DNA of 64,000 nt, from NCBI RefSeq assembly GCF_000620865.1, contig NZ_KK211190.1, positions 2,646,914 to 2,710,913 of the forward strand, given 5' to 3'. Made by a program: the position numbers and the translations under genes. Positions within the stretch are counted from its first letter, which is position 1, and each line of letters begins with the position of its first letter. A model generated the notes under the pieces. That model searched no databases, was not told where the DNA came from, and was given only the letters and a program-made list of their open reading frames with translations. This DNA comes from Exiguobacterium sibiricum 7-3 (GTDB taxonomy: Bacteria; Bacillota; Bacilli; Exiguobacteriales; Exiguobacteriaceae). This document shows positions 1 to 64,000 of this stretch, piece after piece.

Positions 1-203
1 TTCATATGATTGGCGAAGGATCGATTGAACTCGCCGGCACCTTTGCCCAAGCGCTTGAAATGGCGGCCAAGGAAGAAGATATCCGTTTCCCGGTCATGCC
101 GCATCCGAGCCGGAATGAAGCCTGGACGGAAGCCATCGAATCTTTGGTTGGACAAGCTATCCACTTATCCCCCCGGCAACAAGCTATCTTGACGAAGTCG
201 TAA
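1..203 (+). CDS. Dihydrolipoyl dehydrogenase-family protein, C-terminal fragment
   Basis: Only the last ~66 codons are inside the window; the reading frame is open from base 3 with no start of its own. The piece matches the C-terminal dimerisation domain of class I pyridine nucleotide-disulfide oxidoreductases. It has a His-Met-Ile-Gly-Glu stretch, a run of helix, and a PHPS motif in the place where lipoamide dehydrogenases have the conserved His-x-His-Pro-T with the active-site histidine. In that family this domain completes the active site of the partner subunit. The gene ends in a rho-independent terminator at 209-241. Which family member it is (lipoamide dehydrogenase, or a reductase of similar fold) cannot be told from the fragment. 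Confidence 0.75.
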   Translation, partial: HMIGEGSIELAGTFAQALEMAAKEEDIRFPVMPHPSRNEAWTEAIESLVGQAIHLSPRQQAILTKS

Positions 204-208
204 TCCAA

Positions 209-241
209 AAACCGGTCAACTGAACAGTGACCGGTTTGTTG
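209..241 (+). terminator. Rho-independent terminator after the oxidoreductase gene
   Basis: A 10-bp perfect stem (209-218 with 228-237) closes a 9-nt loop and is followed by TTGTTG, six bases after the stop codon. Confidence 0.7.
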
Positions 242-273
242 TATGAATTTTTTTAGTTGAAGGAGGGACAACG

Positions 274-777
274 ATGGACTTGTACTTTACGATGCTGAAC
301 TGGAACGGTACATCATTCCCGATTGCTGCGACGACGGATGGACTGTGTTACGTCGGCGCCTTAAACGAACCGGCTGACCTGTTTCCCGACTGGGCTCGGA
401 AACAGTTGCCGCGTGCGGATCTCATCGAAGACACCCGGATGATGCAACCGTATCAGGAACAGTTGATGGAATACTTAAACGGCACACGGACCCATTTTTC
501 GTTTCCGCTGCACTTGATCGGAACCCCTTTTCAACTGGAGGTCTGGAACGCCTTACGTCACGTGCCATATGGCGTGACGGCGACCTATTCGGATATCGCG
601 GAACGGATTTACCGACCGAATGCGACACGCGCCGTCGGTACGGCAATCGGCAAGAATCGTGTCTTGATCGTCGTCCCCTGTCATCGAATCATCGGCAAAA
701 AAGGTGGTTTGACCGGCTACTGGGGTGGATTGAATATGAAGCGGCAACTATTAGCATTGGAACAGTTAACCGGCTGA
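274..777 (+). CDS. ogt: Methylated-DNA--protein-cysteine S-methyltransferase
   Basis: This 167-residue protein transfers alkyl groups from O6-alkylguanine (and O4-alkylthymine in this family) to its own cysteine in a single-use repair reaction. The active site PCHRII is at residues 135-140 with the acceptor Cys136. The upstream helix-turn-helix region (PFQLEVWNALRHVPYG) and the downstream GGLTGYWGG loop are both typical. An AAGGAGGG ribosome binding site precedes the ATG by 8 bases. The 3' end overlaps the convergent VOC gene by 12 bp. The length is normal for the Ogt type that lacks an Ada regulatory domain. The cellular site is the cytoplasm/nucleoid. Confidence 0.95.
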   Translation: MDLYFTMLNWNGTSFPIAATTDGLCYVGALNEPADLFPDWARKQLPRADLIEDTRMMQPYQEQLMEYLNGTRTHFSFPLHLIGTPFQLEVWNALRHVPYGVTATYSDIAERIYRPNATRAVGTAIGKNRVLIVVPCHRIIGKKGGLTGYWGGLNMKRQLLALEQLTG

Positions 778-1170
778 TTCGCGTCCGTTTTCGGAGTACT
801 CCAAAACGAAAGTGACCCCAAAAGGATCCGTCACTTGAGCATATAACCCACCGAAACTCGGCACGCCCAACGCTTCCATGATCTGACCGTCTTCTGCCAG
901 TGCCGCGTAGGCGGCTGAAATTTCTTCGGTCGTCTCAAATGACAGCAGCAGCAGGATGTGCGAAGCCGCCGGAAGCGCTGACGAGACGTCCCACAGCATC
1001 AATTCAAAAGCATCATTCGCCAAATGGGCATGAAAGATTTCCTGTTGACCTAGCGCATTTGTTTCCGATAAGATGCGGCGTGGTTTTAACCCCAATGTCC
1101 GGTCATAATACGCAATGGCCTCTGCCGCTGTGCCATTCAAGGTAATGCAAGGTGTCGCTGGGTAACGCAT
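766..1170 (-). CDS. VOC (glyoxalase/PhnB-like) family protein
   Basis: This 134-residue protein has the beta-alpha-beta-beta-beta repeat of the vicinal oxygen chelate fold. It starts with a PATPCITLNGTAAEAIAYY strand-helix and ends with YAQVTDPFGVTFVLEY, the closing strand typical of PhnB/'3-demethylubiquinone methyltransferase-like' members. The substrate is not predictable: the PhnB-like group contains many proteins without an assigned reaction. An AGGAGGAGA ribosome binding site precedes the start. It is convergent with ogt and shares 12 bp with it, so no terminator separates them. Confidence 0.8.
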   Translation of the reverse strand: MRYPATPCITLNGTAAEAIAYYDRTLGLKPRRILSETNALGQQEIFHAHLANDAFELMLWDVSSALPAASHILLLLSFETTEEISAAYAALAEDGQIMEALGVPSFGGLYAQVTDPFGVTFVLEYSENGRESAG

Positions 1171-1287
1171 ATTCTCTCCTCCTCTTCGTGTCCCATCCCT
1201 TTCTCTAATCCGACGGTCGTTCCCTGCTTGATGCTCCGGAATAATTAGTTCTGATAAGCGGGTTCAAAAATCGCTGATAAACAAACA

Positions 1288-1355
1288 AGAGGCTGACTCA
1301 AAAGTCAGTCTCTACAAAGATAAGGGTGGCAGAATGATAATCTGCCACCCTTATC
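1288..1355 (-). terminator. Tandem hairpins at the end of the galactose operon
   Basis: There are two stem-loops. The first, nearer galM, is a perfect 15-bp stem (1319-1333 with 1341-1355, 7-nt loop). The second is an 11-bp stem with one G-T pair (1288-1298 with 1303-1313), followed on the minus strand by TTGTTTGTTT. Together they probably terminate the operon. The rest of 1171-1435 holds no gene. Confidence 0.65.
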
Positions 1356-1435
1356 TCGTAAAAAAAGAATTACTCGCTACACACGGTTCTTGTTTGACTG
1401 GTCCCCATGTTGCCTGAAATCCATCTGTCCGTCCT

Positions 1436-2455
1436 TTACGAACCATCTGTCCCGAAGCGATATGTCGTTTCCCAGCGGTATGTCTCGCCCGGTCGTACTA
1501 ACACGTCCGGGAAAGATGCCTCTTTGACGGCATTCGGATGGACCTGTGTCTCAAGACACAGACCGAGTGACGGACGTGAAGCGACACCGCGAATCGTATA
1601 GTTTGTTTCGAGTTGTGTACCGGTGTAGAGGACAACGACCGGCTGATCGGTCGTCACTTCCAGAAAACGGCCGCTTTCCCGGTCTTCCAGTCGAATCGCT
1701 TGTCCCGACAAGACGAACGGATGGTCATACCCGTTGCCGGCTGCCGTTGTTTCCGGATGCCCGGACTCCGCACCACTGCGGATCGAACGTCCGGTACGAA
1801 AATCAAGGGGTGTTCCGGTCACGTCACGAACCTCTCCGATCGGCAACAGATCCTCTCCGACGGGCAGGTACGTGTCACTCGGTACTTGCAAACGATGATC
1901 CAGAATATCCCGACGTAAGTTCCCCGACAGGTTCCAGTACGTATGGTTCGTCAAGTTCAACGGTGTTGTTTGGTCCGTCGTCGCTTCCATCGTCAACGTC
2001 AACGCCAGACCGTCGAGTTGATAAATCGCATCCAGCGTGACAGTACCGGGATAACCTTCCGCTCCATCCGGACTGACGTGCCGTAAATGGAGCTGCGTTT
2101 CCGTCATCTCCATGACTTCAAACAGTGCTTGATCAAATCCGTGAATCCCGCCATGAAGATGGTGCTCTCCGTCATTGGCTGCCAACGGATAAACGGTGCC
2201 CTCGACTTCCATCCGCGCTTGGCCGATGCGTCCGGCGACCCGGCCGACAATCGCTCCAAAGTACGGGGAATGGTTTTGATACTCTTCGACGGTCTCCAGT
2301 CCAAGGACAACACTTTCCCTCACACCGTCCCGGTCTGCAACACGAATATCGTTGATGATGCCGCCGTAGTTCCAAATCTCAACTTCAATCCCAGGTTGCG
2401 TCAACGTGTGCCGCACGAAATCGATTTCCGGAAGTGATTTTGTGTGCTCACTCAT
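1436..2455 (-). CDS. galM: Aldose 1-epimerase (mutarotase)
   Basis: GalM interconverts alpha and beta anomers of galactose so that beta-galactose released by beta-galactosidase can be phosphorylated by GalK, which uses the alpha form. The 339-residue protein shows the family signatures: HHLHGGIHGFD with the catalytic/binding histidine near residue 98, NLTNHTYWNLSG with the second histidine near residue 168, and LCLETQVHPNA with the general-base glutamate near residue 300. The length is normal. It is the last gene of the galactose operon, and its ATG overlaps the galT stop (ATGA), which suggests translational coupling. Confidence 0.95.
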   Translation of the reverse strand: MSEHTKSLPEIDFVRHTLTQPGIEVEIWNYGGIINDIRVADRDGVRESVVLGLETVEEYQNHSPYFGAIVGRVAGRIGQARMEVEGTVYPLAANDGEHHLHGGIHGFDQALFEVMEMTETQLHLRHVSPDGAEGYPGTVTLDAIYQLDGLALTLTMEATTDQTTPLNLTNHTYWNLSGNLRRDILDHRLQVPSDTYLPVGEDLLPIGEVRDVTGTPLDFRTGRSIRSGAESGHPETTAAGNGYDHPFVLSGQAIRLEDRESGRFLEVTTDQPVVVLYTGTQLETNYTIRGVASRPSLGLCLETQVHPNAVKEASFPDVLVRPGETYRWETTYRFGTDGS

Positions 2456-3942
2456 CGTCGATCACCTGCCACTTGGCGGCTGACTGTCTCAAGAAACCGC
2501 CCGAGTCCGGCTTGTCCGTGCTCTGTCTGCTTGAAGACACCACAGTCTTCGAGACCGCGAACGAATTTTGCTGCGACAGCCTGGCGGACATAGTCTGATA
2601 CGTCTTGTCCGGCATAGGTTGCCTTCAGTTCTTCCGCCCAAGCTTGGTGCGACGGAGCGACTTGGCTTGTGCCGGTGATGAATTGTTCGACTTCTTTCAG
2701 TTCACTGAGCAGACGGGCCGGCAGAACAGCGAGTCCCATCACTTCAATCAAACCGATGTTCTCGCGTTTAATATGGTGAATATCCGCATGCGTATGGAAA
2801 ATGCCGTCCGGATGTTCCGCCGACGTCCGGTTATTGCGCAAAACCAAATCCAGTTCAAATCGTTCTCCGCGCATCCGGGCAATCGGTGTCACCGTGTTAT
2901 GGCGGACACCGTCCGTCGCCGCAATGATCTCATGCTCGGCATCTTCGTATGTCAACCAAGTCTGATACACCTCGTCTGCTGCATCGAGCAAGGCCGACGC
3001 ATCGGAACTGCTCAAGCGCACGACCGTCAGCGGCCAGTGCAGCGTTTCGCCGGTGACGTCCGGATGATCCGGTAAAACAAACTCGTGCAACGCCTGTGCC
3101 CGGTCCATCGCAAATTCATAACGACCACCCTGATAATGGTCATGCGTCAAAATCGAACCGCCGACGATCGGCAAGTCGGCATTCGACCCGGCAAAATAAT
3201 GCGGAAACTGAGCAACGAATTCAAGCAACCGCGCAAACGCTTGACGGTTAATCACCATGTCCCGGTGCTCCTGCGACAAGATGATGCTGTGTTCGTTGTA
3301 ATAGACGTATGGGGAGTATTGCAAAGCCCACGCTTCGCCTTCAAGGGAAAGCGGAACAATCCGGTGGTTGGCTCGGGCCGGATGATTGATGCGGCCGGCA
3401 TAACCGACGTTTTCAACACATAGAAGACACGTCGGATAGCTCGAATCAACGATTTCCGTCTGCGCCGCCGCAATTTCACGCGGATCTTTTTCCGGTTTCG
3501 AGAGATTGATCGTAATATCGATTTCACCATACACCGTATCCGCCTGGTATTGAATATTCTTAGCGATTCGTTTTGTTTGAATATAGTTGTTCGCTTGACT
3601 GAGTTGATAGAAGTAATCGGTCGCCTGTTGCGGACTTTCCGCATACAACCGACGGAAGGTCGAAGTGATGGTCGACGGACGATCGACGAACACATCCATC
3701 AGTTCCGCTGCCAACCGTTCTTTCTCGTCAAGACGTGCTGCCAATTGTCCGGCAGCAATCTGTTGTTCAATCATCGCATCCAAGATGTCGGGAATCGACG
3801 CGGTGTCGACAGTACCCGGATCCGTGTAAGCTGCTTCGCCCAGCAACGCCAATAATCGGTTTCGTGCATACACCGCGTCTTCCGATTGAATTAACTGGTG
3901 ACGGATTGCCTGCTCTACTAATTGTTTGATGAGTTCGTTCAT
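2452..3942 (-). CDS. galT: UDP-glucose--hexose-1-phosphate uridylyltransferase, class II
   Basis: GalT exchanges UMP between UDP-glucose and galactose-1-phosphate in the Leloir pathway. The protein is 496 residues, the length of the Firmicute class II GalT family, which is longer than the ~350-residue class I enzyme. Recognisable blocks are YPTCLLCVENVGYAGR, the LTHDHYQGGR region and GIFHTHADIHHIKRENIG. The ATG at 3942 is preferred because GGGGAG lies 8 bases upstream; a GTG at 3951 is in frame but falls inside that ribosome binding site. galE ends 30 bp before the chosen start, and galM overlaps the stop. Confidence 0.93.
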   Translation of the reverse strand: MNELIKQLVEQAIRHQLIQSEDAVYARNRLLALLGEAAYTDPGTVDTASIPDILDAMIEQQIAAGQLAARLDEKERLAAELMDVFVDRPSTITSTFRRLYAESPQQATDYFYQLSQANNYIQTKRIAKNIQYQADTVYGEIDITINLSKPEKDPREIAAAQTEIVDSSYPTCLLCVENVGYAGRINHPARANHRIVPLSLEGEAWALQYSPYVYYNEHSIILSQEHRDMVINRQAFARLLEFVAQFPHYFAGSNADLPIVGGSILTHDHYQGGRYEFAMDRAQALHEFVLPDHPDVTGETLHWPLTVVRLSSSDASALLDAADEVYQTWLTYEDAEHEIIAATDGVRHNTVTPIARMRGERFELDLVLRNNRTSAEHPDGIFHTHADIHHIKRENIGLIEVMGLAVLPARLLSELKEVEQFITGTSQVAPSHQAWAEELKATYAGQDVSDYVRQAVAAKFVRGLEDCGVFKQTEHGQAGLGRFLETVSRQVAGDRR

Positions 3943-3972
3943 CGCCTTCACTCCCCTAAATCCATTCTCTCT

Positions 3973-4971
3973 TTATCGTACCGGTGTCTTGTAGCCTTTC
4001 GGACGTTGTTCATGCCAGCGCCACGCATCTTGAATGATCGTTTCGATGTCCGTCCGGCTTGGCTTCCAGCCTAAGACTGTTTTCGCCTTATCCGATCCGG
4101 CAATCAACGTACTTGGATCGCCGGCACGTCTTGCGACGACTTGTTCCGGAATCGCATGTCCCGTCACGCGGCGTGCGGCTTCAATGATTTCCCGGACTGA
4201 AAAACCGCGGCTTGAGCCAAGATTAAAGACATCACTCGGATTGCCCTGTTTTAAATACTCAAGCGCAAGCAGATGGGCATTGATTAAATCCTCGACATGG
4301 ATATAGTCACGGATACATGTCCCGTCCTCCGTCGCATAATCATCGCCGTAAATCGAAATCACCGGACGTTGATTGTTTGCAACTTCGAGAACGAGCGGGA
4401 CAAGGTGGGTTTCCGGTGTATGGTCTTCCCCGATTTCACCCGTCGCGCGTGCTCCTGCAACATTAAAGTAGCGGAGTGCGACATAGTTCAGACCATATGC
4501 CGTTTCACACCAACGCATCATCTTCTCCATCATCAGCTTCGTTTCACCGTAAGCATTCGTCGGATTTGTCGTGGCCGTCTCAAGAATCGGCATCTGTTCC
4601 TGTTCCCCGTATGTGGCAGCTGTCGACGAGAAGACGATTTGCTTCACGTCATGTGCCATCATGGCTTCGAGCAATACTTGTGTGCCGTAAACGTTGTTGT
4701 CGAAGTAGGCGAGCGGATGCTCCATCGATTCACCGACTAACGAGAAGGCGGCGAAATGGACGACCTGATCGATTGTTTCCGTCTCAAACACCGTATCAAG
4801 GAAGGCACGATCCCGGATATCCCCTTCGTAAAAACGGGCTTCCGGATGAACGGCTTCCCGGTGACCGGATTTTAAATGATCGATGACGACAACTTCCTGT
4901 CCGGCATCCACCAGTTGATAAACTGCATGTGATCCGATATATCCTGCTCCACCTACTACGAGTACTGCCAT
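3973..4971 (-). CDS. galE: UDP-glucose 4-epimerase
   Basis: GalE interconverts UDP-galactose and UDP-glucose with bound NAD+. The 332-residue short-chain dehydrogenase shows the Rossmann motif GGAGYIGSH at residues 7-15, the catalytic serine/threonine block FSSTAATYG near residue 120, and the YGETK catalytic YxxxK near residue 145. The length is standard for the epimerase. Its ATG follows the galK stop codon with no gap (TAA then ATG), and AGGAGG sits inside the galK 3' end, so the two are translated from one mRNA. Confidence 0.96.
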
Positions 4972-6144
4972 TTAGATGACCTCCTGTTCGACTTCTCGTG
5001 CTCCATCACCAACCGTTGCCGTGTAGAACGATGCCGGATAACCGATTGCGGTCTCGTATGCTTGACCGACTGCCGTCATGAATGTATCGACCGTTTCGGC
5101 TTTAACGATGGCAATCGCACAACCACCAAAACCGGCACCCGTCATTCGGGCGCCAAGGACTCCCGGTTGCGCCCAAGCTGCTTCGACCAATGTATCCAGT
5201 TCTTTCCCCGTCACTTCGTAATCCACTCGCAAAGAATGATGTGAGGCATTCATCAGTTGACCGAATGCTTCGAGTCTCTCTTCTTTTAGCGCATCGAGCG
5301 CCTGCAACGTCCGCTCGTTTTCAGAAATCGCGTGACGCGCCCGGCGTTGTAATCGTTCGTCCTCAAAAGACACTGTTTCGAATTCATCCATCGACCATTG
5401 GCCGAGTGACGCATACGGTCGGTACTGTTGCAGATACGTCAGTGCCGCTTCACATTCCGAGCGGCGCTCGTTGTATTTCGAATCCGCCAGCTCACGGCGC
5501 TTATTTGTATTCATGATGATGATCGTATAACCGGACAAATCAAGTGGGGCATACGTATAGTCAAGCGTCTCACAATCAAGTAACAGACCGGATCCCGCTT
5601 TGCCCATCCCGATTGCAAATTGATCCATGATGCCGCTGTTGACACCGATGTACTGGTTTTCGACCTGCTGACCATATTTGACGAGTTCGATCCGATTAAC
5701 ATTCAGATTGTACAGTTTATCGAGCAAAACACCGATGACCAGTTCAAGCGAAGCGGACGAAGACAGTCCGGCACCATTCGGGATATCACCTTTGATCAAG
5801 ATGTCGCATCCTGTATCAATCCGGTAACCGGCTTCCCGTAATATATGAATCATCCCTTTGGCATAGTTGGCCCAGCCATCGGCAGATCGATGCGTTAAGT
5901 CATCACCTGCGACTTCGATGATGCCGTCGGCTTCAAAGTTCAGCGAATAAAACCGGAACACCGCATCATCCCGCTTGCGGGCGACCGCATGAGTCCCGAG
6001 CGTCAAGGCACATGGAAAGACATGTCCACCGTTGTAGTCTGTATGTTCTCCGATCAAATTGATCCGCCCCGGCGCAAAAAAGCGGTGGGTCGACGGTTGA
6101 CCGAATTGTTGTTCAAAAATATGTTCTAATGTCTGGTCTGTCAT
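4972..6144 (-). CDS. galK: Galactokinase
   Basis: GalK phosphorylates alpha-galactose at C1 with ATP. It is a GHMP kinase of 390 residues with the galactokinase signature GRINLIGEHTDYNGG near residue 26, the ATP loop PNGAGLSSSASLE near residue 120 and the C-terminal GARMTGAGFGGCAIA. An upstream in-frame start would add 22 residues, but the ATG at 6144 has AAAGGAGC 8 bases before it and gives the normal N-terminus. The stop codon of the GH36 gene overlaps this ATG (ATGA), indicating coupling. Confidence 0.96.
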   Translation of the reverse strand: MTDQTLEHIFEQQFGQPSTHRFFAPGRINLIGEHTDYNGGHVFPCALTLGTHAVARKRDDAVFRFYSLNFEADGIIEVAGDDLTHRSADGWANYAKGMIHILREAGYRIDTGCDILIKGDIPNGAGLSSSASLELVIGVLLDKLYNLNVNRIELVKYGQQVENQYIGVNSGIMDQFAIGMGKAGSGLLLDCETLDYTYAPLDLSGYTIIIMNTNKRRELADSKYNERRSECEAALTYLQQYRPYASLGQWSMDEFETVSFEDERLQRRARHAISENERTLQALDALKEERLEAFGQLMNASHHSLRVDYEVTGKELDTLVEAAWAQPGVLGARMTGAGFGGCAIAIVKAETVDTFMTAVGQAYETAIGYPASFYTATVGDGAREVEQEVI

Positions 6145-8273
6145 GCGATCGGCTCCTTTGACTCTGATGTAGGGATGCTGCGGTGAACCGGCTGAATGTG
6201 TAGACAACAAGCTTCATAATCTGTCGTATAGGTGATTGTCAATCCTTGTTGCATCAAGTACGCACCGCTGAGCTGACGCCCGTCGACCTGATACACACCT
6301 GTTTTCTCAAGTCCGTGCAGACGGAAGTGGTACTGGTTTGAGCCGTGCTGACGCATCGGTGCTACTGCCAGGACAACCGTTTGATCGTTTGACGTATATT
6401 GCATGAGGGAAGCAGCCACGTGGTCTGCCGACAATCGGTACTGACGTCCGAATTGAACGGTTTCCCGAATTGTTTTATACGTCGCAATCCACTCGGTTGC
6501 TTCCTTTAACTCTTCAGCTGTCCATTCGCTTAAGTTGCCGCCGATGCCAAGTGTTCCTTGCATCGATGAGACGAAGCGGGTCGCAAGCGGTAAGTTCCGG
6601 CCGTTCAGCCAGTTTGGACCATCCGTCACCCAACAACTCATCATTTTCGCATTATAGGCAAACGAAAAATCATGTTGGATCGTCAAACGGTCCAGTGGAT
6701 CCGTGTTATCACTCGTCCAGACCTGTTCCGTCCGTTTGAGAATCCCAAGATCAATCCGTCCGCCGCCTCCGGCACAGGCTTCAAAATCCACTTTCGGGTG
6801 ACGTGTCCGCAACTCGTCAAAGATCCGGTACAATGCATCGACATGACGCTTCCATAATTCTTGCTGCGCTGCTGGTGTAGCGTCTTTTAGACCCGGTTCT
6901 GAAAAAGCGCGGTTCATGTCCCATTTGATGTAATCAATCGCGTGTGTCTCAAGCAACTCATCCATCATCTCGAACACGAATTGTTCGACTTGCGGTAAAC
7001 CAAGGTTCAGAACAAACTGATTGCGCGATGTCGTCCGGCGTGCACCGGGACTATGGTAAATCCAGTCCGGATGTGTCCGGTAAAGATTTGAATCGGGATT
7101 AACCATTTCCGGTTCCACCCACAAGCCAAACTGCATGTTTTGTTGTTTCACGTACTCGATCAACGGTGTTAAACCGTTTGGGAATTTTTCCGGATTCACG
7201 ATCCAGTCACCGAGACCGGCCTGATCGGAGTTTCGTTCACCGAACCAGCCGTCATCAACGACGAACAGTTCGCAGCCGATTGCGGCCGCTTGATCGACGA
7301 GCGCCCGTTGTCCGTGTTCCGTCACGTCAAAATAGGTCGCTTCCCAGGAATTATAGAGGACGGGCCGGACCTTGTTCCGGTCTGATTCCGGCATGATGAC
7401 GTCACGCTGGAAATCATGCGCCCGGGCACTCATCCCGGCAAAGCCGTCTGCCGCGTATCCGATATAAAAGTCCGGTGTCGTCATCTGTTGACCGGCTTCG
7501 AGTTTCCAACTGAAATCAAATTCATTCATCCCGCCCGATAGTTGAACAAATCCAAAGGCATCCTGTTCGAAGTGCATCGACCAGTTACCGGAATAGGCAA
7601 AATGTCCGTAAATGACTTCACCGGTTGATTCGGTCGCCCCTTGTTCAAGTGCAAACCAGGGATTCGCCTGATGACTCGTCACACCCCGGCGGCTGTCAAT
7701 CGTCTTACGTCCCGACGTTAGTGGCGTCACCTGTTTTTGGAATTCACCGGTCCATGTCCCGGCGAAGTGGTGCACGTTCAAGTTCGGCCGTTGCAGAATT
7801 CCCATCGCAAAGGATTGGGCTGTCGTCAACCGGATTGATTGTGTTCCAGTATTCTCAATCACGAGGGACCGTCCGATCATATCGTACGCTTCGTACACGT
7901 CATATTTGATGCCGACCCGGAGTTCTTGTAACGAATCAAACAACCATAACGTCAATCCACTGTCGGATTGCTCGGCGCGTTCAAACACGAACTGACTGAT
8001 TCGTTGTCCGTCCTCCCGTTCTGATTTCAAAGTCGGTTCTGTGTAGACCATCTCACCAAATGGAATGAAGTCGTAAACCGCGACACCATCCGGTGATTCA
8101 AATGAGCTATGCGCAAGAACCGGATTCGGTAATGCTTCATAGTCGGATGGATACGGCAGACGTGCTCCAAAATACGTATGCAACACCTTGCCGTGCTGTC
8201 CGATCGTCACGACATGCGCGACATGTTGTCCTTCGAGGACGAACCGCTGATTCGGCAGTTCAAGAATGGCCAT
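6141..8273 (-). CDS. Alpha-galactosidase, GH36
   Basis: This enzyme releases alpha-1,6-linked galactose from melibiose, raffinose-type sugars or galactomannan side chains. The 710-residue protein has the GH36 layout: an N-terminal beta-sandwich, a TIM barrel and a C-terminal beta domain. The nucleophile is the aspartate in YIKWDMNR (about residue 450) and the acid/base is the aspartate in VWTSDNTDP (about 520). No signal peptide is visible, so it acts inside the cell on imported oligosaccharides. It lies between GH42 and galK in the operon, 14 bp after GH42. Members of this family are retaining enzymes and often tetrameric. Confidence 0.94.
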   Translation of the reverse strand: MAILELPNQRFVLEGQHVAHVVTIGQHGKVLHTYFGARLPYPSDYEALPNPVLAHSSFESPDGVAVYDFIPFGEMVYTEPTLKSEREDGQRISQFVFERAEQSDSGLTLWLFDSLQELRVGIKYDVYEAYDMIGRSLVIENTGTQSIRLTTAQSFAMGILQRPNLNVHHFAGTWTGEFQKQVTPLTSGRKTIDSRRGVTSHQANPWFALEQGATESTGEVIYGHFAYSGNWSMHFEQDAFGFVQLSGGMNEFDFSWKLEAGQQMTTPDFYIGYAADGFAGMSARAHDFQRDVIMPESDRNKVRPVLYNSWEATYFDVTEHGQRALVDQAAAIGCELFVVDDGWFGERNSDQAGLGDWIVNPEKFPNGLTPLIEYVKQQNMQFGLWVEPEMVNPDSNLYRTHPDWIYHSPGARRTTSRNQFVLNLGLPQVEQFVFEMMDELLETHAIDYIKWDMNRAFSEPGLKDATPAAQQELWKRHVDALYRIFDELRTRHPKVDFEACAGGGGRIDLGILKRTEQVWTSDNTDPLDRLTIQHDFSFAYNAKMMSCWVTDGPNWLNGRNLPLATRFVSSMQGTLGIGGNLSEWTAEELKEATEWIATYKTIRETVQFGRQYRLSADHVAASLMQYTSNDQTVVLAVAPMRQHGSNQYHFRLHGLEKTGVYQVDGRQLSGAYLMQQGLTITYTTDYEACCLHIQPVHRSIPTSESKEPIA

Positions 8274-8287
8274 GGTCGTTCTCCTCC

Positions 8288-10282
8288 TTACGTTGTCAGA
8301 ATCAGCGTCTCGAGTGGGGCGAGTGTCACTGTTCCACTATATGTCTCGTTCGTATTCAACTCTTTATAGGAAGCATCGAGCACCACGTCCCGGCTTGCTT
8401 TTGTATCATGGTTCATGAAGAAGACGAAATCACGTGTTTCCCCGTGACGGCGGACGACCTCGACTTGATCCGGTGCTTCAAACATCTGAACGCCGGCATC
8501 AAGAAACGCTTGCCGGTAAATCGTATCGATCATCGCATCATCAATCGATGCACCAATGTACGTGATTGTTCCTTTATAGACATTCCGTGTCACGGCAGCG
8601 ACTCCGTCATAAAACGTATCGCGGTAGACAGCAAGCGGTTCAGCGGTCGTCGGTGTAATCAAATCACACCAGAGCCGGGCCGGTGAACCTTGGCCTTCAA
8701 AGGCACCAATGCCTTCCACCCGGTTTTCCTGCACGGCTTGCAACGATTCGTACTCATCGATTTCGATTCCTGCATACGGTGCGAACTTGCCTGGTAACGT
8801 TAAAGGCAAGACATTGTTATGCGGGTCCTTGACGCCGGTCCGGTACGTGAAGATGACGTGTCCGCCCTGCTCCATGTAATCAATCAGTGATTGGTCAAAT
8901 GTCGGGTTCGTTAAAAAATAGAGTGGAACGATGATCAGTTTGTATTGATCGAGCCGGTCACCCGGGAAGACGATATCCGTCGACGCTTGACGCCGGACGG
9001 CACCGCCGTAGAAACGGACGAACTCGGTCCGGAAATCAAACGCATCACTGTGCGGCTGATGGGTCCAGGCCCAGACGTTCTCCTGATCAAAATAGACGCC
9101 GACTTCCGCTTGATAGTTGCTTGCGTTGATTTCGTCACCAAACGTATTCAGTTCGGTCATGATTTGTTTGACTTCGTTGAATTTACGCTTCGGTTTTCCA
9201 TCGTGATCGATGATCCCGTGGCAAAACTCTTCCGTTCCGAACAATGCTGCCCGGAAGCGGAAGTAGACGATGGCTTCCGCACCGCGTGCGACCGCCTGAT
9301 ACGTCCACAAACGGATATGACCGGGGCGCGGCAGGTAACCGATTTTACTCCAGCCCTGCGCTCCACTGAGTTGCTCCATCACCCAAAATCCTTTTCCTTG
9401 TTTCGAAGAGCGGCAGAGATCATGATCGCTCGCCATTTTCTCGAAACGGTTCGGTTCCGGCAAACCGCCCCAGACCGGATAGTTATCAAAAGCAACGTAA
9501 TCGAGATCCTGTGCCATCTGTTGTTGATTGACGGCCATATCACTGTACACGAGGTTATGTGTAATGAACGCATCCGGATGAATGTGTTCCCGGAGTGCAT
9601 CGACCTGCAGTTTGTTGTAATGGTTGTAACCGTCGGCACAGAAGCGATCGAAGTCGACGAGTAATGACGGGTTATGTTCCTGATAGACTTTCCGCGGCAC
9701 CGGGATCTGCTCCCACGCCGTGTAGGTCTGACTCCAGAAGACGGTTCCCCATGTTTCATTTAACGCATCGAGCGTGCCGTAACGGTTTTTGAGCCAAATC
9801 TGGAAAGCAGCCCGGTCGACGTCGCTGTATGAACGATCTGATTTTTCATGGCCGTATTCGTTGTCAGTCTGCCAACCGATCACACGCGTATGTTTCCCGT
9901 ACCGTTTCGCCATCTCAGTCGTGATGGCAACCGAAAACTGTTGATACGTCTCGCTGTGAACTGTATAGTGGCGACGGGCTCCAAAGCTGATGGTCACACC
10001 ATGCTCGTCTGCCGGAAGAATCTCCGGATACTTGTGACACATCCACGCCGGTGGTGTTGCGGTCGGTGTCCCGAGGACGATGTCAAAACCGGCGACACTC
10101 AAGCGTTCGATAATATCGTCCCAAAACCGGAAATCGTAAACTCCTTCTTCCGGCTCCATCATCGTCCAGGCAAATTCCGCCAACCGAACGACGTTGACAC
10201 CAAGTTCTTTCATCAATCGGAAGTCTTCCTCCCATAACGTACGTGGAGTTTGTTCCGGGTAATAATCGACGCCTAAATACAT
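8288..10282 (-). CDS. Beta-galactosidase, GH42
   Basis: This 664-residue protein is a cytoplasmic GH42 beta-galactosidase (LacA/GanA type) that hydrolyses beta-galactosides such as galacto-oligosaccharides from plant galactan or lactose. It begins YLGVDYYPEQTP, a hallmark of the family. The acid/base glutamate is in WQTDNEYG (about residue 146) and the nucleophile glutamate in FWVMEQLSGAQGW (about 307). No signal peptide is present. It follows the two permease genes in the operon. Together with GH36 it suggests the imported substrate can carry both alpha- and beta-linked galactose; the true substrate is not settled by sequence. Confidence 0.94.
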   Translation of the reverse strand: MYLGVDYYPEQTPRTLWEEDFRLMKELGVNVVRLAEFAWTMMEPEEGVYDFRFWDDIIERLSVAGFDIVLGTPTATPPAWMCHKYPEILPADEHGVTISFGARRHYTVHSETYQQFSVAITTEMAKRYGKHTRVIGWQTDNEYGHEKSDRSYSDVDRAAFQIWLKNRYGTLDALNETWGTVFWSQTYTAWEQIPVPRKVYQEHNPSLLVDFDRFCADGYNHYNKLQVDALREHIHPDAFITHNLVYSDMAVNQQQMAQDLDYVAFDNYPVWGGLPEPNRFEKMASDHDLCRSSKQGKGFWVMEQLSGAQGWSKIGYLPRPGHIRLWTYQAVARGAEAIVYFRFRAALFGTEEFCHGIIDHDGKPKRKFNEVKQIMTELNTFGDEINASNYQAEVGVYFDQENVWAWTHQPHSDAFDFRTEFVRFYGGAVRRQASTDIVFPGDRLDQYKLIIVPLYFLTNPTFDQSLIDYMEQGGHVIFTYRTGVKDPHNNVLPLTLPGKFAPYAGIEIDEYESLQAVQENRVEGIGAFEGQGSPARLWCDLITPTTAEPLAVYRDTFYDGVAAVTRNVYKGTITYIGASIDDAMIDTIYRQAFLDAGVQMFEAPDQVEVVRRHGETRDFVFFMNHDTKASRDVVLDASYKELNTNETYSGTVTLAPLETLILTT

Positions 10283-10307
10283 TGTGCTCCCCCTGACTCA
10301 AAACAAA

Positions 10308-11093
10308 TTATTTTACTGCACCTGCCGTCATTCCTTTTTGGAAGAAACGTTGGAAGAAGATATAGAAGACCATTGTCGGTAAACTGATTAATACGAGTGA
10401 CGCATAGATTTTCCCCGGATCACCGCCGAGCGCATCTTTGAAGAAGCTTGGTGCCATCGTGACCGTTTGATAAGCCGGATCCGTCATGAACGTCAAGACC
10501 ATCAAATACTCATTCCACGAGTTGAGGAACGCATAGATTAACGCTGTTGCCAGTGCCGGTTTCGCAAGCGGCAACATGACTTTAAAGAAGACTTCAAGAA
10601 TCGTCGCGCCGTCAATGTATGCGGCTTCCATTAATTCGTTTGGCAACTCGTCAAAATATCCTTTAATCAGCATCAGACCGAACGGCAGGAAGAACGCGAC
10701 TTCCGCCCCGATCAAGCCCCAGTGGTTATTCAGACCGTCAAACGACCGTAATGTGAAGAACAACGGAACGATCATGGAAGCGACCGGTAACATCAGACCG
10801 GCAAGTACCATGTTGAACAACAGACGTTTTCCGGCGAATTCGAGTTTCGAGAACGCGAATGCGGCAAACGCAAGAATCGTGATCGAAATGATGATCATGA
10901 AGAAAGCGACGAAGAAACTGTTAAAGACGAATGTCGGGAAATTCGGGTTTTGCAGCGTTGCGATATAGTTTTCAAATCCGTTGACACGTAAGCTCTCCTT
11001 GAACATGACGAAGATCGGGAACAGCCAGACGATCGAAGCAAGCATCAGGACGAGGTTGATGACCCAACGGCTTTTTTTAGATTCTACATTCAT
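10308..11093 (-). CDS. Sugar ABC transporter permease, MalG-like
   Basis: This 261-residue membrane protein of the CUT1 carbohydrate importer family has six predicted membrane segments and the cytoplasmic EAA loop ELMEAAYIDGATILEVFFKVMLPLAKPA near residue 180, which docks to the ATPase. The ATG at 11093 is chosen over an upstream start because AAGGAGG lies 9 bases before it. It pairs with the MalF-like permease immediately upstream. No ATP-binding subunit is present in the operon, so a shared MsmX/MsmK-type ATPase encoded elsewhere is inferred. Confidence 0.92.
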   Translation of the reverse strand: MNVESKKSRWVINLVLMLASIVWLFPIFVMFKESLRVNGFENYIATLQNPNFPTFVFNSFFVAFFMIIISITILAFAAFAFSKLEFAGKRLLFNMVLAGLMLPVASMIVPLFFTLRSFDGLNNHWGLIGAEVAFFLPFGLMLIKGYFDELPNELMEAAYIDGATILEVFFKVMLPLAKPALATALIYAFLNSWNEYLMVLTFMTDPAYQTVTMAPSFFKDALGGDPGKIYASLVLISLPTMVFYIFFQRFFQKGMTAGAVK

Positions 11094-11106
11094 GGGACGT
11101 TCCTCC

Positions 11107-12072
11107 TTAGTTATCCATTTTCTTTTGAACACGTAACTGGATGTACGTAATCAGTAAAGCGATTGTCAGCAAGATGATGGCAACAGCACTTGAAAAGCCG
11201 ACTTCTTGTTGCAGCATTGATTTACGGAACAGGTACGTCGAGATGAATTCTGTTGAAGAACCGGGCCCGCCGGCTGTTGTGATCCAGACCAGGTCAAACG
11301 TCTTCAGACCACCGATTACACCGAGAATCGATAACGTGAACGTCGTTCCTTTTAAGTTCGGGAAGACGATGCTCCAAAGCGTCCGGAAGAATCCGGCACC
11401 ATCGATTTTAGCGGCTTCAAAGATTTCTTTTTCAATCGTCAGCATCGCCATGTAGTACATGACCATCGATGAACCGGTCCACTGGAAGATGTTGATGGCA
11501 ATGACCGAGTACAACGCGATATCCGGATCACCAAGCCAGTTTTGTTCTAAGCTGCCGAGACCAATCGCCCGGAGGAATTCGTTGATGTAACCGAATTGGA
11601 AGTCGTAAATTTGTGAGAATGCGGCACCAAGGACGACCGGACTCAGGACAACCGGGAAGAAGAAAACCGATTTCATGGCGGTCCGTAACGGTCCCTGTGT
11701 GTGCAGGAAATACGCGAGAACAAGACCGATAAAGGCTTGAATCGTAACGGTTAAGATCGTGAAGATGAACGTATTTTTAAGCGAGAGGTAGAAATCCGGA
11801 TCCCGGAACATTTCCGCGTAGTTTTCAAACCCGACGAAGACTTTATCAAATGAAATGCCGTCCCATGAGAAGAAGGAGTTATAGGCGTTATAGAAAATCC
11901 CGTAATAGATAAACGCGACGACAAACAGGACGATGGGTCCGACGAACGCCCAACCGACCATGTTTTGTTTCATTTTTCCTTTTCTTTTCTTTTTCGGAAC
12001 ATTTGAACGGGGTGCCGGTTTCAGCGGCTCGGCTTTTGGTTTGATCGGCAATTCTTGTTGCTCTGTCTGCAT
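11107..12072 (-). CDS. Sugar ABC transporter permease, MalF-like
   Basis: This 321-residue CUT1 permease has a Lys-rich cytoplasmic N-terminus (residues 10-33, many Pro and Lys), about six membrane helices and the EAA motif EIFEAAKIDGAGFFRTLWSIVFPNLKG near residue 225. The ATG at 12072 (MQTEQQ) is preferred to one 20 codons upstream because it gives a normal cytoplasmic start with a purine-rich site, although the Shine-Dalgarno match (GTGGGG) is only moderate. It lies between the binding lipoprotein and the MalG-like permease in the galactoside operon. Confidence 0.9.
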   Translation of the reverse strand: MQTEQQELPIKPKAEPLKPAPRSNVPKKKRKGKMKQNMVGWAFVGPIVLFVVAFIYYGIFYNAYNSFFSWDGISFDKVFVGFENYAEMFRDPDFYLSLKNTFIFTILTVTIQAFIGLVLAYFLHTQGPLRTAMKSVFFFPVVLSPVVLGAAFSQIYDFQFGYINEFLRAIGLGSLEQNWLGDPDIALYSVIAINIFQWTGSSMVMYYMAMLTIEKEIFEAAKIDGAGFFRTLWSIVFPNLKGTTFTLSILGVIGGLKTFDLVWITTAGGPGSSTEFISTYLFRKSMLQQEVGFSSAVAIILLTIALLITYIQLRVQKKMDN

Positions 12073-12147
12073 AACGATTTCCCCACTTTCTTGATCTTTA
12101 AAAATCAGGAAGTGGCACGCAGAGCGCACCACTTCACTGTATCGTTC

Positions 12148-13458
12148 TTATTTTTTCGATTGATCGGCTGCATCCTGAACACGTTGGAGTGCTTCTTTCG
12201 GATTTTGACCCGTCGCGATGTTTTGAAGTTCCTTACCGAGGATATCGTTAAGTTTTGTATCACGGATACCACGGCTTGCTACAGCTTTAGAAAGTGTTTC
12301 GTTCAGCATTTTGTATGACTCTTTTTCCCCTTCAGATGTGAAGGCTGCATCTGAATCAATTTTGACATCCTTGATTCCAGGTGCCATTTCGAACTCACCC
12401 ATGTAGACTTCCTGTCCTTCACCTTGGCTCATGAAGGCAACAAACTCAGCTGCACCTTCTTGTTGTTTTGATTCTTTATTGACGGCAAGCGCCATATCGA
12501 TTGATGCGATGATTGGTTGTTCTGTTCCACCTGCAAGGTTTGGAAGCGGTGTGAAGCCAAGCTCATCTTTGATTTTCCATTTGTCTTTTTTCTCAGCTGT
12601 CGTCATCGAGTGAGCTTCCCATGAACCGATAACCCACATCGCTGCTTTTTTATCGAAGAACTGGTTCATCCCGTCATTGTATGTCGCAAGTCCGAGTGCT
12701 CCTTCTTGGAAGACTTTATCTTTGAAGAGATCCTGCCAAACTTGAGCTGTCTTGACCATCTCGTCGTCTGTCCATTTCGCTTCGCCGGACAAGACTTTTT
12801 GAATGTAACCCGGTGCGACCTGGTGGCTTAAAACGTTGTAGACATCGATATCGATCCACGCATCTTTTGCTCCAAGCATCAATGGAATGACTTTATCGCC
12901 CGACGCTTTGATCTTTTTGACAGCGTCGACTGTTTCTTTGTAGTTCTTCGGTGGTGTGACACCGTATTTATCAAGCATCGTTTTGTTGTACATCAAGTAG
13001 GCTTGACCCGTAAAGCCGATTGGGACCGCATATTGTTTACCGTCAATCGTCGTTTGATCGATGCCGAGCTCGACGAATTTGTCTTTCCATCCTTTGCCGG
13101 CTGCTTTATCCATGTAAGAATCGACTGGCACGACACGGTCTTTGTACTGCTGGATCATTGGTTCTTTCAGACCGATGATGTCTGGTCCCTTACCAGATAA
13201 CATCGCGACTTGAAGTTGTTTTTCATAGTCTTCGCTGTAACGTTTGAACTCGACGACATATTTGTCTTGTGATTTGTTGAAGGCATCGACGACTTCCTTA
13301 CCGGCTTCAGGCTGAGGTGCCCAACCCCACCAGGAAATGACGGTTTTTCCGTCTTTTGTTGTCGCCTGTTTTTCATCTTCGCCACCACAAGCGGCAAGTA
13401 ATGCCGATAATGTCAGAACTGATGCAGCTGCGAGTACTTTGGTTTTTTTGAATTTCAT
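12148..13458 (-). CDS. Sugar ABC transporter substrate-binding lipoprotein
   Basis: This 436-residue extracellular solute-binding protein (COG1653-type, CUT1 family) has a lipoprotein signal: MKFKKTK, a hydrophobic stretch and the lipobox LAAC with the lipidated cysteine at about residue 24. The mature part starts GGEDEKQ and contains the WWGWAPQ motif typical of sugar-binding members. It captures the galactoside at the membrane surface and hands it to the two permeases encoded just downstream. The start at 13458 has AAAGGGG 9 bases upstream; the longer frame adds 34 residues that would hide the signal peptide. The upstream gene overlaps this region's leader only slightly. Confidence 0.93.
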   Translation of the reverse strand: MKFKKTKVLAAASVLTLSALLAACGGEDEKQATTKDGKTVISWWGWAPQPEAGKEVVDAFNKSQDKYVVEFKRYSEDYEKQLQVAMLSGKGPDIIGLKEPMIQQYKDRVVPVDSYMDKAAGKGWKDKFVELGIDQTTIDGKQYAVPIGFTGQAYLMYNKTMLDKYGVTPPKNYKETVDAVKKIKASGDKVIPLMLGAKDAWIDIDVYNVLSHQVAPGYIQKVLSGEAKWTDDEMVKTAQVWQDLFKDKVFQEGALGLATYNDGMNQFFDKKAAMWVIGSWEAHSMTTAEKKDKWKIKDELGFTPLPNLAGGTEQPIIASIDMALAVNKESKQQEGAAEFVAFMSQGEGQEVYMGEFEMAPGIKDVKIDSDAAFTSEGEKESYKMLNETLSKAVASRGIRDTKLNDILGKELQNIATGQNPKEALQRVQDAADQSKK

Positions 13459-13486
13459 GTGAGTGATCCCCTTTGTATGTGAGTGG

Positions 13487-13969
13487 TCAAGCGTACTTTC
13501 TAAGCTGTTGCCCTTCAAGCTGTGCGTGTTGACACCATTGTTCGATGACTTCCATGCCAATCGGCATCCGTTGGAGTTGAATCAAGACTCGTGCAATCAG
13601 TCGCAGACGGTAGTCTAACGTGTCCACTTCCGGTGTCACGAACAGATAAAATTCTCCACCGAGCGTCAAACAACCGGCTGTGCGCATGTGTTGCATCAAC
13701 ACCCGTAATTCAATGTATCCGTTCTCATTTTTTCGAAGATGAAGTTCTGAAGATCGAATCGTCAGTACCCCTTGTACGGACGACATTCGAAATTGAAAGA
13801 CTCCATCTTGTCGTGGCCGAACGAGAACGCCGTCTTGATCTGCAGACCGCTTATCTCCCGGCTGTTGTTCCGTCATATCTCCTGTCAAACGGTTCACGTA
13901 AAAGCCACGGATTGCTCCGTAACGCCCGAAAGCTTCACGGTAGGAAACCCATAAATCCTCTGTTTCCAT
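13487..13969 (-). CDS. Uncharacterised protein, first gene of the galactose operon
   Basis: This 160-residue protein was not recognised. It has no signal peptide or membrane segment and is predicted to be soluble. It is mixed alpha/beta, with beta-rich stretches around residues 60-115 (FQFRMSSVQGVLTIRSSELHLRK is one) and an amphipathic C-terminal helix. The chosen ATG at 13969 follows GAAGGGGG. It sits directly downstream of the cre/ROK-operator promoter and upstream of the binding lipoprotein, so it is co-expressed with galactoside uptake. A sensory or modulating role for the transporter is possible but is only an inference from position. Confidence 0.75.
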   Translation of the reverse strand: METEDLWVSYREAFGRYGAIRGFYVNRLTGDMTEQQPGDKRSADQDGVLVRPRQDGVFQFRMSSVQGVLTIRSSELHLRKNENGYIELRVLMQHMRTAGCLTLGGEFYLFVTPEVDTLDYRLRLIARVLIQLQRMPIGMEVIEQWCQHAQLEGQQLRKYA

Positions 13970-14050
13970 CTGCGCGACGCCCCCTTCTTTCTGTTTCAGC
14001 TTAACCGGTCCCTGCCGGTCTGCATCCACCTCCACTGGTTGATGAAAACT

Positions 14051-14075
14051 TAGTAAATTAAATTTATTATCTAAC
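14051..14075 (-). promoter_or_regulatory. Probable ROK-repressor operator
   Basis: An imperfect 25-nt palindrome runs from TTAGTAAA (14051-14058) to TTATCTAA (14068-14075), AT-rich with TTAG...CTAA ends like XylR/NagC-type ROK operators. It lies 10-35 bases after the -10 box of the galactose promoter, where repressor binding would block initiation. The ROK gene next door is the natural partner; the link is inferred. Confidence 0.6.
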
Positions 14076-14085
14076 TTTAAGAAAA

Positions 14086-14122
14086 CTATAGCACATGCTG
14101 TTTTGTTTTGTAAACGGTTTCA
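14086..14122 (-). promoter_or_regulatory. Galactose operon promoter with overlapping cre site
   Basis: On the minus strand TTTACA (14114-14109) and TATAGT (14091-14086) are 17 bp apart. The site TGAAACCGTTTACA (14122-14109) fits the CcpA consensus TGWNANCGNTNWCA at every position and covers the -35, so glucose-dependent repression by CcpA is expected. A long AT-rich leader separates the promoter from the first gene. Confidence 0.8.
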
Positions 14123-14150
14123 AAAAATATTTTTTCTTCGTTCTTTTCAC

Positions 14151-14197
14151 AAAAAAAGCTTGCCGGATCCGGTGAAAACACCGTAACCCAGCAAGCT
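14151..14197 (-). terminator. Terminator of the ROK repressor gene
   Basis: A long interrupted stem (outer 7 bp AGCTTGC/GCAAGCT at 14158-14164 and 14191-14197, inner 5 bp CGGTG/CACCG) is followed on the minus strand by seven T. It ends the ROK transcript before the galactose promoter. Confidence 0.75.
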
Positions 14198-14202
14198 GCA
14201 TT

Positions 14203-15363
14203 TTAAATGGTTTGAAAAATACTGTTTGTTGCGAGTGCCGCTGCACTGAGTGCCCCTTGTTTTTCACTCCAGGGAACCATCTTAACATCGGTTTCACGTG
14301 AAGCCGTCGTCAAGGCCGTGTGTTCGACCCGTTCTTTGATTTGATCGACGATGGAAGGAGCCAGTTCAAACATCGGTCCTCCAAGTAAAATCCGCTTCGG
14401 ATTGATCAGATGAATCGTATTCAGGACACCGATTCCGATGTATTCACCCGCCCGGTGGTACGCGGCTTTCGCGTACGGATCCCCGTCCGTCAGACGTTTT
14501 CTCAGTTCCGCCAGTGTCTTGACTTGCGGGTCAATGGCTTCAAAATCACGCAACAACGCTTTTTCCCCAGCCAATGCTTCGAGACATCCCCGATTCCCGC
14601 AGGAGCAAATCGGGCCATCCAAATCAAGTCGCATATGCCCGACCTCACCTGTAATGTGATTTTCGCCGTCAATCAGCTTCCCGTCCAGGACATACGCCCC
14701 TCCGATTCCTTCTCCGGCATACAGATAGAAAAATTGGTCGACCCCGACGCCTTCTCCGAATAACAATTCGAATGAAGCGAGAGCCCGGACATCGTTTTCG
14801 ATAAAAACAGGGTACGCAAACCGATTTTCCAAATGTTCCTTTAATGCCACATCATGGAGATGAAAACGAGGGGCAAATAAAATCACTCCGGTCTCCGGAT
14901 TGACCATCCCGTGAACGGATATTCCGATGCCGTGAATCGTTCCGACCTGCTCCGTCGCCTCAATCAGTTCTTCACACAACAGAACGACAGCCTGCATTAA
15001 TTCTTCGTTTGTATCAAATTTACCCATCGTTTCCACTTCGTGAATCGTATTTCCGCTTAAATCCGCGATGACTCCGATGAAGCGGTGACTTGTCGCATCA
15101 ATCCCGATGACATATTGTTCTTTCGCCACGAGTTCGAGCAGAATCGGCTTTCGTCCACCGTTTGAAACACCGAGTTCACGCTCTGTCACGAGTTGATCCG
15201 CAATCAGTTCTCCGACGATGTTCGAAACGGTCGGTTTCGTCAGTTTTGTTTGTTGTGCCAGTTCCACTCGTGAAATCGGTTGATACATCCGAATCAAACG
15301 TAATACAAGTGCCCGATTGTAGGAACGCATCCACTTTGAATTTCGTGGCATCTCTTTAACCAT
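14203..15363 (-). CDS. ROK-family transcriptional repressor
   Basis: This 386-residue protein has an N-terminal winged helix-turn-helix (residues ~14-70; SRVELAQQTKLTKPTVSNIV) and a C-terminal ROK domain with GIDATSHRFIGVIADLSG, ENDVRALASFE and the zinc-binding CSCGNRGCLE near residue 255. These are features of XylR/NagC-type repressors that respond to a sugar. It lies directly upstream of the galactose operon, in the same orientation but with its own terminator, so it most likely represses that operon. The effector (galactose, a galactoside or a phosphate) cannot be told from sequence. The N-terminal ATG at 15363 is weak in ribosome-binding context; a Met at codon 5 is an alternative. Confidence 0.9.
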   Translation of the reverse strand: MVKEMPRNSKWMRSYNRALVLRLIRMYQPISRVELAQQTKLTKPTVSNIVGELIADQLVTERELGVSNGGRKPILLELVAKEQYVIGIDATSHRFIGVIADLSGNTIHEVETMGKFDTNEELMQAVVLLCEELIEATEQVGTIHGIGISVHGMVNPETGVILFAPRFHLHDVALKEHLENRFAYPVFIENDVRALASFELLFGEGVGVDQFFYLYAGEGIGGAYVLDGKLIDGENHITGEVGHMRLDLDGPICSCGNRGCLEALAGEKALLRDFEAIDPQVKTLAELRKRLTDGDPYAKAAYHRAGEYIGIGVLNTIHLINPKRILLGGPMFELAPSIVDQIKERVEHTALTTASRETDVKMVPWSEKQGALSAAALATNSIFQTI

Positions 15364-15507
15364 GTTCGTCCCGCATCCCTTCCATTCTTGTCTCTATATC
15401 TATTCTCGCATATTTTGTAAGGGATTTCATGGTTACCCAAAGATTCGTTGCGATTTAACTTTTCCGAAAACGCTCGGTGAATTCACACGACCTCATCCTG
15501 TTTTTAG

Positions 15508-16212
15508 TCACGCTTCATCATACGGCTGTTCAATGACTAAGACACGACTTCCGTCTGCATTTTCGGTCAGTTCCATTTCGATGATGGCTTCTCCGACCAA
15601 CAGCACAATCGGTAATGCTGGATCGGTGTTCCGGAAAAAACCGACCCGTCCCTGATAAACATCCATATAGTCGGCAAATAAAAACGTTCCGTTGACATGC
15701 AGTTCATCTTGATTCGGATTAAATTCAAGTCGCGGCACGCCATACCATGCCTCACCGTTCAAATACAGCAATGGCTTTTTCCCCATCACTTCACTCGATT
15801 CCCGCCGCATCTCGATTGCTCCTTCGGTGTCATAATACAACCGGTCTGTTCCTCTGGTTGCAATGACGATTGGATTCCCTTGATACAACACAATTTCTAA
15901 AATTTCATCCGCCTGTTCCACGTAGTAACCGGATGCGTCAGAGATCGCAAAACTAATCGTGTACAGTTGCATCCACGATACGATATCTGCTACCTCGACC
16001 GGTTTTAAAAACAAAGCCGAAACGAGCCGGACCTCACTTTTTGTCATCGCTAAATTAACATAAATATCAGCCAGTTGAATCGTTCGGATCTCGTTTGACT
16101 GATACACCTCATCATAGTCGGGAACAAACATCGTTTCATAATAATCGTCCATTTCACGTAATTCAAGCGGCGGCATACGACGGTCAAAGTCGGCAATCTG
16201 GATGCGTTTCAT
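15508..16212 (-). CDS. Uncharacterised cytoplasmic protein, 234 aa
   Basis: No family was recognised. The protein has no signal peptide and no membrane segment. It is acidic, with many Glu/Asp and a regular alternation of short hydrophobic strands, suggesting a beta-rich soluble fold. The start MKRIQIADF at 16212 follows AAAGGAGG and is better than one ten codons upstream. The next gene in the same direction is a 42-residue membrane protein whose terminator (16301-16327) separates the two, so this is a single-gene unit. Confidence 0.75.
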   Translation of the reverse strand: MKRIQIADFDRRMPPLELREMDDYYETMFVPDYDEVYQSNEIRTIQLADIYVNLAMTKSEVRLVSALFLKPVEVADIVSWMQLYTISFAISDASGYYVEQADEILEIVLYQGNPIVIATRGTDRLYYDTEGAIEMRRESSEVMGKKPLLYLNGEAWYGVPRLEFNPNQDELHVNGTFLFADYMDVYQGRVGFFRNTDPALPIVLLVGEAIIEMELTENADGSRVLVIEQPYDEA

Positions 16213-16300
16213 GGGGAAGTGCCTCCTTTTCGTAAAGTTCATTTTGTCCTTTGTATTGAATTACCCAATATCTGGTTCCGTTGCACTCCCCTAAAACGAA

Positions 16301-16327
16301 AAAAATCACCCTGGGCTACAGGATGAT
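16301..16327 (-). terminator. Terminator of the 42-residue membrane protein gene
   Basis: A 9-bp stem (16305-16313 with 16319-16327, one G-T pair) is followed on the minus strand by a run of T's, beginning four bases after the stop codon of the small gene. Confidence 0.75.
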
Positions 16328-16330
16328 CCG

Positions 16331-16459
16331 TCATTTCACAAAAAATTGATACAGCAGATATAAGGCAAAGCCAATCACTACAAGGACCGTGAAAATATTA
16401 GCTGTTCCAAAAAACACACGATTGGCCGTTTCATTCCGATCTTCAGGCTTACGATCCAT
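16331..16459 (-). CDS. Small membrane protein, 42 aa
   Basis: This short gene encodes 42 residues: a charged N-terminal third (MDRKPEDRNETANRV) followed by one membrane helix of about 22 hydrophobic residues ending VK. AAAGGAG lies 8 bases before the ATG and a strong terminator follows, so it is a complete transcription unit. The function is unknown. The charged N-terminus then TM arrangement resembles small Firmicute membrane peptides, and that comparison is my impression only. Confidence 0.7.
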   Translation of the reverse strand: MDRKPEDRNETANRVFFGTANIFTVLVVIGFALYLLYQFFVK

Positions 16460-16546
16460 TACGAGAACTCCTTTGCTAAAATCCATTTTTTTCTATCTTA
16501 TACATAAGGAATTCTCGAATGATCTGTTCAGCACCTGCTGTTTTAA

Positions 16547-17398
16547 TTATTTTTTCGCACCATTTGCAAAAAATACGAGTGTTTCTTCTTCGTCTGTCGT
16601 CAGTTCCCGTCCGACCAGCTCACGGTACAGCCGCTGCATCTCCGGTAGATGCCCTGCTGCTCGTTGCGTCACTTCAATGATTTGGCGTAAGACGTGTACC
16701 TCTTTCTCAAACGCGCCCTTCGACATCGCTTCGCCGTGCGACCAGACATAATAGTCAGCGTCGTACTCGGCGATGACATCCAGTAACCGGGTCGTCTGCC
16801 CCACCGTATAGTTCCACTTGGCAGAAAAGATGTCGGCATACATCGCATCTCCTAAAAATAAAACCCGTTCTTCCGGAATATAGACAAGAGCACTCCCTGG
16901 TGAGTGGTCATTCTCGACCTGCCGTAACAGACACGTCACGCCTCCAAGGTCGATTTCAAGTTCTCCCGAGAAACGAATCGTCGGCAAGATGACTTCAATC
17001 TCCCGGTCCTTCCCGAACTCGAGTTTGATCGCATCGGCACAAAACGGAATTTCAATCCCCTGTTGGATCCGCTCCGCAAGCGCCTCGTCCGACCAGTCAT
17101 AGTCCATCATCTTCCGCATCTCGTCGACGGTCCGTTTGGTCGCAATCGTCGGTACAGCCATCTGCTTCATACCGAAAATATGATCCCAGTGCCAGTGGGT
17201 CAATGCGACGAGATCCGGCCGTCTCAACCCGTGTTTCTCTATCTCGTCCAAAAAGAGTGTCGCGTGCTGACTGGAGTTACCGGTATCAATCACAAGACTC
17301 CGCTCGTCGCCCGTAATGACGGCAACGATTGGCCGATCCGTTTCACTGACGGGCGTTTGATACCAAATCCGGCTCGTTAATTGTTTAAACTGTTGCAT
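16547..17398 (-). CDS. MBL-fold metallo-hydrolase
   Basis: This 283-residue protein belongs to the metallo-beta-lactamase superfamily. The metal site HWHWDH is at residues ~62-67, followed by a later His in DHSPGSALVY and the GDAMYAD motif near residue 162, giving a complete two-metal set. It lacks a signal peptide and is predicted to be cytoplasmic. The superfamily includes lactonases, thioesterases and hydrolases of many kinds, and no specific substrate is readable. AGGAGGCG lies 9 bases before the ATG. It is a single gene flanked by terminators. Confidence 0.85.
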   Translation of the reverse strand: MQQFKQLTSRIWYQTPVSETDRPIVAVITGDERSLVIDTGNSSQHATLFLDEIEKHGLRRPDLVALTHWHWDHIFGMKQMAVPTIATKRTVDEMRKMMDYDWSDEALAERIQQGIEIPFCADAIKLEFGKDREIEVILPTIRFSGELEIDLGGVTCLLRQVENDHSPGSALVYIPEERVLFLGDAMYADIFSAKWNYTVGQTTRLLDVIAEYDADYYVWSHGEAMSKGAFEKEVHVLRQIIEVTQRAAGHLPEMQRLYRELVGRELTTDEEETLVFFANGAKK

Positions 17399-17425
17399 CT
17401 TGATCGCCTCCTGTTTGTAGTATAA

Positions 17426-17459
17426 CGAAAAAGTCCATCCGGATGATGTCCGGATGGAC
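17426..17459 (-). terminator. Terminator of the MMPL transporter gene
   Basis: A perfect 11-bp stem (17433-17443 with 17449-17459) with a 5-nt loop is followed on the minus strand by TTTTT. Confidence 0.85.
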
Positions 17460-17472
17460 CAGTCGAATCAAC

Positions 17473-20142
17473 TTACTTCTTATTTTGCTTTTGACGGAAC
17501 GGCCACCAGACACCTTTTCCGAACGATACCGTGATCGCTGGAATCAGGAGCGGTAAGACAATCAATCCGTACAGGAGCAGACCTGTGATAACGATCGTCG
17601 CAATTTGAACCAGACTCAGAACACCCGACGGCATCATCGCACCAAATGTTCCGGCAAGGATGATGGCAGCCGTAATGATGACGGAGCCCATTTTCTTCAT
17701 CGAGACATACATCGCTTCATTTGTCTCGAGTCCATTAATCGTTTCTTCCCGGAACCGGTCGAGCAGGAAGATCGAATAATCGATTCCTAAGGCAACGAGC
17801 ATGACGAATCCGAAAAATGGAACGGCCCAGCTGATGCCGTCATAACCGAGACCATTGACGAAAATCAGTTCAGCAATCGATACCGACGTATAGTACGTCA
17901 ACAGAAGCGAACCGATCATAAACAACGGCATGATCAATGAGCGGAACATAATCGCAAGGACGATAAACAAACTGATGATCATGATGACGACAGTCCGTGA
18001 GAAATCGGCTTTTGACGTATCATTTAAATCACTGTTGATGCTCGAGATACCGCCATACGCAACTTGTGCCTGTTCAAGCGGTGTATCTTTCAGTGTACTC
18101 GCTGTCGTTTTCTTGATGGCAGCGACCGTTTCGATTGCCTCCGGTGAATACGGATCATTGTCCAGGATGACTTCGAATTTCAGACCGGTTTTGTCATCAA
18201 TCGTATAGCGGTCGATGACAGGCTCGAAGTCTTTACTCGATAAGGTGTCTTTTGGAATGAACATCCCGGTACCGCGAATCGTTTTGGAGTTGCCCATCTC
18301 TTTTAGGAAATCGGCTGCTTCTTTCAAACCGTCTTCGATTTTACCAAGACCATTATTAGCAGATCCGACACCATCAGCCAGTTGGGTTAATCCGCTACCG
18401 AGTTGACCGGCTTGTGCGCCTTGCGTTTCAATTCCGGTTGCCGCTTGTGCGATTCCCGTTTGAATTTGTGTCAATTGACCGGATAACGCTGTCAATGTTC
18501 CGACAGTTTGCGGAATGTTTTCTGCTGACTGCAATCCTTGGCCGACAAGCGCCAACTGCTGATTGATTTGACCAAGACCATCTGCAGCTTGTTGCAATTG
18601 TGCTGCACCCGCTGACGCCTGGTCACCGGCCGGAATCTGACCACTGATATTCTGTAAATTGTCTTCCACAGTCTGAAGACCTTGACCGACTTTACCAAGT
18701 CCATCTTTTGCATCCGTCAGACCAGATGCAACTTGTTTCAATTGTTGATCGACATATAAATCGTCAATGACATCGCCTGTCGGACGCGAAATCGACCGGA
18801 CAGCTTTGACACCATCGAGTTTGACCAGTTCACGGCTCAACTGTTCTGCATACGGAACCGTTTTTTCAGTCACGATGTTTTGGTCGTCCTTCAGAATAAT
18901 ATTGACCGGTAACGACTCACCGGCACCAAATCCGTCTGAAATGGCATTTAATCCTTTAACCGTCTCATACTTTGCACCAATCTCATCGACGGTGTTGAAC
19001 GATAGATCGTCATCGTATGTGAACAAGGTCGGGATTGTTACGACAGCGACGATGGCCATCGCAAGCAATGGACGACGAATCGATAAACCACCGTATCGGG
19101 CCCATAAACGACTGTCCTGATGACTTGCCGCATTTTTTGACGGCCAGAACAATTTCTCTTTTAACGTCGCCATGAAAAACGGGACGAGTGTAAAGAGAAC
19201 CAGTAACAAGACCGCGATTCCGACTGCAACGGCGACCGACGATTTAAAGATCGGGAAATCAGCGAAACCAATCGCCGAGAAGCCGACGAGGACGGCAAGA
19301 CCACTGATGAGAAGGGTCCGTCCCGCTGTTTTATAGGTATTGACGATGGCTGTCTCGACATCATGTCCGGCAGTCAATTCTTCTTTATACCGGCTCAGAA
19401 GCAGGATACAGTAATCCGTCCCGATCCCGAAGAGAATCGCTACCAGGAAAATCTGCGTGAAGTTCGAGACCGGGAATCCGAACCAATCAACGAAAAAGGC
19501 GACAAATGATTGACTCATTAAATAAGTTACACCAACCGCAAATAATGGAACGAATGGTGTGACGATCGAACGGAAGACAATCAACAACAGACCAAAAATC
19601 AGACCGACTGTGATTAATTCCGTTCGTTTCAATCCTTCTTGTGAACTTTTGTTCACATCGGCATTGATGAGTGATTCACCCGTCAGATAAATCGTCCGAT
19701 CGTCCGGTAAGAGGTCACTTCGGATATCTTCAGCGAGTGCCGTGATTTCTTCTTGCGTACCATCAACGGTAATCGGAACGAGAACTGTTTTTTTGTCTTT
19801 TGAAATCAATTGTCCTTCCGTTTCCTTACTCTCAAACGGATTCAGGACTCCTGTCACCGGTTTATCCAGCTTCTCTAAATCTTTGACGATTTGACCGATT
19901 TCCGTCCGGTCTTCTTTCGTAACGGCTTCCTTTAATGGAATGACCAGCGAAATCGTTTCTTCACTTGCACCGGCTGCTTTTAAAATATCCGCTGCCCGTT
20001 GTGAATCTGTATCACTCGCGAGCTGAATGGCACCTGCATCTTCTGCTTGTTTCGATAAGTTTGGTGCTGCTAAAAATAATCCGACTGTCGCAAGCAACAA
20101 GACGATTACGATCGGCCAACGCCATTTGACGATTTGTCGCAT
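17473..20142 (-). CDS. MMPL-family RND-type transporter
   Basis: This 889-residue protein has the MMPL layout: a TM helix, a large outer loop, a block of five or six TM helices, a second outer loop and a second TM block. The second outer loop (residues ~455-620) is a long Gly/Gln/Ala-rich region with repeating GLGQxxQGLQ-type heptads, probably coiled coil. GTDYCILL and GIDYSIFLL are the paired intramembrane proton-relay motifs of the two halves. Relatives export lipids, cell-wall precursors or drugs by proton motive force. It follows the MarR-family gene 35 bp downstream, in one operon; the substrate is unknown. Confidence 0.93.
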   Translation of the reverse strand: MRQIVKWRWPIVIVLLLATVGLFLAAPNLSKQAEDAGAIQLASDTDSQRAADILKAAGASEETISLVIPLKEAVTKEDRTEIGQIVKDLEKLDKPVTGVLNPFESKETEGQLISKDKKTVLVPITVDGTQEEITALAEDIRSDLLPDDRTIYLTGESLINADVNKSSQEGLKRTELITVGLIFGLLLIVFRSIVTPFVPLFAVGVTYLMSQSFVAFFVDWFGFPVSNFTQIFLVAILFGIGTDYCILLLSRYKEELTAGHDVETAIVNTYKTAGRTLLISGLAVLVGFSAIGFADFPIFKSSVAVAVGIAVLLLVLFTLVPFFMATLKEKLFWPSKNAASHQDSRLWARYGGLSIRRPLLAMAIVAVVTIPTLFTYDDDLSFNTVDEIGAKYETVKGLNAISDGFGAGESLPVNIILKDDQNIVTEKTVPYAEQLSRELVKLDGVKAVRSISRPTGDVIDDLYVDQQLKQVASGLTDAKDGLGKVGQGLQTVEDNLQNISGQIPAGDQASAGAAQLQQAADGLGQINQQLALVGQGLQSAENIPQTVGTLTALSGQLTQIQTGIAQAATGIETQGAQAGQLGSGLTQLADGVGSANNGLGKIEDGLKEAADFLKEMGNSKTIRGTGMFIPKDTLSSKDFEPVIDRYTIDDKTGLKFEVILDNDPYSPEAIETVAAIKKTTASTLKDTPLEQAQVAYGGISSINSDLNDTSKADFSRTVVIMIISLFIVLAIMFRSLIMPLFMIGSLLLTYYTSVSIAELIFVNGLGYDGISWAVPFFGFVMLVALGIDYSIFLLDRFREETINGLETNEAMYVSMKKMGSVIITAAIILAGTFGAMMPSGVLSLVQIATIVITGLLLYGLIVLPLLIPAITVSFGKGVWWPFRQKQNKK

Positions 20143-20177
20143 TCCCGTTCCACCTCTTCTGTGTCTATTTTTCTAAA

Positions 20178-20621
20178 TTAATCTTCAATCTTTAAAATGG
20201 CTTTGACTTTCCGGAATGTCTCGATGAATTGTTTGATTTCGTCATCATCGACCTTGCCATCAATCAATTGTTCCAAATAACTATAAATCGCTTGATCCGA
20301 GGCCTCGACGACTTCTTTTCCCGCTTCCGTCAAAATGATCCGTTTTGTCCGGTGATCATCTTCCGAACGTTCGACTTCGACCAAGCCGTGTTCATTTAAC
20401 TTTTTCAGACGATTTGAAATCGCACTTTTGTGAACACCTTGGATGACGGCAATCCGTCCGGAAGCGATTGGTCCATATTTATCGACTAGCTTCAACAAAT
20501 GCAGTTGTTCTGGTGAGTAGAGACGCCAAACCGGTGAATCCACTGATTTCAAGACACGTTCTGTCCCATGAATCATCACTTCTTCAAATAACTGAACGGC
20601 TTCCCGAAGATTTTCCTTCAT
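20178..20621 (-). CDS. MarR-family transcriptional regulator of the MMPL exporter
   Basis: This 147-residue winged-helix regulator contains the MarR recognition region GRIAVIQGVHKSAISNRLKKLNEHGLVEVERSEDDHRTKR (residues ~50-105) with the DxRxK wing. MarR proteins act as dimers. The gene is first in an operon with the MMPL transporter. Two near-identical palindromes (20626-20642 and 20652-20668) lie over its -10 and start region, so autorepression and control of the exporter are inferred. The start at 20621 (MKENLREA) follows TAGGGGGT; an upstream start is 8 codons away. Confidence 0.9.
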   Translation of the reverse strand: MKENLREAVQLFEEVMIHGTERVLKSVDSPVWRLYSPEQLHLLKLVDKYGPIASGRIAVIQGVHKSAISNRLKKLNEHGLVEVERSEDDHRTKRIILTEAGKEVVEASDQAIYSYLEQLIDGKVDDDEIKQFIETFRKVKAILKIED

Positions 20622-20625
20622 GATT

Positions 20626-20680
20626 AGTTTACCCCCTAAACTCATACCAGTAGTTTAGCCCCTAAACCAGATAGCGTCAA
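20626..20680 (-). promoter_or_regulatory. marR-MMPL promoter with two operator palindromes
   Basis: On the minus strand TTGACG (20680-20675) and TAAACT (20657-20652) are 17 bp apart. AGTTTA-CCCCC-TAAACT (20626-20642) and AGTTTA-GCCCC-TAAACC (20652-20668) are palindromes 26 bp apart, the second over the -10. They are the probable binding sites of the MarR protein. Confidence 0.75.
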
Positions 20681-20769
20681 CTCCAAACTGTCACAAAATA
20701 TCCTGACATACAATTCCAATCTTCGTTATGATGGAAGAGCATACATCCTACACAAAGGGGGATTAACAC

Positions 20770-20961
20770 ATGACCGCATTATTTTGGATTGCACTCGTGA
20801 TCTGTGTACTTGGACTTATTTTTACAATGATGGTCGGACAGAGTCGGAACGAAGAAACTTACAGCAACAGCCAAACGGCGAAAAACATGTCCTGGATGTA
20901 CTTGGTATTGTTGCCCGTCATCTTGATTATTCTAGGCGTGTTTTATTATTTATTGACATAA
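20770..20961 (+). CDS. Small membrane protein, 63 aa
   Basis: This 63-residue protein has two hydrophobic helices (residues ~4-22 and 42-62) joined by a polar loop with Asn, Gln and Lys, so it is a predicted two-pass membrane protein. AAAGGGGG lies 9 bases before the ATG and a hairpin follows at 20980-21016. It is divergent from the MarR gene. Family and function were not recognised. Confidence 0.75.
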   Translation: MTALFWIALVICVLGLIFTMMVGQSRNEETYSNSQTAKNMSWMYLVLLPVILIILGVFYYLLT

Positions 20962-20979
20962 GTCGAAAGAATGAACAAA

Positions 20980-21016
20980 AAAAAGCTGCCTCGATTAACC
21001 ATCGAAGTAGCTTTTT
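20980..21016. terminator. Bidirectional terminator between the small membrane gene and uspA-type gene
   Basis: The stem pairs 20980-20995 with 21001-21016, with two mismatched positions and a 5-nt loop. It has A and T runs at its ends, so it can end transcripts from both sides. Confidence 0.7.
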
Positions 21017-21021
21017 GGCAC

Positions 21022-21471
21022 TTATTTGAGTGTTTTCGGGCGAACGATATAGATGTCACATTTGGCGTAACGGGAGATGTTTTCAGAGACACTCCCAATC
21101 ATGATTCGTTCCATCGCATTCATCCCGACGGCTCCACAAACGATCAGTCCCGCTCCGACACGCGGTGCGATAACTTTCGGAATCAAGGTCTTAGGTGACC
21201 CGCTTTCAATGACCAGTTCGACCTCTGCTACGCCTTCTTCAATCGCCCGTTTTTGATATTTATCAAGAAGTTCCTGTGCGTACTCCGTAACGTTTTGATC
21301 GATGAATCGTTGGTTGGCACGGACGTTGGCAAAGGTTTGGATATCAATGACATGTGCGATAACGAGCTTTGCTTGATCGAGTTTTGCGAACTGGACGGCT
21401 TTTTCGAAAGCTAAGTCTGCCGTCTTTGATCCATCGACCGCGACTAAAATTGTATGATAGTGACTCTCCAT
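21022..21471 (-). CDS. Universal stress protein, UspA family
   Basis: This 149-residue protein has the UspA fold: beta-strand HTILVAVDGSKTADLAFEKA at the N-terminus and the ATP-binding signature GLIVCGAVGMNAMERIMIGSVSENISRYAKCDIYIVRP at the C-terminus (G-x2-G-x9-G-S/T). Members bind ATP or act in starvation, oxidative or other stress survival. It is cytoplasmic. It lies downstream of and in the same direction as the YflT-domain gene with a 29-bp gap, so the two may be co-transcribed as stress genes. Confidence 0.93.
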   Translation of the reverse strand: MESHYHTILVAVDGSKTADLAFEKAVQFAKLDQAKLVIAHVIDIQTFANVRANQRFIDQNVTEYAQELLDKYQKRAIEEGVAEVELVIESGSPKTLIPKVIAPRVGAGLIVCGAVGMNAMERIMIGSVSENISRYAKCDIYIVRPKTLK

Positions 21472-21500
21472 CGTTGTTCACCCTTTCCACTCAGGCACGT

Positions 21501-21950
21501 TTACAACATCCGATCGTTTTCATTCTCAAGTGCCCGGTTCTCGTGATCAAGCTTCCGCTCCGCCTCAATGCCTTCCGGTTCACTCTCTAAAATACTCTTC
21601 GGCTCAGGTGCCGGGCGTTTCGCCCCTTCTTCGTCCGCAAGCAGGACATAGGCACCGTTTTTAACGCTCGCCACATGCTTGTCGACCTCTCCGTCCGCTA
21701 AACCAAGTGAATCAAAAGCGGCACGTGTTTCCTCGTCCGTTACCGGTTTTCCGGTAAAGCGTTCGAACAATGTCCGTTTCCCGGCAACGAGTTGTGCGGC
21801 CGATTGCCCCCGTAACATCGCCATATCGGTTTTATCCTGCAGGACGACGTATAAATCTTCTTCTAAATATCCTGCAAAATGCAGATCTTCAATCTGGCGA
21901 ATTAAATCCGTCTCATTTTCGTACGTACCGATCAACTGTTTTTTCCCCAT
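21501..21950 (-). CDS. General stress protein with YflT domain
   Basis: This 149-residue protein has the YflT domain of general stress proteins (residues ~1-110; it begins KKQLIGTYENETDLIRQIEDLHFAGYLEEDLYVVL). B. subtilis relatives are members of the SigB regulon. The C-terminal ~35 residues are Pro/Glu-rich and probably disordered. It is soluble. The next gene downstream is UspA-type, which supports a stress role. I looked for a SigB-type promoter upstream and did not find one with acceptable spacing. Confidence 0.8.
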   Translation of the reverse strand: MGKKQLIGTYENETDLIRQIEDLHFAGYLEEDLYVVLQDKTDMAMLRGQSAAQLVAGKRTLFERFTGKPVTDEETRAAFDSLGLADGEVDKHVASVKNGAYVLLADEEGAKRPAPEPKSILESEPEGIEAERKLDHENRALENENDRML

Positions 21951-22028
21951 TGGTCATTTCCCCCTTTTATACTTCTATAAGGGATATACCCCAAAAAACC
22001 AAAAGCAACGTCATCAACTGTTGTTTTC

Positions 22029-22757
22029 TTACGAAACCGGTCTTTTTTCTTCCGCAAACAATTTTTCACGTTTCCGAAAGACGATAATCACCGCTACAGT
22101 CACAATGATGACACTGAAGATCGTGATGCCCTGTTGAAAGTCTGTCAATCGTCCATTAAAGAACAGACCAATGTAATACCAGATCATGACGAGTCCGAAT
22201 ACCCAATCGGTATGAACGAAAATAAAGAATGCGGCTCCAAGCGCAAAAAGAATCAGCATCACCGTGACCCATTCCGACGTCGTCAATCCGAATAGATCGT
22301 CAAATCGAAAGTCCCGCAAAATCCGAAAGGGCAGAATTAAAATCTGAATGCTCGACCAGGCGAGAAAGACTGAAAACGGTGAGCGCATCCAGGGGGAACG
22401 GTTCGGGTGATGCTGAATTTTCATATAAATGATGCATAAAGCAATAAAAGAAATCGTCGTCAAGACAAGCTCCCATGGCGGACCGATGATGCTGCTGGCA
22501 CCATATCCGATCATCGTCAGCATGAACCACCCGCTCATATCAAAAATCAATGTCCGGTCGGCCGGGTAAGCCTGAACCGGTCGAATACACCAAATCAATA
22601 AGGTCGTATAGACAACGCCAAAAATCGCATCAATGAACGGTGCCGGCATGATTGCGAGACGTTCTCCTGCCGGTGCATCATACCAGACGACACGGGCCAA
22701 GAGGACAAATAAAAAACTGATCAAGTTCAACAAACGAAGTCCGGTTAACGGTTGCAT
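22029..22757 (-). CDS. Uncharacterised multi-pass membrane protein, 242 aa
   Basis: About seven hydrophobic segments span the whole length, with short polar loops and a basic C-terminus (FRKREKLF). Aromatic residues are common in the helices. No motif that identifies a transporter or enzyme was seen, and I do not recognise the family. It lies between the YflT-domain gene and the divergent FusB-like gene. Confidence 0.65.
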   Translation of the reverse strand: MQPLTGLRLLNLISFLFVLLARVVWYDAPAGERLAIMPAPFIDAIFGVVYTTLLIWCIRPVQAYPADRTLIFDMSGWFMLTMIGYGASSIIGPPWELVLTTISFIALCIIYMKIQHHPNRSPWMRSPFSVFLAWSSIQILILPFRILRDFRFDDLFGLTTSEWVTVMLILFALGAAFFIFVHTDWVFGLVMIWYYIGLFFNGRLTDFQQGITIFSVIIVTVAVIIVFRKREKLFAEEKRPVS

Positions 22758-22872
22758 GATCGGACACCTCCTCAGGTATTCATTTCCCGCCTGTCGAATG
22801 ACGGAAACAAGGAAAATGTCGTTTTGACAAAAGAGATTCAGTGAATAGAGGACTACAAAGGAGCGATGTCAT

Positions 22873-23505
22873 ATGGAACCCTTCATTAAGCCGTTTCAAT
22901 ACAATTTCATCCGGAGCCAAGTCGATTTATTGACCCAACAGCTGACGACAGTCCATGATCCGGATGTGTTGGATGCTGTTATCTACAGTGCCGCCCAAAA
23001 GATTTTTGACCTGATTCCGGTTCTGACTGCGGAGCAAGAAGCATTGCTGATGCTCGTGCGAAATGTAAAGTCGGAAGCTGATTTAATCCGGTATATCGAG
23101 AAGATACAACCGCTCGTCGCGTCTTTTCCGTCCATTACGGAATCACAACTTCAACAACTATTTCGAAAAACAAAGAAGTTACGGCATCCGCCGCTTCATT
23201 CCTTCGATTTTTTCAAGACGACCTATTTAAGCTGGAATGATACCGGAAACAAAAAGAAGTTTTTTGTCTATCCTCTTCAAGGAGAATGGATCGGCGTCGA
23301 AGGTCATTACGTTCCCACCATAAAAAAAGGCATCTGTACGGTCTGTCATCAATATAGCGATGTCACTTTGGTCTCTGCTCGTACGCATCAGTCAGCTGAC
23401 CACTACCGGGCTGTCGGCAACTATATTTGTATCGACAGTGACCATTGTAATGAGCAAGTGACGGATCCCACGTCTCTTGAAAAATTATTGGCTAAAATGA
23501 AGTAA
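22873..23505 (+). CDS. FusB/FusC-family EF-G-binding protein
   Basis: FusB proteins bind elongation factor G and release it from the ribosome when fusidic acid has stalled it. This 210-residue protein begins like the Staphylococcus FusB (PFQYNFIRSQVDLL). It carries the C-terminal zinc treble clef: CTVC at residues 155-158 and YICIDSDHCNEQVTD with Cys186 and Cys192. The length equals that of FusB (~213). AAAGGAG lies 9 bases upstream of the ATG. No mobile element flanks it, and base use matches its neighbours, so it looks like a native chromosomal gene. Whether it confers resistance is not shown by the sequence. Confidence 0.9.
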   Translation: MEPFIKPFQYNFIRSQVDLLTQQLTTVHDPDVLDAVIYSAAQKIFDLIPVLTAEQEALLMLVRNVKSEADLIRYIEKIQPLVASFPSITESQLQQLFRKTKKLRHPPLHSFDFFKTTYLSWNDTGNKKKFFVYPLQGEWIGVEGHYVPTIKKGICTVCHQYSDVTLVSARTHQSADHYRAVGNYICIDSDHCNEQVTDPTSLEKLLAKMK

Positions 23506-23512
23506 CAACAAC

Positions 23513-23552
23513 AAAAGAGGAGCGGACCGAGTTGAATCGGCGCTCCTCTTTT
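23513..23552. terminator. Bidirectional terminator between fusB-like and diguanylate cyclase genes
   Basis: A perfect 12-bp stem (23513-23524 with 23541-23552) with A-rich and T-rich flanks serves the two convergent genes. Confidence 0.8.
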
Positions 23553-23558
23553 GATGGA

Positions 23559-25079
23559 TCAGACTTCCACATGAAACTGATTTTTCCCGCGGCGTTTTGC
23601 TTCATACATCGCGACATCTGCTTGCTCAATCAGGGCTGTGCGCGACGTGGCGTGGGTCGGATAAATCGCACCGCCGATGCTAGCGGTCATGAAGACCGGT
23701 GTCTCCTGGAGAATGAACGGCCGCTCGAACAAGTCAATCAACTGTTGACCGCATGCTTCGATGTCCGACTCCTCTTTCACATCAAATAATAACACCACAA
23801 ATTCATCCCCACCCTGTCTCGAGATGACCGTGTTATGCGGTAATCGTTTTTCAAGACGGTTGGCAATGTCGATGATCAGTTGGTCTCCGACATGATGGCC
23901 GTATGTATCATTCACTTGTTTAAAATGATCGATATCAATGAAATACAAGCCGACGAAACGTTGATGGATTTCTGCCCGCCGCAACTCTTCCTTAAACAAA
24001 CGGGCAAATAAATACCGGTTCGGTAAATTGGTCAGGGCATCATGGTAGGCCATATGCTCCATCTCTTCGAGCGCCTGTTCGAGAGCGGCCGTCCGCTCCT
24101 CGACCTTTGCCTCCAGATTTTCACGCAGACGCTGATTATCCATCACAATCCGTACCTGTCTTGAAATCAGCAACGGAACCGCAATCATCAGACCAATCGT
24201 CAACCCATTCCAACTGACGGCCTGCCGCGCCATTGTCACGAATAAAATCAAAAGGAAAACATAGGGCATAACGAGACGAATCCCATCGAGAATCTGACGA
24301 TTGATCTTTAATCCAATTGGCCGTTCATCGACATCAAACAGGATAGCCGCCCCGCCAATCAACAAGACCGTTGCTAACCAGATGGGATCGAGCCACATCA
24401 CAGAAATCGGAAAACCTGACCGGTATAATGCGACATATAGTAAATCAGCAATGAGTTGTAGATGAAATCCAACTAAAATCATCAACAAGGGAATGCTGTT
24501 TCCACGTTTCATGACGCCAAAAAATAAGATGATCATTCCTCCGAGCAACAACAAGTCACCGAGTGGATACCGAAGCAACAAAAAGGTCTCAAAGCTGAGT
24601 AACTCCGCCTGTTCCAAGTAAGGAGTGACAAGATAATGCCAGGAAATCGCCCCCGTCACGATCAAGATAATCAATTCATCAAACAAAAAGAACCGTAAAT
24701 TCACCTGCGAACGACGACTGATTAAAAAATAACAAAACGCCAGCAAATAAAAACCAATTTGCAGGCTGAATACTAAATCAATGCCGTCAAAAGATCCCGA
24801 TCGTTCAAGGTTGCGCCTTTCAACAATCAATTGTGCTGTCTCACCAATTGCTAACGATACATTTCCGAACAACAACAGTAAAAACAGACGTTGCGTAAAG
24901 GGACGAGTCGGATGACGGCGCACCGCGATCACTAGCAAGACCGTCGAGACGACAGCACCCAAAATCATAAACAGGCTGTTGCCTATTTTTGAAAGTTCCG
25001 AAGACGTGCCGATGATTCCTAACCATAACGTATGAGACAAGACCCATCCGCCAATGATTCCAAAGATTAGTTTATACAT
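23559..25079 (-). CDS. Membrane-anchored GGDEF diguanylate cyclase
   Basis: This 506-residue protein has about eight to nine hydrophobic segments in residues 1-305, a short coiled coil (LEAKVEERTAALEQALEEMEHM) and a GGDEF domain (residues ~340-506). The domain has the signature RQGGDEF and the ligands of the metal/GTP site (YFIDIDHFKQVNDTYGHHVGD). It should make c-di-GMP from GTP at the membrane. The inhibitory I-site RxxD that normally lies nine residues before the GGDEF glycine is replaced by Pro-His-Asn-Thr, so product inhibition at that site is not expected. A terminator at 25235-25277 ends the histidine kinase transcript upstream of this gene. Confidence 0.92.
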   Translation of the reverse strand: MYKLIFGIIGGWVLSHTLWLGIIGTSSELSKIGNSLFMILGAVVSTVLLVIAVRRHPTRPFTQRLFLLLLFGNVSLAIGETAQLIVERRNLERSGSFDGIDLVFSLQIGFYLLAFCYFLISRRSQVNLRFFLFDELIILIVTGAISWHYLVTPYLEQAELLSFETFLLLRYPLGDLLLLGGMIILFFGVMKRGNSIPLLMILVGFHLQLIADLLYVALYRSGFPISVMWLDPIWLATVLLIGGAAILFDVDERPIGLKINRQILDGIRLVMPYVFLLILFVTMARQAVSWNGLTIGLMIAVPLLISRQVRIVMDNQRLRENLEAKVEERTAALEQALEEMEHMAYHDALTNLPNRYLFARLFKEELRRAEIHQRFVGLYFIDIDHFKQVNDTYGHHVGDQLIIDIANRLEKRLPHNTVISRQGGDEFVVLLFDVKEESDIEACGQQLIDLFERPFILQETPVFMTASIGGAIYPTHATSRTALIEQADVAMYEAKRRGKNQFHVEV

Positions 25080-25234
25080 CGTTCACGCCCTTCCCTTTTT
25101 TTTGACTAGTTCGTTTGTCCTATATGATTATCGGCAAAACTTTTGGTTTTTTAACTATCTTTCCATTATATTTAAATATTCTTTACCTGTCCTGTTTTTT
25201 CTTCGAAGCAGGGCACACGATTTTCACTTGATTA

Positions 25235-25277
25235 GAAAAAAAACAAGCACCGTTGCCGAAGCAAAGCGGTACTTGTT
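25235..25277 (-). terminator. Terminator of the histidine kinase gene
   Basis: A stem with AACAAG/CTTGTT ends (25242-25277) is followed on the minus strand by eight T's, just after the stop codon at 25284. Confidence 0.75.
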
Positions 25278-25283
25278 TTGACT

Positions 25284-27821
25284 TTAGACATTCTCGGTAA
25301 TGTGTAACGGCAACTGGACCGTAAACGTACTGCCTTGTCCTTCTTTTGACTCGACATGAATCACACCGTCGTGTTCTTTGACGATTTCCTTGCAAATCGA
25401 TAATCCAAGACCCGTTCCACCAATCCGGCGTGTATCTGAGTTATCGACCCGATAAAATTTATCGAACAGTTGGGAGAAGGCATAATGTGGAATGCCAATC
25501 CCGTGATCCGTGATCCGAATTGTGGCATTTTCTTCATCGGTGCCGATACTGACTTCAATTAATCCACCTTCTGGTGAATACTTAATCGCGTTATTCACCA
25601 AGTTGTTCAGTAATTGTTTAATGCGCGCTTCATCACCAATGATTGCCGGACGTTCCGTCCCTAACATTCGGACACGAATGTCATGTTGTCCATTCGACAC
25701 ATCATATAAGTCGACGACCTGCTGAACGATTGTACATAAATCAAGATGCGCCATTTGGTACAGTTGTCCTCCGGACTGCATCCGCTGAACATCCAAGAAA
25801 TCGGTCACCAAATTCGACAACCGTTCCGTTTCCGTATGAATCGTCGCTAAATACTTCCGTTGCTTCATCGTATCGATCTCACGGTTCAACATCAGCTCCG
25901 TAAATCCATAAATCGACGAGAGTGGTGTGCGCAATTCATGCGATACGGTTGAGACCAGTTCAGTTTTTAATCGATCGGCCTCTGTTTCCCGGGTAATATC
26001 CCGAATGACCAGGATGACACCTTTCCAGCCACCCTCAATATCAATCCGCTCTGCATAGACTTCTAAATGGGCCGTATTGTTTCGAACATCAAATTGAACT
26101 TTATCCGGAGAGACATCTCCTGCCCGAATCAAGGTCAAATAATCATTAAAACGATCGACATCATCCACGATATTACGCATCACTTCAATCACATAACTGC
26201 CGGATGATAACGTCCGGTCTTTCGTGAACTCTGACTGGAGTTCCGGTACAAGTTCAAACAAGGGACGGTTCACGTATAATTCATCATTTCCGTCTTCCAG
26301 ATAAATGATGGCTTCTCGAATCGAATCAAGAACTTGTTCCGTTTTTTGTTTCTCTTGTTTCATCTCGTCATAAGAACGTGTCCGAAGCAATGATAACGTC
26401 ATCTGTTGGGAAAACTCACGCATATCGGCTAATTGTTGCGCTTTATACGTCGACTGGTAACGTACCATGTAAACCGCCGCCATTAACTGATTTGTTGATG
26501 GATCGTAAATCGGCAGTGCGACTTCATGGGTACTGAAGCTGTAAGGAACATCATCCTTCCGGGAAACCCGTTTCTCTGACTGGACAACTTGATTGCGAAG
26601 CATCATCCGATTGAGGACAGATGTTTCATCTTCTAATAATGCCTCGACTTGTTGAATCTTCATCCCGTTTGTCGTAGCTCCGATATACTGTCCATCCTCA
26701 TATAATAGTAAGGAACCATACTCAGAGGACGTGATTTCTAACATCTTCCGCACGATGGCCGGATACGACTCCACCGTCTCACGGACCGCAAGTGCTTCTG
26801 TCAACTCACTTCGCATTTTCAGCTTTTCCTCGTTTTGCTTGGTCGTTTGATATGCTTCTTCCAATTCTTCCTGTTGTGCTTGGAGCTCTTCCTGTTGTGC
26901 AAGCAATTCCTCACTTTGCGCCTGTAACTCTTCGTTTTTCCCTTGTATTGCTTCTGTATGGGAGCTGGTTGTCACTGCCATTTGATTAAAGGATGACCGA
27001 AGCATTCCAATTTCATCGGTGCGTTGCTCATTTAAGTCCATTTCAATCGGTTCGTTCCGCGATAACTTTTGATTGTCATCAATCAGACGCAACAGTTGTT
27101 TCGTCATACGTCGGATAAATGGATGCACGAACAATAAAATAAACCCAACCAACACTAAGATGCTCGAAATCCAAATCCACTGTGTTTTTGCGACTTCACT
27201 CCGCAGATTCATGACGGCATTTTCCTGTTGAGCTTGTAAATTATCTCGGTAATCCTCAAGTGCCACTGATGCCCGTTCGATATCCGGTGTAATATCAATT
27301 GATCCGTCCGCTGAAGGTTTCAATTGTCCCTGCTCGACAAGCCGTTTTGCAATCGGCAATGAAAACAGACTGTCACCTTGTAAAAAATCTTCATTAATCT
27401 TATTGTCTTTTTTTCCATTGACGTATGATTGCGTGACCGGGAAAAGCGCTCCGTAATACAAGTCATATAAATTCATCATCTGTGCAGCAAATTCTTCTTC
27501 TTCATCTGTTTTTGCTTTACGGGAAAACCAATCGGTCTCACTCTTGATTTCGGTTCGTAAATCCTCGACTTCATCAAACCGGTCTTGATCTCCGAAAATG
27601 ACGAATCCCCGAAGCCCGAATTGAACGGTCTGCCAGTTATCCCACAGCGTATCTGCCCGTCGGTTTTGCTCGCTGATAATCTCCAGATTGTTACGCGATG
27701 ACTCGATCCTGCCCTCCATATAATCGTAGACAAAAAACGAGGTGACTGAAACCAACACGAGTACGGTATAAAAAACTGCCAACAATTGCCTTCCGATCCG
27801 CCTCCGAATCCATTTGATCAT
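25284..27821 (-). CDS. Orphan sensor histidine kinase with CHASE3-like, HAMP, GAF and PAS regions
   Basis: This 845-residue kinase has TM1 at residues ~12-34, an extracytoplasmic CHASE3-like region (FGLRGFVIFGDQDRF), TM2 at ~213-235 and HAMP at ~236-290. A Gln/Glu-rich coiled coil (~285-340), a GAF-like region (~345-490) and a PAS-like region (~500-615) follow. HisKA carries the phosphoacceptor His628 in VSHELRTP, and HATPase_c has NNLVNNAIKYSPEGG, DHGIGI and GTGLGL. The signal is unknown. No response regulator gene adjoins it, so its partner lies elsewhere. GAGGAGG lies 8 bases before the ATG. Confidence 0.93.
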   Translation of the reverse strand: MIKWIRRRIGRQLLAVFYTVLVLVSVTSFFVYDYMEGRIESSRNNLEIISEQNRRADTLWDNWQTVQFGLRGFVIFGDQDRFDEVEDLRTEIKSETDWFSRKAKTDEEEEFAAQMMNLYDLYYGALFPVTQSYVNGKKDNKINEDFLQGDSLFSLPIAKRLVEQGQLKPSADGSIDITPDIERASVALEDYRDNLQAQQENAVMNLRSEVAKTQWIWISSILVLVGFILLFVHPFIRRMTKQLLRLIDDNQKLSRNEPIEMDLNEQRTDEIGMLRSSFNQMAVTTSSHTEAIQGKNEELQAQSEELLAQQEELQAQQEELEEAYQTTKQNEEKLKMRSELTEALAVRETVESYPAIVRKMLEITSSEYGSLLLYEDGQYIGATTNGMKIQQVEALLEDETSVLNRMMLRNQVVQSEKRVSRKDDVPYSFSTHEVALPIYDPSTNQLMAAVYMVRYQSTYKAQQLADMREFSQQMTLSLLRTRSYDEMKQEKQKTEQVLDSIREAIIYLEDGNDELYVNRPLFELVPELQSEFTKDRTLSSGSYVIEVMRNIVDDVDRFNDYLTLIRAGDVSPDKVQFDVRNNTAHLEVYAERIDIEGGWKGVILVIRDITRETEADRLKTELVSTVSHELRTPLSSIYGFTELMLNREIDTMKQRKYLATIHTETERLSNLVTDFLDVQRMQSGGQLYQMAHLDLCTIVQQVVDLYDVSNGQHDIRVRMLGTERPAIIGDEARIKQLLNNLVNNAIKYSPEGGLIEVSIGTDEENATIRITDHGIGIPHYAFSQLFDKFYRVDNSDTRRIGGTGLGLSICKEIVKEHDGVIHVESKEGQGSTFTVQLPLHITENV

Positions 27822-27930
27822 GAAATATCCTCCTCATCATCCTCGTAGAATGATGCTTTTTTGAAATAAATGTAATCACTTAAAAGTATCATAATTCTAA
27901 AAAAAATACTTTAAAAATAAGATATCTGGT

Positions 27931-27972
27931 AAAAAAAACAAGCCTTTTCCGTTTTACCCGAAAAAGGCTTGT
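27931..27972 (-). terminator. Terminator of the subtilase gene
   Basis: A 14-bp stem (27938-27951 with 27959-27972) is followed on the minus strand by eight T's. Confidence 0.85.
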
Positions 27973-27980
27973 CTGAAGAC

Positions 27981-30893
27981 TTATTTTTTAGCTTTTTTGA
28001 CGACGATTGACGTGCTCGTACTTTTTTGTTTAAAGCTGTTTTCAACATAAACAGAAAGCTTTGCTCCTGCTTTTTGTTTGGCAATCTTGACTGTGAACGT
28101 ACCTTTTGAAGTGACCGTTCCTTTACCGATTACTTTTTGCTTTGCGTTTTGAACATAGACACGCGCTTTTTTCTCACCTGTCCCGGTTACTTTCGTTTGA
28201 CCGGCTGTGACTGTTTTGACTTTTGGTGCCACTGGAGGAGCAACAACTGTAATCACTGTCGCTTTACTCGAACGGTTCGCAATGTCTTTCACTGTGATAG
28301 CAAGGCGGGCATTCGGTGCTTGTTTTTTGACCTTCACCGTGAACTTCCCTTTGCTGTCGACAGTTGCTGTACCGACGACTTTATTTTTTGCATCTTTGAT
28401 CGTGATTTTACCTTTGGCAATCGCTGTCCCTGTTACGGTTGTAGCACCGGCGAGGACACGATTGACTTTCGGAGCAGCCGGAGCCTTTCCTGGTAAAACT
28501 TCTGTCCGTTCCGATGTTACATCAAGACCATTCGCATAACGAATCGTCAAGACGGATGCTTTTTCCTGACGGGGAATCGTCACACTGTATTTACCGGCTG
28601 TTGCTGTTGTTTTTGCTAACATTTTTGCTGTGTCTTTTGTATCCGTCAACTTTTTCGTCGACCAGATTTCAACTTTTGTACCCGTTTTGACTTGTCCACT
28701 GACAACGAGTTTGTTGTCATAGACCGGATTTACTTTTCCGTTTAAGTGCAGTTGAGAGATGGCACGTGTGATGTTGACTTTTCCATATCCCGAGACCGGG
28801 CTGACGAATGCCGGGAAGTCCGGAGTGCTGTCCTTCTCGTATCCTGGTGGATATTCATCTTCCATATCTTCGTCTTCATCGTACCAATCATTCGGATTCT
28901 CAAAGGCGAGTGGTTCCGCACTCGTCCGTAAGATTGTCTCGATTTGTTTTGGTGTCAGTTTGGAATCGAGTGACGCAAGAATTCCAGCGACTGCTGCGAC
29001 ATGTGGTGACGCCATGCTTGTTCCGTCCATGTAGACTGTATTACCGTCCGGGACAAGACTTGCGATTTTCGAACCTGGTGCAACTACATCGAGTCCGATG
29101 CCGTAGTTCGAGTAATCGGCAACCATGCCGAGCGGGTTAGTTGCGCCGACCGAGATCGCATACTCAGAGCTCGCCGGGAAACCAACAGACATATCATATT
29201 CGTTACCTGACGCTGCGACGACCGTTACACCATGATCTGCCGCATATTTCATCATATACGCCATCGTCCGGCTTTCACCGCCGCCAAGACTCATGTTGAT
29301 GATTTTTGCCCCGTGATCGACTGCATATTTAATTCCGAGTGCAATTGCATCGGTTTCACCTTCACCGTTAGCGTTCAAAACCTTAACGGGAAGAATTTTT
29401 GCTGACTGATGGATACCGCGAATCCCGTAATCATTTTCGAGAGCCGCTGCGATCACACCTGAGACGTGTGTTCCGTGACCGTTATCGTCGAGTGCATTTC
29501 CGTTACCATTCACATCGACGTAGTTCTTTTCCTGGGCAATATCAACTTTTCCTTGGAAGTCCTTGAGGCGATAATCGACCCCTGTATCAATAACTGCAAT
29601 CGTGACTGGTTTTAACTTTTGACCTGCATTGTTTTTCAAGAATTTTTCGAATCCGATTCCCGCATCCGGGAACTGTTCGACGCTCGATTTTTGGTTGAGC
29701 GACCATTGATAGTCGTAGTTGATGTCTCCTGTTGCACGGTATGTCTGGACTTCTTCGACATACTCCACAGCATTTGATTTCTTTAACGATTGTTTGAGAA
29801 CGGCTGCCGACTGATTTTTAACTGTCGGATCTTCCGTGACGATGACAAACTCACCGGTTTTACCAAGCGACAACTTCTCAACGTCTGTTGCCTGTGTGCC
29901 GGCGATTTTCATCGTCCGCTGCGTGTGACCCGGTTTCAACTTAACGATGAACCGTGTTTTCGCTTCTGACTTCACTTGAATCCCGAACGGTTTGAATGCT
30001 TCTGTTAAATCTGAACCGCCGATGCTTTCAATGTTCGCCGTTTTTGCGACTTGATTGATTTCCGTTGCGATGACTTCCGGTGACGCGTCACGTGTCAAGG
30101 CATATAAACGGTTGACCGCTGCTTGGTCGGTTTTCGTCAATGTGTACGCTGTCCCGTTGACAAGAGCTGTCATGGCCGGCTTCAGTGATTTTAAATCTTC
30201 GTAAGCTTGTGTCCGTTTATCCTTGTTAAATAATAATGTTTTAACGACATACGGTGATGCTTTGTAATACAACGAGGTTAAGCTGCGTCCTTGTTCCGAT
30301 TGGCTCAACACTTGTTTTTGAATCGCATGCATCAAGGCAAGCATCGGTTTTTCGTCCGACGTTTGTTTGAGTGCTTCTTCCGCCATACAGCTCATATCGC
30401 TGATCGGCTCGTATTCAACCGCCAGCTTAACATTGTTGTACGTCAACTTGACGTTTGCTGGTTTGACCGTTTTAACTTCTTCCGTCTCCGGATAATAATC
30501 GACTTTGACGTAGTACGGTCCGTCCCATGCATAAGGAACAGCCAGCTTCGTGATGTCTTTGTCACTTGGTTCCGCGTATCCGCGGTAACGGTCAAAGGTC
30601 TCATCCTTCGAAGCCATCTCTTCACTTGGGTAAGCCGTTACTTCAATCGGCTGATCCGTATCAATCGATAATTCAAAGTGTGTCGCCGTTTTTTCAATTC
30701 CGGCCTGGTGTTCGACCTTATACCAGTATGTATTCTTTTTCTCTACTCCGGTTTCAAGAACTGTTTCCTGTCCGGCTTTTAATAAGACAGCTTCCGACAA
30801 TTCACTTGCCGCTGCCGTTTTCACAGCTGACGGCCCAATTCCGAGTGTCAGAATCAAACAGCTCAGCATGAGCCAAATCGTTAACTTTTTCAC
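27981..30893 (-). CDS. Secreted S8 (subtilisin-like) serine protease with C-terminal repeat domains
   Basis: This 970-residue secreted protease has a signal peptide (VKKLTIWLMLSCLILTLGIG, cleavage near the AxA after residue ~30), a long N-terminal region and an I9-like propeptide (~320-400). The S8 catalytic domain has Asp in VIDTGVDYR (~436), His in GHGTHVSGV (~473) and Ser in GTSMASPHVAAVAG (~624), so the triad is complete. The C-terminus (~790-970) has three Ig-like repeats rich in Thr, Val and Lys (TVTGT...KGKFTVKV pattern), which probably bind the cell wall or other polymers. I chose the GTG at 30893 because GAGGAGG lies 6 bases before it; a TTG upstream is inside that site. Confidence 0.9.
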   Translation of the reverse strand: MKKLTIWLMLSCLILTLGIGPSAVKTAAASELSEAVLLKAGQETVLETGVEKKNTYWYKVEHQAGIEKTATHFELSIDTDQPIEVTAYPSEEMASKDETFDRYRGYAEPSDKDITKLAVPYAWDGPYYVKVDYYPETEEVKTVKPANVKLTYNNVKLAVEYEPISDMSCMAEEALKQTSDEKPMLALMHAIQKQVLSQSEQGRSLTSLYYKASPYVVKTLLFNKDKRTQAYEDLKSLKPAMTALVNGTAYTLTKTDQAAVNRLYALTRDASPEVIATEINQVAKTANIESIGGSDLTEAFKPFGIQVKSEAKTRFIVKLKPGHTQRTMKIAGTQATDVEKLSLGKTGEFVIVTEDPTVKNQSAAVLKQSLKKSNAVEYVEEVQTYRATGDINYDYQWSLNQKSSVEQFPDAGIGFEKFLKNNAGQKLKPVTIAVIDTGVDYRLKDFQGKVDIAQEKNYVDVNGNGNALDDNGHGTHVSGVIAAALENDYGIRGIHQSAKILPVKVLNANGEGETDAIALGIKYAVDHGAKIINMSLGGGESRTMAYMMKYAADHGVTVVAASGNEYDMSVGFPASSEYAISVGATNPLGMVADYSNYGIGLDVVAPGSKIASLVPDGNTVYMDGTSMASPHVAAVAGILASLDSKLTPKQIETILRTSAEPLAFENPNDWYDEDEDMEDEYPPGYEKDSTPDFPAFVSPVSGYGKVNITRAISQLHLNGKVNPVYDNKLVVSGQVKTGTKVEIWSTKKLTDTKDTAKMLAKTTATAGKYSVTIPRQEKASVLTIRYANGLDVTSERTEVLPGKAPAAPKVNRVLAGATTVTGTAIAKGKITIKDAKNKVVGTATVDSKGKFTVKVKKQAPNARLAITVKDIANRSSKATVITVVAPPVAPKVKTVTAGQTKVTGTGEKKARVYVQNAKQKVIGKGTVTSKGTFTVKIAKQKAGAKLSVYVENSFKQKSTSTSIVVKKAKK

Positions 30894-30921
30894 GACGTTC
30901 CTCCTCAAGATATGATCTTAC

Positions 30922-30942
30922 ATTGTTTATAGTATAAACAAT
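30922..30942 (-). promoter_or_regulatory. Perfect palindrome over the subtilase promoter
   Basis: ATTGTTTATA-G-TATAAACAAT is a perfect 21-nt palindrome. TATACT on the minus strand lies within it and makes a good -10. A regulator dimer site is likely. The core ATAGTAT fits the ATANTAT core of the ScoC/Hpr consensus RATANTATY, but the flanking bases do not. Confidence 0.55.
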
Positions 30943-30996
30943 ATTTGGATAAAATGGATAGTTATTTTTAGAATGTCTACCTTACATTTTCGAAAG

Positions 30997-31032
30997 AAAA
31001 AGGATTTTTCACGAAAGTGAAAAATCCTTTTT
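30997..31032 (-). terminator. Terminator of the msrAB gene
   Basis: A perfect 16-bp stem (30997-31012 with 31017-31032) with a GAAA-type loop ends in T's on the minus strand. Confidence 0.85.
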
Positions 31033-31038
31033 AGCTAA

Positions 31039-32139
31039 TTATTTAAATTCAGAAACATACTGACCGTAACCTTCTTTTTTAAGATCGGCTTTCGGTACAA
31101 ATCGTAAAGCGGCTGAGTTCATACAGTATCGTAAGCCTGTCGGTTCAGGACCATCGTTAAAGACATGACCAAGATGGGCATTCCCGTGCCGGCTTCTGAC
31201 TTCCATCCGCTTCATCCCTAATGCAAAATCACTTTTCTCAATGATATTTCCTTTTTCTAACGGTCGAATGAAACTCGGCCATCCGGTTTTCGAATCAAAT
31301 TTATCATTAGAAGAAAATAACGGTTCGCCGGAAATCAGATCGACGTAAATCCCGTCCGCCTTCAAATCATGGTACGGATTGTCGAATGCCGGTTCTGTCC
31401 CATCTTCCTGGGTCACTTTATACTGAATATCCGTCAACTTCGCTTTGATTTGTTCGTCGGTCAATTTCGAATACTTGGGTAAATCCAGTTTTGGTTGATC
31501 ATTCCAATATCGATTGATGAAGTCATCACGTCCGGATGCAGCCCGGTAAAATTTATATTTCTTTTCGCTCTTCAAATAATAGTCTTGATGATACGCTTCT
31601 GCCTCATAGAACGGACCGGCTTCAATTAACGGCGTGACGATTTTTTTGTCAAAGATGCCGCTTGCTGCCAAATCTTTCTTCGATTGTTCCGCAATCTGCT
31701 TTTGTTCCGCATTCGTATAGAAAATCGCTGTCGTATAGGATTCGCCTTGATCGACAAACTGACCGTTTGGATCGGTCGGATCGATTTGACGCCAGTAGAC
31801 ATCAAGCAATTGTTTATACGAGATGACCGATGGATCAAACGTGATCAGGACTGCTTCCCGGTGACCGGTCGTCTCCGCCGACACTTGGTTATACGTCGGA
31901 TTTTCAACATCTCCACCGGTATAACCGGAGATGACTGATTTGACTCCTTTTAACTCTTCAAACGGCGGTTCCATACACCAGAAACATCCTCCGGCAAGAA
32001 TTGCCGTCTCTTCTTTTGTATACGACAGCTCTTTGCTTCCGCTCGATTTTGCCTGTTGTTGCTGGAAAATAAAGTAGCCGCCAATCATAATCGCAATCAA
32101 TGCTACGACCGATAGAATCGTCAACATCCGTTTCTTCAT
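31039..32139 (-). CDS. msrAB: Membrane-anchored methionine sulfoxide reductase MsrA-MsrB fusion
   Basis: This 366-residue fusion reduces both diastereomers of methionine sulfoxide. The N-terminus has one membrane helix (residues ~6-25) and places the rest outside the cytoplasm. MsrA covers ~40-215 with GCFWC (catalytic Cys52), and MsrB covers ~225-350 with [11 protein letters not shown] (catalytic Cys339). The zinc-binding CxxC pairs of one MsrB class are not visible. Surface-attached MsrAB repairs oxidised surface proteins in other Gram-positives. AAGGAGGG lies before the ATG, and the divergent DUF302 gene shares the upstream region. Confidence 0.94.
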
Positions 32140-32326
32140 CTCCCCTCACCCTCCTTTTTTAAGCTTACGTCCCCCACTGTCTGATGGATGTCTTTTTTCT
32201 AATGTACCTTGATTTCCCACAGTTTGTCGCCCAGTCTGCTTTCATTTGGCATATTCAAAACATACGATTCATCCTCTTGAAAGAGGGAAATACATCTAAG
32301 ACACTAAAAAACCGGGAGGGGTATTC

Positions 32327-32713
32327 ATGTTTGACTATACAGTCAACTCGAATCATTCAACGGAGAAAACAATCGAACGTCTGAAGACAGAACTTGCTGA
32401 GGTTTCGTTTGGCGTCTTATGGGAGTTTGATTTAGCGAAAAAATTTGCCGAAAAAGAGTTACCGTTTGACGACCAATATCATATCCTTGAAGTCTGCAAT
32501 CCGAAAGAAGCCCACCGTGTCTTATCGGCTGAACGACGGGCCGGCTACTTTTTGCCGTGTAAGCTCGCTGTCTATACAGAAGGCGGACAAACGAAAATCG
32601 GAATGCCGCGCCCGACCTCACTGATCGGTTTGGTCGAAGACGACGAACTGAAGCAAGTCGCACTCGATGTCGAACGACAACTCGTTGACGTCATCGAAAA
32701 AAGTCGCCTGTAA
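32327..32713 (+). CDS. DUF302 domain protein
   Basis: This 128-residue cytoplasmic protein has the DUF302 pattern: an N-terminal YTVNSNHSTEKTIERLKTELAEVSFGVLWEFDL, then YHILEVCNPKEAHRVL and a C-terminal helix. DUF302 proteins are small alpha/beta proteins of unknown function. GGGAGGGG lies 7 bases before the ATG. A strong bidirectional hairpin follows. No clear operon partner is present; it is divergent from msrAB and convergent with the sulfur cluster. Confidence 0.82.
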   Translation: MFDYTVNSNHSTEKTIERLKTELAEVSFGVLWEFDLAKKFAEKELPFDDQYHILEVCNPKEAHRVLSAERRAGYFLPCKLAVYTEGGQTKIGMPRPTSLIGLVEDDELKQVALDVERQLVDVIEKSRL

Positions 32714-32722
32714 CTTCATCAG

Positions 32723-32767
32723 AAAAAGCGATACTTTGCTGACTTACAAGCAAAGTATCGCTTTTTT
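32723..32767. terminator. Terminator between the DUF302 gene and the sulfur cluster
   Basis: A perfect 18-bp stem (32723-32740 with 32749-32766) has an 8-nt loop, ending in T's. Confidence 0.85.
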
Positions 32768-32810
32768 GAATTCTTTCATAAATCCCGAGTTCTATCCAGT
32801 TCACTCCTTT

Positions 32811-32840
32811 AAAAAAAGAGGACTGTCGCCAGCCCTCCTT
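32811..32840 (-). terminator. Terminator of the sulfur operon
   Basis: A GC-rich stem with G-T pairs (AGGAGGGCT against AGTCCTCT region) is followed on the minus strand by seven T's, ten bases after the tusA stop. Confidence 0.7.
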
Positions 32841-32849
32841 CAACTTGAA

Positions 32850-33077
32850 TTATCCTTTTTGGATCCAGAATTTTAAGACGCTGGCCTCTTCTTCGTGTTT
32901 CACAAGCTCATGACCACCTGATTTTGCCCACGCTTGCAAATCATTTTTAGCCCCTTTGTCTGTTGCATGGATTTCAAGAACCTGTCCTGATTCAAGTCCT
33001 GCGATGGCTTTTTTTGTTTTGACGATGGGCATTGGGCAGGCAAGCCCTTTTGCGTCGAGTACGAGTTCTGATTTCAT
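32850..33077 (-). CDS. TusA-family sulfur carrier protein (YrkI-like)
   Basis: This 75-residue protein has the TusA/SirA signature CPMPIVKTKKAI with Cys14 as the persulfide carrier. TusA proteins pass sulfane sulfur between rhodaneses, DsrE-type proteins and other partners. The start at 33077 follows AGGAGG; the frame continues 46 codons upstream without a better site. It is the last gene in the sulfur operon, just after the MBL-rhodanese gene (34-bp gap). The same gene set occurs in the B. subtilis yrk region. Confidence 0.93.
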   Translation of the reverse strand: MKSELVLDAKGLACPMPIVKTKKAIAGLESGQVLEIHATDKGAKNDLQAWAKSGGHELVKHEEEASVLKFWIQKG

Positions 33078-33111
33078 AATGATAATTCCTCCTGAAGTAA
33101 GTTGTTTTTGT

Positions 33112-34248
33112 TTAACGGACGGCGCAACGGTTTGGTCCGACTTCCATCTCGCGTTGTGCTTCGAGACCCGGTGTCTGTTTCCCCATGTTTGTCTCACGAA
33201 TTTCTTGATAGGCATTTGGTTGCGGTGGAAGATTTTCGGTCACCATCTTCCGGAATGTTTCTTCATCTTCGATGTTCAAGCCGTGATTGTTTGCGAGTAA
33301 GATATCGAGTTTTTCTGCGACACTGCCGTCTTCATTTAACTCTTCGATCAGCATGAAATGGGCCGGTAAGACCATCAAATCTTTTGTGAGTTCGCGGTAC
33401 GTTTTGTAAAGCGACTCCCGCAGGTCACCGACCCAGTCTTCTGCCAGACCGGCTAAATCCGGACGACCAATCGAATCGATAAATAAGATATCACCCGTTA
33501 AGAGATATCGATTGTCGACAATAAACGACGTGGAACCGATTGTATGTCCCGGGGAATACAGTGCCCGGACATCGATTTTTGTATCGCCTACTTGAACGTG
33601 GCTTCCATCTTCGAGTGCTGCATAATCAAACGTGACATCTGTCGCATCTTTTGGTGGCAACCAGTAAGTCGCTCCCGTTTTTTCAGCAATCTCACGCCCG
33701 CCGGAAATGTGATCGGCGTGAAGATGTGTATCAAAGACATGCGTGATGGTAAGTTGACGCTCGTTGGCGTAATCGAGATAAACATCTGTCATCCGTGTTG
33801 CATCCACGAGGACGGCTTCGCCTTCCGAGATGATCATGTACGATAAACAACCTTTCCCGATCCGGACGAATTGAACGACTTCACCTTGATCTGCTCCAGT
33901 TTCATTTAATGATCCAAGTGAAATCGGCTCCAAGTGTTCGCTCCAGGCTTTCATGCCTCCTGAAAGATACGAGACGGTCCGTCCCGCTTCTTCCAATAAA
34001 TCCGCTACAAAAATCGATGATCCTTCTTTTGCACAGACGACGAGAACAGGTTCATCTGTCGGCAGTTGATCTAAAATATCTTCGACACCGTCGAGTAAAT
34101 CGAAATACGGAACATTGAGATACGAAAACTGTTCTCCTTCAATTTTCCAGTCTTGAAATGCATCTTCATTTCGGACATCTAAGATAAACATTTTTTCACG
34201 GTGAATGATTTTTTGCGTGACTTCTTTTGTTGTCATTGCTTGTGCCAT
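33112..34248 (-). CDS. Rhodanese-MBL fusion, persulfide dioxygenase-like (YrkH-like)
   Basis: This 378-residue protein has an N-terminal rhodanese domain (residues ~5-105) with Cys72 in VVCAKEGS, then a metallo-beta-lactamase domain (~125-340) with HLHADH at residues 175-180 and a later [11 protein letters not shown]. Members of this family oxidise low-molecular-weight persulfides to sulfite or thiosulfate, with the rhodanese domain handling sulfane sulfur. The domain order (rhodanese first) is the reverse of the CstB arrangement. AGGAGG precedes the ATG, and the gene starts 32 bp after yrkF-like. Confidence 0.9.
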
Positions 34249-34280
34249 CTGCTTGATTCCTCCTGATCATAATTTACGGA

Positions 34281-34847
34281 TTAAATGGTTTGATTCGTGT
34301 CATACTTCCAGTCACTCATGCCAGGGATCACATTTTGAACGTTGAATCCTTTCACATCGAGCTGTTGGCAGGCTAAGTCACTCCGACTGCCTGTCCGACA
34401 GACGACATAAATCGTTTTCGATGTGTCGAGTTCTCCGATTCGCGTCTCCAGTTCACCGAGCGGAATGTTGACGGCATTCGGGATATGGCAGAACGCATAT
34501 TCAGCAGTTTCCCGGACGTCCAAAATGAGCGTATCCGGATTGTTGCGAACCGTTTCAACGGTCTCGTTCGTAACAACCGATTTAAATTCCGGTGCTTCTT
34601 GCTCGTCACCGGAAGATTTACGGACGTAATGCCGTAAGACATCTCCTTCTTCGATCGTTCCAAGATATTGATTCCCGGTACTGTTCGCCCAGGCACGAAG
34701 ATCGGCTGTTGATCCTTTGTCAGTTGCCTGAACTTCCACGACTTGACCCGGTTCCAGCGTCTTCATCGTTTTTTTCGTCCGAACAATCGGCATCGGACAT
34801 GCTAAACCACGTGCATCAAGTACGATATCCGTTTTGATAGTCTGCAA
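34281..34847 (-). CDS. TusA-rhodanese fusion (YrkF-like)
   Basis: This 188-residue protein fuses a TusA domain (residues ~1-76; CPMPIVRTKK with Cys17) to a rhodanese domain (~90-185; Cys150 in VVCRTGSRS). The two active cysteines in one chain should allow direct sulfur transfer from rhodanese to carrier. The start is a TTG at 34847 with AAAGGAGC about 9 bases upstream. A CstR-type palindrome (34864-34877) lies directly upstream of the ribosome binding site. It is the third-from-last gene in the operon. Confidence 0.92.
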   Translation of the reverse strand: MQTIKTDIVLDARGLACPMPIVRTKKTMKTLEPGQVVEVQATDKGSTADLRAWANSTGNQYLGTIEEGDVLRHYVRKSSGDEQEAPEFKSVVTNETVETVRNNPDTLILDVRETAEYAFCHIPNAVNIPLGELETRIGELDTSKTIYVVCRTGSRSDLACQQLDVKGFNVQNVIPGMSDWKYDTNQTI

Positions 34848-34863
34848 AAGTATTCGCTCCTTT

Positions 34864-34877
34864 TACCTATAGGGGTA
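34864..34877 (-). promoter_or_regulatory. CstR-type operator upstream of the TusA-rhodanese gene
   Basis: TACC-TATAGG-GGTA, the third copy of the palindrome seen at 36099-36112 and 36463-36478. It lies just before the ribosome binding site. Confidence 0.7.
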
Positions 34878-34895
34878 TAATTAAGATTAAAAAAA

Positions 34896-35192
34896 TTAGT
34901 TGGTTTTACCTTCGTACGACATCATGCCGCCATCCATATTGATGACATCAAAGCCTTGTCCTTCAAGGTACGTTGCTGCACGGCCACTGCGGGCACCAGA
35001 ACGGCACACCATGACATATTGTTTTTTCTTATCGAGTTCGTTCATTTTAAACTCGACGAGACCAAGTGGAATATGAATCGCTTCCGGGATCTTGCCTTCT
35101 TTGACTTCATCCACTTCGCGGACATCAATGATGTTGAGTTGTTCCCCGTTTTCAAGCTTTTCCTGTACTTCTTTTGCTGTGAATCGTTTCAT
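34896..35192 (-). CDS. Single-domain rhodanese sulfurtransferase
   Basis: This 98-residue cytoplasmic rhodanese has Cys63 in the loop MVCRSGARSGRA and the conserved DVREVDEV motif. It transfers sulfane sulfur from thiosulfate or persulfides in this family. The length is that of a GlpE/PspE-type single domain. GAGGAGG precedes the ATG. It lies between the membrane-anchored rhodanese and the TusA-rhodanese gene. Confidence 0.93.
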   Translation of the reverse strand: MKRFTAKEVQEKLENGEQLNIIDVREVDEVKEGKIPEAIHIPLGLVEFKMNELDKKKQYVMVCRSGARSGRAATYLEGQGFDVINMDGGMMSYEGKTN

Positions 35193-35214
35193 CTGTGATT
35201 CCTCCTCGTGTTTT

Positions 35215-35574
35215 TTAACGCCAAGCGTTCATTCCGCCCGACACTTCTATAACCTGGGCATAACCCGCTTTTTTTAATTGTTTGACCGCCTGTTTACTGC
35301 GCATGCCGCTCTGACAGATCACGATGACTTCTTTGTCTTTCGGAATCTTGTCGAGTTGTGTCGGCAATACTTGAAGCGGAATGTTTTTAAAGCCTTTAAT
35401 GTGATTGTCTTTGAATTCGCCAGGTGTGCGGACGTCCAAATAAAATCGGTTGCGGTCACCTAACTTCTGTTTTAATTCGGAGGTCGACCATTTGTTGATA
35501 CCTTTAGTTGGTGCGAACATCCGATAAGCAAGAAACGCAACGATGATTAGAAATACGATAGTCAAGATATCCAC
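35215..35574 (-). CDS. Membrane-anchored rhodanese sulfurtransferase
   Basis: This 119-residue protein has one N-terminal membrane helix (residues ~3-18) and a rhodanese domain (~28-119) with Cys87 in VICQSGMRSKQA. The domain probably faces the cytoplasm or membrane surface; orientation is not certain. The start is GTG at 35574 after GGAGGG. It follows the DsrE gene by 21 bp. A membrane-tethered rhodanese beside cytosolic rhodanese, TusA and DsrE suggests a sulfur relay at the membrane. Confidence 0.88.
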   Translation of the reverse strand: MDILTIVFLIIVAFLAYRMFAPTKGINKWSTSELKQKLGDRNRFYLDVRTPGEFKDNHIKGFKNIPLQVLPTQLDKIPKDKEVIVICQSGMRSKQAVKQLKKAGYAQVIEVSGGMNAWR

Positions 35575-35595
35575 TTACATCATCCCTCCTCGAGA

Positions 35596-36075
35596 TTAGA
35601 TGAACAGATTGACGTTTCCGTCTTCCGCATCAGCAAGATATGCGGCGACGCCGGCATATTCAATTCCATCATGCAATTCTTCTTGTTTTAATCCGAGCAA
35701 GTCCATCGTCATCGTACACGCGACCAGTTTTACGTCTTGCTCTTTCGCCAGTTCAATTAGATCGGGAAGCGGCATTGCGTTATGTTTTTTCATGACGTTT
35801 TTGATCATCTTTTGACCGGCACCACCAAAGTTCATCTTCGAGAGTGGCATCTTGTCTGCTCCGCGCGGCATGAATTTCCCGAACATTTTTTCAAGTAACG
35901 TTTTATCCGGTTGAATCGGTTCATCCTTGCGCATCGCGTTTAATCCCCAGAACGTGTGGAAAATCGTGACTTCATGATCGTATGCCGCTGCACCGTTGGC
36001 AATGATATATGCTGCCATGACCTTATCGTAATCTCCACTGAACAATACAATCGTTGTTTTTTTAATCTCTGACAT
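35596..36075 (-). CDS. DsrE/DsrF-like protein (YrkE-like)
   Basis: This 159-residue protein is of the DsrE/DrsH-like family, with the N-terminal TTIVLFSGDYDKVMAAY and Cys120 in VACTMTMD. DsrE-type proteins accept persulfide sulfur at a cysteine and pass it to TusA in sulfur-oxidising relays. Cytoplasmic. AGTGGAGG precedes the ATG. A CstR-like operator (36099-36112) lies between it and cstR, so it may have its own regulated start. Confidence 0.88.
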   Translation of the reverse strand: MSEIKKTTIVLFSGDYDKVMAAYIIANGAAAYDHEVTIFHTFWGLNAMRKDEPIQPDKTLLEKMFGKFMPRGADKMPLSKMNFGGAGQKMIKNVMKKHNAMPLPDLIELAKEQDVKLVACTMTMDLLGLKQEELHDGIEYAGVAAYLADAEDGNVNLFI

Positions 36076-36098
36076 CTGAATAATTCCTCCACTTACTT

Positions 36099-36112
36099 TA
36101 CCCTAAGGGGTA
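36099..36112 (-). promoter_or_regulatory. CstR-type operator between the repressor and dsrE genes
   Basis: TACCC-TAAG-GGGTA is a perfect inverted repeat with 5-bp arms and a 4-bp centre. I did not find a convincing -35/-10 pair beside it. Confidence 0.65.
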
Positions 36113-36132
36113 TATTTTATTTTAAAAATTTT

Positions 36133-36396
36133 TTATCTGCTCTTCAATAACAGTTGAACGGCTTCTGCTACGGCTTGTTCATGATTGTCTGCCGTGTCAT
36201 CGTTCGTCACGCAGTCAATGAGGTTTTCACTCACGACCAGTCCAATGACACGATCAATCGCACTGCGTGTCGCACTCAGTTGAGTGACAACATCTTTGCA
36301 AGATGCTTCTTCTCTCATCATCCGGGTGATGGCGTGAAGTTGCCCTTCAATCCGGTTCATCCGGTGAATGATTTTATTTTCGTATGTTTTTTCCAT
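36133..36396 (-). CDS. CsoR-family persulfide sensor, CstR-like
   Basis: This 87-residue protein is a helical CsoR/RcnR/FrmR-family repressor with Cys33 (EEASCKDV) and Cys62 (LIDCVTND). In copper-sensing CsoR a histidine lies four residues before the second cysteine; here that position is Asn58. This and the sulfur gene cluster point to persulfide sensing by disulfide or trisulfide between the two cysteines, as in Staphylococcus CstR, rather than copper. AAAGGAGC precedes the ATG. It is the first gene of the sulfur operon; its promoter carries the operator at 36463-36478. Confidence 0.88.
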   Translation of the reverse strand: MEKTYENKIIHRMNRIEGQLHAITRMMREEASCKDVVTQLSATRSAIDRVIGLVVSENLIDCVTNDDTADNHEQAVAEAVQLLLKSR

Positions 36397-36456
36397 ATGA
36401 AGAACACGCTCCTTTTCTTCGTGTGACCTGTCTCATACCTAATGGCTACATTCCAT

Positions 36457-36485
36457 ACAATAATACCTATAGGGGTATAAGTCAA
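36457..36485 (-). promoter_or_regulatory. Sulfur operon promoter with CstR-type operator in the spacer
   Basis: TTGACT (36485-36480) and TATTGT (36462-36457) on the minus strand are 17 bp apart. ATACC-TATAGG-GGTAT (36463-36478) fills nearly all of the spacer, so a bound repressor would block RNA polymerase. The -35 contains the stop codon of the LysR gene upstream. Confidence 0.75.
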
Positions 36486-37345
36486 CGAGAAAGTTTTTCG
36501 TCTGATCCGGAATGTTCATTCATCCACTTTTGAGACAGACGGGTAGTCTCCCCTTTTAACGTAATGAATTGAAAGATCCGTTGATCAATTTGTGAATCAT
36601 CATGTGTCGTAAATCTTTCCGAATCGAGTAAGGTGCCCGCCAAACGTTCCGAGAGAATCGAAATTCCCGTCCCGTTCGTGATCAATTGTTTAATCAACCG
36701 ATTGGAATACACAGTAATGATTCGTTTTGGAACAATCTGTTGCGTGGCTAACCATGTTTCCAATGCGAACCGGGCGGCTGACCCTTCTTCCCGGTAAATC
36801 CAAGTCGCCTGTTCCAAAACAAGGCTTTCATGACCGATGATCCGTAATCGGTCGGTCGCAAAAGGACTCGCATCGATTTGCTGGGAATGATGCGGTCCTT
36901 CCACCATCCCTAGATCGATTTCGTAATGGAGTAATGCCTGCTCGACTTGTTCTTGATTCATCACCCGGGCATCAACTGACACGTCCGGATAAGCGACAAG
37001 AAAGTCGTGGATCATCTGTTCTAACATCGCTTCATAGATGGTATGCGTCGCGGCGATTCTTAACGTCCCTCGGGTGACTCCTTCTAAATCATCCATCTCT
37101 TGTTCCAACCGTACCGTCTGGTGCAGAATTTCTTTGGCATGGCGATACACAATCCGTCCGGCTTCTGAGATTTCAATCGTCTTGTTAAACGTATGCCGAT
37201 GAATCAGACTTTGCCCGAAATGTTCTTCGAGATGCTTTAAATGAAGACTGACCGTCGGTTGTGAAATATACAGCCGTTCAGCTGTTTTCGTAAAATGTTT
37301 TGTTTCGACTAACGTAACAAATGTCTTCAGTTCATTAAAATTCAT
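36482..37345 (-). CDS. LysR-family transcriptional regulator
   Basis: This 287-residue protein has an N-terminal winged HTH (residues ~2-60; NELKTFVTLVETKHFTKTAERLYISQPTVSLHLKHLEE) and a C-terminal inducer-binding domain. The gene is divergent from the TauE/SafE gene and upstream of the sulfur operon. LysR regulators often control the divergent gene, so control of the TauE/SafE exporter is inferred. Some members of this group respond to sulfur compounds. GAGGTGAGG precedes the ATG. Confidence 0.88.
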   Translation of the reverse strand: MNFNELKTFVTLVETKHFTKTAERLYISQPTVSLHLKHLEEHFGQSLIHRHTFNKTIEISEAGRIVYRHAKEILHQTVRLEQEMDDLEGVTRGTLRIAATHTIYEAMLEQMIHDFLVAYPDVSVDARVMNQEQVEQALLHYEIDLGMVEGPHHSQQIDASPFATDRLRIIGHESLVLEQATWIYREEGSAARFALETWLATQQIVPKRIITVYSNRLIKQLITNGTGISILSERLAGTLLDSERFTTHDDSQIDQRIFQFITLKGETTRLSQKWMNEHSGSDEKLSR

Positions 37346-37457
37346 TTCCTCACCTCATCTATTTTTCTGATCTTTAGTATCAGTATAATTCATTTTCCTG
37401 ATTAAGACTTTCCACGTAAAGTCATCTGTATCACTTCACAGAAAGAAGGAACACCCC

Positions 37458-38324
37458 TTGGAACTATTACTTTTTCTTTTACTCGGCGCCGCAATCGGCA
37501 TTCTTTCCGGCTTTTTCGGAATCGGTGGTGGCATCATTCTGACCCCTCTTTTATTGATCTTAGGGTACGCCCCGAGCACAGCGATTGTCTTAAGTTTACT
37601 GTTGACGCTTGGTTCGACGGTGACCGGCACTTTTGCCCACCTCCGCCAGAACAACTTTCATCTTCGGGATGCGGGTACTATTGGGCTGGCAGGGATCATC
37701 GGATCCGCTGCCGTTACGCCTGTCGTCTTTTGGATGGAACAACACAGCGGCGCAGACATCGTCATTTCCACTCTGTACATCGTCCTGTTGCTTCTGTTTG
37801 CGATTCAATTTTTAAAACCGACCAAAAAAATCATCCGGGAGACGCCTGTTCCGCACGCTTCGTTTTATAAATTGATCGCAATCGGCGGAGCCGCCGGAAT
37901 TCTGTCGTCCTTGATGGGCGTCAGTGGTGGCTTTTTACTCACCCCGCTTCTGATGGGATGGGTACGTTTCCCGCTCAAACAAGCCATCGGAACCAGTATC
38001 GCGGCAGCTACGTTAATTGTACTCGGTGGGATCACGAGTTATTTCATCTCAGGAACACAGGCTCCGCTCGGTTTAGGAGTTGTTTTAATTATTGGAGCAC
38101 TGATTGGCTCACCACTCGGCGCTTCCTTTCTCAACCTCTTCAGCACGCACTTTGTCAAAAAGAGTTTGGGCAGTTTTTATGCAGCTGTCGCAACGAGTGT
38201 TTTCTTGAAAACGACACACTATGAACAACTTTCTCTGCTCCTGCTCGCTTTGTTTACGACCGGATTGATTGGTCTGTTCTTTTATCAAAAAACGGTTCAA
38301 CGTCAAACAAAAGACTGCCCTTAA
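37458..38324 (+). CDS. TauE/SafE-family sulfite/anion exporter (YrkJ-like)
   Basis: This 288-residue membrane protein has eight or so TM helices in two related halves. Each half has a loop like IGGGIILTPLL and VSGGFLLTPLL, the signature of the TauE/SafE family. Relatives export sulfite, sulfoacetate or other organosulfur anions. The start is TTG at 37458 with GAAGGA about 8 bases before it. It is divergent from LysR, and its stop (38322-38324) overlaps the convergent BrkB stop in TTAA. It probably exports sulfite or thiosulfate produced by the operon. Confidence 0.9.
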   Translation: MELLLFLLLGAAIGILSGFFGIGGGIILTPLLLILGYAPSTAIVLSLLLTLGSTVTGTFAHLRQNNFHLRDAGTIGLAGIIGSAAVTPVVFWMEQHSGADIVISTLYIVLLLLFAIQFLKPTKKIIRETPVPHASFYKLIAIGGAAGILSSLMGVSGGFLLTPLLMGWVRFPLKQAIGTSIAAATLIVLGGITSYFISGTQAPLGLGVVLIIGALIGSPLGASFLNLFSTHFVKKSLGSFYAAVATSVFLKTTHYEQLSLLLLALFTTGLIGLFFYQKTVQRQTKDCP

Positions 38325-38347
38325 CGGACAGTCTCTTGTTTGATTTT
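38305..38347 (+). terminator. Terminator overlapping the convergent stop codons
   Basis: A 13-bp stem with one mismatch (38305-38317 with 38329-38341) spans the overlapping TTAA stops and is followed on the plus strand by GATTTTTTC. It lies partly in the 3' end of both genes. Confidence 0.75.
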
Positions 38348-39178
38348 TTCTGGTTTTAAAACTTTGGCTTCCTTCTTTTGACGCATCCGTTCAGCATTCA
38401 TCAAGCCACCAAGCATCAAGACGACCGACGAAAGATAAAACCAGGTCATCAAGACGATGATCCCGGCGAGTTGTCCGTAAAGACGGTCATAACTGCCGAA
38501 TTCTGCGTAGTAGGAGAAGAATTCCGATACAGCCTGCCAGGCAATCGTCGCAAATAAGGCACCCGGAAAGACTTGACGGACTGTCAGTCGCACGCTCGGC
38601 AGGACACGGTACAACAGGATAAAAAAGACCAACAGGAACAGTGAGCCAAGTCCCCAACGGAACAAGAACCAAATCCAGGAGTAGTTGGTGACGACATCAT
38701 TGACGAGTGCAAAGTGCGTAATAAAACGGCGTGTCAGCTTTTCTGCCACCGGGACGAGGAGTGACATCGGTAAGATGACCATCATTCCGACTGTAAAGCC
38801 AAAATCCTGTAATAAGCCTCTCCAAAATGGAACCTTCCGTGTTACTTCCAACGCATCATTCAACGAACGGACCAGTGATTGGACCGACATCGAAGCAAGC
38901 CAAAAAGCTGCCAGGAAACTGATCGAGGCGAGTTTTAATCCACCATCATCAAAGATTCCGACGACGTTCTTTCGAATCAGATCATACGTTTCGGCCGGAG
39001 CAAACGGACGAATCAAATCGAGTACGTCACCCGATGTAAACGGTAAAAAGGAGACTAATCCAACTACAAATAATAAAAATGGAAATAAGGACAACATCAG
39101 ATAATAGGCGAGTTGAGCCGATTTATCAAAAAAGGCTTCGCCGAAAAAACGGGCAAATACAGGTTTTAATAATGACAT
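38321..39178 (-). CDS. YihY/BrkB-family membrane protein
   Basis: This 285-residue protein has about six TM helices and the YihY/BrkB pattern: QLAYYLMLSLFPFLLFVVGLVSFLPF near the N-terminus, NDALEVTRKVPFWRG in the middle and GQLAGIIVLMTWFYLSSVVLMLGGLMNAE at the C-terminus. The family, once called RNase BN, has an unclear function and is thought to transport. AGTGAGGA precedes the ATG. It is convergent with the TauE/SafE gene. Confidence 0.88.
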   Translation of the reverse strand: MSLLKPVFARFFGEAFFDKSAQLAYYLMLSLFPFLLFVVGLVSFLPFTSGDVLDLIRPFAPAETYDLIRKNVVGIFDDGGLKLASISFLAAFWLASMSVQSLVRSLNDALEVTRKVPFWRGLLQDFGFTVGMMVILPMSLLVPVAEKLTRRFITHFALVNDVVTNYSWIWFLFRWGLGSLFLLVFFILLYRVLPSVRLTVRQVFPGALFATIAWQAVSEFFSYYAEFGSYDRLYGQLAGIIVLMTWFYLSSVVLMLGGLMNAERMRQKKEAKVLKPEKIKQETVR

Positions 39179-39363
39179 AACAATTTCCTCACTTTCAAAT
39201 AGTTCTTTCCTCTATCCCCCTTTTAGTACATTTTCTAAACTTTTAACGTCTTTTGAACTCATAAGTAAGCGTTTAACGATTATCGATTGGCAGAAAGCTG
39301 AAGCAGGCGGTACACTGAAACAAGAACAATCGTCGTGTTGGATAAAAGAAAGGATTCTATGCC

Positions 39364-40464
39364 GTGCCCACTTTACTTGCCGAAGCCGAACGCTTCTTAA
39401 CTGACTATATAGAACAATACCCGCAGGACAGTAATCGCCTGCATGAAGTCCGTGAAGAAGTTTCACGGACAGGGACATATGAACAAACGTCCCAAGAGTT
39501 AGCATACGGGGCAAAACTCGCCTGGCGTAACAGCAACCGCTGTATTGGCCGCCTCTTTTGGGATCAGCTACATGTCATCGACGCACGCGATGCTTTAACC
39601 ATCGAGACAATACGCGATGCTTTATTTGAGCATATCGAGTATGCGACGAATGATGGGCGTGTCCGTTCGACGATCACGATTTTTCACCCGGACCGTGTCC
39701 GCGTCTTGAATCATCAGTTGATTCGTTATGCCGGATATGAGACCGCGGAGGGCATCACCGGGGACCCGAACTCAATTATTTTCACTAAACAGTGCCAGTC
39801 ACTCGGCTGGTCTGGTCAAGGAACTGCATTCGATATCTTACCGTTGTTGATTGAACTCGACGGGCAGGTCAGCCTGCATCCGCTGCCGGACGAGCTGGTC
39901 CTCGAAGTAACAATCACCCATCCTGACTACGACTTATTCGGCGACCAAACCATCAAATGGTACGCCGTACCGATGATCTCTGATATGCGGCTCGAAATCG
40001 GCGGCATCTCCTATCCGTGTGCGCCGTTTAACGGCTGGTACATGGGAACGGAAATCGGCGCCCGTAATCTAGCGGATACCGATCGTTATGACCTCTTGCC
40101 CCTTGTTGCCAGACAACTCGGGCTCAATACGTCACGGGAACGTTCCTTATGGAAAGACCGTGCCCTCGTCGAGTTGAATCTGGCCGTTCTCGATTCGTTT
40201 GAACGGGCTGGAGTGACAATCGTCGATCACCATACGGCTGCCAAACAGTTTGCCCGATTCGAAAAAAATGAAGCCGCGTGTGAACGGGATGTCACCGGCG
40301 ACTGGTCCTGGCTTGTACCGCCGATGAGCGGTGCCGCGACGCACCTGTTCCATAAAGACTTTGATCCGACAATTAAACGGCCTAACTTCTTTCCCGGTAT
40401 TGCTCCGGCGGAAAAAACAACTGCCCCCACCGGTTGTCCGTTCCATCAGGAGGTCTCACGATGA
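39364..40464 (+). CDS. nos: Nitric oxide synthase oxygenase
   Basis: This 366-residue protein is a bacterial NOS, an oxygenase domain without a fused reductase. It makes NO and citrulline from arginine with heme and a pterin or folate cofactor and takes electrons from cellular flavodoxins. The heme thiolate Cys60 is in WRNSNRCIGRLFW, and Glu230 in NGWYMGTEIG is the arginine-binding glutamate. The length is typical. The start is GTG at 39364 with AAAGGA 9 bases upstream. It shares an ATGA overlap with the downstream Nudix gene. Bacterial NOS is known from Bacillales and a few others. Confidence 0.95.
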   Translation: MPTLLAEAERFLTDYIEQYPQDSNRLHEVREEVSRTGTYEQTSQELAYGAKLAWRNSNRCIGRLFWDQLHVIDARDALTIETIRDALFEHIEYATNDGRVRSTITIFHPDRVRVLNHQLIRYAGYETAEGITGDPNSIIFTKQCQSLGWSGQGTAFDILPLLIELDGQVSLHPLPDELVLEVTITHPDYDLFGDQTIKWYAVPMISDMRLEIGGISYPCAPFNGWYMGTEIGARNLADTDRYDLLPLVARQLGLNTSRERSLWKDRALVELNLAVLDSFERAGVTIVDHHTAAKQFARFEKNEAACERDVTGDWSWLVPPMSGAATHLFHKDFDPTIKRPNFFPGIAPAEKTTAPTGCPFHQEVSR

Positions 40465-40907
40465 ATTATGTCAAGACGCTGCGGGATCAAGTCGGACAAA
40501 CGCCGTTGATCTTGGTCGGTGCCGTCGTGCTTGTCATCAACAACGAGCACATCCTACTCGAACAACGGAATGAATCGCAGGCACGGTTCGGACTGCCCGG
40601 CGGATTAATGGAATGGGCCGAATCCACGGAAGAAACGGCCCGTCGTGAGCTCTTGGAAGAGACCGGTCTCGTCGCGGAACAGCTGACATTGCTTGGTGTT
40701 TATTCCGGAAAAAATTACGTCACGACGCTTGCAAACGGGGATGTCTTTCAAAGCGTAACCCTCGCTTACGTGACAACTGAAACGTCCGGTACGTTACGGA
40801 TCAGCGAGGAAAGTTTTGCGTTGACCTATTTCCCGCTAACGGAATTACCGGACAACATCGTCGGATCGCATCGTGTGATGATTGAAGACTATCTAAAACA
40901 AAGTTGA
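40461..40907 (+). CDS. Nudix hydrolase coupled to nos
   Basis: This 148-residue protein contains a complete Nudix box, GGLMEWAESTEETARRELLEETGL (residues ~50-73; G-x5-E-x7-R-E-U-x-E-E-x-G-U). The substrate is a nucleoside diphosphate linked to another group in this superfamily, but the specific one is not clear. The ATG overlaps the nos stop (ATGA) and is preceded by GGAGG inside nos, so the two are translated from one mRNA. Whether it acts on a NOS product or cofactor is not known. Confidence 0.9.
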   Translation: MNYVKTLRDQVGQTPLILVGAVVLVINNEHILLEQRNESQARFGLPGGLMEWAESTEETARRELLEETGLVAEQLTLLGVYSGKNYVTTLANGDVFQSVTLAYVTTETSGTLRISEESFALTYFPLTELPDNIVGSHRVMIEDYLKQS

Positions 40908-40933
40908 CCTACATCGCTATAAAATGAATGACC

Positions 40934-40972
40934 AAACGCCTTCTTCAGTAAACGAAAGAAAGGCGTTTTTGG
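40934..40972 (+). terminator. Terminator of the nos-Nudix operon
   Basis: A 9-bp stem (AAACGCCTT, 40934-40942, with AAGGCGTTT, 40960-40968) is followed by T's. Confidence 0.75.
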
Positions 40973-41048
40973 TTTTATTTTTCTTTTTAATTTCACGCCA
41001 CCTTAAAATGTTATAAAATGGAATTAAAAGAAGAATTGGAGATGTGTT

Positions 41049-41735
41049 ATGAAGAAAATAATTTTATTTGCTTGTTTGCTTTTATTAGTAAGTGTTAACC
41101 CTTTACATTCAGAAGCTGCATCTTACTCCAAAAAGATCAAACAGGATTTTACCATGTATGATAAATCTAAAAAGAAATACACCGTTTCTGTACGGTCGTC
41201 CAAAGCAACTTGTCATAAGGCGACTTCAAACGATATTTGGTGGATTAAAGGAAAAGATGAGTTATGTAGTGGAAAATTCGTACTCTATTTGAACGGAAAA
41301 TCTACCAACTATAAATACACGTATACAAAATCAAATCCTTACGTATTCAGTACAACAGATGCTAAAACAAGTGCTATTCTTAAAAACAAGACAGGTTACC
41401 CCGTCGTCTTTTCACTGACAAATAAAGAAACATACTCTTTCATTAATTTAAAAACATATACTATCTCGAACAAAAAATTAGTGAAACAAAGCAATACATT
41501 AATTTCATATGGAGTTAAACCCAAGATGAATGGTAACCTAGTACAAGTTCCTATTTATGATAATGGCGGTTATGGATTCGGATACGTATTCAACGATTTC
41601 ACAGTGAGTAATACAAAATGGATTGATGAACGCTCACATGATTATATCTCGCAAGACCCAAACAGTAAAAGATACAAAAATGGTATGAGTGAAATGAAAA
41701 AATACCAAAGTTCATTGAGTTATTTTGTAAAGTAA
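41049..41735 (+). CDS. Secreted AT-rich protein of unknown function, 228 aa
   Basis: This 228-residue protein has a signal peptide (MKKIILFACLLLLVSVNPLHS, cleavage around residue 24), followed by a Lys/Ser/Tyr-rich mature part with two cysteines (about residues 55 and 73) that could form a disulfide. No family was recognised. The coding sequence is clearly more AT-rich than its neighbours, suggesting recent acquisition. The predicted mature protein is very basic. GAATTGGAG lies before the ATG. It has an unlinked small gene directly downstream. Confidence 0.7.
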   Translation: MKKIILFACLLLLVSVNPLHSEAASYSKKIKQDFTMYDKSKKKYTVSVRSSKATCHKATSNDIWWIKGKDELCSGKFVLYLNGKSTNYKYTYTKSNPYVFSTTDAKTSAILKNKTGYPVVFSLTNKETYSFINLKTYTISNKKLVKQSNTLISYGVKPKMNGNLVQVPIYDNGGYGFGYVFNDFTVSNTKWIDERSHDYISQDPNSKRYKNGMSEMKKYQSSLSYFVK

Positions 41736-41764
41736 CCGCTTCGCAAAGAATTGAGGGTATTTTA

Positions 41765-41857
41765 ATGATGAACAAAATCATGCTAATCATGCTTGGTGGC
41801 ACCGGAATCCTGTTTGTGATTTTTGCCATTATCGTCATGATCAGTTTATGGACCTGA
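41765..41857 (+). CDS. Small membrane peptide, 30 aa
   Basis: This short reading frame encodes 30 residues, nearly all hydrophobic: MMNKIMLIMLGG... ending SLWT, one predicted membrane helix. GAGGG lies 7 bases before the first ATG; a second ATG follows at once. A strong hairpin begins at its stop codon. Function is unknown; the transcript appears to be a separate small unit or the end of the secreted protein's operon. Confidence 0.55.
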   Translation: MMNKIMLIMLGGTGILFVIFAIIVMISLWT

Positions 41858-41917
41858 AAAAAAGCCATGATGTGTGGCGTTCCCTCCGTGGGACTTCCAC
41901 ACATCATGGCTTTTTTG
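41857..41917. terminator. Long bidirectional terminator hairpin
   Basis: A stem of about 20 bp (41858-41877 with 41897-41916) has A/T runs at the ends and a 19-nt loop. It serves the small gene and the convergent acetyltransferase gene. Confidence 0.85.
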
Positions 41918-41919
41918 TA

Positions 41920-42699
41920 TCAGATGGTTTGACTCATGACGAATTGCTTCAATTCCCGTTGCTTCCAACCGGCTTGCCGTAAATCTTCCCACACTTGTTG
42001 ATTGGTCGACTGCAACTGATAACGGGTTCCCGTCAAACGGCGTGTCGCTTCTGTCGCGACCCGTGCCACGTCTTCCTCTTCCGTTACAATCGCAAAAATC
42101 GACTCATGGGCGGTCGCAATGAACGCCCCGTCAAGTTCATAATACTGTGCTTGCGCCTGCTTCATTACCGTCTGGTCTTGTTGCCAGATGTATTCCCCTT
42201 GCTGTATGTAGCGTCGCTCAAATGCAACAGCATCAATCTCGATAAGCGGCTCCGTCTGGTCGGGTTCTTCCCGAAGAAAATAGCCGAGTTCGTCGACTGT
42301 GCGGTAGCCGAATTTCTGGTAGAGCGAAATGGCCGGCTCATTTCCTTGAATGACTTCAAGCAGCAAACAATCGATCTTCAAAGACTTCGCATAACTGAGT
42401 TGCGCTTCGTATAATGCTTTTGCAATTCCAAGTCGACGGTACTGCGGATCGACCGCTAGTCCACCACAGCGCATGACTGATTCTTTTTTAATCTGCTTTA
42501 CGCCGTTCAGCCAAATCGCGACCGGCCGTTCCCCGTGATACGCGATGAATGAATGCTCCAGCTGATTCCCATCTCGTTTCAAAATCCGTTCTTCGAATAC
42601 TTCAAGCGAGAGGCCCAGCGGAATCATGTAATCGCTGAACCCTTTCTTCATGATTGAATATGCCGTCTCTGTATCAGGTGCCCGTTTAATATGGATCAT
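41920..42699 (-). CDS. GNAT-family N-acetyltransferase
   Basis: This 259-residue protein has a GNAT domain in residues ~1-150, with the acetyl-CoA-binding motif GGLAVDPQYRRLGIAKALYEAQLSYAKS (Q/R-x-x-G-x-A). The C-terminal ~100 residues form a second, less clear domain, perhaps a second GNAT-like half. The substrate is not readable. AAAGGGGC precedes the ATG. It is convergent with the small peptide gene and shares no operon with its neighbours. Confidence 0.88.
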   Translation of the reverse strand: MIHIKRAPDTETAYSIMKKGFSDYMIPLGLSLEVFEERILKRDGNQLEHSFIAYHGERPVAIWLNGVKQIKKESVMRCGGLAVDPQYRRLGIAKALYEAQLSYAKSLKIDCLLLEVIQGNEPAISLYQKFGYRTVDELGYFLREEPDQTEPLIEIDAVAFERRYIQQGEYIWQQDQTVMKQAQAQYYELDGAFIATAHESIFAIVTEEEDVARVATEATRRLTGTRYQLQSTNQQVWEDLRQAGWKQRELKQFVMSQTI

Positions 42700-42764
42700 C
42701 TCGGATCGCCCCTTTCCTTACAAACGTTCGCCTTTTCCAGTGTTCATTCCTGCCAGAAGTAAAC

Positions 42765-42796
42765 AAAAAAGCCATCCAGAAACGGTCCTGGATGGC
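42765..42796 (-). terminator. Terminator of the amino acid permease gene
   Basis: A 9-bp stem (GCCATCCAG at 42771-42779 with CTGGATGGC at 42788-42796) is followed on the minus strand by T's. Confidence 0.8.
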
Positions 42797-42803
42797 GTGA
42801 ATG

Positions 42804-44192
42804 TTATTGGTGTAATTTCGAGCGTGTTCTTCCATATCCGAAATAGACGAGTAAGCCAATCCCTGTCCAGATGAAGAAAGCAATCCATGTGAATGTTTGA
42901 AGATTCAACATCAACATGATGCAGGCGAGGACTGAAAGAATCGGTAAGAACGGAACCCATGGTACTTTGAACGCCCGTTTCAAATCAGGACGTGTTTTCC
43001 GTAAGATGACGACGGCAATTGAAATTAGAGCGAATGCTGCGAGTGTCCCAATGTTAATCAATTCTGCCAGTGTACCGAGCGGGACGAATCCGGCGATCAA
43101 ACCGGCTGTCGTTCCAAGAATCCATGTTGCTTTCACAGGCGTATGTGATTTTTCATTCACGTCTGAGAAGATTTTCGGCAATAATCCGTCACGGCTCATC
43201 GCGAACAAGAGACGAACCAGACCAAATGTCATAACGAGGATAACGGTCGTCATACCGACGATCGCACCTAAGTCGACGAATCCTGCGACCCAGTCTTGAC
43301 CTGCAAATTTTAATGCCAATGATACTGGACTGTCGACACCTTCAAACTGTTTGAACGGTACGATTCCGACCATGATGGCCGATACGACAACGTATAATAC
43401 CGTAACGATGGCAAGTGATCCTAAGATTCCGATCGGCAAGTTACGACCCGGATCTTTAACTTCTTCTGCGGCTGATGTAACAGCATCAAAACCGAGGTAT
43501 GCGAAGAAGGCAATCGCTGAAGCCTGTAAGACACCACTGATACCGAACGGTGCGAACGGCGTGTAGTTGCCCGGCTCGACATACCAGATGCCGACGACGA
43601 TGAATAAGACAACGACGGCGACTTTAACAAGAACCATGATATTGTTGACGCGTTTCGTTTCCTTGATGCCCAACGATAATAAGAACGTGATGACCATCAA
43701 GATCAGGAACGCCGGTAAATTGAAGAATGTTTCGCTTCCGGGTACAGCACCTGGTGCTGCCGTTATTGCGGTCGGCAAATTGACACCGAATCCGGATAAC
43801 AACGACTGGAAATAACCGGACCAACCTGTTGCAACGGCACTTGAAGCTAAACCGTATTCCAAGATGAGACACCAACCGATGATCCAAGCCACCAGTTCCC
43901 CAATCGTGGCATACGTGTACGTGTAGACACTACCCGAGACGGGAATCATCGATGAAAACTCGGCGTAACAGAGAGCTGCTAATGCACAGACGATAGCAGA
44001 AATAATAAAGGCAACCGGTAATGCGGGTCCTGCATACAACGCTCCTGTTCCGGTCAGGACAAAGATCCCCGTCCCGATAATCGCACCAATCCCAAGTAAA
44101 ACTAAATCAAAGCCTGACAAATGCCGTGCCAGTTTGGAATGGCTTTTTTGATCCATCATCACACTGACATCTTTCTTACGAAGCAAACTCAT
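42804..44192 (-). CDS. APC-family amino acid permease
   Basis: This 462-residue transporter has 12 predicted TM helices and the APC superfamily start FDLVLLGIGAIIGTGIFVLTG with the GIG-type binding motif. The pattern (HLSGFDLVLLGIGAIIGTGIF, then a TM3 with CYAEFSSMIPVSGSVYTYTY) is the CAT (cationic or general amino acid) subgroup, like B. subtilis YfnA. Its likely substrate is an amino acid, taken up by proton symport. GGAGGG precedes the ATG. Confidence 0.92.
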   Translation of the reverse strand: MSLLRKKDVSVMMDQKSHSKLARHLSGFDLVLLGIGAIIGTGIFVLTGTGALYAGPALPVAFIISAIVCALAALCYAEFSSMIPVSGSVYTYTYATIGELVAWIIGWCLILEYGLASSAVATGWSGYFQSLLSGFGVNLPTAITAAPGAVPGSETFFNLPAFLILMVITFLLSLGIKETKRVNNIMVLVKVAVVVLFIVVGIWYVEPGNYTPFAPFGISGVLQASAIAFFAYLGFDAVTSAAEEVKDPGRNLPIGILGSLAIVTVLYVVVSAIMVGIVPFKQFEGVDSPVSLALKFAGQDWVAGFVDLGAIVGMTTVILVMTFGLVRLLFAMSRDGLLPKIFSDVNEKSHTPVKATWILGTTAGLIAGFVPLGTLAELINIGTLAAFALISIAVVILRKTRPDLKRAFKVPWVPFLPILSVLACIMLMLNLQTFTWIAFFIWTGIGLLVYFGYGRTRSKLHQ

Positions 44193-44374
44193 AAAACACC
44201 CTCCGAACTTTCTCTTTTTTCTGAATATTCAAATCATTTTTCTAATTGACCTTTTCATCATAACAAACGATGTCAGCTTTTATAAGCAAAAGTTTCTGTT
44301 TTTTTTCACAAATTGGTCAAACCAGCTTTGTTGTTTTACTACAATACAAACATGTACATACGCGTTAACGCACT

Positions 44375-44409
44375 AAAAAAACTCCTCCACCGGCTGGTGA
44401 AGGAGTTTT
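44375..44409 (-). terminator. Terminator of the repeated-TM channel-like gene
   Basis: An interrupted stem (AAACTCCT...AGGAGTTT) of about 12 bp is followed on the minus strand by T's. Confidence 0.75.
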
Positions 44410-44416
44410 ACTGATG

Positions 44417-46222
44417 TTACGGACGATCATTTGGGTGATCTAAGTTCGGACCACGGTTTGTGTCCGGATCAATCGGATAATCGTCTTGCTGTGCTAAATC
44501 ATTTTCAGGAAGTGCACCCTTTGGCGTACCATGTGTCGGGTTTACGTTCGTAGAAGATGATGGTTTAGAAGCTTTTGGTGCTTGATCTGGCGTGACATCA
44601 TCTGCTGCTTTTGACACTGCACCTTTTGCTGCTTCTTTTAAGCTTGGCTTCGTCGAAGCAGACGGTGTGTTGTTTGACGGCAGGTTCGATGTGTCGATAT
44701 CTGTATTTTCGGCTTTTTTCTGGAGACGATCGAGGTAACGTGATGCATTATCACGGCCACCTAAACCAAACGCGAGTCCGAAAGCAAGAGCAACAGCACC
44801 AAGGATCAAGATGAACGCTGAGTTGACGATTGTAGCGGCAACACCAAGTTGATCAAGTGCCATGAAGACAGCAAGAGCAAGGATGGCATATTTCGCGACG
44901 CTTGAAAGAACTTTTAAATCCGAGTTAGCAAACAGGCTGTCCATTGTACGTTTCACCAAGTTGCTGATGATGATACCGATGGCCAGGATGATGATCGCTG
45001 TCAAGACGCTTGGAAGGAAAGCAAGAACCGCGCGACCGAGATCAACCATGAAGTTAAGACCGATCAAGTTGAAGGCTTCAACGACGAACAAGACGACGAT
45101 GACGATTTCAACGAGTGATCCGACGATTGATGATGGTGATGTCGATGCATTGTTTGCATCCCAGTTACCGATTTTCAAGTGGCGTGTTAAGTTGTTGAAA
45201 CCGAGGCGCGACAAAAGGTCTGCAACGAATTTCTTAACAAAACGACCAATATAAAGACCGACAAGAATCAAGACGATACCGACGATGATGTTTGGAATCA
45301 TACCAAGAACATCATTTAACATATTGATGGCTGGCCCTGTGATCCCTTTAATGTTGAGTTGGTCCAGTGCCGAAATCGTGATTGGGATTAAGATCAAGAT
45401 GAAGACGACTGTACCTAGGATTGAAGAAAGTGATTTTGTATCTTTTTGTTCGTTTGTACCAATGTTGAAGCGTGAAGCAAATTTGTCTGTACCTACTGCA
45501 TGCAGGAAGTTCGTGACGATATCGCGAACGATTTTCGCAACGAGGAATCCGACGAAGAAGATCGCTGCTGCAGCAATCAGACGCGGGATGAAACCAAGGA
45601 ACGACGAGAGTAATTGGCTGAACGGCTCAGAAACACTTTCGATGTTGAGCGCACCAAGTACACCGGGTAGGAACAAAAGTAAAACAAGATAGAAGACGAT
45701 TTCGCCTGCAATCTTCGGATAGTTTGAAAGATCCGTTTGACCTTGAAGCATTTTGTTCGAACGGACTTTTTCGTTCGACATCAACTTCGTTCCGCCTTTG
45801 ACGATGACCATGCGGAGTACAACCGCGATGACGTAAGCAAGAAGAAGAATCAGTGCTGCTTTCAAGATATTCGGGATCGCTGCGAGCAATGTGCCCATCG
45901 TATCCGCAAGTGGTCCTGCGATGATGTTCAAGTTCAAGATGTTAAAGACTAGGATAAGAACAAATACCATCAAGACCCAGAAAATCACAGTTCCGATGAT
46001 TTTTTCAGGTGTCCACTTTTTCTTTTGTGGTGGTGTACCTTCTTTTTGTGGTGACAACTTATGAACGACACCCGATTTTTCTAATGCTTTTTGAATGCCG
46101 TTTGCGATCAGCTTCGCAATCAGCCATCCGATCAGGAAGACGATAAGTGCTCCTAAAATATTTCCGAGAGTTCCTAGAATCCCGTTGACGTCAAATGACG
46201 TCGTGTTCCAAAAGTTGTTCAT
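44417..46222 (-). CDS. Membrane protein with repeated conserved TM-helix units (CmpX/MscS-related)
   Basis: This 601-residue protein has at least four copies of a repeated TM pair of the 'conserved TM helix' type (for example IGRFVKKFVADLLSRLGFNNL and VAKIVRDIVTNFLHAVGTDKF), with a MscS-like final part (LGAVALAFGLAFGLGGRDNASRYLDRLQKKAE). The C-terminal ~90 residues are Pro/Ser/Lys-rich and disordered. Relatives are small-conductance channel-like proteins thought to relieve osmotic stress. The start at 46222 has AAGGAG 9 bases upstream; a longer frame adds 14 residues. Function is inferred from family. Confidence 0.82.
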   Translation of the reverse strand: MNNFWNTTSFDVNGILGTLGNILGALIVFLIGWLIAKLIANGIQKALEKSGVVHKLSPQKEGTPPQKKKWTPEKIIGTVIFWVLMVFVLILVFNILNLNIIAGPLADTMGTLLAAIPNILKAALILLLAYVIAVVLRMVIVKGGTKLMSNEKVRSNKMLQGQTDLSNYPKIAGEIVFYLVLLLFLPGVLGALNIESVSEPFSQLLSSFLGFIPRLIAAAAIFFVGFLVAKIVRDIVTNFLHAVGTDKFASRFNIGTNEQKDTKSLSSILGTVVFILILIPITISALDQLNIKGITGPAINMLNDVLGMIPNIIVGIVLILVGLYIGRFVKKFVADLLSRLGFNNLTRHLKIGNWDANNASTSPSSIVGSLVEIVIVVLFVVEAFNLIGLNFMVDLGRAVLAFLPSVLTAIIILAIGIIISNLVKRTMDSLFANSDLKVLSSVAKYAILALAVFMALDQLGVAATIVNSAFILILGAVALAFGLAFGLGGRDNASRYLDRLQKKAENTDIDTSNLPSNNTPSASTKPSLKEAAKGAVSKAADDVTPDQAPKASKPSSSTNVNPTHGTPKGALPENDLAQQDDYPIDPDTNRGPNLDHPNDRP

Positions 46223-46337
46223 CCTGCCACACTCCTTCATCTCTAAATAATATATTTCCGACACTTCTTTAATTTCCCCAGCTAAAGGAATCGCTAAACC
46301 ACTTTTAACCTGAAAGTGGCAGTTTGTGAATAGTATT

Positions 46338-46375
46338 TAAAAAAATGGATGATTCTGATTAGAACCATCCATTTT
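46338..46375 (-). terminator. Terminator of the ABC exporter operon
   Basis: A perfect 10-bp stem (46342-46351 with 46366-46375) is followed on the minus strand by T's. The rest of 46223-46443 holds no gene; it includes another short hairpin around 46300-46320. Confidence 0.8.
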
Positions 46376-46443
46376 GGAAAAACTATTTTATTTTAGTATC
46401 GTACTGTCATGATTTCGTAGCAGACTAGAAATTCCAACTTACT

Positions 46444-48315
46444 TTAGACTACTTCTTTTTCCGAGAACTGACTGTTGTAAAGATCGGCATAAAAACCGTT
46501 TGCTTCGAGCAAGGTTTCGTGCGTTCCCTGTTCGATGACCTGTCCCTGATCCATGACTAAAATCAAATCCGCATCTTTAATCGTCGACAGACGGTGAGCG
46601 ATGACGAAGCTGGTCCGTCCTTCCATCAAGCGTTTCATCGCTTGCTGAATGAAGATTTCTGTCCGCGTATCGACGCTTGACGTCGCTTCATCGAGAATCA
46701 TGATTGGCGGATCAGCGAGGACGGCGCGGGCAATCGTCAACAACTGTTTTTGCCCTTGCGAGATATTCGATGCTTCTTCATTTAGTACGGTATCGTAGCC
46801 GTCCGGCAATGTCCGGATGAAGTGATCGGCGTGGGCTGTTTTTGCGGCTTCGACGATTTCCTCTTCCGTCGCACCAGTTTTTCCGTAAGCAAGATTATCA
46901 CGAATCGTACCGTTAAAGAGCCACGTATCTTGCAACACCATCCCGAACGTCGTCCGCAAATCCTCGCGTGACATCTTCCGGGTATCGATGCCGTCAATCC
47001 GGATGACACCACGATTCAATTCGTAAAAGCGCATCAATAAATTAATCAACGTCGTTTTCCCGGCACCGGTCGGACCAACGATCGCCACCGTTTGCCCCGG
47101 TTTGACGTCGATGTTCATGTCTTCAATCAACAACTGTTCGTCGTAACCGAAGTCGACATGCTCGAAAGCAACCGCTCCGTCGGCTTTCGTCAGTTGATGA
47201 GTCGTCACTTCCTTGACTTCCTCTTCTTCATCCAACAGTTCAAAGACCCGTTCGGCAGCAGCGACCGTCGACTGGACGATGTTCGCAATGTTCGCCGTCT
47301 GGGTGATCGGTTGCGTGAACTGACGTGTATAGGTGATGAACGCTTGAATGTCCCCGATCGAGATGCTGCGCTGGGTGACGAGAATCCCCCCGACGACACT
47401 GATCAAGACGTAACTGATATTTCCGATGAACATCATCATCGGCATGATGATCCCGGAGATGAACTGGGCTTTTCGTCCCGCTTCATACAATTCTTCATTA
47501 ACCGCATCAAATTGTTCGACCGCTCTGCGTTCATGACCAAATGCTTTGACGACCGGGTGACCGGTATACATCTCTTCAACATGACCGTTCAGTTGTCCGA
47601 GCGTCCGTTGTTGATCGGCAAAGTATTTTTGCGACCGTTTCAGAATCGGACGAATCGCGAAAATCGAGATCGGTAACGAGACAAGTGAGATCAATGTTAG
47701 CAACGGACTGATCGTCAGCATCATGATTAAAATCCCGACAATCGTCACGATCGACGTGATGAACGAGGTCACACTTTGTTGCAGCGTACTGCCGATTGTA
47801 TCGATGTCATTCGTGACCCGACTGAGCGTCTCCCCGTTCGGCCGGCCGTCATAATACTTGAGTGGTAACCGCTCCAGCTTCTGATTCACATCTTCGCGTA
47901 AATCATAGACGGTTTTTTGCGCAATCCCAGACATCAGATACTGTTGCAGGTAACTGAACAGACTGCTGATGACATACAGTCCGGCGAGTAACAGCAAAAT
48001 CTGTCCGATTTTCGTAAAGTCGATTTCCGCTCCCGGAACCCCCTGGAACTTGGCGTATGCTCCTTCAAACAGTTCCGTGATCGCCGTCCCCATGATTTTT
48101 GGTCCGGCAATCATAAAGATCGTACTGAGAATGGCTGCGACAAAGACAGCTATGAGAGCGTTCCGGCGTGGTTTCAGATAACCGAGCAAACGCCGGAATG
48201 TCGCTTTGAAGTTTTTTGGTTTTTCGCCCATCATCATCATGTTCCCGCCGCCAGGACCACCACCCGGTCCACCTGGAGGACCGCCGGCAGGTCGTTTTGT
48301 ATTACTGGTACTCAT
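46444..48315 (-). CDS. ABC multidrug exporter half, catalytic subunit
   Basis: This 623-residue TMD-NBD half transporter has a Gly/Pro/Met-rich N-terminus (residues ~8-32), six TM helices and an NBD with Walker A GPTGAGKTTL, signature ISQGQKQ, Walker B followed by the catalytic Glu in MILDEATSSVD, and switch His in IAHRLST. The catalytic set is complete. Its partner starts 4 bp upstream in the next frame (overlap), so the two are translationally coupled. The pair resembles YfiB/YfiC of B. subtilis. The substrate is not known; MarR control suggests a drug or toxic compound. Confidence 0.93.
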   Translation of the reverse strand: MSTSNTKRPAGGPPGGPGGGPGGGNMMMMGEKPKNFKATFRRLLGYLKPRRNALIAVFVAAILSTIFMIAGPKIMGTAITELFEGAYAKFQGVPGAEIDFTKIGQILLLLAGLYVISSLFSYLQQYLMSGIAQKTVYDLREDVNQKLERLPLKYYDGRPNGETLSRVTNDIDTIGSTLQQSVTSFITSIVTIVGILIMMLTISPLLTLISLVSLPISIFAIRPILKRSQKYFADQQRTLGQLNGHVEEMYTGHPVVKAFGHERRAVEQFDAVNEELYEAGRKAQFISGIIMPMMMFIGNISYVLISVVGGILVTQRSISIGDIQAFITYTRQFTQPITQTANIANIVQSTVAAAERVFELLDEEEEVKEVTTHQLTKADGAVAFEHVDFGYDEQLLIEDMNIDVKPGQTVAIVGPTGAGKTTLINLLMRFYELNRGVIRIDGIDTRKMSREDLRTTFGMVLQDTWLFNGTIRDNLAYGKTGATEEEIVEAAKTAHADHFIRTLPDGYDTVLNEEASNISQGQKQLLTIARAVLADPPIMILDEATSSVDTRTEIFIQQAMKRLMEGRTSFVIAHRLSTIKDADLILVMDQGQVIEQGTHETLLEANGFYADLYNSQFSEKEVV

Positions 48316-50036
48316 GCGATCTCCTCCTCTGACAGTTGGGATTTGACGATTTCCTGATAGACGTCGTTTGTTTCATACAGTTCGTCATGCGTTCCGATCC
48401 CGGCAATTTTACCTTCTTCGAGGACAATGATCTGATCGGCATCCATGACCGTGCTGACACGCTGGGCGACGATCAGGACGGTTGCATCCTCGGTTTCCTG
48501 CTTCAAGGCTTTCCGTAACGTTGCATCGGTTTTAAAATCGAGAGCGGAGAAGCTGTCGTCAAAGACATAGATGTCCGGTTTACGGACAAGCGCCCGGGCA
48601 ATCGACAATCGTTGTTTTTGACCACCGGAGACGTTGGAACCGCCTTGTTCAATCATTGAGTCATACTGGTCTGGCATCCGTTCAATAAAATCTGTCGCTT
48701 GAGCGACGCGCGACGCATGCTGGATCTCTTCGTCCGTTGCGTCCTCTTTCCCGAACCGGATGTTATCCGCGATCGTTCCGGTGAACAACAACGCTTTTTG
48801 CGGGACAAAACCGATTTTCGAACGTAATTCTTCCTGCGGGACAGCTTGGCTGTCAACACCGTTGACTTGGATGCTACCGTCCGTCACATCATAAAATCGC
48901 GGAATCAGATTAACGAGCGTTGATTTTCCGGAACCCGTTCCGCCAATGACGGCCGTGATTTCACCCGGTCGGGCGGTAAAGCTAATATCTGATAAGACCG
49001 GTGCCTCTGCTCCCGGATAACTGAATGTCACCCGGTCAAAGACAAGGGTCCCGCGTTCGCGGTCAGCGGATGCTGTTCCGGCATCGACCATCGTCGGTTC
49101 CATCTCGAGCACTTCATTAATCCGTTTCGCCGAGACCGCTGCCCGGGGAATCATGACGAACATGACGGACGCCATGACGAGGGCAAACATGATCTGCATG
49201 ACGTATTGAATGAAGGCCATCAAGTCTCCGATTTGCATTCCGCCGTTATTGATCCGGATGCCACCGAACCAAATGACACCGACGACCGTCAAGTTCATCA
49301 CGAGCATCATGACCGGCATCAAAAAGGCCATGATTTTATTGACCTTGATCGAGACATCCGTTAAATCCGCGTTCGCTTTTGTTAAACGGACCTTTTCCTG
49401 CGATTCCCGATTGAAAGCGCGGATGACACGAATCCCGGTCAGGTTTTCCCGTAAGACTAAGTTCAAGCGGTCAAGCCGTTTCTGGACTTGGCCAAATAAC
49501 GGAACCCCTTTCCAGAGAATCAACAGAATCGACACGACCAATACCGGCATCGCGGCAACGATGACGAGTGACAGCTTCGCATCTTTTGAGACGGCCATGA
49601 TCAGTCCACCGACAAACATGATTGGCGCACTGACGACCATCCGCAGCATCATGATGACAACCTGCTGGACTTGGGTAATATCGTTTGTCGTCCGCGTAAT
49701 CAAGGAAGCCGTTCCGACCTGATCAAACTCCTGTAACGTAAACCGTTCGACGTGATTAAAGACTTTTCGGCGGATGTCGCGTCCGAGTCCCATCGCGGCT
49801 TTTGAGGAGTAGTAACTGGCAGCAATCGCCGCAAGTGCCCCAAGCCCCGTAATCCCAAGCATGACCGCACCGATTTTCCAAATGTACGCCGTATCTCCCG
49901 TCACGACCCCTTTATCGATGATGTCCGCCATTAAGGTCGGTAAGTATAAATCCGACATCGATTGGGCGAAGACCAGAATCAAGACAGCAAAGACGGCCCA
50001 TTTATAGGTCGTCAGATTTTTGAGTAACTTAATCAT
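48312..50036 (-). CDS. ABC multidrug exporter half, degenerate-site subunit
   Basis: This 574-residue TMD-NBD half transporter has six TM helices and an NBD with Walker A GGTGSGKSTL and signature VSGGQKQR. The residue after Walker B is Asp (VFDDSFSALD) instead of catalytic Glu, and the switch residue is Gln (VAQRVST) instead of His. So its own ATP site is degenerate and the heterodimer with the downstream subunit has one active and one inactive site, as in BmrCD and TM287/288. GGAGGC precedes the ATG. It overlaps the marR 3' end by 8 bp. Confidence 0.93.
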   Translation of the reverse strand: MIKLLKNLTTYKWAVFAVLILVFAQSMSDLYLPTLMADIIDKGVVTGDTAYIWKIGAVMLGITGLGALAAIAASYYSSKAAMGLGRDIRRKVFNHVERFTLQEFDQVGTASLITRTTNDITQVQQVVIMMLRMVVSAPIMFVGGLIMAVSKDAKLSLVIVAAMPVLVVSILLILWKGVPLFGQVQKRLDRLNLVLRENLTGIRVIRAFNRESQEKVRLTKANADLTDVSIKVNKIMAFLMPVMMLVMNLTVVGVIWFGGIRINNGGMQIGDLMAFIQYVMQIMFALVMASVMFVMIPRAAVSAKRINEVLEMEPTMVDAGTASADRERGTLVFDRVTFSYPGAEAPVLSDISFTARPGEITAVIGGTGSGKSTLVNLIPRFYDVTDGSIQVNGVDSQAVPQEELRSKIGFVPQKALLFTGTIADNIRFGKEDATDEEIQHASRVAQATDFIERMPDQYDSMIEQGGSNVSGGQKQRLSIARALVRKPDIYVFDDSFSALDFKTDATLRKALKQETEDATVLIVAQRVSTVMDADQIIVLEEGKIAGIGTHDELYETNDVYQEIVKSQLSEEEIA

Positions 50037-50517
50037 CTGTACAGCCTCCGTTTCCTGGTGACAAAATCTCCTTTAATCCTTCCGCAATTTGCGCGTGCGT
50101 CTGCAACATCTGTTCAAAGACGGCAGGATCGATTTGATCGAGAACCTGTTCGAGCCGTTGTTGCATCCCGGCTTCCTGTTGTTTGATTGTCTCGACGAAC
50201 TGCCGACCGTGATCACTCAAACGTAAGACGACTTCCCGCCGGTTGTCCGGATTCGTTTCCCGGATCACCCAGCCCGATTGAACAAGTCCTTCAATCGATT
50301 GACTGAGGGTGCTTTTCGGTAAATGTGTATGCGCGGCAAGGTCCTTTTGCGTAATCGGACTTCTTGGGGCAATCGTCATCAAGCTGTGAAATTGCGGTAA
50401 ACTGAGTCCATTTTCCTGCGCTGTCTGATGCGCCGCCCGAACAAGATGCCGTTGCACATTCCAAAACGACTGCATCATGGCCGTTGAACGAACCGGCTCC
50501 CGTTGCTCTGTTTCCAT
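50029..50517 (-). CDS. MarR-family regulator of the ABC exporter
   Basis: This 162-residue winged-helix protein has the MarR core LAAHTHLPKSTLSQSIEGLVQSGWVIRETNPDNRREVVLRLSDHG with the DNRR wing. It is first in the operon with the two ABC genes and overlaps the first by 8 bp. A perfect palindrome at 50543-50564 in the leader is the likely binding site. The start at 50517 (METEQ) follows CGGAGG; a longer frame adds 12 residues. Confidence 0.9.
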   Translation of the reverse strand: METEQREPVRSTAMMQSFWNVQRHLVRAAHQTAQENGLSLPQFHSLMTIAPRSPITQKDLAAHTHLPKSTLSQSIEGLVQSGWVIRETNPDNRREVVLRLSDHGRQFVETIKQQEAGMQQRLEQVLDQIDPAVFEQMLQTHAQIAEGLKEILSPGNGGCTDD

Positions 50518-50542
50518 CCTTCCACCTCCGTGTTCCATTTCG

Positions 50543-50606
50543 AATCGTTCCATATCGAACGATTATCTATGTAAACTAAATTACGCCCATTTAGGTCGAA
50601 TGTCAA
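50543..50606 (-). promoter_or_regulatory. marR-ABC promoter and MarR-type operator
   Basis: TTGACA (50606-50601) is a perfect -35, with TAATTT (50583-50578) 17 bp later as a weak -10. AATCGTTC-CATATC-GAACGATT (50543-50564) is a perfect palindrome with 8-bp arms in the leader, just after the start of transcription. Confidence 0.75.
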
Positions 50607-50662
50607 CGCAGAAACAATGTGAAAATGCACATATTTGCAACGAGGATATGATTCATCTCACG

Positions 50663-50668
50663 TATAAT
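50663..50668 (+). promoter_or_regulatory. TATAAT -10-like box next to the IS insertion
   Basis: A perfect TATAAT lies 15 bases before the right end of the IS element and reads toward it. No matching -35 at 16-18 bp was found, so the promoter is only tentative. If real, the insertion would have moved the methyltransferase gene away from it. Confidence 0.35.
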
Positions 50669-50683
50669 GAAAGAAACGTACAA

Positions 50684-50900
50684 GTGAACTACTCACCACT
50701 TATTTGCTTCGCAAATTGAAGTGGAAGCTTCTTGGGAAGATCGTACTTTTACTAGCTACGGTTATTTACCAAGCTCATCGGGTGGTTCCCACCCTGAAGG
50801 GTTTTCAGTCTGCTAACAGCAACAAGTTGATACTTGCATTGATATCTCGATCATGATGCGCACCGCAAGTACATGTCCACTCGCGTACATCGATTGTTTT
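50684..50900 (-). ncRNA. Probable omegaRNA (TnpB guide RNA scaffold) at the right end
   Basis: In IS200/IS605 elements the 3' end of tnpB and the right end encode a structured RNA that guides TnpB. Here the right end has a 6-bp GGGTGG/CCACCC hairpin (50780-50794) and a nested CCACTT/AAGTGG hairpin (50696-50724), as expected. Upstream limit is not defined by the sequence and is a guess. Confidence 0.55.
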
Positions 50901-51896
50901 CTTCTCGCCTTTTACTCCACAAGAAGAACAGATTTGGGTCGAGGCGTACCATTGATCCGCCTTGATAAGTGTTCGTCCGTAGAATGCGCATTTGTATTCT
51001 AACTGTCGGACGAACCCATACCAACTGACATCTCCAATCGATTTGGCGATCTTATGGTTCTTCATCATGTTCTTCGATTTAAGTGTCTCGACGACGATGA
51101 CTTGGTTATCGTCAACCATCCGTTTCGACAGCTTATGAAGAAAATCTTGACGTTGATGTGCAATCTTTTCATGCTTCTTGGCGAGGATGATCCTCGCCTT
51201 CTCTCGGTTCTTACTCCCGATCTCCTTGCGGGACAAGGCGCGTTGCGCCTTCTTTATCTTCTCTTCGGACTTTCGAAGAAAACGAGGATTGTCAACCTTC
51301 TCAGAAACACGCTCATCATTTGTCATGATGGCGAAGTGCTCCAAACCAAGGTCGATTCCTACTTTATTTTGGGCTGGAACCCATTGCGCTTCGGCTTGAT
51401 CGACAAGGATGGAGATGAAGAATTTCCGCGTCTTCGTCATCGAGACCGTCGCGGACTTGATCACACCATCAAACGGACGATGTTGTTTCAACATCACAAA
51501 ACCGATTTTAGGAAGTTTCACCTTACGATCTTCGATGCGGATGCTTCCCTTCAGATTGTTTGTTGTGTAAGAGGCTCGGTCGTTGTGCTTCGATTTGAAT
51601 TTCGGAAACCCGACAGAGTTATCCCGAAAAAAGTTGGTATACGCCTTGTTTAAGTGCATCTGAGCGTTCGCAAGAGAAAGACTGTCGACTTCTTTGAGGA
51701 AAGGGAATTCGGGCTTGTACTTTGCCGGGGTTGGGAGCTTCTGCTTCGCGTCAGGGTTGAGCTTCGAATCTTCATACAATCGGATCCGCTCTTCGAGCAT
51801 CTTATTGTAGACGAAACGGACACAACCGAACGTCTTCACGAAATATTCTTGTTGGGGTTTCGTCGGATAGAGTCGAAACTTGTACGCCTTCAGCAA
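50805..51896 (-). CDS. tnpB: RNA-guided endonuclease TnpB
   Basis: This 363-residue protein has a helix-turn-helix N-terminus (KAYKFRLYPTKPQQEYF), a RuvC-like core with the catalytic Asp in GIDLGLEHFAI, Glu in VVVETLKSK and Asp in DRDINASIN, and a zinc ribbon with CSSCGVKG...CTCG between. All catalytic residues are present, so it should be active. The start is TTG at 51896 with AAGGAG 8 bases before; the longer frame reads into the tnpA 3' end. TnpB is a nuclease guided by the omegaRNA and is an ancestor-type of Cas12. Confidence 0.92.
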   Translation of the reverse strand: MLKAYKFRLYPTKPQQEYFVKTFGCVRFVYNKMLEERIRLYEDSKLNPDAKQKLPTPAKYKPEFPFLKEVDSLSLANAQMHLNKAYTNFFRDNSVGFPKFKSKHNDRASYTTNNLKGSIRIEDRKVKLPKIGFVMLKQHRPFDGVIKSATVSMTKTRKFFISILVDQAEAQWVPAQNKVGIDLGLEHFAIMTNDERVSEKVDNPRFLRKSEEKIKKAQRALSRKEIGSKNREKARIILAKKHEKIAHQRQDFLHKLSKRMVDDNQVIVVETLKSKNMMKNHKIAKSIGDVSWYGFVRQLEYKCAFYGRTLIKADQWYASTQICSSCGVKGEKKTIDVREWTCTCGAHHDRDINASINLLLLAD

Positions 51897-51901
51897 AGCA
51901 A

Positions 51902-52300
51902 TCACTCCTTTCCTTGTTTTTCGATATAGTGTCTGATGACGTCGCTTGTCGCACCTCCGGTCGTCACGAGACAGTAACTTCGAGACCAGAACATTTCTTT
52001 CCATAGTTGTTTCTTGACATGCGGAAAGTCTCGTTTGATCAGTCGGCTGCTTGCACTCTTGTAAGCGTTCAGAAACTTTGACATTTCCGTGTTCGGGTGT
52101 GCTTTGAACCGCACATGGATATGATCGCCGTCATGATGCCACTCGTTCAGCGTGATATGATACGACGCGCCGATTCGTTCGAACGTCTGTCTCGCGAACT
52201 CCGAGATGGCGTCATCGATCACTTTTTGTCTGTATTTCACGACGAGGACAAGGTGATAATTCAGAAGGAAGACTGAATGTTTATTTGTGTCCATTTTCAT
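51902..52300 (-). CDS. tnpA: IS200/IS605 transposase TnpA (Y1 HUH)
   Basis: This 132-residue single-strand transposase has the HUH motif DHIHVRF (His-Ile-His near residue 60) and the catalytic tyrosine in DVIRHYIEKQ near residue 126. Length is normal (about 130-150 aa), with no frameshift. It acts as a dimer on folded left and right ends. The stop is 5 bp before the TnpB start. The start follows a weak purine-rich site (AGGACTGATATATAA). Confidence 0.93.
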   Translation of the reverse strand: MKMDTNKHSVFLLNYHLVLVVKYRQKVIDDAISEFARQTFERIGASYHITLNEWHHDGDHIHVRFKAHPNTEMSKFLNAYKSASSRLIKRDFPHVKKQLWKEMFWSRSYCLVTTGGATSDVIRHYIEKQGKE

Positions 52301-52375
52301 TTATATATCAGTCCTTTTGATGAGTTACACTGATTGTATCAAACGATTGCAGTCTTACCAAGACGGGCGATTCAT

Positions 52376-52421
52376 CTCCCACCTACGCTTGGCTTCGCCC
52401 CGGTACGCTTAGAGGTGGGAG
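52376..52421 (-). repeat. IS left-end hairpin
   Basis: CTCCCACCT (52376-52384) pairs with AGGTGGGAG (52413-52421). This 9-bp stem with a 28-nt loop is the expected TnpA-binding structure at the left end. Confidence 0.7.
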
Positions 52422-52506
52422 AATTCTCGCTAAATTTAGTTAAACGCAACCTATACCATTTACTCAAGCGAATCCGAAAAACAATTCGGGGCACTGGCTT
52501 TAACGA

Positions 52507-53169
52507 TTGAACGGAATTTCTAAGCGGAAGGAGCGGATCACCATCATTGCCACCATTAAACGTTTCATTGATCAGCAATATGCACATCCTACAGGACGGT
52601 TTGGCACATACATCGGGGAAAAGATGGTGAGACAACATCAACCTGAGACTGAGTGGACCGTAAATCTGCTGAACGTCCAACAAGATGACACCATTCTAGA
52701 ACTTGGCTGCGGGGCAGGTTATGCCATCGAGCGACTTGTCCATCAATCATTAGCAAAACAGATTACCGGTATCGATTCTTCTTCTGCCATGCTGCGTTCG
52801 GTACAAAAAAGAAACAAAGTGGCGATCCAATCCAATCGGGTTAAGGTACTGTATGGAGATTTAAATCAATTGGCATTTCAAAATGAACAGTTCGATAAAG
52901 TATTTACGATACATACACTCTATTTTTGGGAAAACATCTCCGGTACCTTAGCAGCTCTTTATCATGCCTTAAAACCGGGTGGTCATTTCGTCATCACGTT
53001 CTGTGATGGCAAAAATGATGAAATCTGGACTGGCGTGAAGGATTTGGTACAAACCCAAGTCATTCCCGCTGCAAAAACACATGGTTTTACCGATATCATA
53101 CTTGTCGAAGGTCCCGTCTCAAGGCAATTCCATACCGTTGCAGTGATGGGATATAAACCTTCCAATTAA
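52507..53169 (+). CDS. Class I SAM-dependent methyltransferase
   Basis: This protein has the SAM-binding motif I ILELGCGAGYAI (residues ~63-74), the acidic motif II ITGIDSSSAML, and the post-motif GDLNQLAFQNEQFDKVFTIHTLYFW. The substrate is unknown. The frame opens with TTG at 52507, but the Shine-Dalgarno GGAG is at 52530-52533, so translation is more likely to begin at the ATC/ATT codons at 52543/52546. The first ATG is at 52624 and would remove 39 residues. Such a start is unusual. It lies directly after the IS element and has no clear promoter of its own. Confidence 0.8.
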   Translation: MNGISKRKERITIIATIKRFIDQQYAHPTGRFGTYIGEKMVRQHQPETEWTVNLLNVQQDDTILELGCGAGYAIERLVHQSLAKQITGIDSSSAMLRSVQKRNKVAIQSNRVKVLYGDLNQLAFQNEQFDKVFTIHTLYFWENISGTLAALYHALKPGGHFVITFCDGKNDEIWTGVKDLVQTQVIPAAKTHGFTDIILVEGPVSRQFHTVAVMGYKPSN

Positions 53170-53206
53170 AAAAAGAACGGTCGTCAGAAGACGATCGTTC
53201 CTTTTA
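53168..53206. terminator. Terminator between the methyltransferase and CDF genes
   Basis: A perfect-type 11-bp stem with one G-T or mismatch (53175-53185 with 53190-53200) has T- and A-rich flanks and serves both convergent genes. Confidence 0.8.
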
Positions 53207-53215
53207 TCACGTGCT

Positions 53216-54085
53216 TCACTCCGGCTCAACATGGACATGAATATCGTAGACACCATATTCATCCGTCAGCGTATCTTCGACTTTCGTCGCGATATCATGT
53301 GCTTGATTGACGTTTAATTGCGAGTTGACGAGAATCACGACATCCACGACTTCATTATTCCCATAATTCCGTCCCTTGATCGACTTGATTCCTTTGACAC
53401 CCTCTAAATCAAAAATCACATCTTCATACATCTTCAGCTTCTGTTCATCAAATCCATCCGACAATTCATGGGACGCTTCCGAGAAAATATCCCAAGCCGT
53501 TTTACAGATCAAGAATCCGACGACGATTGCCGTCGCGATATCAAGCCACGGCATCCCGAACTGGGACCCAACAATCCCGATCGTCGTTCCAATACTGACC
53601 CAGGCATCGGATAAGTTGTCTTTCGCAGCCGCCATGACGGCCTTGCTGTCAATTTTCCGTGATAGGTTCCGGTTGTAACGATAAACGAAATACATCACGA
53701 TGGCGGAACCAATCCCGACGTAAGCCGCGACGATATCCGGCGACTCCTGCTTTCCTTCGAACAACGTCGAAACCGTATCGATCAAGACCTGTAGTCCAAC
53801 TGCCATCATAATGAAGGAAGCGACCATCGAGGCAATCGTCTCACTTTTCCAGTGTCCGTATTTATGATTATCATCTGCCGGACGTCTTGAGATTCGTAAT
53901 CCGATCAAAACCGCAATTGAGGCGATGATATCCGTCGTATTGTTTAAACCGTCTGCCCGTAACGCCGCTGAATCCGCCGTGTAGCCGACAATCAATTTGA
54001 TGACCGATAAGACAATATAGGCAATGATGCTGATCATGGCACCACGCTCACCAAGCTTTAAATTATCATATTTTTGTTGATCCAT
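53216..54085 (-). CDS. Cation diffusion facilitator (CDF) metal exporter
   Basis: This 289-residue protein has six TM helices (residues ~12-205) and a C-terminal cytoplasmic domain (~210-289) typical of CDF exporters. TM2 carries ADGLNNTTDI, in which the first metal ligand position is Asn rather than His or Asp, and TM5 carries AAKDNLSDAWVS with two Asp. B. subtilis YeaB (MneS) and YdfM (MneP), reported as manganese exporters, are the nearest-looking group; this is a memory-based comparison and not proven. The start at 54085 has GGGGGC upstream; the longer frame adds five residues. Confidence 0.88.
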   Translation of the reverse strand: MDQQKYDNLKLGERGAMISIIAYIVLSVIKLIVGYTADSAALRADGLNNTTDIIASIAVLIGLRISRRPADDNHKYGHWKSETIASMVASFIMMAVGLQVLIDTVSTLFEGKQESPDIVAAYVGIGSAIVMYFVYRYNRNLSRKIDSKAVMAAAKDNLSDAWVSIGTTIGIVGSQFGMPWLDIATAIVVGFLICKTAWDIFSEASHELSDGFDEQKLKMYEDVIFDLEGVKGIKSIKGRNYGNNEVVDVVILVNSQLNVNQAHDIATKVEDTLTDEYGVYDIHVHVEPE

Positions 54086-54100
54086 TTTTGTCGCCCCCAC

Positions 54101-54385
54101 TCGCTCTGTCGATTAGCAAACCTCATCGTAACAGGTCGAAATCAAGTGGGTCTATAGAAATCATTTTGCTTAAAACTAGTTAATTAACAAAAGACCAATA
54201 GTGTTTCCTCAAGGCAAATCATATTTTATTGTGGATTGATGCTTCTTGTGCAATTTGCGCATACTTTTGCTATTTTCTTCTACAACACTTTTGCAGAACA
54301 TGGCTACCCTTCAATCATAATCCGTGCATCTTGCGCCTGGAATCAGTAGACTAAAGATATACACCAACAACAGGGGGACTAACAC
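54101..54385. other. 285-bp intergenic region
   Basis: No gene was found. It is AT-rich and contains the near-palindrome AACTAGTTAATTAAC at about 54175 and probably the promoter of the thioredoxin-like gene; no convincing -35/-10 pair with good spacing was found. Confidence 0.4.
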
Positions 54386-54709
54386 ATGAGTAACTACATT
54401 AAGAGTGAAGATACATTCAAAGAATTAATCGCAAGCGACACACCGGTCATCATCAAGTTCGAAGCCGACTGGTGCCCAGACTGCAAACGGATGGACTATT
54501 TCATGCCGGATGTCGAATCACAATTCAGCGAACTGCCGATCTATACGATCGACAAAGATGAATTCCCGGAAATCGCATCAGACAACGTCGTCATGGGCAT
54601 TCCAAGCTTACTCGTCTTCCAAAACAACGAGAAACTCGGTCACTTGCACAGTGCCAACGCAAAAACACCGGAAGAAGTAACGGACTTCCTCAAGAAAAAC
54701 TTCAACTAA
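54386..54709 (+). CDS. Thioredoxin-family protein
   Basis: This 107-residue protein has the thioredoxin fold with the active site EADWCPDCKRMDYF (Cys30 and Cys33; WCPDC instead of the WCGPC of thioredoxin) and the cis-Pro motif MGIPSLLVFQNN. The acidic active site is like B. subtilis YdbP. It is cytoplasmic, with no signal peptide. It should reduce disulfides or act as a thiol oxidoreductase. GGGGGAC precedes the ATG and a terminator follows. Confidence 0.9.
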   Translation: MSNYIKSEDTFKELIASDTPVIIKFEADWCPDCKRMDYFMPDVESQFSELPIYTIDKDEFPEIASDNVVMGIPSLLVFQNNEKLGHLHSANAKTPEEVTDFLKKNFN

Positions 54710-54716
54710 ACGCGCG

Positions 54717-54754
54717 AAGACCCACTTTCCAAATTGGAAGTGGGTCTTTTTTTT
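54717..54754. terminator. Terminator after the thioredoxin-like gene
   Basis: A perfect 14-bp stem (54717-54730 with 54736-54749) with a T run follows; it overlaps the 3' end of the convergent excalibur gene. Confidence 0.85.
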
Positions 54755-55052
54755 AACGTTCGCAGGCGATGCCGTCTTTGTCACGGTCACTTTTTGTATT
54801 GAGGTTATACGTCGCTAAGCTGACGTGTGCAGCATACTGTGTCTTTTTATAAATGGCTTTTCCGTTTTTATCGTAACCGGTCCGGTTTTTAAGCCCCTTT
54901 TTCTTCGCGACGCCACCTTTGTATTTATCATGCATCTCTGTACAGTTTTTGAAGGCCTTCGCTTTAGTCGCGGCGTGGCTTTCTGCTGATGTCACACTGA
55001 TCAACGAGAGACTCAGTACACCGGTCATGATGATTTTTACTGCCTTGTTCAT
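54753..55052 (-). CDS. Secreted excalibur-domain protein
   Basis: This 99-residue protein has a signal peptide (residues ~1-28, ending AESHAA) and an excalibur calcium-binding region with FKNCTEMHDKYKGG and the terminal SDRDKDGIACE loop (Asp/Asp/Asp-Gly pattern with the paired cysteines). It is secreted or cell-surface attached. Function is unknown; excalibur domains often occur in extracellular nucleases and wall proteins. GAGGAGG precedes the ATG. Confidence 0.85.
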   Translation of the reverse strand: MNKAVKIIMTGVLSLSLISVTSAESHAATKAKAFKNCTEMHDKYKGGVAKKKGLKNRTGYDKNGKAIYKKTQYAAHVSLATYNLNTKSDRDKDGIACER

Positions 55053-55231
55053 GTCAATTCCTCCTCAATTTTAAAATTCCAAATTTTAGTGATAATTTGA
55101 TTATAGAGGATTTTTTTAGAATGTGTTTTGACTTTTTGATTTTTACAGGGATGATTTGTCAGAAAGTTTTTATGAACTCAAAAAAAAGATCCATCGCTTC
55201 GCGACAGACCTCTCTTGAATATAAGATTGAA

Positions 55232-55414
55232 TTATCGTGTTCCTGCCAAATACATGACGACAAACATCAAGATTAACGGGGATACCAAGAGGACCAAAAG
55301 CGTCAACCACAACCCTAATGCAAAAGCACCCGAGTCGCGTAATCGAATCGTCTTCCGGGACTTTGCTTTTCGTTCTCCGCTTTTTTCCTCACGTTCACTG
55401 ACTGGACTAAACAT
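55232..55414 (-). CDS. Small membrane protein, 60 aa
   Basis: This 60-residue protein has a charged N-terminal half (many Arg/Lys/Glu, residues 7-27) and one long hydrophobic helix (~30-56). AAAGGAG lies 6 bases before the ATG at 55414, inside the end of the upstream gene (8-bp overlap), so the two are coupled. Function unknown. A longer frame begins 12 codons upstream but has no ribosome binding site. Confidence 0.65.
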   Translation of the reverse strand: MFSPVSEREEKSGERKAKSRKTIRLRDSGAFALGLWLTLLVLLVSPLILMFVVMYLAGTR

Positions 55415-56351
55415 CGCTTCTCTCCTTTTGAATCGGATGAATGAAATCATCTGCCCGGCAAAGAATTGTCACCGACCAGTTCGGGTGAATCCGAAATCCT
55501 TGGACAGGACGTGAAGAATCAAGAGAAGAAATAGATGTCGATTCAATCAAATTCAACGTAACAAACTGATCACGAATTCTCCGGATTATCTGACGCATAT
55601 AGTTGTAAGAAATCCTTTGTCCCCCTAATTCAGACAAGGCATCCTGTAAAACCGGATACGGTTGAAATGATTTTTGATTCAGTAACACGAGGGTCAAGAA
55701 CATATGTAGGTTTAATGATTCAGCTGGTTTTCCGAACACCTGCAATGTTTTCCCATCATCCGAACTTCGGAGTAACAGCTCTCCTTTATCCGGACGGATG
55801 TCGTAAAACTGTTCTTCATTGATAATCGTTTCATGGCCTGCCGTGATTTTCCGATAATACAAACGGTCTAACATATTTTCTTCCTGGACAAGCATTTCAG
55901 CCCGGTAGCGTTCAATGCGTTCCTGGTCTATCTCTCCTTCGATCCGAAGTTCCAAGTCCTCTAACTCACGCAAGGCCTCCCGTGTAATCGCCATTCCGCA
56001 ATTAACGAGAAAGGTATTCGCTAAAATTAACTGTGTCTCACTCAAGACATCGGTCTCCGTTCCGTCAAGCGCCGTCTTAAAATGATAAACTGCCAGTTCG
56101 TACTGGTGCTCACGATAAAGAAGATATCCCAGTCGATAATTGGCGATTGGATGATTCTTTTCTATACGTAGTGCCTGTAACAACCACTTCTTTGCTTGAA
56201 CAAAATCCGGTTTTTCCGACAGCTTAAAAAACTCGGCTTGCCGAATAAAATGGTTAAGTCTCATCTTACGTTGGAATTCCATCTCTTCAACTGTCCTTCT
56301 CGGAAATCTGTGTCCAGGCCGTTTTTCTTTGAGATGTTCGGATTGTTCCAT
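55407..56351 (-). CDS. TPR-like protein with possible C-terminal winged-helix domain
   Basis: This 314-residue protein has helical repeats in residues ~50-130, including the TPR-like HPIANYRLGYLLYREHQYELAVYHFKTAL. A middle region follows, then a C-terminal part (~215-305; LHMFLTLVLLNQKSFQPYPVLQDALSELGG and NYMRQIIRRIRDQFVTLNLIES...GFRIHPNW) that resembles a transcriptional-regulator winged helix. The order would be unusual. It is divergent from the peptidase gene across a perfect palindrome at 56374-56390. The family was not identified. Confidence 0.7.
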   Translation of the reverse strand: MEQSEHLKEKRPGHRFPRRTVEEMEFQRKMRLNHFIRQAEFFKLSEKPDFVQAKKWLLQALRIEKNHPIANYRLGYLLYREHQYELAVYHFKTALDGTETDVLSETQLILANTFLVNCGMAITREALRELEDLELRIEGEIDQERIERYRAEMLVQEENMLDRLYYRKITAGHETIINEEQFYDIRPDKGELLLRSSDDGKTLQVFGKPAESLNLHMFLTLVLLNQKSFQPYPVLQDALSELGGQRISYNYMRQIIRRIRDQFVTLNLIESTSISSLDSSRPVQGFRIHPNWSVTILCRADDFIHPIQKERSDV

Positions 56352-56373
56352 GCTTTTCCTCCTATTTTTGACG

Positions 56374-56390
56374 TGTGACAGCCTGTCACA
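56374..56390. promoter_or_regulatory. Perfect 17-bp palindrome between divergent genes
   Basis: TGTGACAG-C-CTGTCACA is a perfect palindrome between the TPR-like gene and the peptidase gene. Its ends match the TnrA/GlnR-box ends TGTNANA/TNTNACA, but its centre GCC differs from the AT-rich centre of that box. Confidence 0.6.
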
Positions 56391-56440
56391 GCTCCCTTGC
56401 TAAACTGAAAACAACTTATCCAACAAGGAGCTGTTTTTAT

Positions 56441-57712
56441 ATGACAAACGCAACGATTCTGTTAGCACGACATGGTCTGAGCCGGGACGATCAATTCAAT
56501 AAAACACACGTCGCTTGTTTGACTGACTCCATTTTACAATATCCGGTAGTAGACTGGAACGACCGTCAGCTGATCGAGTGGATTCAGCAGGTCCCTTTCG
56601 AGAACCTACCCGGTCGTGAAGCAATGATTGATCCCTCGACGAATGATTTACCGTATCAATCCTTTGATCCATACATTCGGGGAATCGTCCGTTGGCTGAA
56701 CGCACTCGATATCCCGACGTTGTCTTGTTGTGACGGTCATGGCCGCGGTCGGGCATCAATCCTGTTAAAACGCGCTCCGTCGCTTGAGCAGTGGCAACTT
56801 CTTCAGCTTGCCCTTCCCTATCAGATGACGATGGGATTAACGCAACTGACGTTACATCTTGACTACCGGAAAAGCGGATTTTCTTCTTTATTATCGTTGG
56901 CCGAACGTCTTTACCGGCTGACTGAAGACCGGACTTATGTCGAAACATTACGACTTGAACAATTTAAGCACCGTTTGTTGACATGGCTCGATATCCCGGG
57001 CGTCAGCAAACGGGAGCGACTGGTCGCCATGCATCTCCGCAATCATTTAAGATCGAGCACAGATTTCCTGTATACCGATAAGCAGGGAAATGTACTGGCA
57101 ACCATCCAGTATGGCGTCGGTCCGACCGTGCTGTTGTCCGCTCATATGGATACGGTCGAACTGATCGAGGAAGGTCGGGTCATTCTAGAGGACGGGACGA
57201 ACCTCCGCAGTTCCAGCGGCATCCTTGGAGCTGACGATCGTGCCGGCATCACGGCAATACTTGAAGTACTCGATCGTGTCCAAAATACAAACTTTTCTGG
57301 CACCCTGAAACTCGCTTTTACCGTTCAGGAAGAAATCGGATGCCGCGGTGCGGAAGGAATTGATCCGGATTTCCTCCATGATGTGGATGCCACCATCGTT
57401 GTCGACCGCCGTGGAACACGCGATATTGTCACGGCCTGCCGAAATCAAATACCGTTTTGCACACAAGAGTTCGGTCAGCTGTTCGAGGAAGCCGGATGTC
57501 TCGCTGGAATGACCGACTGGCAAACGACAACGAACGGCGGATCAAGTGATGCCAAGGTGTTTGCCGGCTTCGGCATCCCTTCTGTTAATCTGTCTGTCGG
57601 ATACATGCATGAGCATACCGAACACGAAACGGTTGATTACGCAGCAACCTTCGAGACGGTCACTTTGATTGAATCTGTCCTACACCATCAGCTCATTCCG
57701 GTTCTTTCTTAA
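56441..57712 (+). CDS. M20/M42-type metallopeptidase with unfamiliar N-terminal domain
   Basis: The C-terminal part (residues ~185-423) is a zinc peptidase: AHMDTVE (234-240), ILGADDRAG with Asp265, the catalytic glutamate pair in VQEEIGCRG (298-299), VVDRRGT with Asp323, and the C-terminal HEHTEHE. The N-terminal ~170 residues are not of the peptidase family and contain a CCDGHGRGRAS motif (Cys96, Cys97, Asp98, His100), perhaps a metal site. The start at 56441 follows AAGGAG; the longer frame adds 22 residues. The peptide substrate is unknown. The gene is divergent from the TPR-like regulator. Confidence 0.8.
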   Translation: MTNATILLARHGLSRDDQFNKTHVACLTDSILQYPVVDWNDRQLIEWIQQVPFENLPGREAMIDPSTNDLPYQSFDPYIRGIVRWLNALDIPTLSCCDGHGRGRASILLKRAPSLEQWQLLQLALPYQMTMGLTQLTLHLDYRKSGFSSLLSLAERLYRLTEDRTYVETLRLEQFKHRLLTWLDIPGVSKRERLVAMHLRNHLRSSTDFLYTDKQGNVLATIQYGVGPTVLLSAHMDTVELIEEGRVILEDGTNLRSSSGILGADDRAGITAILEVLDRVQNTNFSGTLKLAFTVQEEIGCRGAEGIDPDFLHDVDATIVVDRRGTRDIVTACRNQIPFCTQEFGQLFEEAGCLAGMTDWQTTTNGGSSDAKVFAGFGIPSVNLSVGYMHEHTEHETVDYAATFETVTLIESVLHHQLIPVLS

Positions 57713-57735
57713 ACTTCCTGCACCTCTTCGACACG

Positions 57736-57756
57736 AAAAGCGCGCCAAGGCGCGCT
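57736..57756 (-). terminator. Terminator of the membrane protein gene
   Basis: AGCGCGC-CAAG-GCGCGCT is a GC-rich hairpin followed on the minus strand by TTTTCG. Confidence 0.65.
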
Positions 57757-57792
57757 GTCCGAGGAAAACGATGGATTAGAAAAATCAGCTTG

Positions 57793-58266
57793 TCAGTACC
57801 GCAATCGCTTCGCCTCTAGTCTTTTGTATCGGACACTTACGCCAATCGCCAGCACGATATAAGCAAACCCGGCAAACAGCGCAAACTGTCCATACAAGAC
57901 GTCAAACCAGGCATTGAACCCAAACAGCGGGACCGCAAACAGATAATAAAACGGATATTGAATAGCTGATACGATATCAAACCAAAGTTCCCCTAACCAG
58001 TAGCGCTCAAAAAACGTGACTAAATAGACAATAATGCCGGCTAATAACCCGAGACGCAGGTAATTGAAGACAAACAAGATTGTCTTTTCTTCGCGGACCA
58101 GTATCACAGAACCGATTAAAAAGATCAGCCAAACGATGGATGCTGCGATTTGAAGCAGACCAATCGAACCGTCCGGATAAAGACTCGCCGGCCAGGCATT
58201 GATACTGATTATTGCGATCAAAAGCACGACAAACAACGCGACATACTGTTTCGTCGAACGAACCAT
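57793..58266 (-). CDS. Uncharacterised membrane protein, 157 aa
   Basis: This 157-residue protein has four or five hydrophobic helices (starting YVALFVVLLIAIISINAW) with short polar loops and a basic C-terminus (RYKRLEAKRLRY). No family or motif was recognised. GAGGAGG precedes the ATG. It is a single gene with a terminator on its 3' side. Confidence 0.7.
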   Translation of the reverse strand: MVRSTKQYVALFVVLLIAIISINAWPASLYPDGSIGLLQIAASIVWLIFLIGSVILVREEKTILFVFNYLRLGLLAGIIVYLVTFFERYWLGELWFDIVSAIQYPFYYLFAVPLFGFNAWFDVLYGQFALFAGFAYIVLAIGVSVRYKRLEAKRLRY

Positions 58267-58344
58267 GATGGTGTTCCTCCTCTAAAATTGCATGGTATAT
58301 CCTTTCTCCGAATTGGATTTAAATTCCTTTTTTACATGAAAATA

Positions 58345-58401
58345 AAAACGTCTAGAAGTCTCTTCCCCTTCGACAAGCGAGGAAGTCATTCTGGACGTTT
58401 T
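58345..58401 (-). terminator. Terminator of the beta-glucan operon
   Basis: A long imperfect stem (AAAACGTC.AGAA near 58345 with TTCT.GACGTTTT near 58401) is followed on the minus strand by TATTTT, 20 bp after the GH16 stop. Confidence 0.7.
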
Positions 58402-58423
58402 GTATAAAACAATTTAATTCGTG

Positions 58424-60817
58424 TTATTTCACTTCCAGTTTCACATCATCAATCGTCACATCATGCGCGGCAAACGGAGAACCGGCTGCTTTCCCAAGCA
58501 GGAATTTCAGTCCGGCTGTATCGTCTTGACCGAGCGTAAAGTCAAACTGATACGTTTTCGCTTCCGTTCCGAGTTCAACGATTTGACTGAAGTAACGTGT
58601 GTACGCTGCATTTTCGACAGTGACTTCGAGTGGTCGTGCGACCGTCGACGATGCCTTAAACGTCAACTGATACGTCTGCCCTTTGACGAGCTGCAAGTTA
58701 CCTTGCTCCAACAGAACGCTCCATGGTTCCTGTCCTTCTGATGCGATGGCGAGTTTCGCGGCGTCATTGACCGTTGAAACGACCGCTTGCGCGTCATAAT
58801 GGACGTATGAACTCCAGAAGTTCAGTCCGTCCGTGAACGAACCATTTTTGAGCGGTGACCGATCGACTTCGATCGGTGTGACATCCATCAATTCGACGTC
58901 ATCGAGTGTCACTTCACCTTTCGCCGTTCCGAAGTTGAACTGGAGTAAACTATTTAAATCTGTCGCTTTCGTCATCGTAAATGGTACTTCGACTGTCGTT
59001 GCGGATTTCGTCAACGGCACGTCACGCGTTGGCAGATACGAAACCGTTCCGTCCGCATTCGTCAACTTGACTTGCAGTTGTTTGATCCGTTCGGCTTTCG
59101 TTTTAAAACGTAAGATATACTGATGGTTTTCCTGCAGTTGGACACCACGTTGCGTCAGCGTCGCCGGTTGTCCCTTTTTCGTCTGTGCTTTTGTTTTGAA
59201 TGTAAAGTCACGTGTCACCGGATCAACCGTTCCCGTACCTTTTGTCTGACCGGCATCAAACTGCCAGTATGTCAGGCGATCCATCGCGCCTTGATCAAAC
59301 GTACCGTTATAGATGTGATTGCCGTCCGGTAAAGCTGGTTTTGTTGCGGTTTCATCAATTTCACCGCGTGGCACTTGTTCGACGCGGACGTTACCAATTT
59401 TGACCCCTGCTTTAGCCAGACCGAGGTTGAACTCAAGTCGTGCCGCAAGATCCGTTTCTGCTGCCATATCGAATGTGAACGTATGGCGTTTGACGGTTGG
59501 TGTCAAATCGATGACTTCTTCGTTCGAGTACTTCGTGTAGCCGCGTTCTGCCCCGCCACCGACTTTCGCGACGATTGTCCGTGCTTGTTCACTGCTGGCG
59601 TCAAAGCTGACTTCATACCGTCCGCCTTGGGCGAGCGAAATCTTTTGAATCAACTGGTGGGCATAGTTTTGAGCACCCGGTTGGTCGATCGTGACGCTGG
59701 CGAAGCGGGTTCCGTCCTGCTCCGTCACGTCGACCGATCCCTTGCCGCCAAAGTCCGGCAACGTCACATAGTTCCAGTACGTCGGGTCAAGGACTTGCGC
59801 GCCGTCAGTAATCGTCTTGATCACTTTTTCATACGCTTGATCATACACGAGATTGCCGTCTTCTAAAGGTTGTTTTGCCCCATCCGGTAACGTCACGTCT
59901 TCATAGACCGGCTCGACCGGTTCACGGTAATCGCGGTTCTTCAGATCATAGACCCGGACATAATCGACTTCCATCTCGGCCGGGAACCTCGTCGTTTCGT
60001 CGACTTCACCGTCAAACCAGCCGCCGACCGCGAGGTTCATCACGAGATAAAAGTTCTGGTCGAAGGGTGCCGGATAACTGTAGTTGGTGGCCGTGTTTTT
60101 GCCTTTGCTGTACCAGTCGTTTTGTGTTTGATAGAGGTTGCCGTCCACATACCAGCGGAGTTCGCCCGGCTCCCACTCGACGGCATACGTATGCCATTGG
60201 TCGATCCGTCCGCCGTCCGGGAAGTGGTAGTCCTTACCGGTGTATTTATTGTTCGGCCAGTTCTCGCCGTAGTGAATCGTCCCGGCGACCTTTTCCGGCT
60301 GACTGCCCCACGCTTCCATGACATCGATTTCACCGGACGAGGCCCATGCCCCGTATTTGTCCTGCTCCGGCAACATCCAGAACGCCGGCCATAACCCTTT
60401 GCCGGTCGGCAGTTTCGCTTTGATTTCATAACGTCCGTATGTCTTGCTGAATAAGCCTTTGGTTTTCAGTTTGGCTGATGTATAGTCGTACGAACCGAGC
60501 GAGTCGGTCGTTTTTTCTTCTTTTGCCCGGATGACGAGTTTGCCGTCGCGGATAAAGGAATTGTCTTTTTTGGTCGTATAATATTGTTTTTCATTATTGC
60601 CCCAACCCGGTGAAATCGCATTCCCTTCAGCATCGACAATCCAGTTTCCCGTATCATACGTCCACTTCGTCCGGTCGAGCTGTTGTTTCGTAAATTCATC
60701 CGACCAGACCATTTTCCATTTCGTCTTATCTTTTTTGTCCGCCTTCTCGGCATGACCAGTCCCGGCGTATGACAGAACAAGTCCCGTTCCGAGGGCGACT
60801 GCGAGCCATTTCTTCAT
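58424..60817 (-). CDS. Secreted GH16 beta-1,3-glucanase (laminarinase) with CBM-like modules
   Basis: This 797-residue protein has a signal peptide (MKKWLAVALGTGLVLSYAG), a GH16 domain (~35-310) with the catalytic motif GEIDVMEAWG (Glu-x-Asp-x-x-Glu), and three C-terminal beta-sandwich modules (~345-500, ~505-645, ~650-797) of the CBM4_9 type. The extra residue in DVME is the beta-bulge signature of laminarinase rather than lichenase. It should cut beta-1,3-glucans outside the cell, and the modules bind glucan. The ATG at 60817 has AAAGGAGG upstream. It is the last gene of the operon. Confidence 0.92.
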   Translation of the reverse strand: MKKWLAVALGTGLVLSYAGTGHAEKADKKDKTKWKMVWSDEFTKQQLDRTKWTYDTGNWIVDAEGNAISPGWGNNEKQYYTTKKDNSFIRDGKLVIRAKEEKTTDSLGSYDYTSAKLKTKGLFSKTYGRYEIKAKLPTGKGLWPAFWMLPEQDKYGAWASSGEIDVMEAWGSQPEKVAGTIHYGENWPNNKYTGKDYHFPDGGRIDQWHTYAVEWEPGELRWYVDGNLYQTQNDWYSKGKNTATNYSYPAPFDQNFYLVMNLAVGGWFDGEVDETTRFPAEMEVDYVRVYDLKNRDYREPVEPVYEDVTLPDGAKQPLEDGNLVYDQAYEKVIKTITDGAQVLDPTYWNYVTLPDFGGKGSVDVTEQDGTRFASVTIDQPGAQNYAHQLIQKISLAQGGRYEVSFDASSEQARTIVAKVGGGAERGYTKYSNEEVIDLTPTVKRHTFTFDMAAETDLAARLEFNLGLAKAGVKIGNVRVEQVPRGEIDETATKPALPDGNHIYNGTFDQGAMDRLTYWQFDAGQTKGTGTVDPVTRDFTFKTKAQTKKGQPATLTQRGVQLQENHQYILRFKTKAERIKQLQVKLTNADGTVSYLPTRDVPLTKSATTVEVPFTMTKATDLNSLLQFNFGTAKGEVTLDDVELMDVTPIEVDRSPLKNGSFTDGLNFWSSYVHYDAQAVVSTVNDAAKLAIASEGQEPWSVLLEQGNLQLVKGQTYQLTFKASSTVARPLEVTVENAAYTRYFSQIVELGTEAKTYQFDFTLGQDDTAGLKFLLGKAAGSPFAAHDVTIDDVKLEVK

Positions 60818-60841
60818 CTGTAATTCCTCCTTTGAATGAAC

Positions 60842-60876
60842 AACAGGCAAGGGCGATGAATTCGACCTTGCCTGTT
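60842..60876 (-). other. Hairpin between the GH1 and GH16 genes
   Basis: A perfect 11-bp stem (60842-60852 with 60866-60876) without a following T run. It is likely an mRNA processing or stabilising structure, or an attenuator, between two operon genes. Confidence 0.55.
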
Positions 60877-60884
60877 CGACGACG

Positions 60885-62231
60885 TTACGCTTCTTGCGGA
60901 AGTGCTGCCTTATGCGTCCGGATGACATTCGCATACCAATGCGCGCTGTCTTTCCAGATTCGTTCCTGTGTATTGAAATCAACGTAGATGATGCCGAATC
61001 GTTTGTCATACCCGAAGCTCCACTCGAAGTTGTCGAGCAGCGACCAGAGGTAATACCCGGCAATGTTCATGCCTTCCTCATTTAGATCAGATACAGCTTG
61101 CAGATGCTGCGCGACGTAATCAATCCGGTTTTGATCGTGAATCTTGCCGTCAACGAGCCGGTCGTCAAACGCAGCCCCGTTTTCTGTGATGAAGATCGGC
61201 AGGTCCGTATACTCGGCCCGCAAGCGGCGGATCAAGTCCTTGAATTCACTTGGAGCGATATCCCAGCCCATGCCGGTCTTGTCATAATCCGAGTAGGCGT
61301 CTTTGTGTAAGAAGTCACTCGCGGCACTGAACTCAACCAGGTTCCGGCTGTAGAAGTTGATCCCGAAGAAATCACATGGTGTCGAAATCGTCGCGAGGTC
61401 TCCCGCGTGGATGAAGTCGTACGTATGGACGTATTTCGAGAACAGATTCATCATGTCGACCGGATACTGTCCTTTGAAGATCGGATCAAGGAACCAACGA
61501 TTCGCATAGCCGTCGGCATTGTTCATCGCGATCTGATCGTTGACGGAATCCGTTTTCGCGTACTTCGGTGCCAAATTCAATGTGATGCCGATCGGCGTCG
61601 CTGAATTGAACTCCCCTTTCAGCATCTCGACCGCTTTTCCGTGTGACAACAGCATATGGTGAACGGCCCGGACGGCTTCATTCATGTCCGTGTGACCCGG
61701 TGCATGCTGACCGAGGTGGTAGCTCAAGAAGCCGGCACACCATGGTTCGTTGTGCGTAATCCACGAGTCGACGATATCGTCGAGTTCTTCGAAGCAGACA
61801 CGGGCGAAGTCGAGGAACCAGTCGACCGACTCACGGTTGACCCAGCCGCCTTCTTCGTGCGCCCACATCGGAAGATCCCAGTGATAGAGTGTGACAGCCG
61901 GTTTGATGCCTTCTTCCTGGAGACGTGTTGCCAGTGTCTTGTAGAATGCCATCCCTTCCGGATTGAACTGCCCTTTACTCGGGAAGATCCGTGGCCAGGC
62001 AATCGAGAAGCGGTACGTGTCGACACCTAACTTTTTGATGTGTTGAATATCTTCCTCAAAACGGTGGTAATGGTCGCAGGCGACATCCCCGTTATGTTTT
62101 TCAAAAACTTTTCCGTCCGTATCGCAGAATGTATCCCAAATCGACGGGGTACGACCACCCTCGTCGTGTGCGCCTTCGATTTGGTACGAGGACGTCGCCG
62201 TCCCGAAGACGAAGTTCGGTGCAAATTTCAT
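60885..62231 (-). CDS. Beta-glucosidase, GH1
   Basis: This 448-residue enzyme is a cytoplasmic GH1 beta-glucosidase. It has the N-terminal FVFGTATSSYQIEGA, the acid/base Glu in THNEPW (near residue 163) and the nucleophile Glu in PIFITENGAAF (near 348). It has no signal peptide and releases glucose from imported beta-glucan oligosaccharides. The lack of PTS components nearby suggests unphosphorylated substrates. It lies between the permease genes and the GH16 gene. AAAGGAGC precedes the ATG. Confidence 0.95.
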   Translation of the reverse strand: MKFAPNFVFGTATSSYQIEGAHDEGGRTPSIWDTFCDTDGKVFEKHNGDVACDHYHRFEEDIQHIKKLGVDTYRFSIAWPRIFPSKGQFNPEGMAFYKTLATRLQEEGIKPAVTLYHWDLPMWAHEEGGWVNRESVDWFLDFARVCFEELDDIVDSWITHNEPWCAGFLSYHLGQHAPGHTDMNEAVRAVHHMLLSHGKAVEMLKGEFNSATPIGITLNLAPKYAKTDSVNDQIAMNNADGYANRWFLDPIFKGQYPVDMMNLFSKYVHTYDFIHAGDLATISTPCDFFGINFYSRNLVEFSAASDFLHKDAYSDYDKTGMGWDIAPSEFKDLIRRLRAEYTDLPIFITENGAAFDDRLVDGKIHDQNRIDYVAQHLQAVSDLNEEGMNIAGYYLWSLLDNFEWSFGYDKRFGIIYVDFNTQERIWKDSAHWYANVIRTHKAALPQEA

Positions 62232-62253
62232 AGATGTAAGCTCCTTTACCAGT

Positions 62254-63177
62254 TTATTCTTTCACGGCACCAGCTGAGATGCTGCTGACAATGTATTTCG
62301 AGAGGAACAGGAAGGCGATCATGATCGGTACGACGGAAATCGCGATTCCGAGATAGAGCGAACCGAGGTTTTCGGCGACTTGTGATCCTTTGAGGAAGCC
62401 CATCAAGACCGGCAACGTATACTTTTCCGGTGAGAAGAGCAGGACGAGCGGCATGATGTAGTTGTTCCATGAACCGATGAACGTAAAGATCGACATCGTG
62501 GCGATTGCCGGCATCATCATCGGCAAAGCAATCGTGTGGAAAATCCGCATCTCACTCGCGCCGTCCATCCGTGCTGCCTCAATCAAACTCGGGTGCATGA
62601 CCGTCTGCAGATACTGACGGACAAAGAACACGGTGAACGGACTGGCAATCGCCGGAACGATCAACGGGATGAAGCTGTCGAGTAGACCTAAGTTCTTACT
62701 GAGTTCGTAGAACCCGATCAATCCGAGTTGTCCCGGAATCATCATCATGACGAGCATGAAGACGAACAGGACGTTTTTTCCTTTGAACTGGTAGAAGGCA
62801 AATCCGAATGCAGTCATCGCCGAGAAATATCCCGATAGGACGGTGACGAGGACGGCGATGATCAGACTGTTCTTGAAGCCGGACCAGATGTTGACGTAAG
62901 AGCTTAAAGCGGCATAGTTTTCAGCGAGCGAGTTCCCGGGAATCAATGAGAAACCGGATAACACTTCTTCGTTCGAACGGGTCGCGTTGATGATCATCAT
63001 CAAAAACGGAATGATACAGGCGATCGTCAAGGCAATCAGTCCGACGTAGATCAGACTTTTCCCGAACCAGGCTTTTTTCTGCTTCGGTGGTGGTGTCAAT
63101 TTCAGCGGACGTTCTGAACGTTCCGGTTGATCTTCCGTTTGTGGCACGATCCGACGTGCTTCTGCATTTCGTTCCAT
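62254..63177 (-). CDS. Sugar ABC transporter permease, MalG-like
   Basis: This 307-residue CUT1 permease has a polar N-terminus (~1-33), six TM helices and the EAA loop SLIEAARMDGASEMRIFHTIALPMMMPA near residue 200. It pairs with the MalF-like permease upstream (4-bp spacing) to import beta-gluco-oligosaccharides. No ATPase is encoded in the visible part of the operon. AAAGGAGC precedes the ATG. Confidence 0.93.
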   Translation of the reverse strand: MERNAEARRIVPQTEDQPERSERPLKLTPPPKQKKAWFGKSLIYVGLIALTIACIIPFLMMIINATRSNEEVLSGFSLIPGNSLAENYAALSSYVNIWSGFKNSLIIAVLVTVLSGYFSAMTAFGFAFYQFKGKNVLFVFMLVMMMIPGQLGLIGFYELSKNLGLLDSFIPLIVPAIASPFTVFFVRQYLQTVMHPSLIEAARMDGASEMRIFHTIALPMMMPAIATMSIFTFIGSWNNYIMPLVLLFSPEKYTLPVLMGFLKGSQVAENLGSLYLGIAISVVPIMIAFLFLSKYIVSSISAGAVKE

Positions 63178-63180
63178 CGG

Positions 63181-64000
63181 TCAGGCTCCTTTCGCTGAAC
63201 GTTCTTTTCGGAACATCCCTTTGAAGACGATGATTGAAAAGACGAGCGTGATGGCAAACAATCCGTATGCGACAGCAGCGGCGTAGCCATAGTTGTTGTA
63301 TTTAAAGGCTTGGTTGTAGAGATACAAGACCATCGTGTTCAGGGCACCATCCGGCGCACCGACACCGTCCGTGATCAACATCGGTAAGTCGAACAATTGC
63401 AGTCCGCCGATCAGTGACGTGATCATGATGTAGAGCAGGATTGGTTTTAAGAGCGGCAACGTGATCCGTGAGAAGATTTGCCAGCGGGTCGCACCGTCAA
63501 TCAGTGCCGCTTCGAAATAATCCTTCGAGATGCCAGATACACCCGCCATGACGACGATGAACGAGTGACCAAGCCACATCCAGGTCAGGATGAGGGAGAC
63601 GGAAATCTGTGCTGTGACCGGTTGTGTCAACCAGTTGATCGGCTCCGAGATCAAACCGATTTTCATCAGCATCATGTTCAGTGAACCATGCTGCCAGTCG
63701 AGCAGGATGCCGAACAATAAGGCAACAGAGCTAATCGTGATCAAGTTCGGCAGATAGAACGTCGCGCGGAAAAAGGCGAGACCTTTGAGCTTAAGCTGTA
63801 AATCCGAGAAAAGTAAGGCGAGCATCAACGCTCCCCCGATTTGCAGGATGAAGTTCAGCCCCCAAATCTTGATCGTATTGAAGAATGCTTCAATGAAGTA
63901 CGTATCTCCGAGCAAACGCGTATAGTTCGCGAGTCCGACGAGTTGTTCGCCTTCTGCGCCTGTGTAGTTGGTGAAACTGTAATAGAACGTCAAGGCAACC
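63181..64000 (-). CDS. Sugar ABC transporter permease, MalF-like (5' end outside window)
   Basis: This partial CUT1 permease has about five TM helices in the visible ~270 residues and the EAA loop DYFEAALIDGATRWQIFSRITLPLLKP. The frame stays open to the window end. The apparent TTG start at 63993 is not a true start: the codons beyond it (Val-Ala) continue the TM1 sequence of the family. The full gene, and probably a substrate-binding protein gene, lie beyond the window. It is the first visible gene of the beta-glucan operon. Confidence 0.9.
   Translation of the reverse strand, partial: VALTFYYSFTNYTGAEGEQLVGLANYTRLLGDTYFIEAFFNTIKIWGLNFILQIGGALMLALLFSDLQLKLKGLAFFRATFYLPNLITISSVALLFGILLDWQHGSLNMMLMKIGLISEPINWLTQPVTAQISVSLILTWMWLGHSFIVVMAGVSGISKDYFEAALIDGATRWQIFSRITLPLLKPILLYIMITSLIGGLQLFDLPMLITDGVGAPDGALNTMVLYLYNQAFKYNNYGYAAAVAYGLFAITLVFSIIVFKGMFRKERSAKGA

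Follow-up and report, generated by a model that had tools for sequence, protein, structure and literature searches.

The window, the whole stretch of 64,000 nucleotides analysed here from Exiguobacterium sibiricum 7-3, contains a minus-strand operon with a CstR-type repressor, an Exiguobacterium counterpart related to yrkDEFHI of Bacillus. From the repressor gene onward, the genes are as follows.

36133-36396, minus strand: CstR/YrkD-type repressor (cstR), 87 amino acids, DUF156 (Pfam PF02583; paralogue alignment)
35596-36075, minus strand: DsrE2-like sulfur carrier (dsrE), relative of YrkE (PF13686)
35215-35574, minus strand: rhodanese A (PF00581)
34896-35192, minus strand: rhodanese B (PF00581)
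34281-34847, minus strand: TusA-rhodanese fusion (tusA-rhd), relative of YrkF, TTG start (PF01206 and PF00581)
33112-34248, minus strand: rhodanese-metallo-beta-lactamase protein (pdo), persulfide dioxygenase-like, relative of YrkH (PF00581 and PF00753)
32850-33080, minus strand: stand-alone TusA, relative of YrkI, the last operon gene here (PF01206)

The first-pass annotation had listed three rhodanese proteins and TusA. The former are two single-domain rhodaneses and one TusA-rhodanese, besides which the dioxygenase-like protein has a rhodanese domain of its own; a stand-alone TusA is the product of the final gene.

The repressor belongs to the DUF156 fold (PF02583, 80.3 bits against a cut-off of 22.8). 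Its alignment with the CsoR and the CstR paralogue of the same genome indicates a pair of sensing cysteines, Cys33 and Cys62, and an Asn replacing the metal-binding His of CsoR, both as in CstR-type proteins. Two further CstR-type traits were found, the linkage of rhodanese, TusA and persulfide dioxygenase genes to the repressor gene and, at the level of sequence, a palindrome with a G/C tract near the promoter. CstR of Staphylococcus aureus, for which the sensing cysteines are Cys31 and Cys60, controls persulfide-handling genes, with a single operon as the likely direct target in the part of that report available (PMC5480029).

Three palindromes of the form TACC-N6-GGTA stand before cstR, before dsrE and before the TusA-rhodanese gene, as the first-pass annotation had placed them; the span of 36463-36478 given there for the first site includes one flanking base on each side. 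The sites and their surroundings are listed below.

36457-36485, minus strand: promoter candidate P1, TTGACT, 17-bp spacer, TATTGT (score 9/12; from sequence)
36464-36477, no strand assigned: predicted operator 1, TACCTATAGGGGTA on the plus strand, wholly within the P1 spacer, half-sites kept in 16/16 operons
36119-36147, minus strand: weak promoter candidate P2, TTGAAG-N17-TAAAAT (score 9/12, equal to that of P1), overlapping the end of cstR, by eye without clear conservation across the genus
36124-36134, minus strand: A6T5 on the coding strand, with its end 11 bp 5' of operator 2 (from sequence; composite match)
36099-36112, no strand assigned: predicted operator 2, TACCCTAAGGGGTA on the plus strand, between cstR and dsrE, half-sites kept in 16/16 operons
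34889-34895, minus strand: T7 run on the coding strand, right after the stop codon of rhodanese B, with its end 11 bp 5' of operator 3 (from sequence; composite match)
34864-34877, no strand assigned: predicted operator 3, TACCTATAGGGGTA on the plus strand, directly 5' of the TusA-rhodanese Shine-Dalgarno sequence (from sequence)
34857-34863, minus strand: Shine-Dalgarno sequence AAAGGAG of the TusA-rhodanese gene (from sequence; invariant in the alignment of 16)

A genome-wide motif search had been proposed with the first-pass annotation, and TACCYNWNRGGGTA without mismatch was found in the 3.08-Mb genome at these three sites only. The looser TACC-N6-GGTA gave four matches in the window, the fourth at 19758-19771 outside the operon, against 0.25 on average and at most 3 in 100 shuffles of the window. 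In the best 80 of 557 candidate CstR loci the same word was matched 224 times, against 5-36 times for 11 permuted words and, with spacers of 0-14 bp other than 6 bp, 4-20 times. A chance origin of the motif was ruled out by the genome-wide and permuted-word counts. On alignment of 16 Exiguobacterium operons, the half-sites of the palindromes were conserved and the middle was variable. The Cys pair without the CsoR His, the conserved half-sites and the specificity for a 6-bp spacer together support the view of the first-pass annotation that these are nested operators of CstR type. The second CstR paralogue is a less likely owner of the sites because another conserved site, TACC-N4-TGGGCA, is found at the promoter of that paralogue in eight of nine loci (TACT in L109).

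Sites 1 and 2 were exact in all 16 Exiguobacterium operons, our own included; site 3 was exact in nine, one base off in six and absent in one, and is therefore dispensable. That site 3 is peculiar to Exiguobacterium was ruled out by the survey of CstR loci. Among the best 80 of 557 candidates, 35 operons were complete (two of them from Exiguobacterium, L043 and L044), and each carried two to five sites, 26 of them four or five and 27 an operator before the TusA-rhodanese gene; these per-operon counts include four sites inside genes (L074, L089, L095, L096), and the survey leans toward CstRs similar to the present one because only the best candidates were kept. The distance from operator to start codon was 10 to 22 nt before tusA-rhd, with one case of 46. 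The tusA-rhd count of 12 for loci L144-L162 includes L161, an artefact in which the gene start lies off the end of the stretch, and becomes 11 without it. For dsrE, 40 of 62 places were used, and two end early at contig ends (L142, L149).

Individual relatives differ in the layout of the sites. Locus L137, which we take to be Bacillus licheniformis, has two operators between yrkD and yrkE, a one-base-off site before yrkD and no exact operator before yrkF. Locus L123, presumably the yrkDEFHIJ operon of Bacillus subtilis, carries three exact operators, the first some 430 bp upstream of yrkD and the other two in the yrkD-yrkE gap; exact operators are missing before both yrkF and yrkH, and a T5 run with an altered, non-palindromic C-rich element precedes its yrkF. 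In S. shinii (L062) and S. nepalensis (L063), the divergent region ahead of cstR holds two operators, without one before each inner gene; S. shinii has one further exact site.

The binding of YrkD before yrkD and between yrkD and yrkE is already known from B. licheniformis MW3, in which the yrkD cluster shares its core genes with the present operon as far as described, and DNA binding was lost when YrkD was treated with elemental sulfur (PMC9918477). The binding screen covered promoter-harbouring intergenic regions, and the available part of that report describes no operator before yrkF (PMC9918477). The statement that known CstR systems have fewer sites described fits that paper, with its two YrkD-bound regions, but does not fit the genomes, since 26 of the 35 complete operons carry four or five. 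No CsoR/CstR system with a roadblock or multiple internal operators was found among the matches listed in a search of the open-licence literature.

The three sites appear to be of two kinds, and this bears on the earlier proposal of several regulated start points. The proposal suits operator 1, which fills a promoter spacer, in an arrangement kept across the genus and in other genera, but does not suit the inner sites in general. The comparison used 390 pooled sites from 115 loci, with L143, L023 and L030 left out as presumed repeats of L052, L043 and L044 and with L038-L042 outside the set; the survey sets may overlap elsewhere too, which a filter at 75% similarity addresses. In the site 1 class, a -35 element of at least 5/6 stood at a fixed place in 97 of 120 sites, and 71 of 120 sites before cstR reached a sigma-A score of at least 10/12. 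The same score was reached at 0/46 sites before tusA-rhd, 0/37 before pdo and 4/73 near dsrE sites of the pooled set, counts roughly equal to expectation from shuffles, which here and in the folding and T-run tests keep base composition only. At sites farther upstream of dsrE the sigma-A signal was found in 14 of 40.

Nested promoters, each inner operator repressing a weak start point of its own, nevertheless have to be weighed, and we regard them as rather unlikely. In B. licheniformis, YrkD binds the IR2 region, which corresponds in place to operator 2, and in E. coli IR2 gave reporter activity and a 5' end; according to the portion of the report available, this 5' end was not found in the native host (PMC9918477). 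Operator 2 may thus be promoter-linked, with P2 as the weak candidate; for site 3 the proposed start point is not supported, no score of 10/12 or better being found in its class of 46. Sigma-A signal in 22 of 27 operators before a tusA that follows cstR also speaks for nested promoters. Against them stand, besides the lack of sigma-A signal in the tusA-rhd and pdo classes, the pdo operators themselves, which in 23 of 24 operons stop 7-12 nt short of the start codon and leave little room for a transcription start downstream, and the right arm of which resembles a Shine-Dalgarno sequence by eye.

What the inner sites usually have is a T tract at a fixed distance upstream. Among sites with a run of at least four, the run ended exactly 11 bp from the operator in 35 of 41 (tusA-rhd) and 32 of 36 (pdo). 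T runs of at least five ending 9-12 bp upstream were found at 37/47 tusA-rhd, 29/38 pdo and 51/73 dsrE sites, against shuffle means of 0.4, 0.8 and 1.8, and at 16/23, 22/30 and 28/41 after removal of sequences at least 75% alike; the test is not blind, because the alignments had been viewed before the class limits (next gene, within 45 nt) were fixed. At promoter-class operators a T5 run was found in 16 of 120. The tract is also associated with the operator itself: a run of T6 or longer was present with and without an exact operator, respectively, in 28/39 and 7/33 cases before tusA-rhd, 27/38 and 7/36 before pdo, and 10/25 and 1/59 before tusA, and at genes without operator in 0/38 (rhdA) and 1/48 (rhdB). 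Before dsrE, T6 was no commoner with an exact operator (34/56) than without (9/12). Among the cases with T6 and no exact operator, a one-base-off operator was found in 7/7 for pdo, 6/9 for dsrE and 1/7 for tusA-rhd, the other 6/7 of the last lacking even a one-base-off site. Besides Exiguobacterium, several more genera of Bacilli have the composite element of T tract, 11 bp and operator.

An intrinsic terminator of hairpin and U tract was ruled out as a general reading by folding of the upstream RNA, in which a minimum free energy below -6 kcal/mol was obtained in only 3/41 (tusA-rhd), 2/36 (pdo) and 9/66 (dsrE) cases and mean z was -0.5 to -0.7 against shuffles; exceptions occur among the dsrE and pdo sites (e.g. 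L049, L067, L118). The A/T tract could instead extend the operator structurally, helping CstR to bind the inner sites through bending or indirect readout, with no direct link to RNA polymerase. This would be compatible with a roadblock, and we judge it unlikely to be the explanation. Both A6T3 and T7 forms are present and 11 bp is about one helical turn, as such an extension would allow, but the tract is missing from most promoter-class operators, lies on the upstream side in alignments and logos, and is never replaced by an A run of at least five ending 9-12 bp upstream in the tusA-rhd, pdo and dsrE classes. Two features of Exiguobacterium speak against a roadblock: the tract often has the form A6T3 (L023, L024, L026, L029), and the transcript would therefore not always hold a long U run, and most of the relatives also have T runs that stop 10 bp short of operator 1.

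Based on the motifs, their conservation, the difference between the classes (promoter signal versus T tract) and the fixed spacing, all of which are observed, the whole explanation that we consider moderately probable is that the operon's own CstR-type repressor uses the three palindromes as operators of two kinds, and that the inner sites serve as repressor roadblocks to elongating polymerase. The repressor may then halt polymerase within the operon in addition to acting at its start. At operator 1, which lies between the -35 and -10 elements of the best-supported sigma-A promoter, initiation would be blocked. Operators 2 and 3 would lie inside the transcribed region, each after an A/T tract with its T part ending 11 bp upstream. 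RNA polymerase that had started at P1, or had come through from the lysR gene upstream, would run into CstR there and halt with the active site close to the T tract, a position at which the weak rU:dA hybrid would favour backtracking and release. Modification of CstR by persulfide would free all operators, and the promoter and the inner gates might open together or in order of affinity. Binding by CstR, collision, release and ordered opening are the parts of this scheme that we infer. Repressors are usually drawn at promoters, and if the scheme is true, one sulfur-sensing repressor would control elongation besides initiation, and the composite elements would be natural examples of the help that T tracts may give to roadblock termination in bacteria.

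The arrangement resembles the Pol I terminators of Reb1, Nsi1 and TTF1, in which a bound protein site follows a T-rich stretch on the non-template strand and the roadblock protein halts polymerase in that stretch about 15 bp (12-18 bp) upstream of its site (PMC12366685); the runs ending 11 bp upstream in 35/41 tusA-rhd and 32/36 pdo sites with a run correspond to the T-rich stretch here. This is an analogy only: the Pol I terminators are eukaryotic and, in the available part of that source, need an RNA hairpin for efficient release (PMC12366685), whereas the present sites are bacterial, possibly ligand-controlled and without a general hairpin. Bacterial repressor roadblocks, in which a downstream DNA-bound regulator stops polymerase, include LacI and, in B. 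subtilis, CcpA and CodY; they differ in that neither a fixed T tract nor a ladder of sites in one operon is described for them in the portion of the source available (PMC10310618). For bacterial roadblock termination with a T tract, a search of the open-licence literature gave one paper, on Pol II. A bolder and more tentative proposal, possible though doubtful, is that the inner elements are ligand-controlled, hairpin-less terminators, a bacterial counterpart of Reb1/TTF1 at which polymerase halted by bound repressor is released on the T tract, so that the successive modules would form a ladder opened gate by gate by persulfide across Bacillales.

That the extra sites only raise the local repressor concentration or allow looping by tetramers, tightening repression of P1, seems quite improbable. 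Several operators do lie on one operon, and looping is cited as strengthening weak roadblocks in the part of the source available (PMC10310618), but the position of the inner sites immediately before gene starts and the T tract 11 bp upstream, mainly at inner sites, would be left unexplained. Action of the palindromes at the RNA level, by forming small hairpins close to the ribosome-binding site, is extremely improbable, for although sites 2 and 3 are probably transcribed close to Shine-Dalgarno sequences and a 4-bp UACC/GGUA stem could form, site 1 is kept throughout the genus alignment and is ruled out as an RNA element by lying in the spacer of P1, which would not transcribe its own spacer.

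The sulfur-relay operon of the window lies on the minus strand of a 3.08-Mb genome, and its gene set resembles the Bacillus yrkDEFHI set.

36464-36477: operator 1, TACC-N6-GGTA palindrome preceding cstR
36099-36112: operator 2, the same palindrome preceding dsrE
34864-34877: operator 3, the same palindrome preceding tusA-rhd
Operon, minus strand, in order: CstR-type repressor gene (cstR), dsrE, rhodanese, rhodanese, TusA-rhodanese fusion (tusA-rhd), rhodanese-metallo-beta-lactamase protein (pdo), tusA

All three palindromes proposed by the first-pass annotation were borne out by the sequence, and the genome-wide search suggested there gave no exact match to TACCYNWNRGGGTA beyond them. Matches with one mismatch were scattered over the genome, and the single one inspected (L018) lies within the gene of a putative primase. 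A fourth TACC-N6-GGTA at 19758-19771 of the window, TACCATCAACGGTA, differs from the three sites and is probably due to chance. Operator 1 is located 4 bases from the end of a LysR gene on the operon's strand, with a TauE gene divergent from the latter. The repressor contains Cys33 and Cys62 and, on alignment, lacks the histidine found in the CsoR of its own genome; its top solved-structure match is 7mq1/7mq2, of which 7MQ2 is named as CstR in PMC9774590.

Among 38 genomes of the family searched, CstR is at least 84% identical in 15 of the 19 members of the genus, Exiguobacterium, the own genome included, and 65% identical in genome G025. In the 16 operons compared (the own, 14 other relatives at or above 84%, and G025), the genes between cstR and tusA follow one and the same order and operators 1 and 2 are exact throughout; operator 3 is exact in nine, one base off in the right arm in six (L031-L036), and missing from the G025 locus (L037). 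The half-sites are constant and the middle bases variable, as expected of protein-binding sites. A TauE-like gene was detected 3' of tusA in 13 of 15 relatives fetched (tblastn, 25-29%); tblastn gave no such match after tusA in the own locus (window 32843 and below), and likewise in L032 and L033. The 3'-terminal part of tauE in G025 contains an operator-like site (L037:1266-1279). This site immediately precedes a second dioxygenase-like gene, which is encoded on the other strand from cstR.

Beyond the genus, a total of 224 matches to TACC-N6-GGTA were identified in 1.097 Mb of named loci, mostly from Bacillales, representing the best 80 of 557 CstR candidates; in these loci 11 permuted words gave 5-36 matches each and other spacers of 0-14 bp gave 4-20. 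Among these best 80, 35 loci carried complete operons with cstR, tusA-rhd and pdo, and contained two (three loci), three (six), four (12) or five (14) sites. A site precedes tusA-rhd in 27 of the 35 (10-22 nt to the start, one 46) and pdo in 24 (7-12 nt in 23). The tusA-rhd site was found in Metabacillus, Peribacillus, Neobacillus, Niallia, Psychrobacillus, Solibacillus, Lysinibacillus, Gottfriedia and Heyndrickxia, among others. A second set comprised 40 further loci (40 of the 62 places found) from the family of Metabacillus genome G038. In L123-L142, which we take to be the subtilis/licheniformis group, sites are located near yrkD and yrkE, and no exact operator was found before tusA-rhd or pdo; in L144-L162 (L143 being left out as a duplicate), the tusA-rhd site is present in 11 of 19. 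Site 3 is thus old or recurrent and not special to this genome.

The pooled set of 390 sites in 115 loci includes two kinds of site. In the window, operator 1 fills the spacer of a candidate sigma-A promoter, TTGACT-17-TATTGT (score 9/12), and among the pooled sites preceding cstR, 97 of 120 have a -35 element of at least 5/6 at a fixed place. A sigma-A score of at least 10/12 was found at none of 46 tusA-rhd and none of 37 pdo sites, the same as in shuffled sequences, and at four of 73 dsrE sites within 45 nt. A promoter signal accompanies 22 of 27 tusA sites where tusA follows cstR and 14 of the 40 that stand at a greater distance before dsrE, which agrees with the promoter described for B. 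licheniformis IR2 (PMC9918477). From these counts, the several regulated starts of the first-pass annotation are plausible in the first intergenic region but not at the deeper sites.

What the inner sites (operators 2 and 3 and their counterparts) have in common is a coding-strand tract, either of T or of A followed by T. A T run of at least five ending 9-12 bp upstream of the operator was found at 37 of 47 tusA-rhd, 29 of 38 pdo and 51 of 73 dsrE sites (shuffle means 0.4, 0.8 and 1.8), and, after removal of sequences at least 75% alike, at 16 of 23, 22 of 30 and 28 of 41, respectively; no A run of at least five ended in this interval at any of these sites. Promoter-class sites carried such a T run in 16 of 120 cases. 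Where the T run has at least four bases, it is separated from the operator by exactly 11 bp at 35 of 41 (tusA-rhd), 32 of 36 (pdo) and 44 of 66 (dsrE) sites. Within the 75 nt preceding the gene, T6 or longer was present with versus without an exact operator in 28/39 versus 7/33 (tusA-rhd), 27/38 versus 7/36 (pdo) and 10/25 versus 1/59 (tusA), and in 0/38 rhdA and 1/48 rhdB cases without operators; the contrast fails at dsrE (34/56 versus 9/12). Among T6 cases without an exact operator, a one-base-off operator was present in 7/7 (pdo), 6/9 (dsrE) and 1/7 (tusA-rhd), and five of the remaining tusA-rhd cases carry the C-rich element described below. Sites 2 and 3 of the window both have the 11-bp gap, with tracts A6T5 and T7. 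Apart from these two, the genome contains a single match to the composite TTTTT-N9-12-TACCN6GGTA, and one match to the reversed pattern used as a control.

The inner sites are most simply read as places where bound repressor would act as a roadblock to polymerase, because the geometry, with T runs occupying roughly the positions 12-18 bp before the operator, matches that of Pol I. On meeting Reb1 or Nsi1, Pol I halts 15 bp before the site of the protein, within a T-rich stretch that drives backtracking (PMC12366685). CcpA and CodY are listed as B. subtilis roadblocks in PMC10310618, which also describes Mfd-dependent release. On folding, a hairpin ahead of the T tract was not general among inner sites, so that release would depend on the T tract itself, on Mfd or on some other factor. 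The A/T tract may have a DNA-shape role, the tract being A6T3 in some Exiguobacterium operons; this role is compatible with a roadblock, and the confidences given to the explanations therefore sum to more than one.

Nested control, the other proposal of the first-pass annotation, is already known for two regions, since B. licheniformis YrkD binds IR1 (Kd 2.4 uM) and IR2 (Kd 2.3 uM); YrkD treated with elemental sulfur binds neither, and the sqr transcript rises 87-fold in the yrkD mutant (PMC9918477). The binding screen of that study took regions harbouring promoters. Searches of open-licence literature revealed neither deeper operators nor the T-tract composite. Taken as a whole, the initial observation is confirmed and its interpretation partly supported, and the main gain is a precise, conserved composite element open to falsification.

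In 16 subtilis-like loci (L123-L136, L140, L141), the operator's place before tusA-rhd is taken by a C-rich element that is not palindromic, ATACCCCCACCCCTAT or a near variant; it looks like the operator with its right arm reversed, and by eye a T run of at least five precedes it in nine. At pdo sites (L051, L052, L094, L097 and others), 7-12 nt separate the operator from the start codon, and the operator's right arm, AGGGGGTA, could by eye double as a Shine-Dalgarno sequence, one sequence serving two roles. In L089, L095, L096 and L158, TACC-N6-GGTA in the form TACC(A/C)AATGCGGTA is located within the tusA-rhd coding sequence, and may reflect coding constraint. A second CstR-type protein, 57% identical to the window repressor, is encoded at L021:1489-1749 (C7:532919-533155 of the own genome), with a 57-60% match in all 19 genus genomes. 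The promoter spacer of its gene contains a distinct conserved site, TACC-N4-TGGGCA (TACT in L109; nine loci aligned), which suggests a separate operator specificity.
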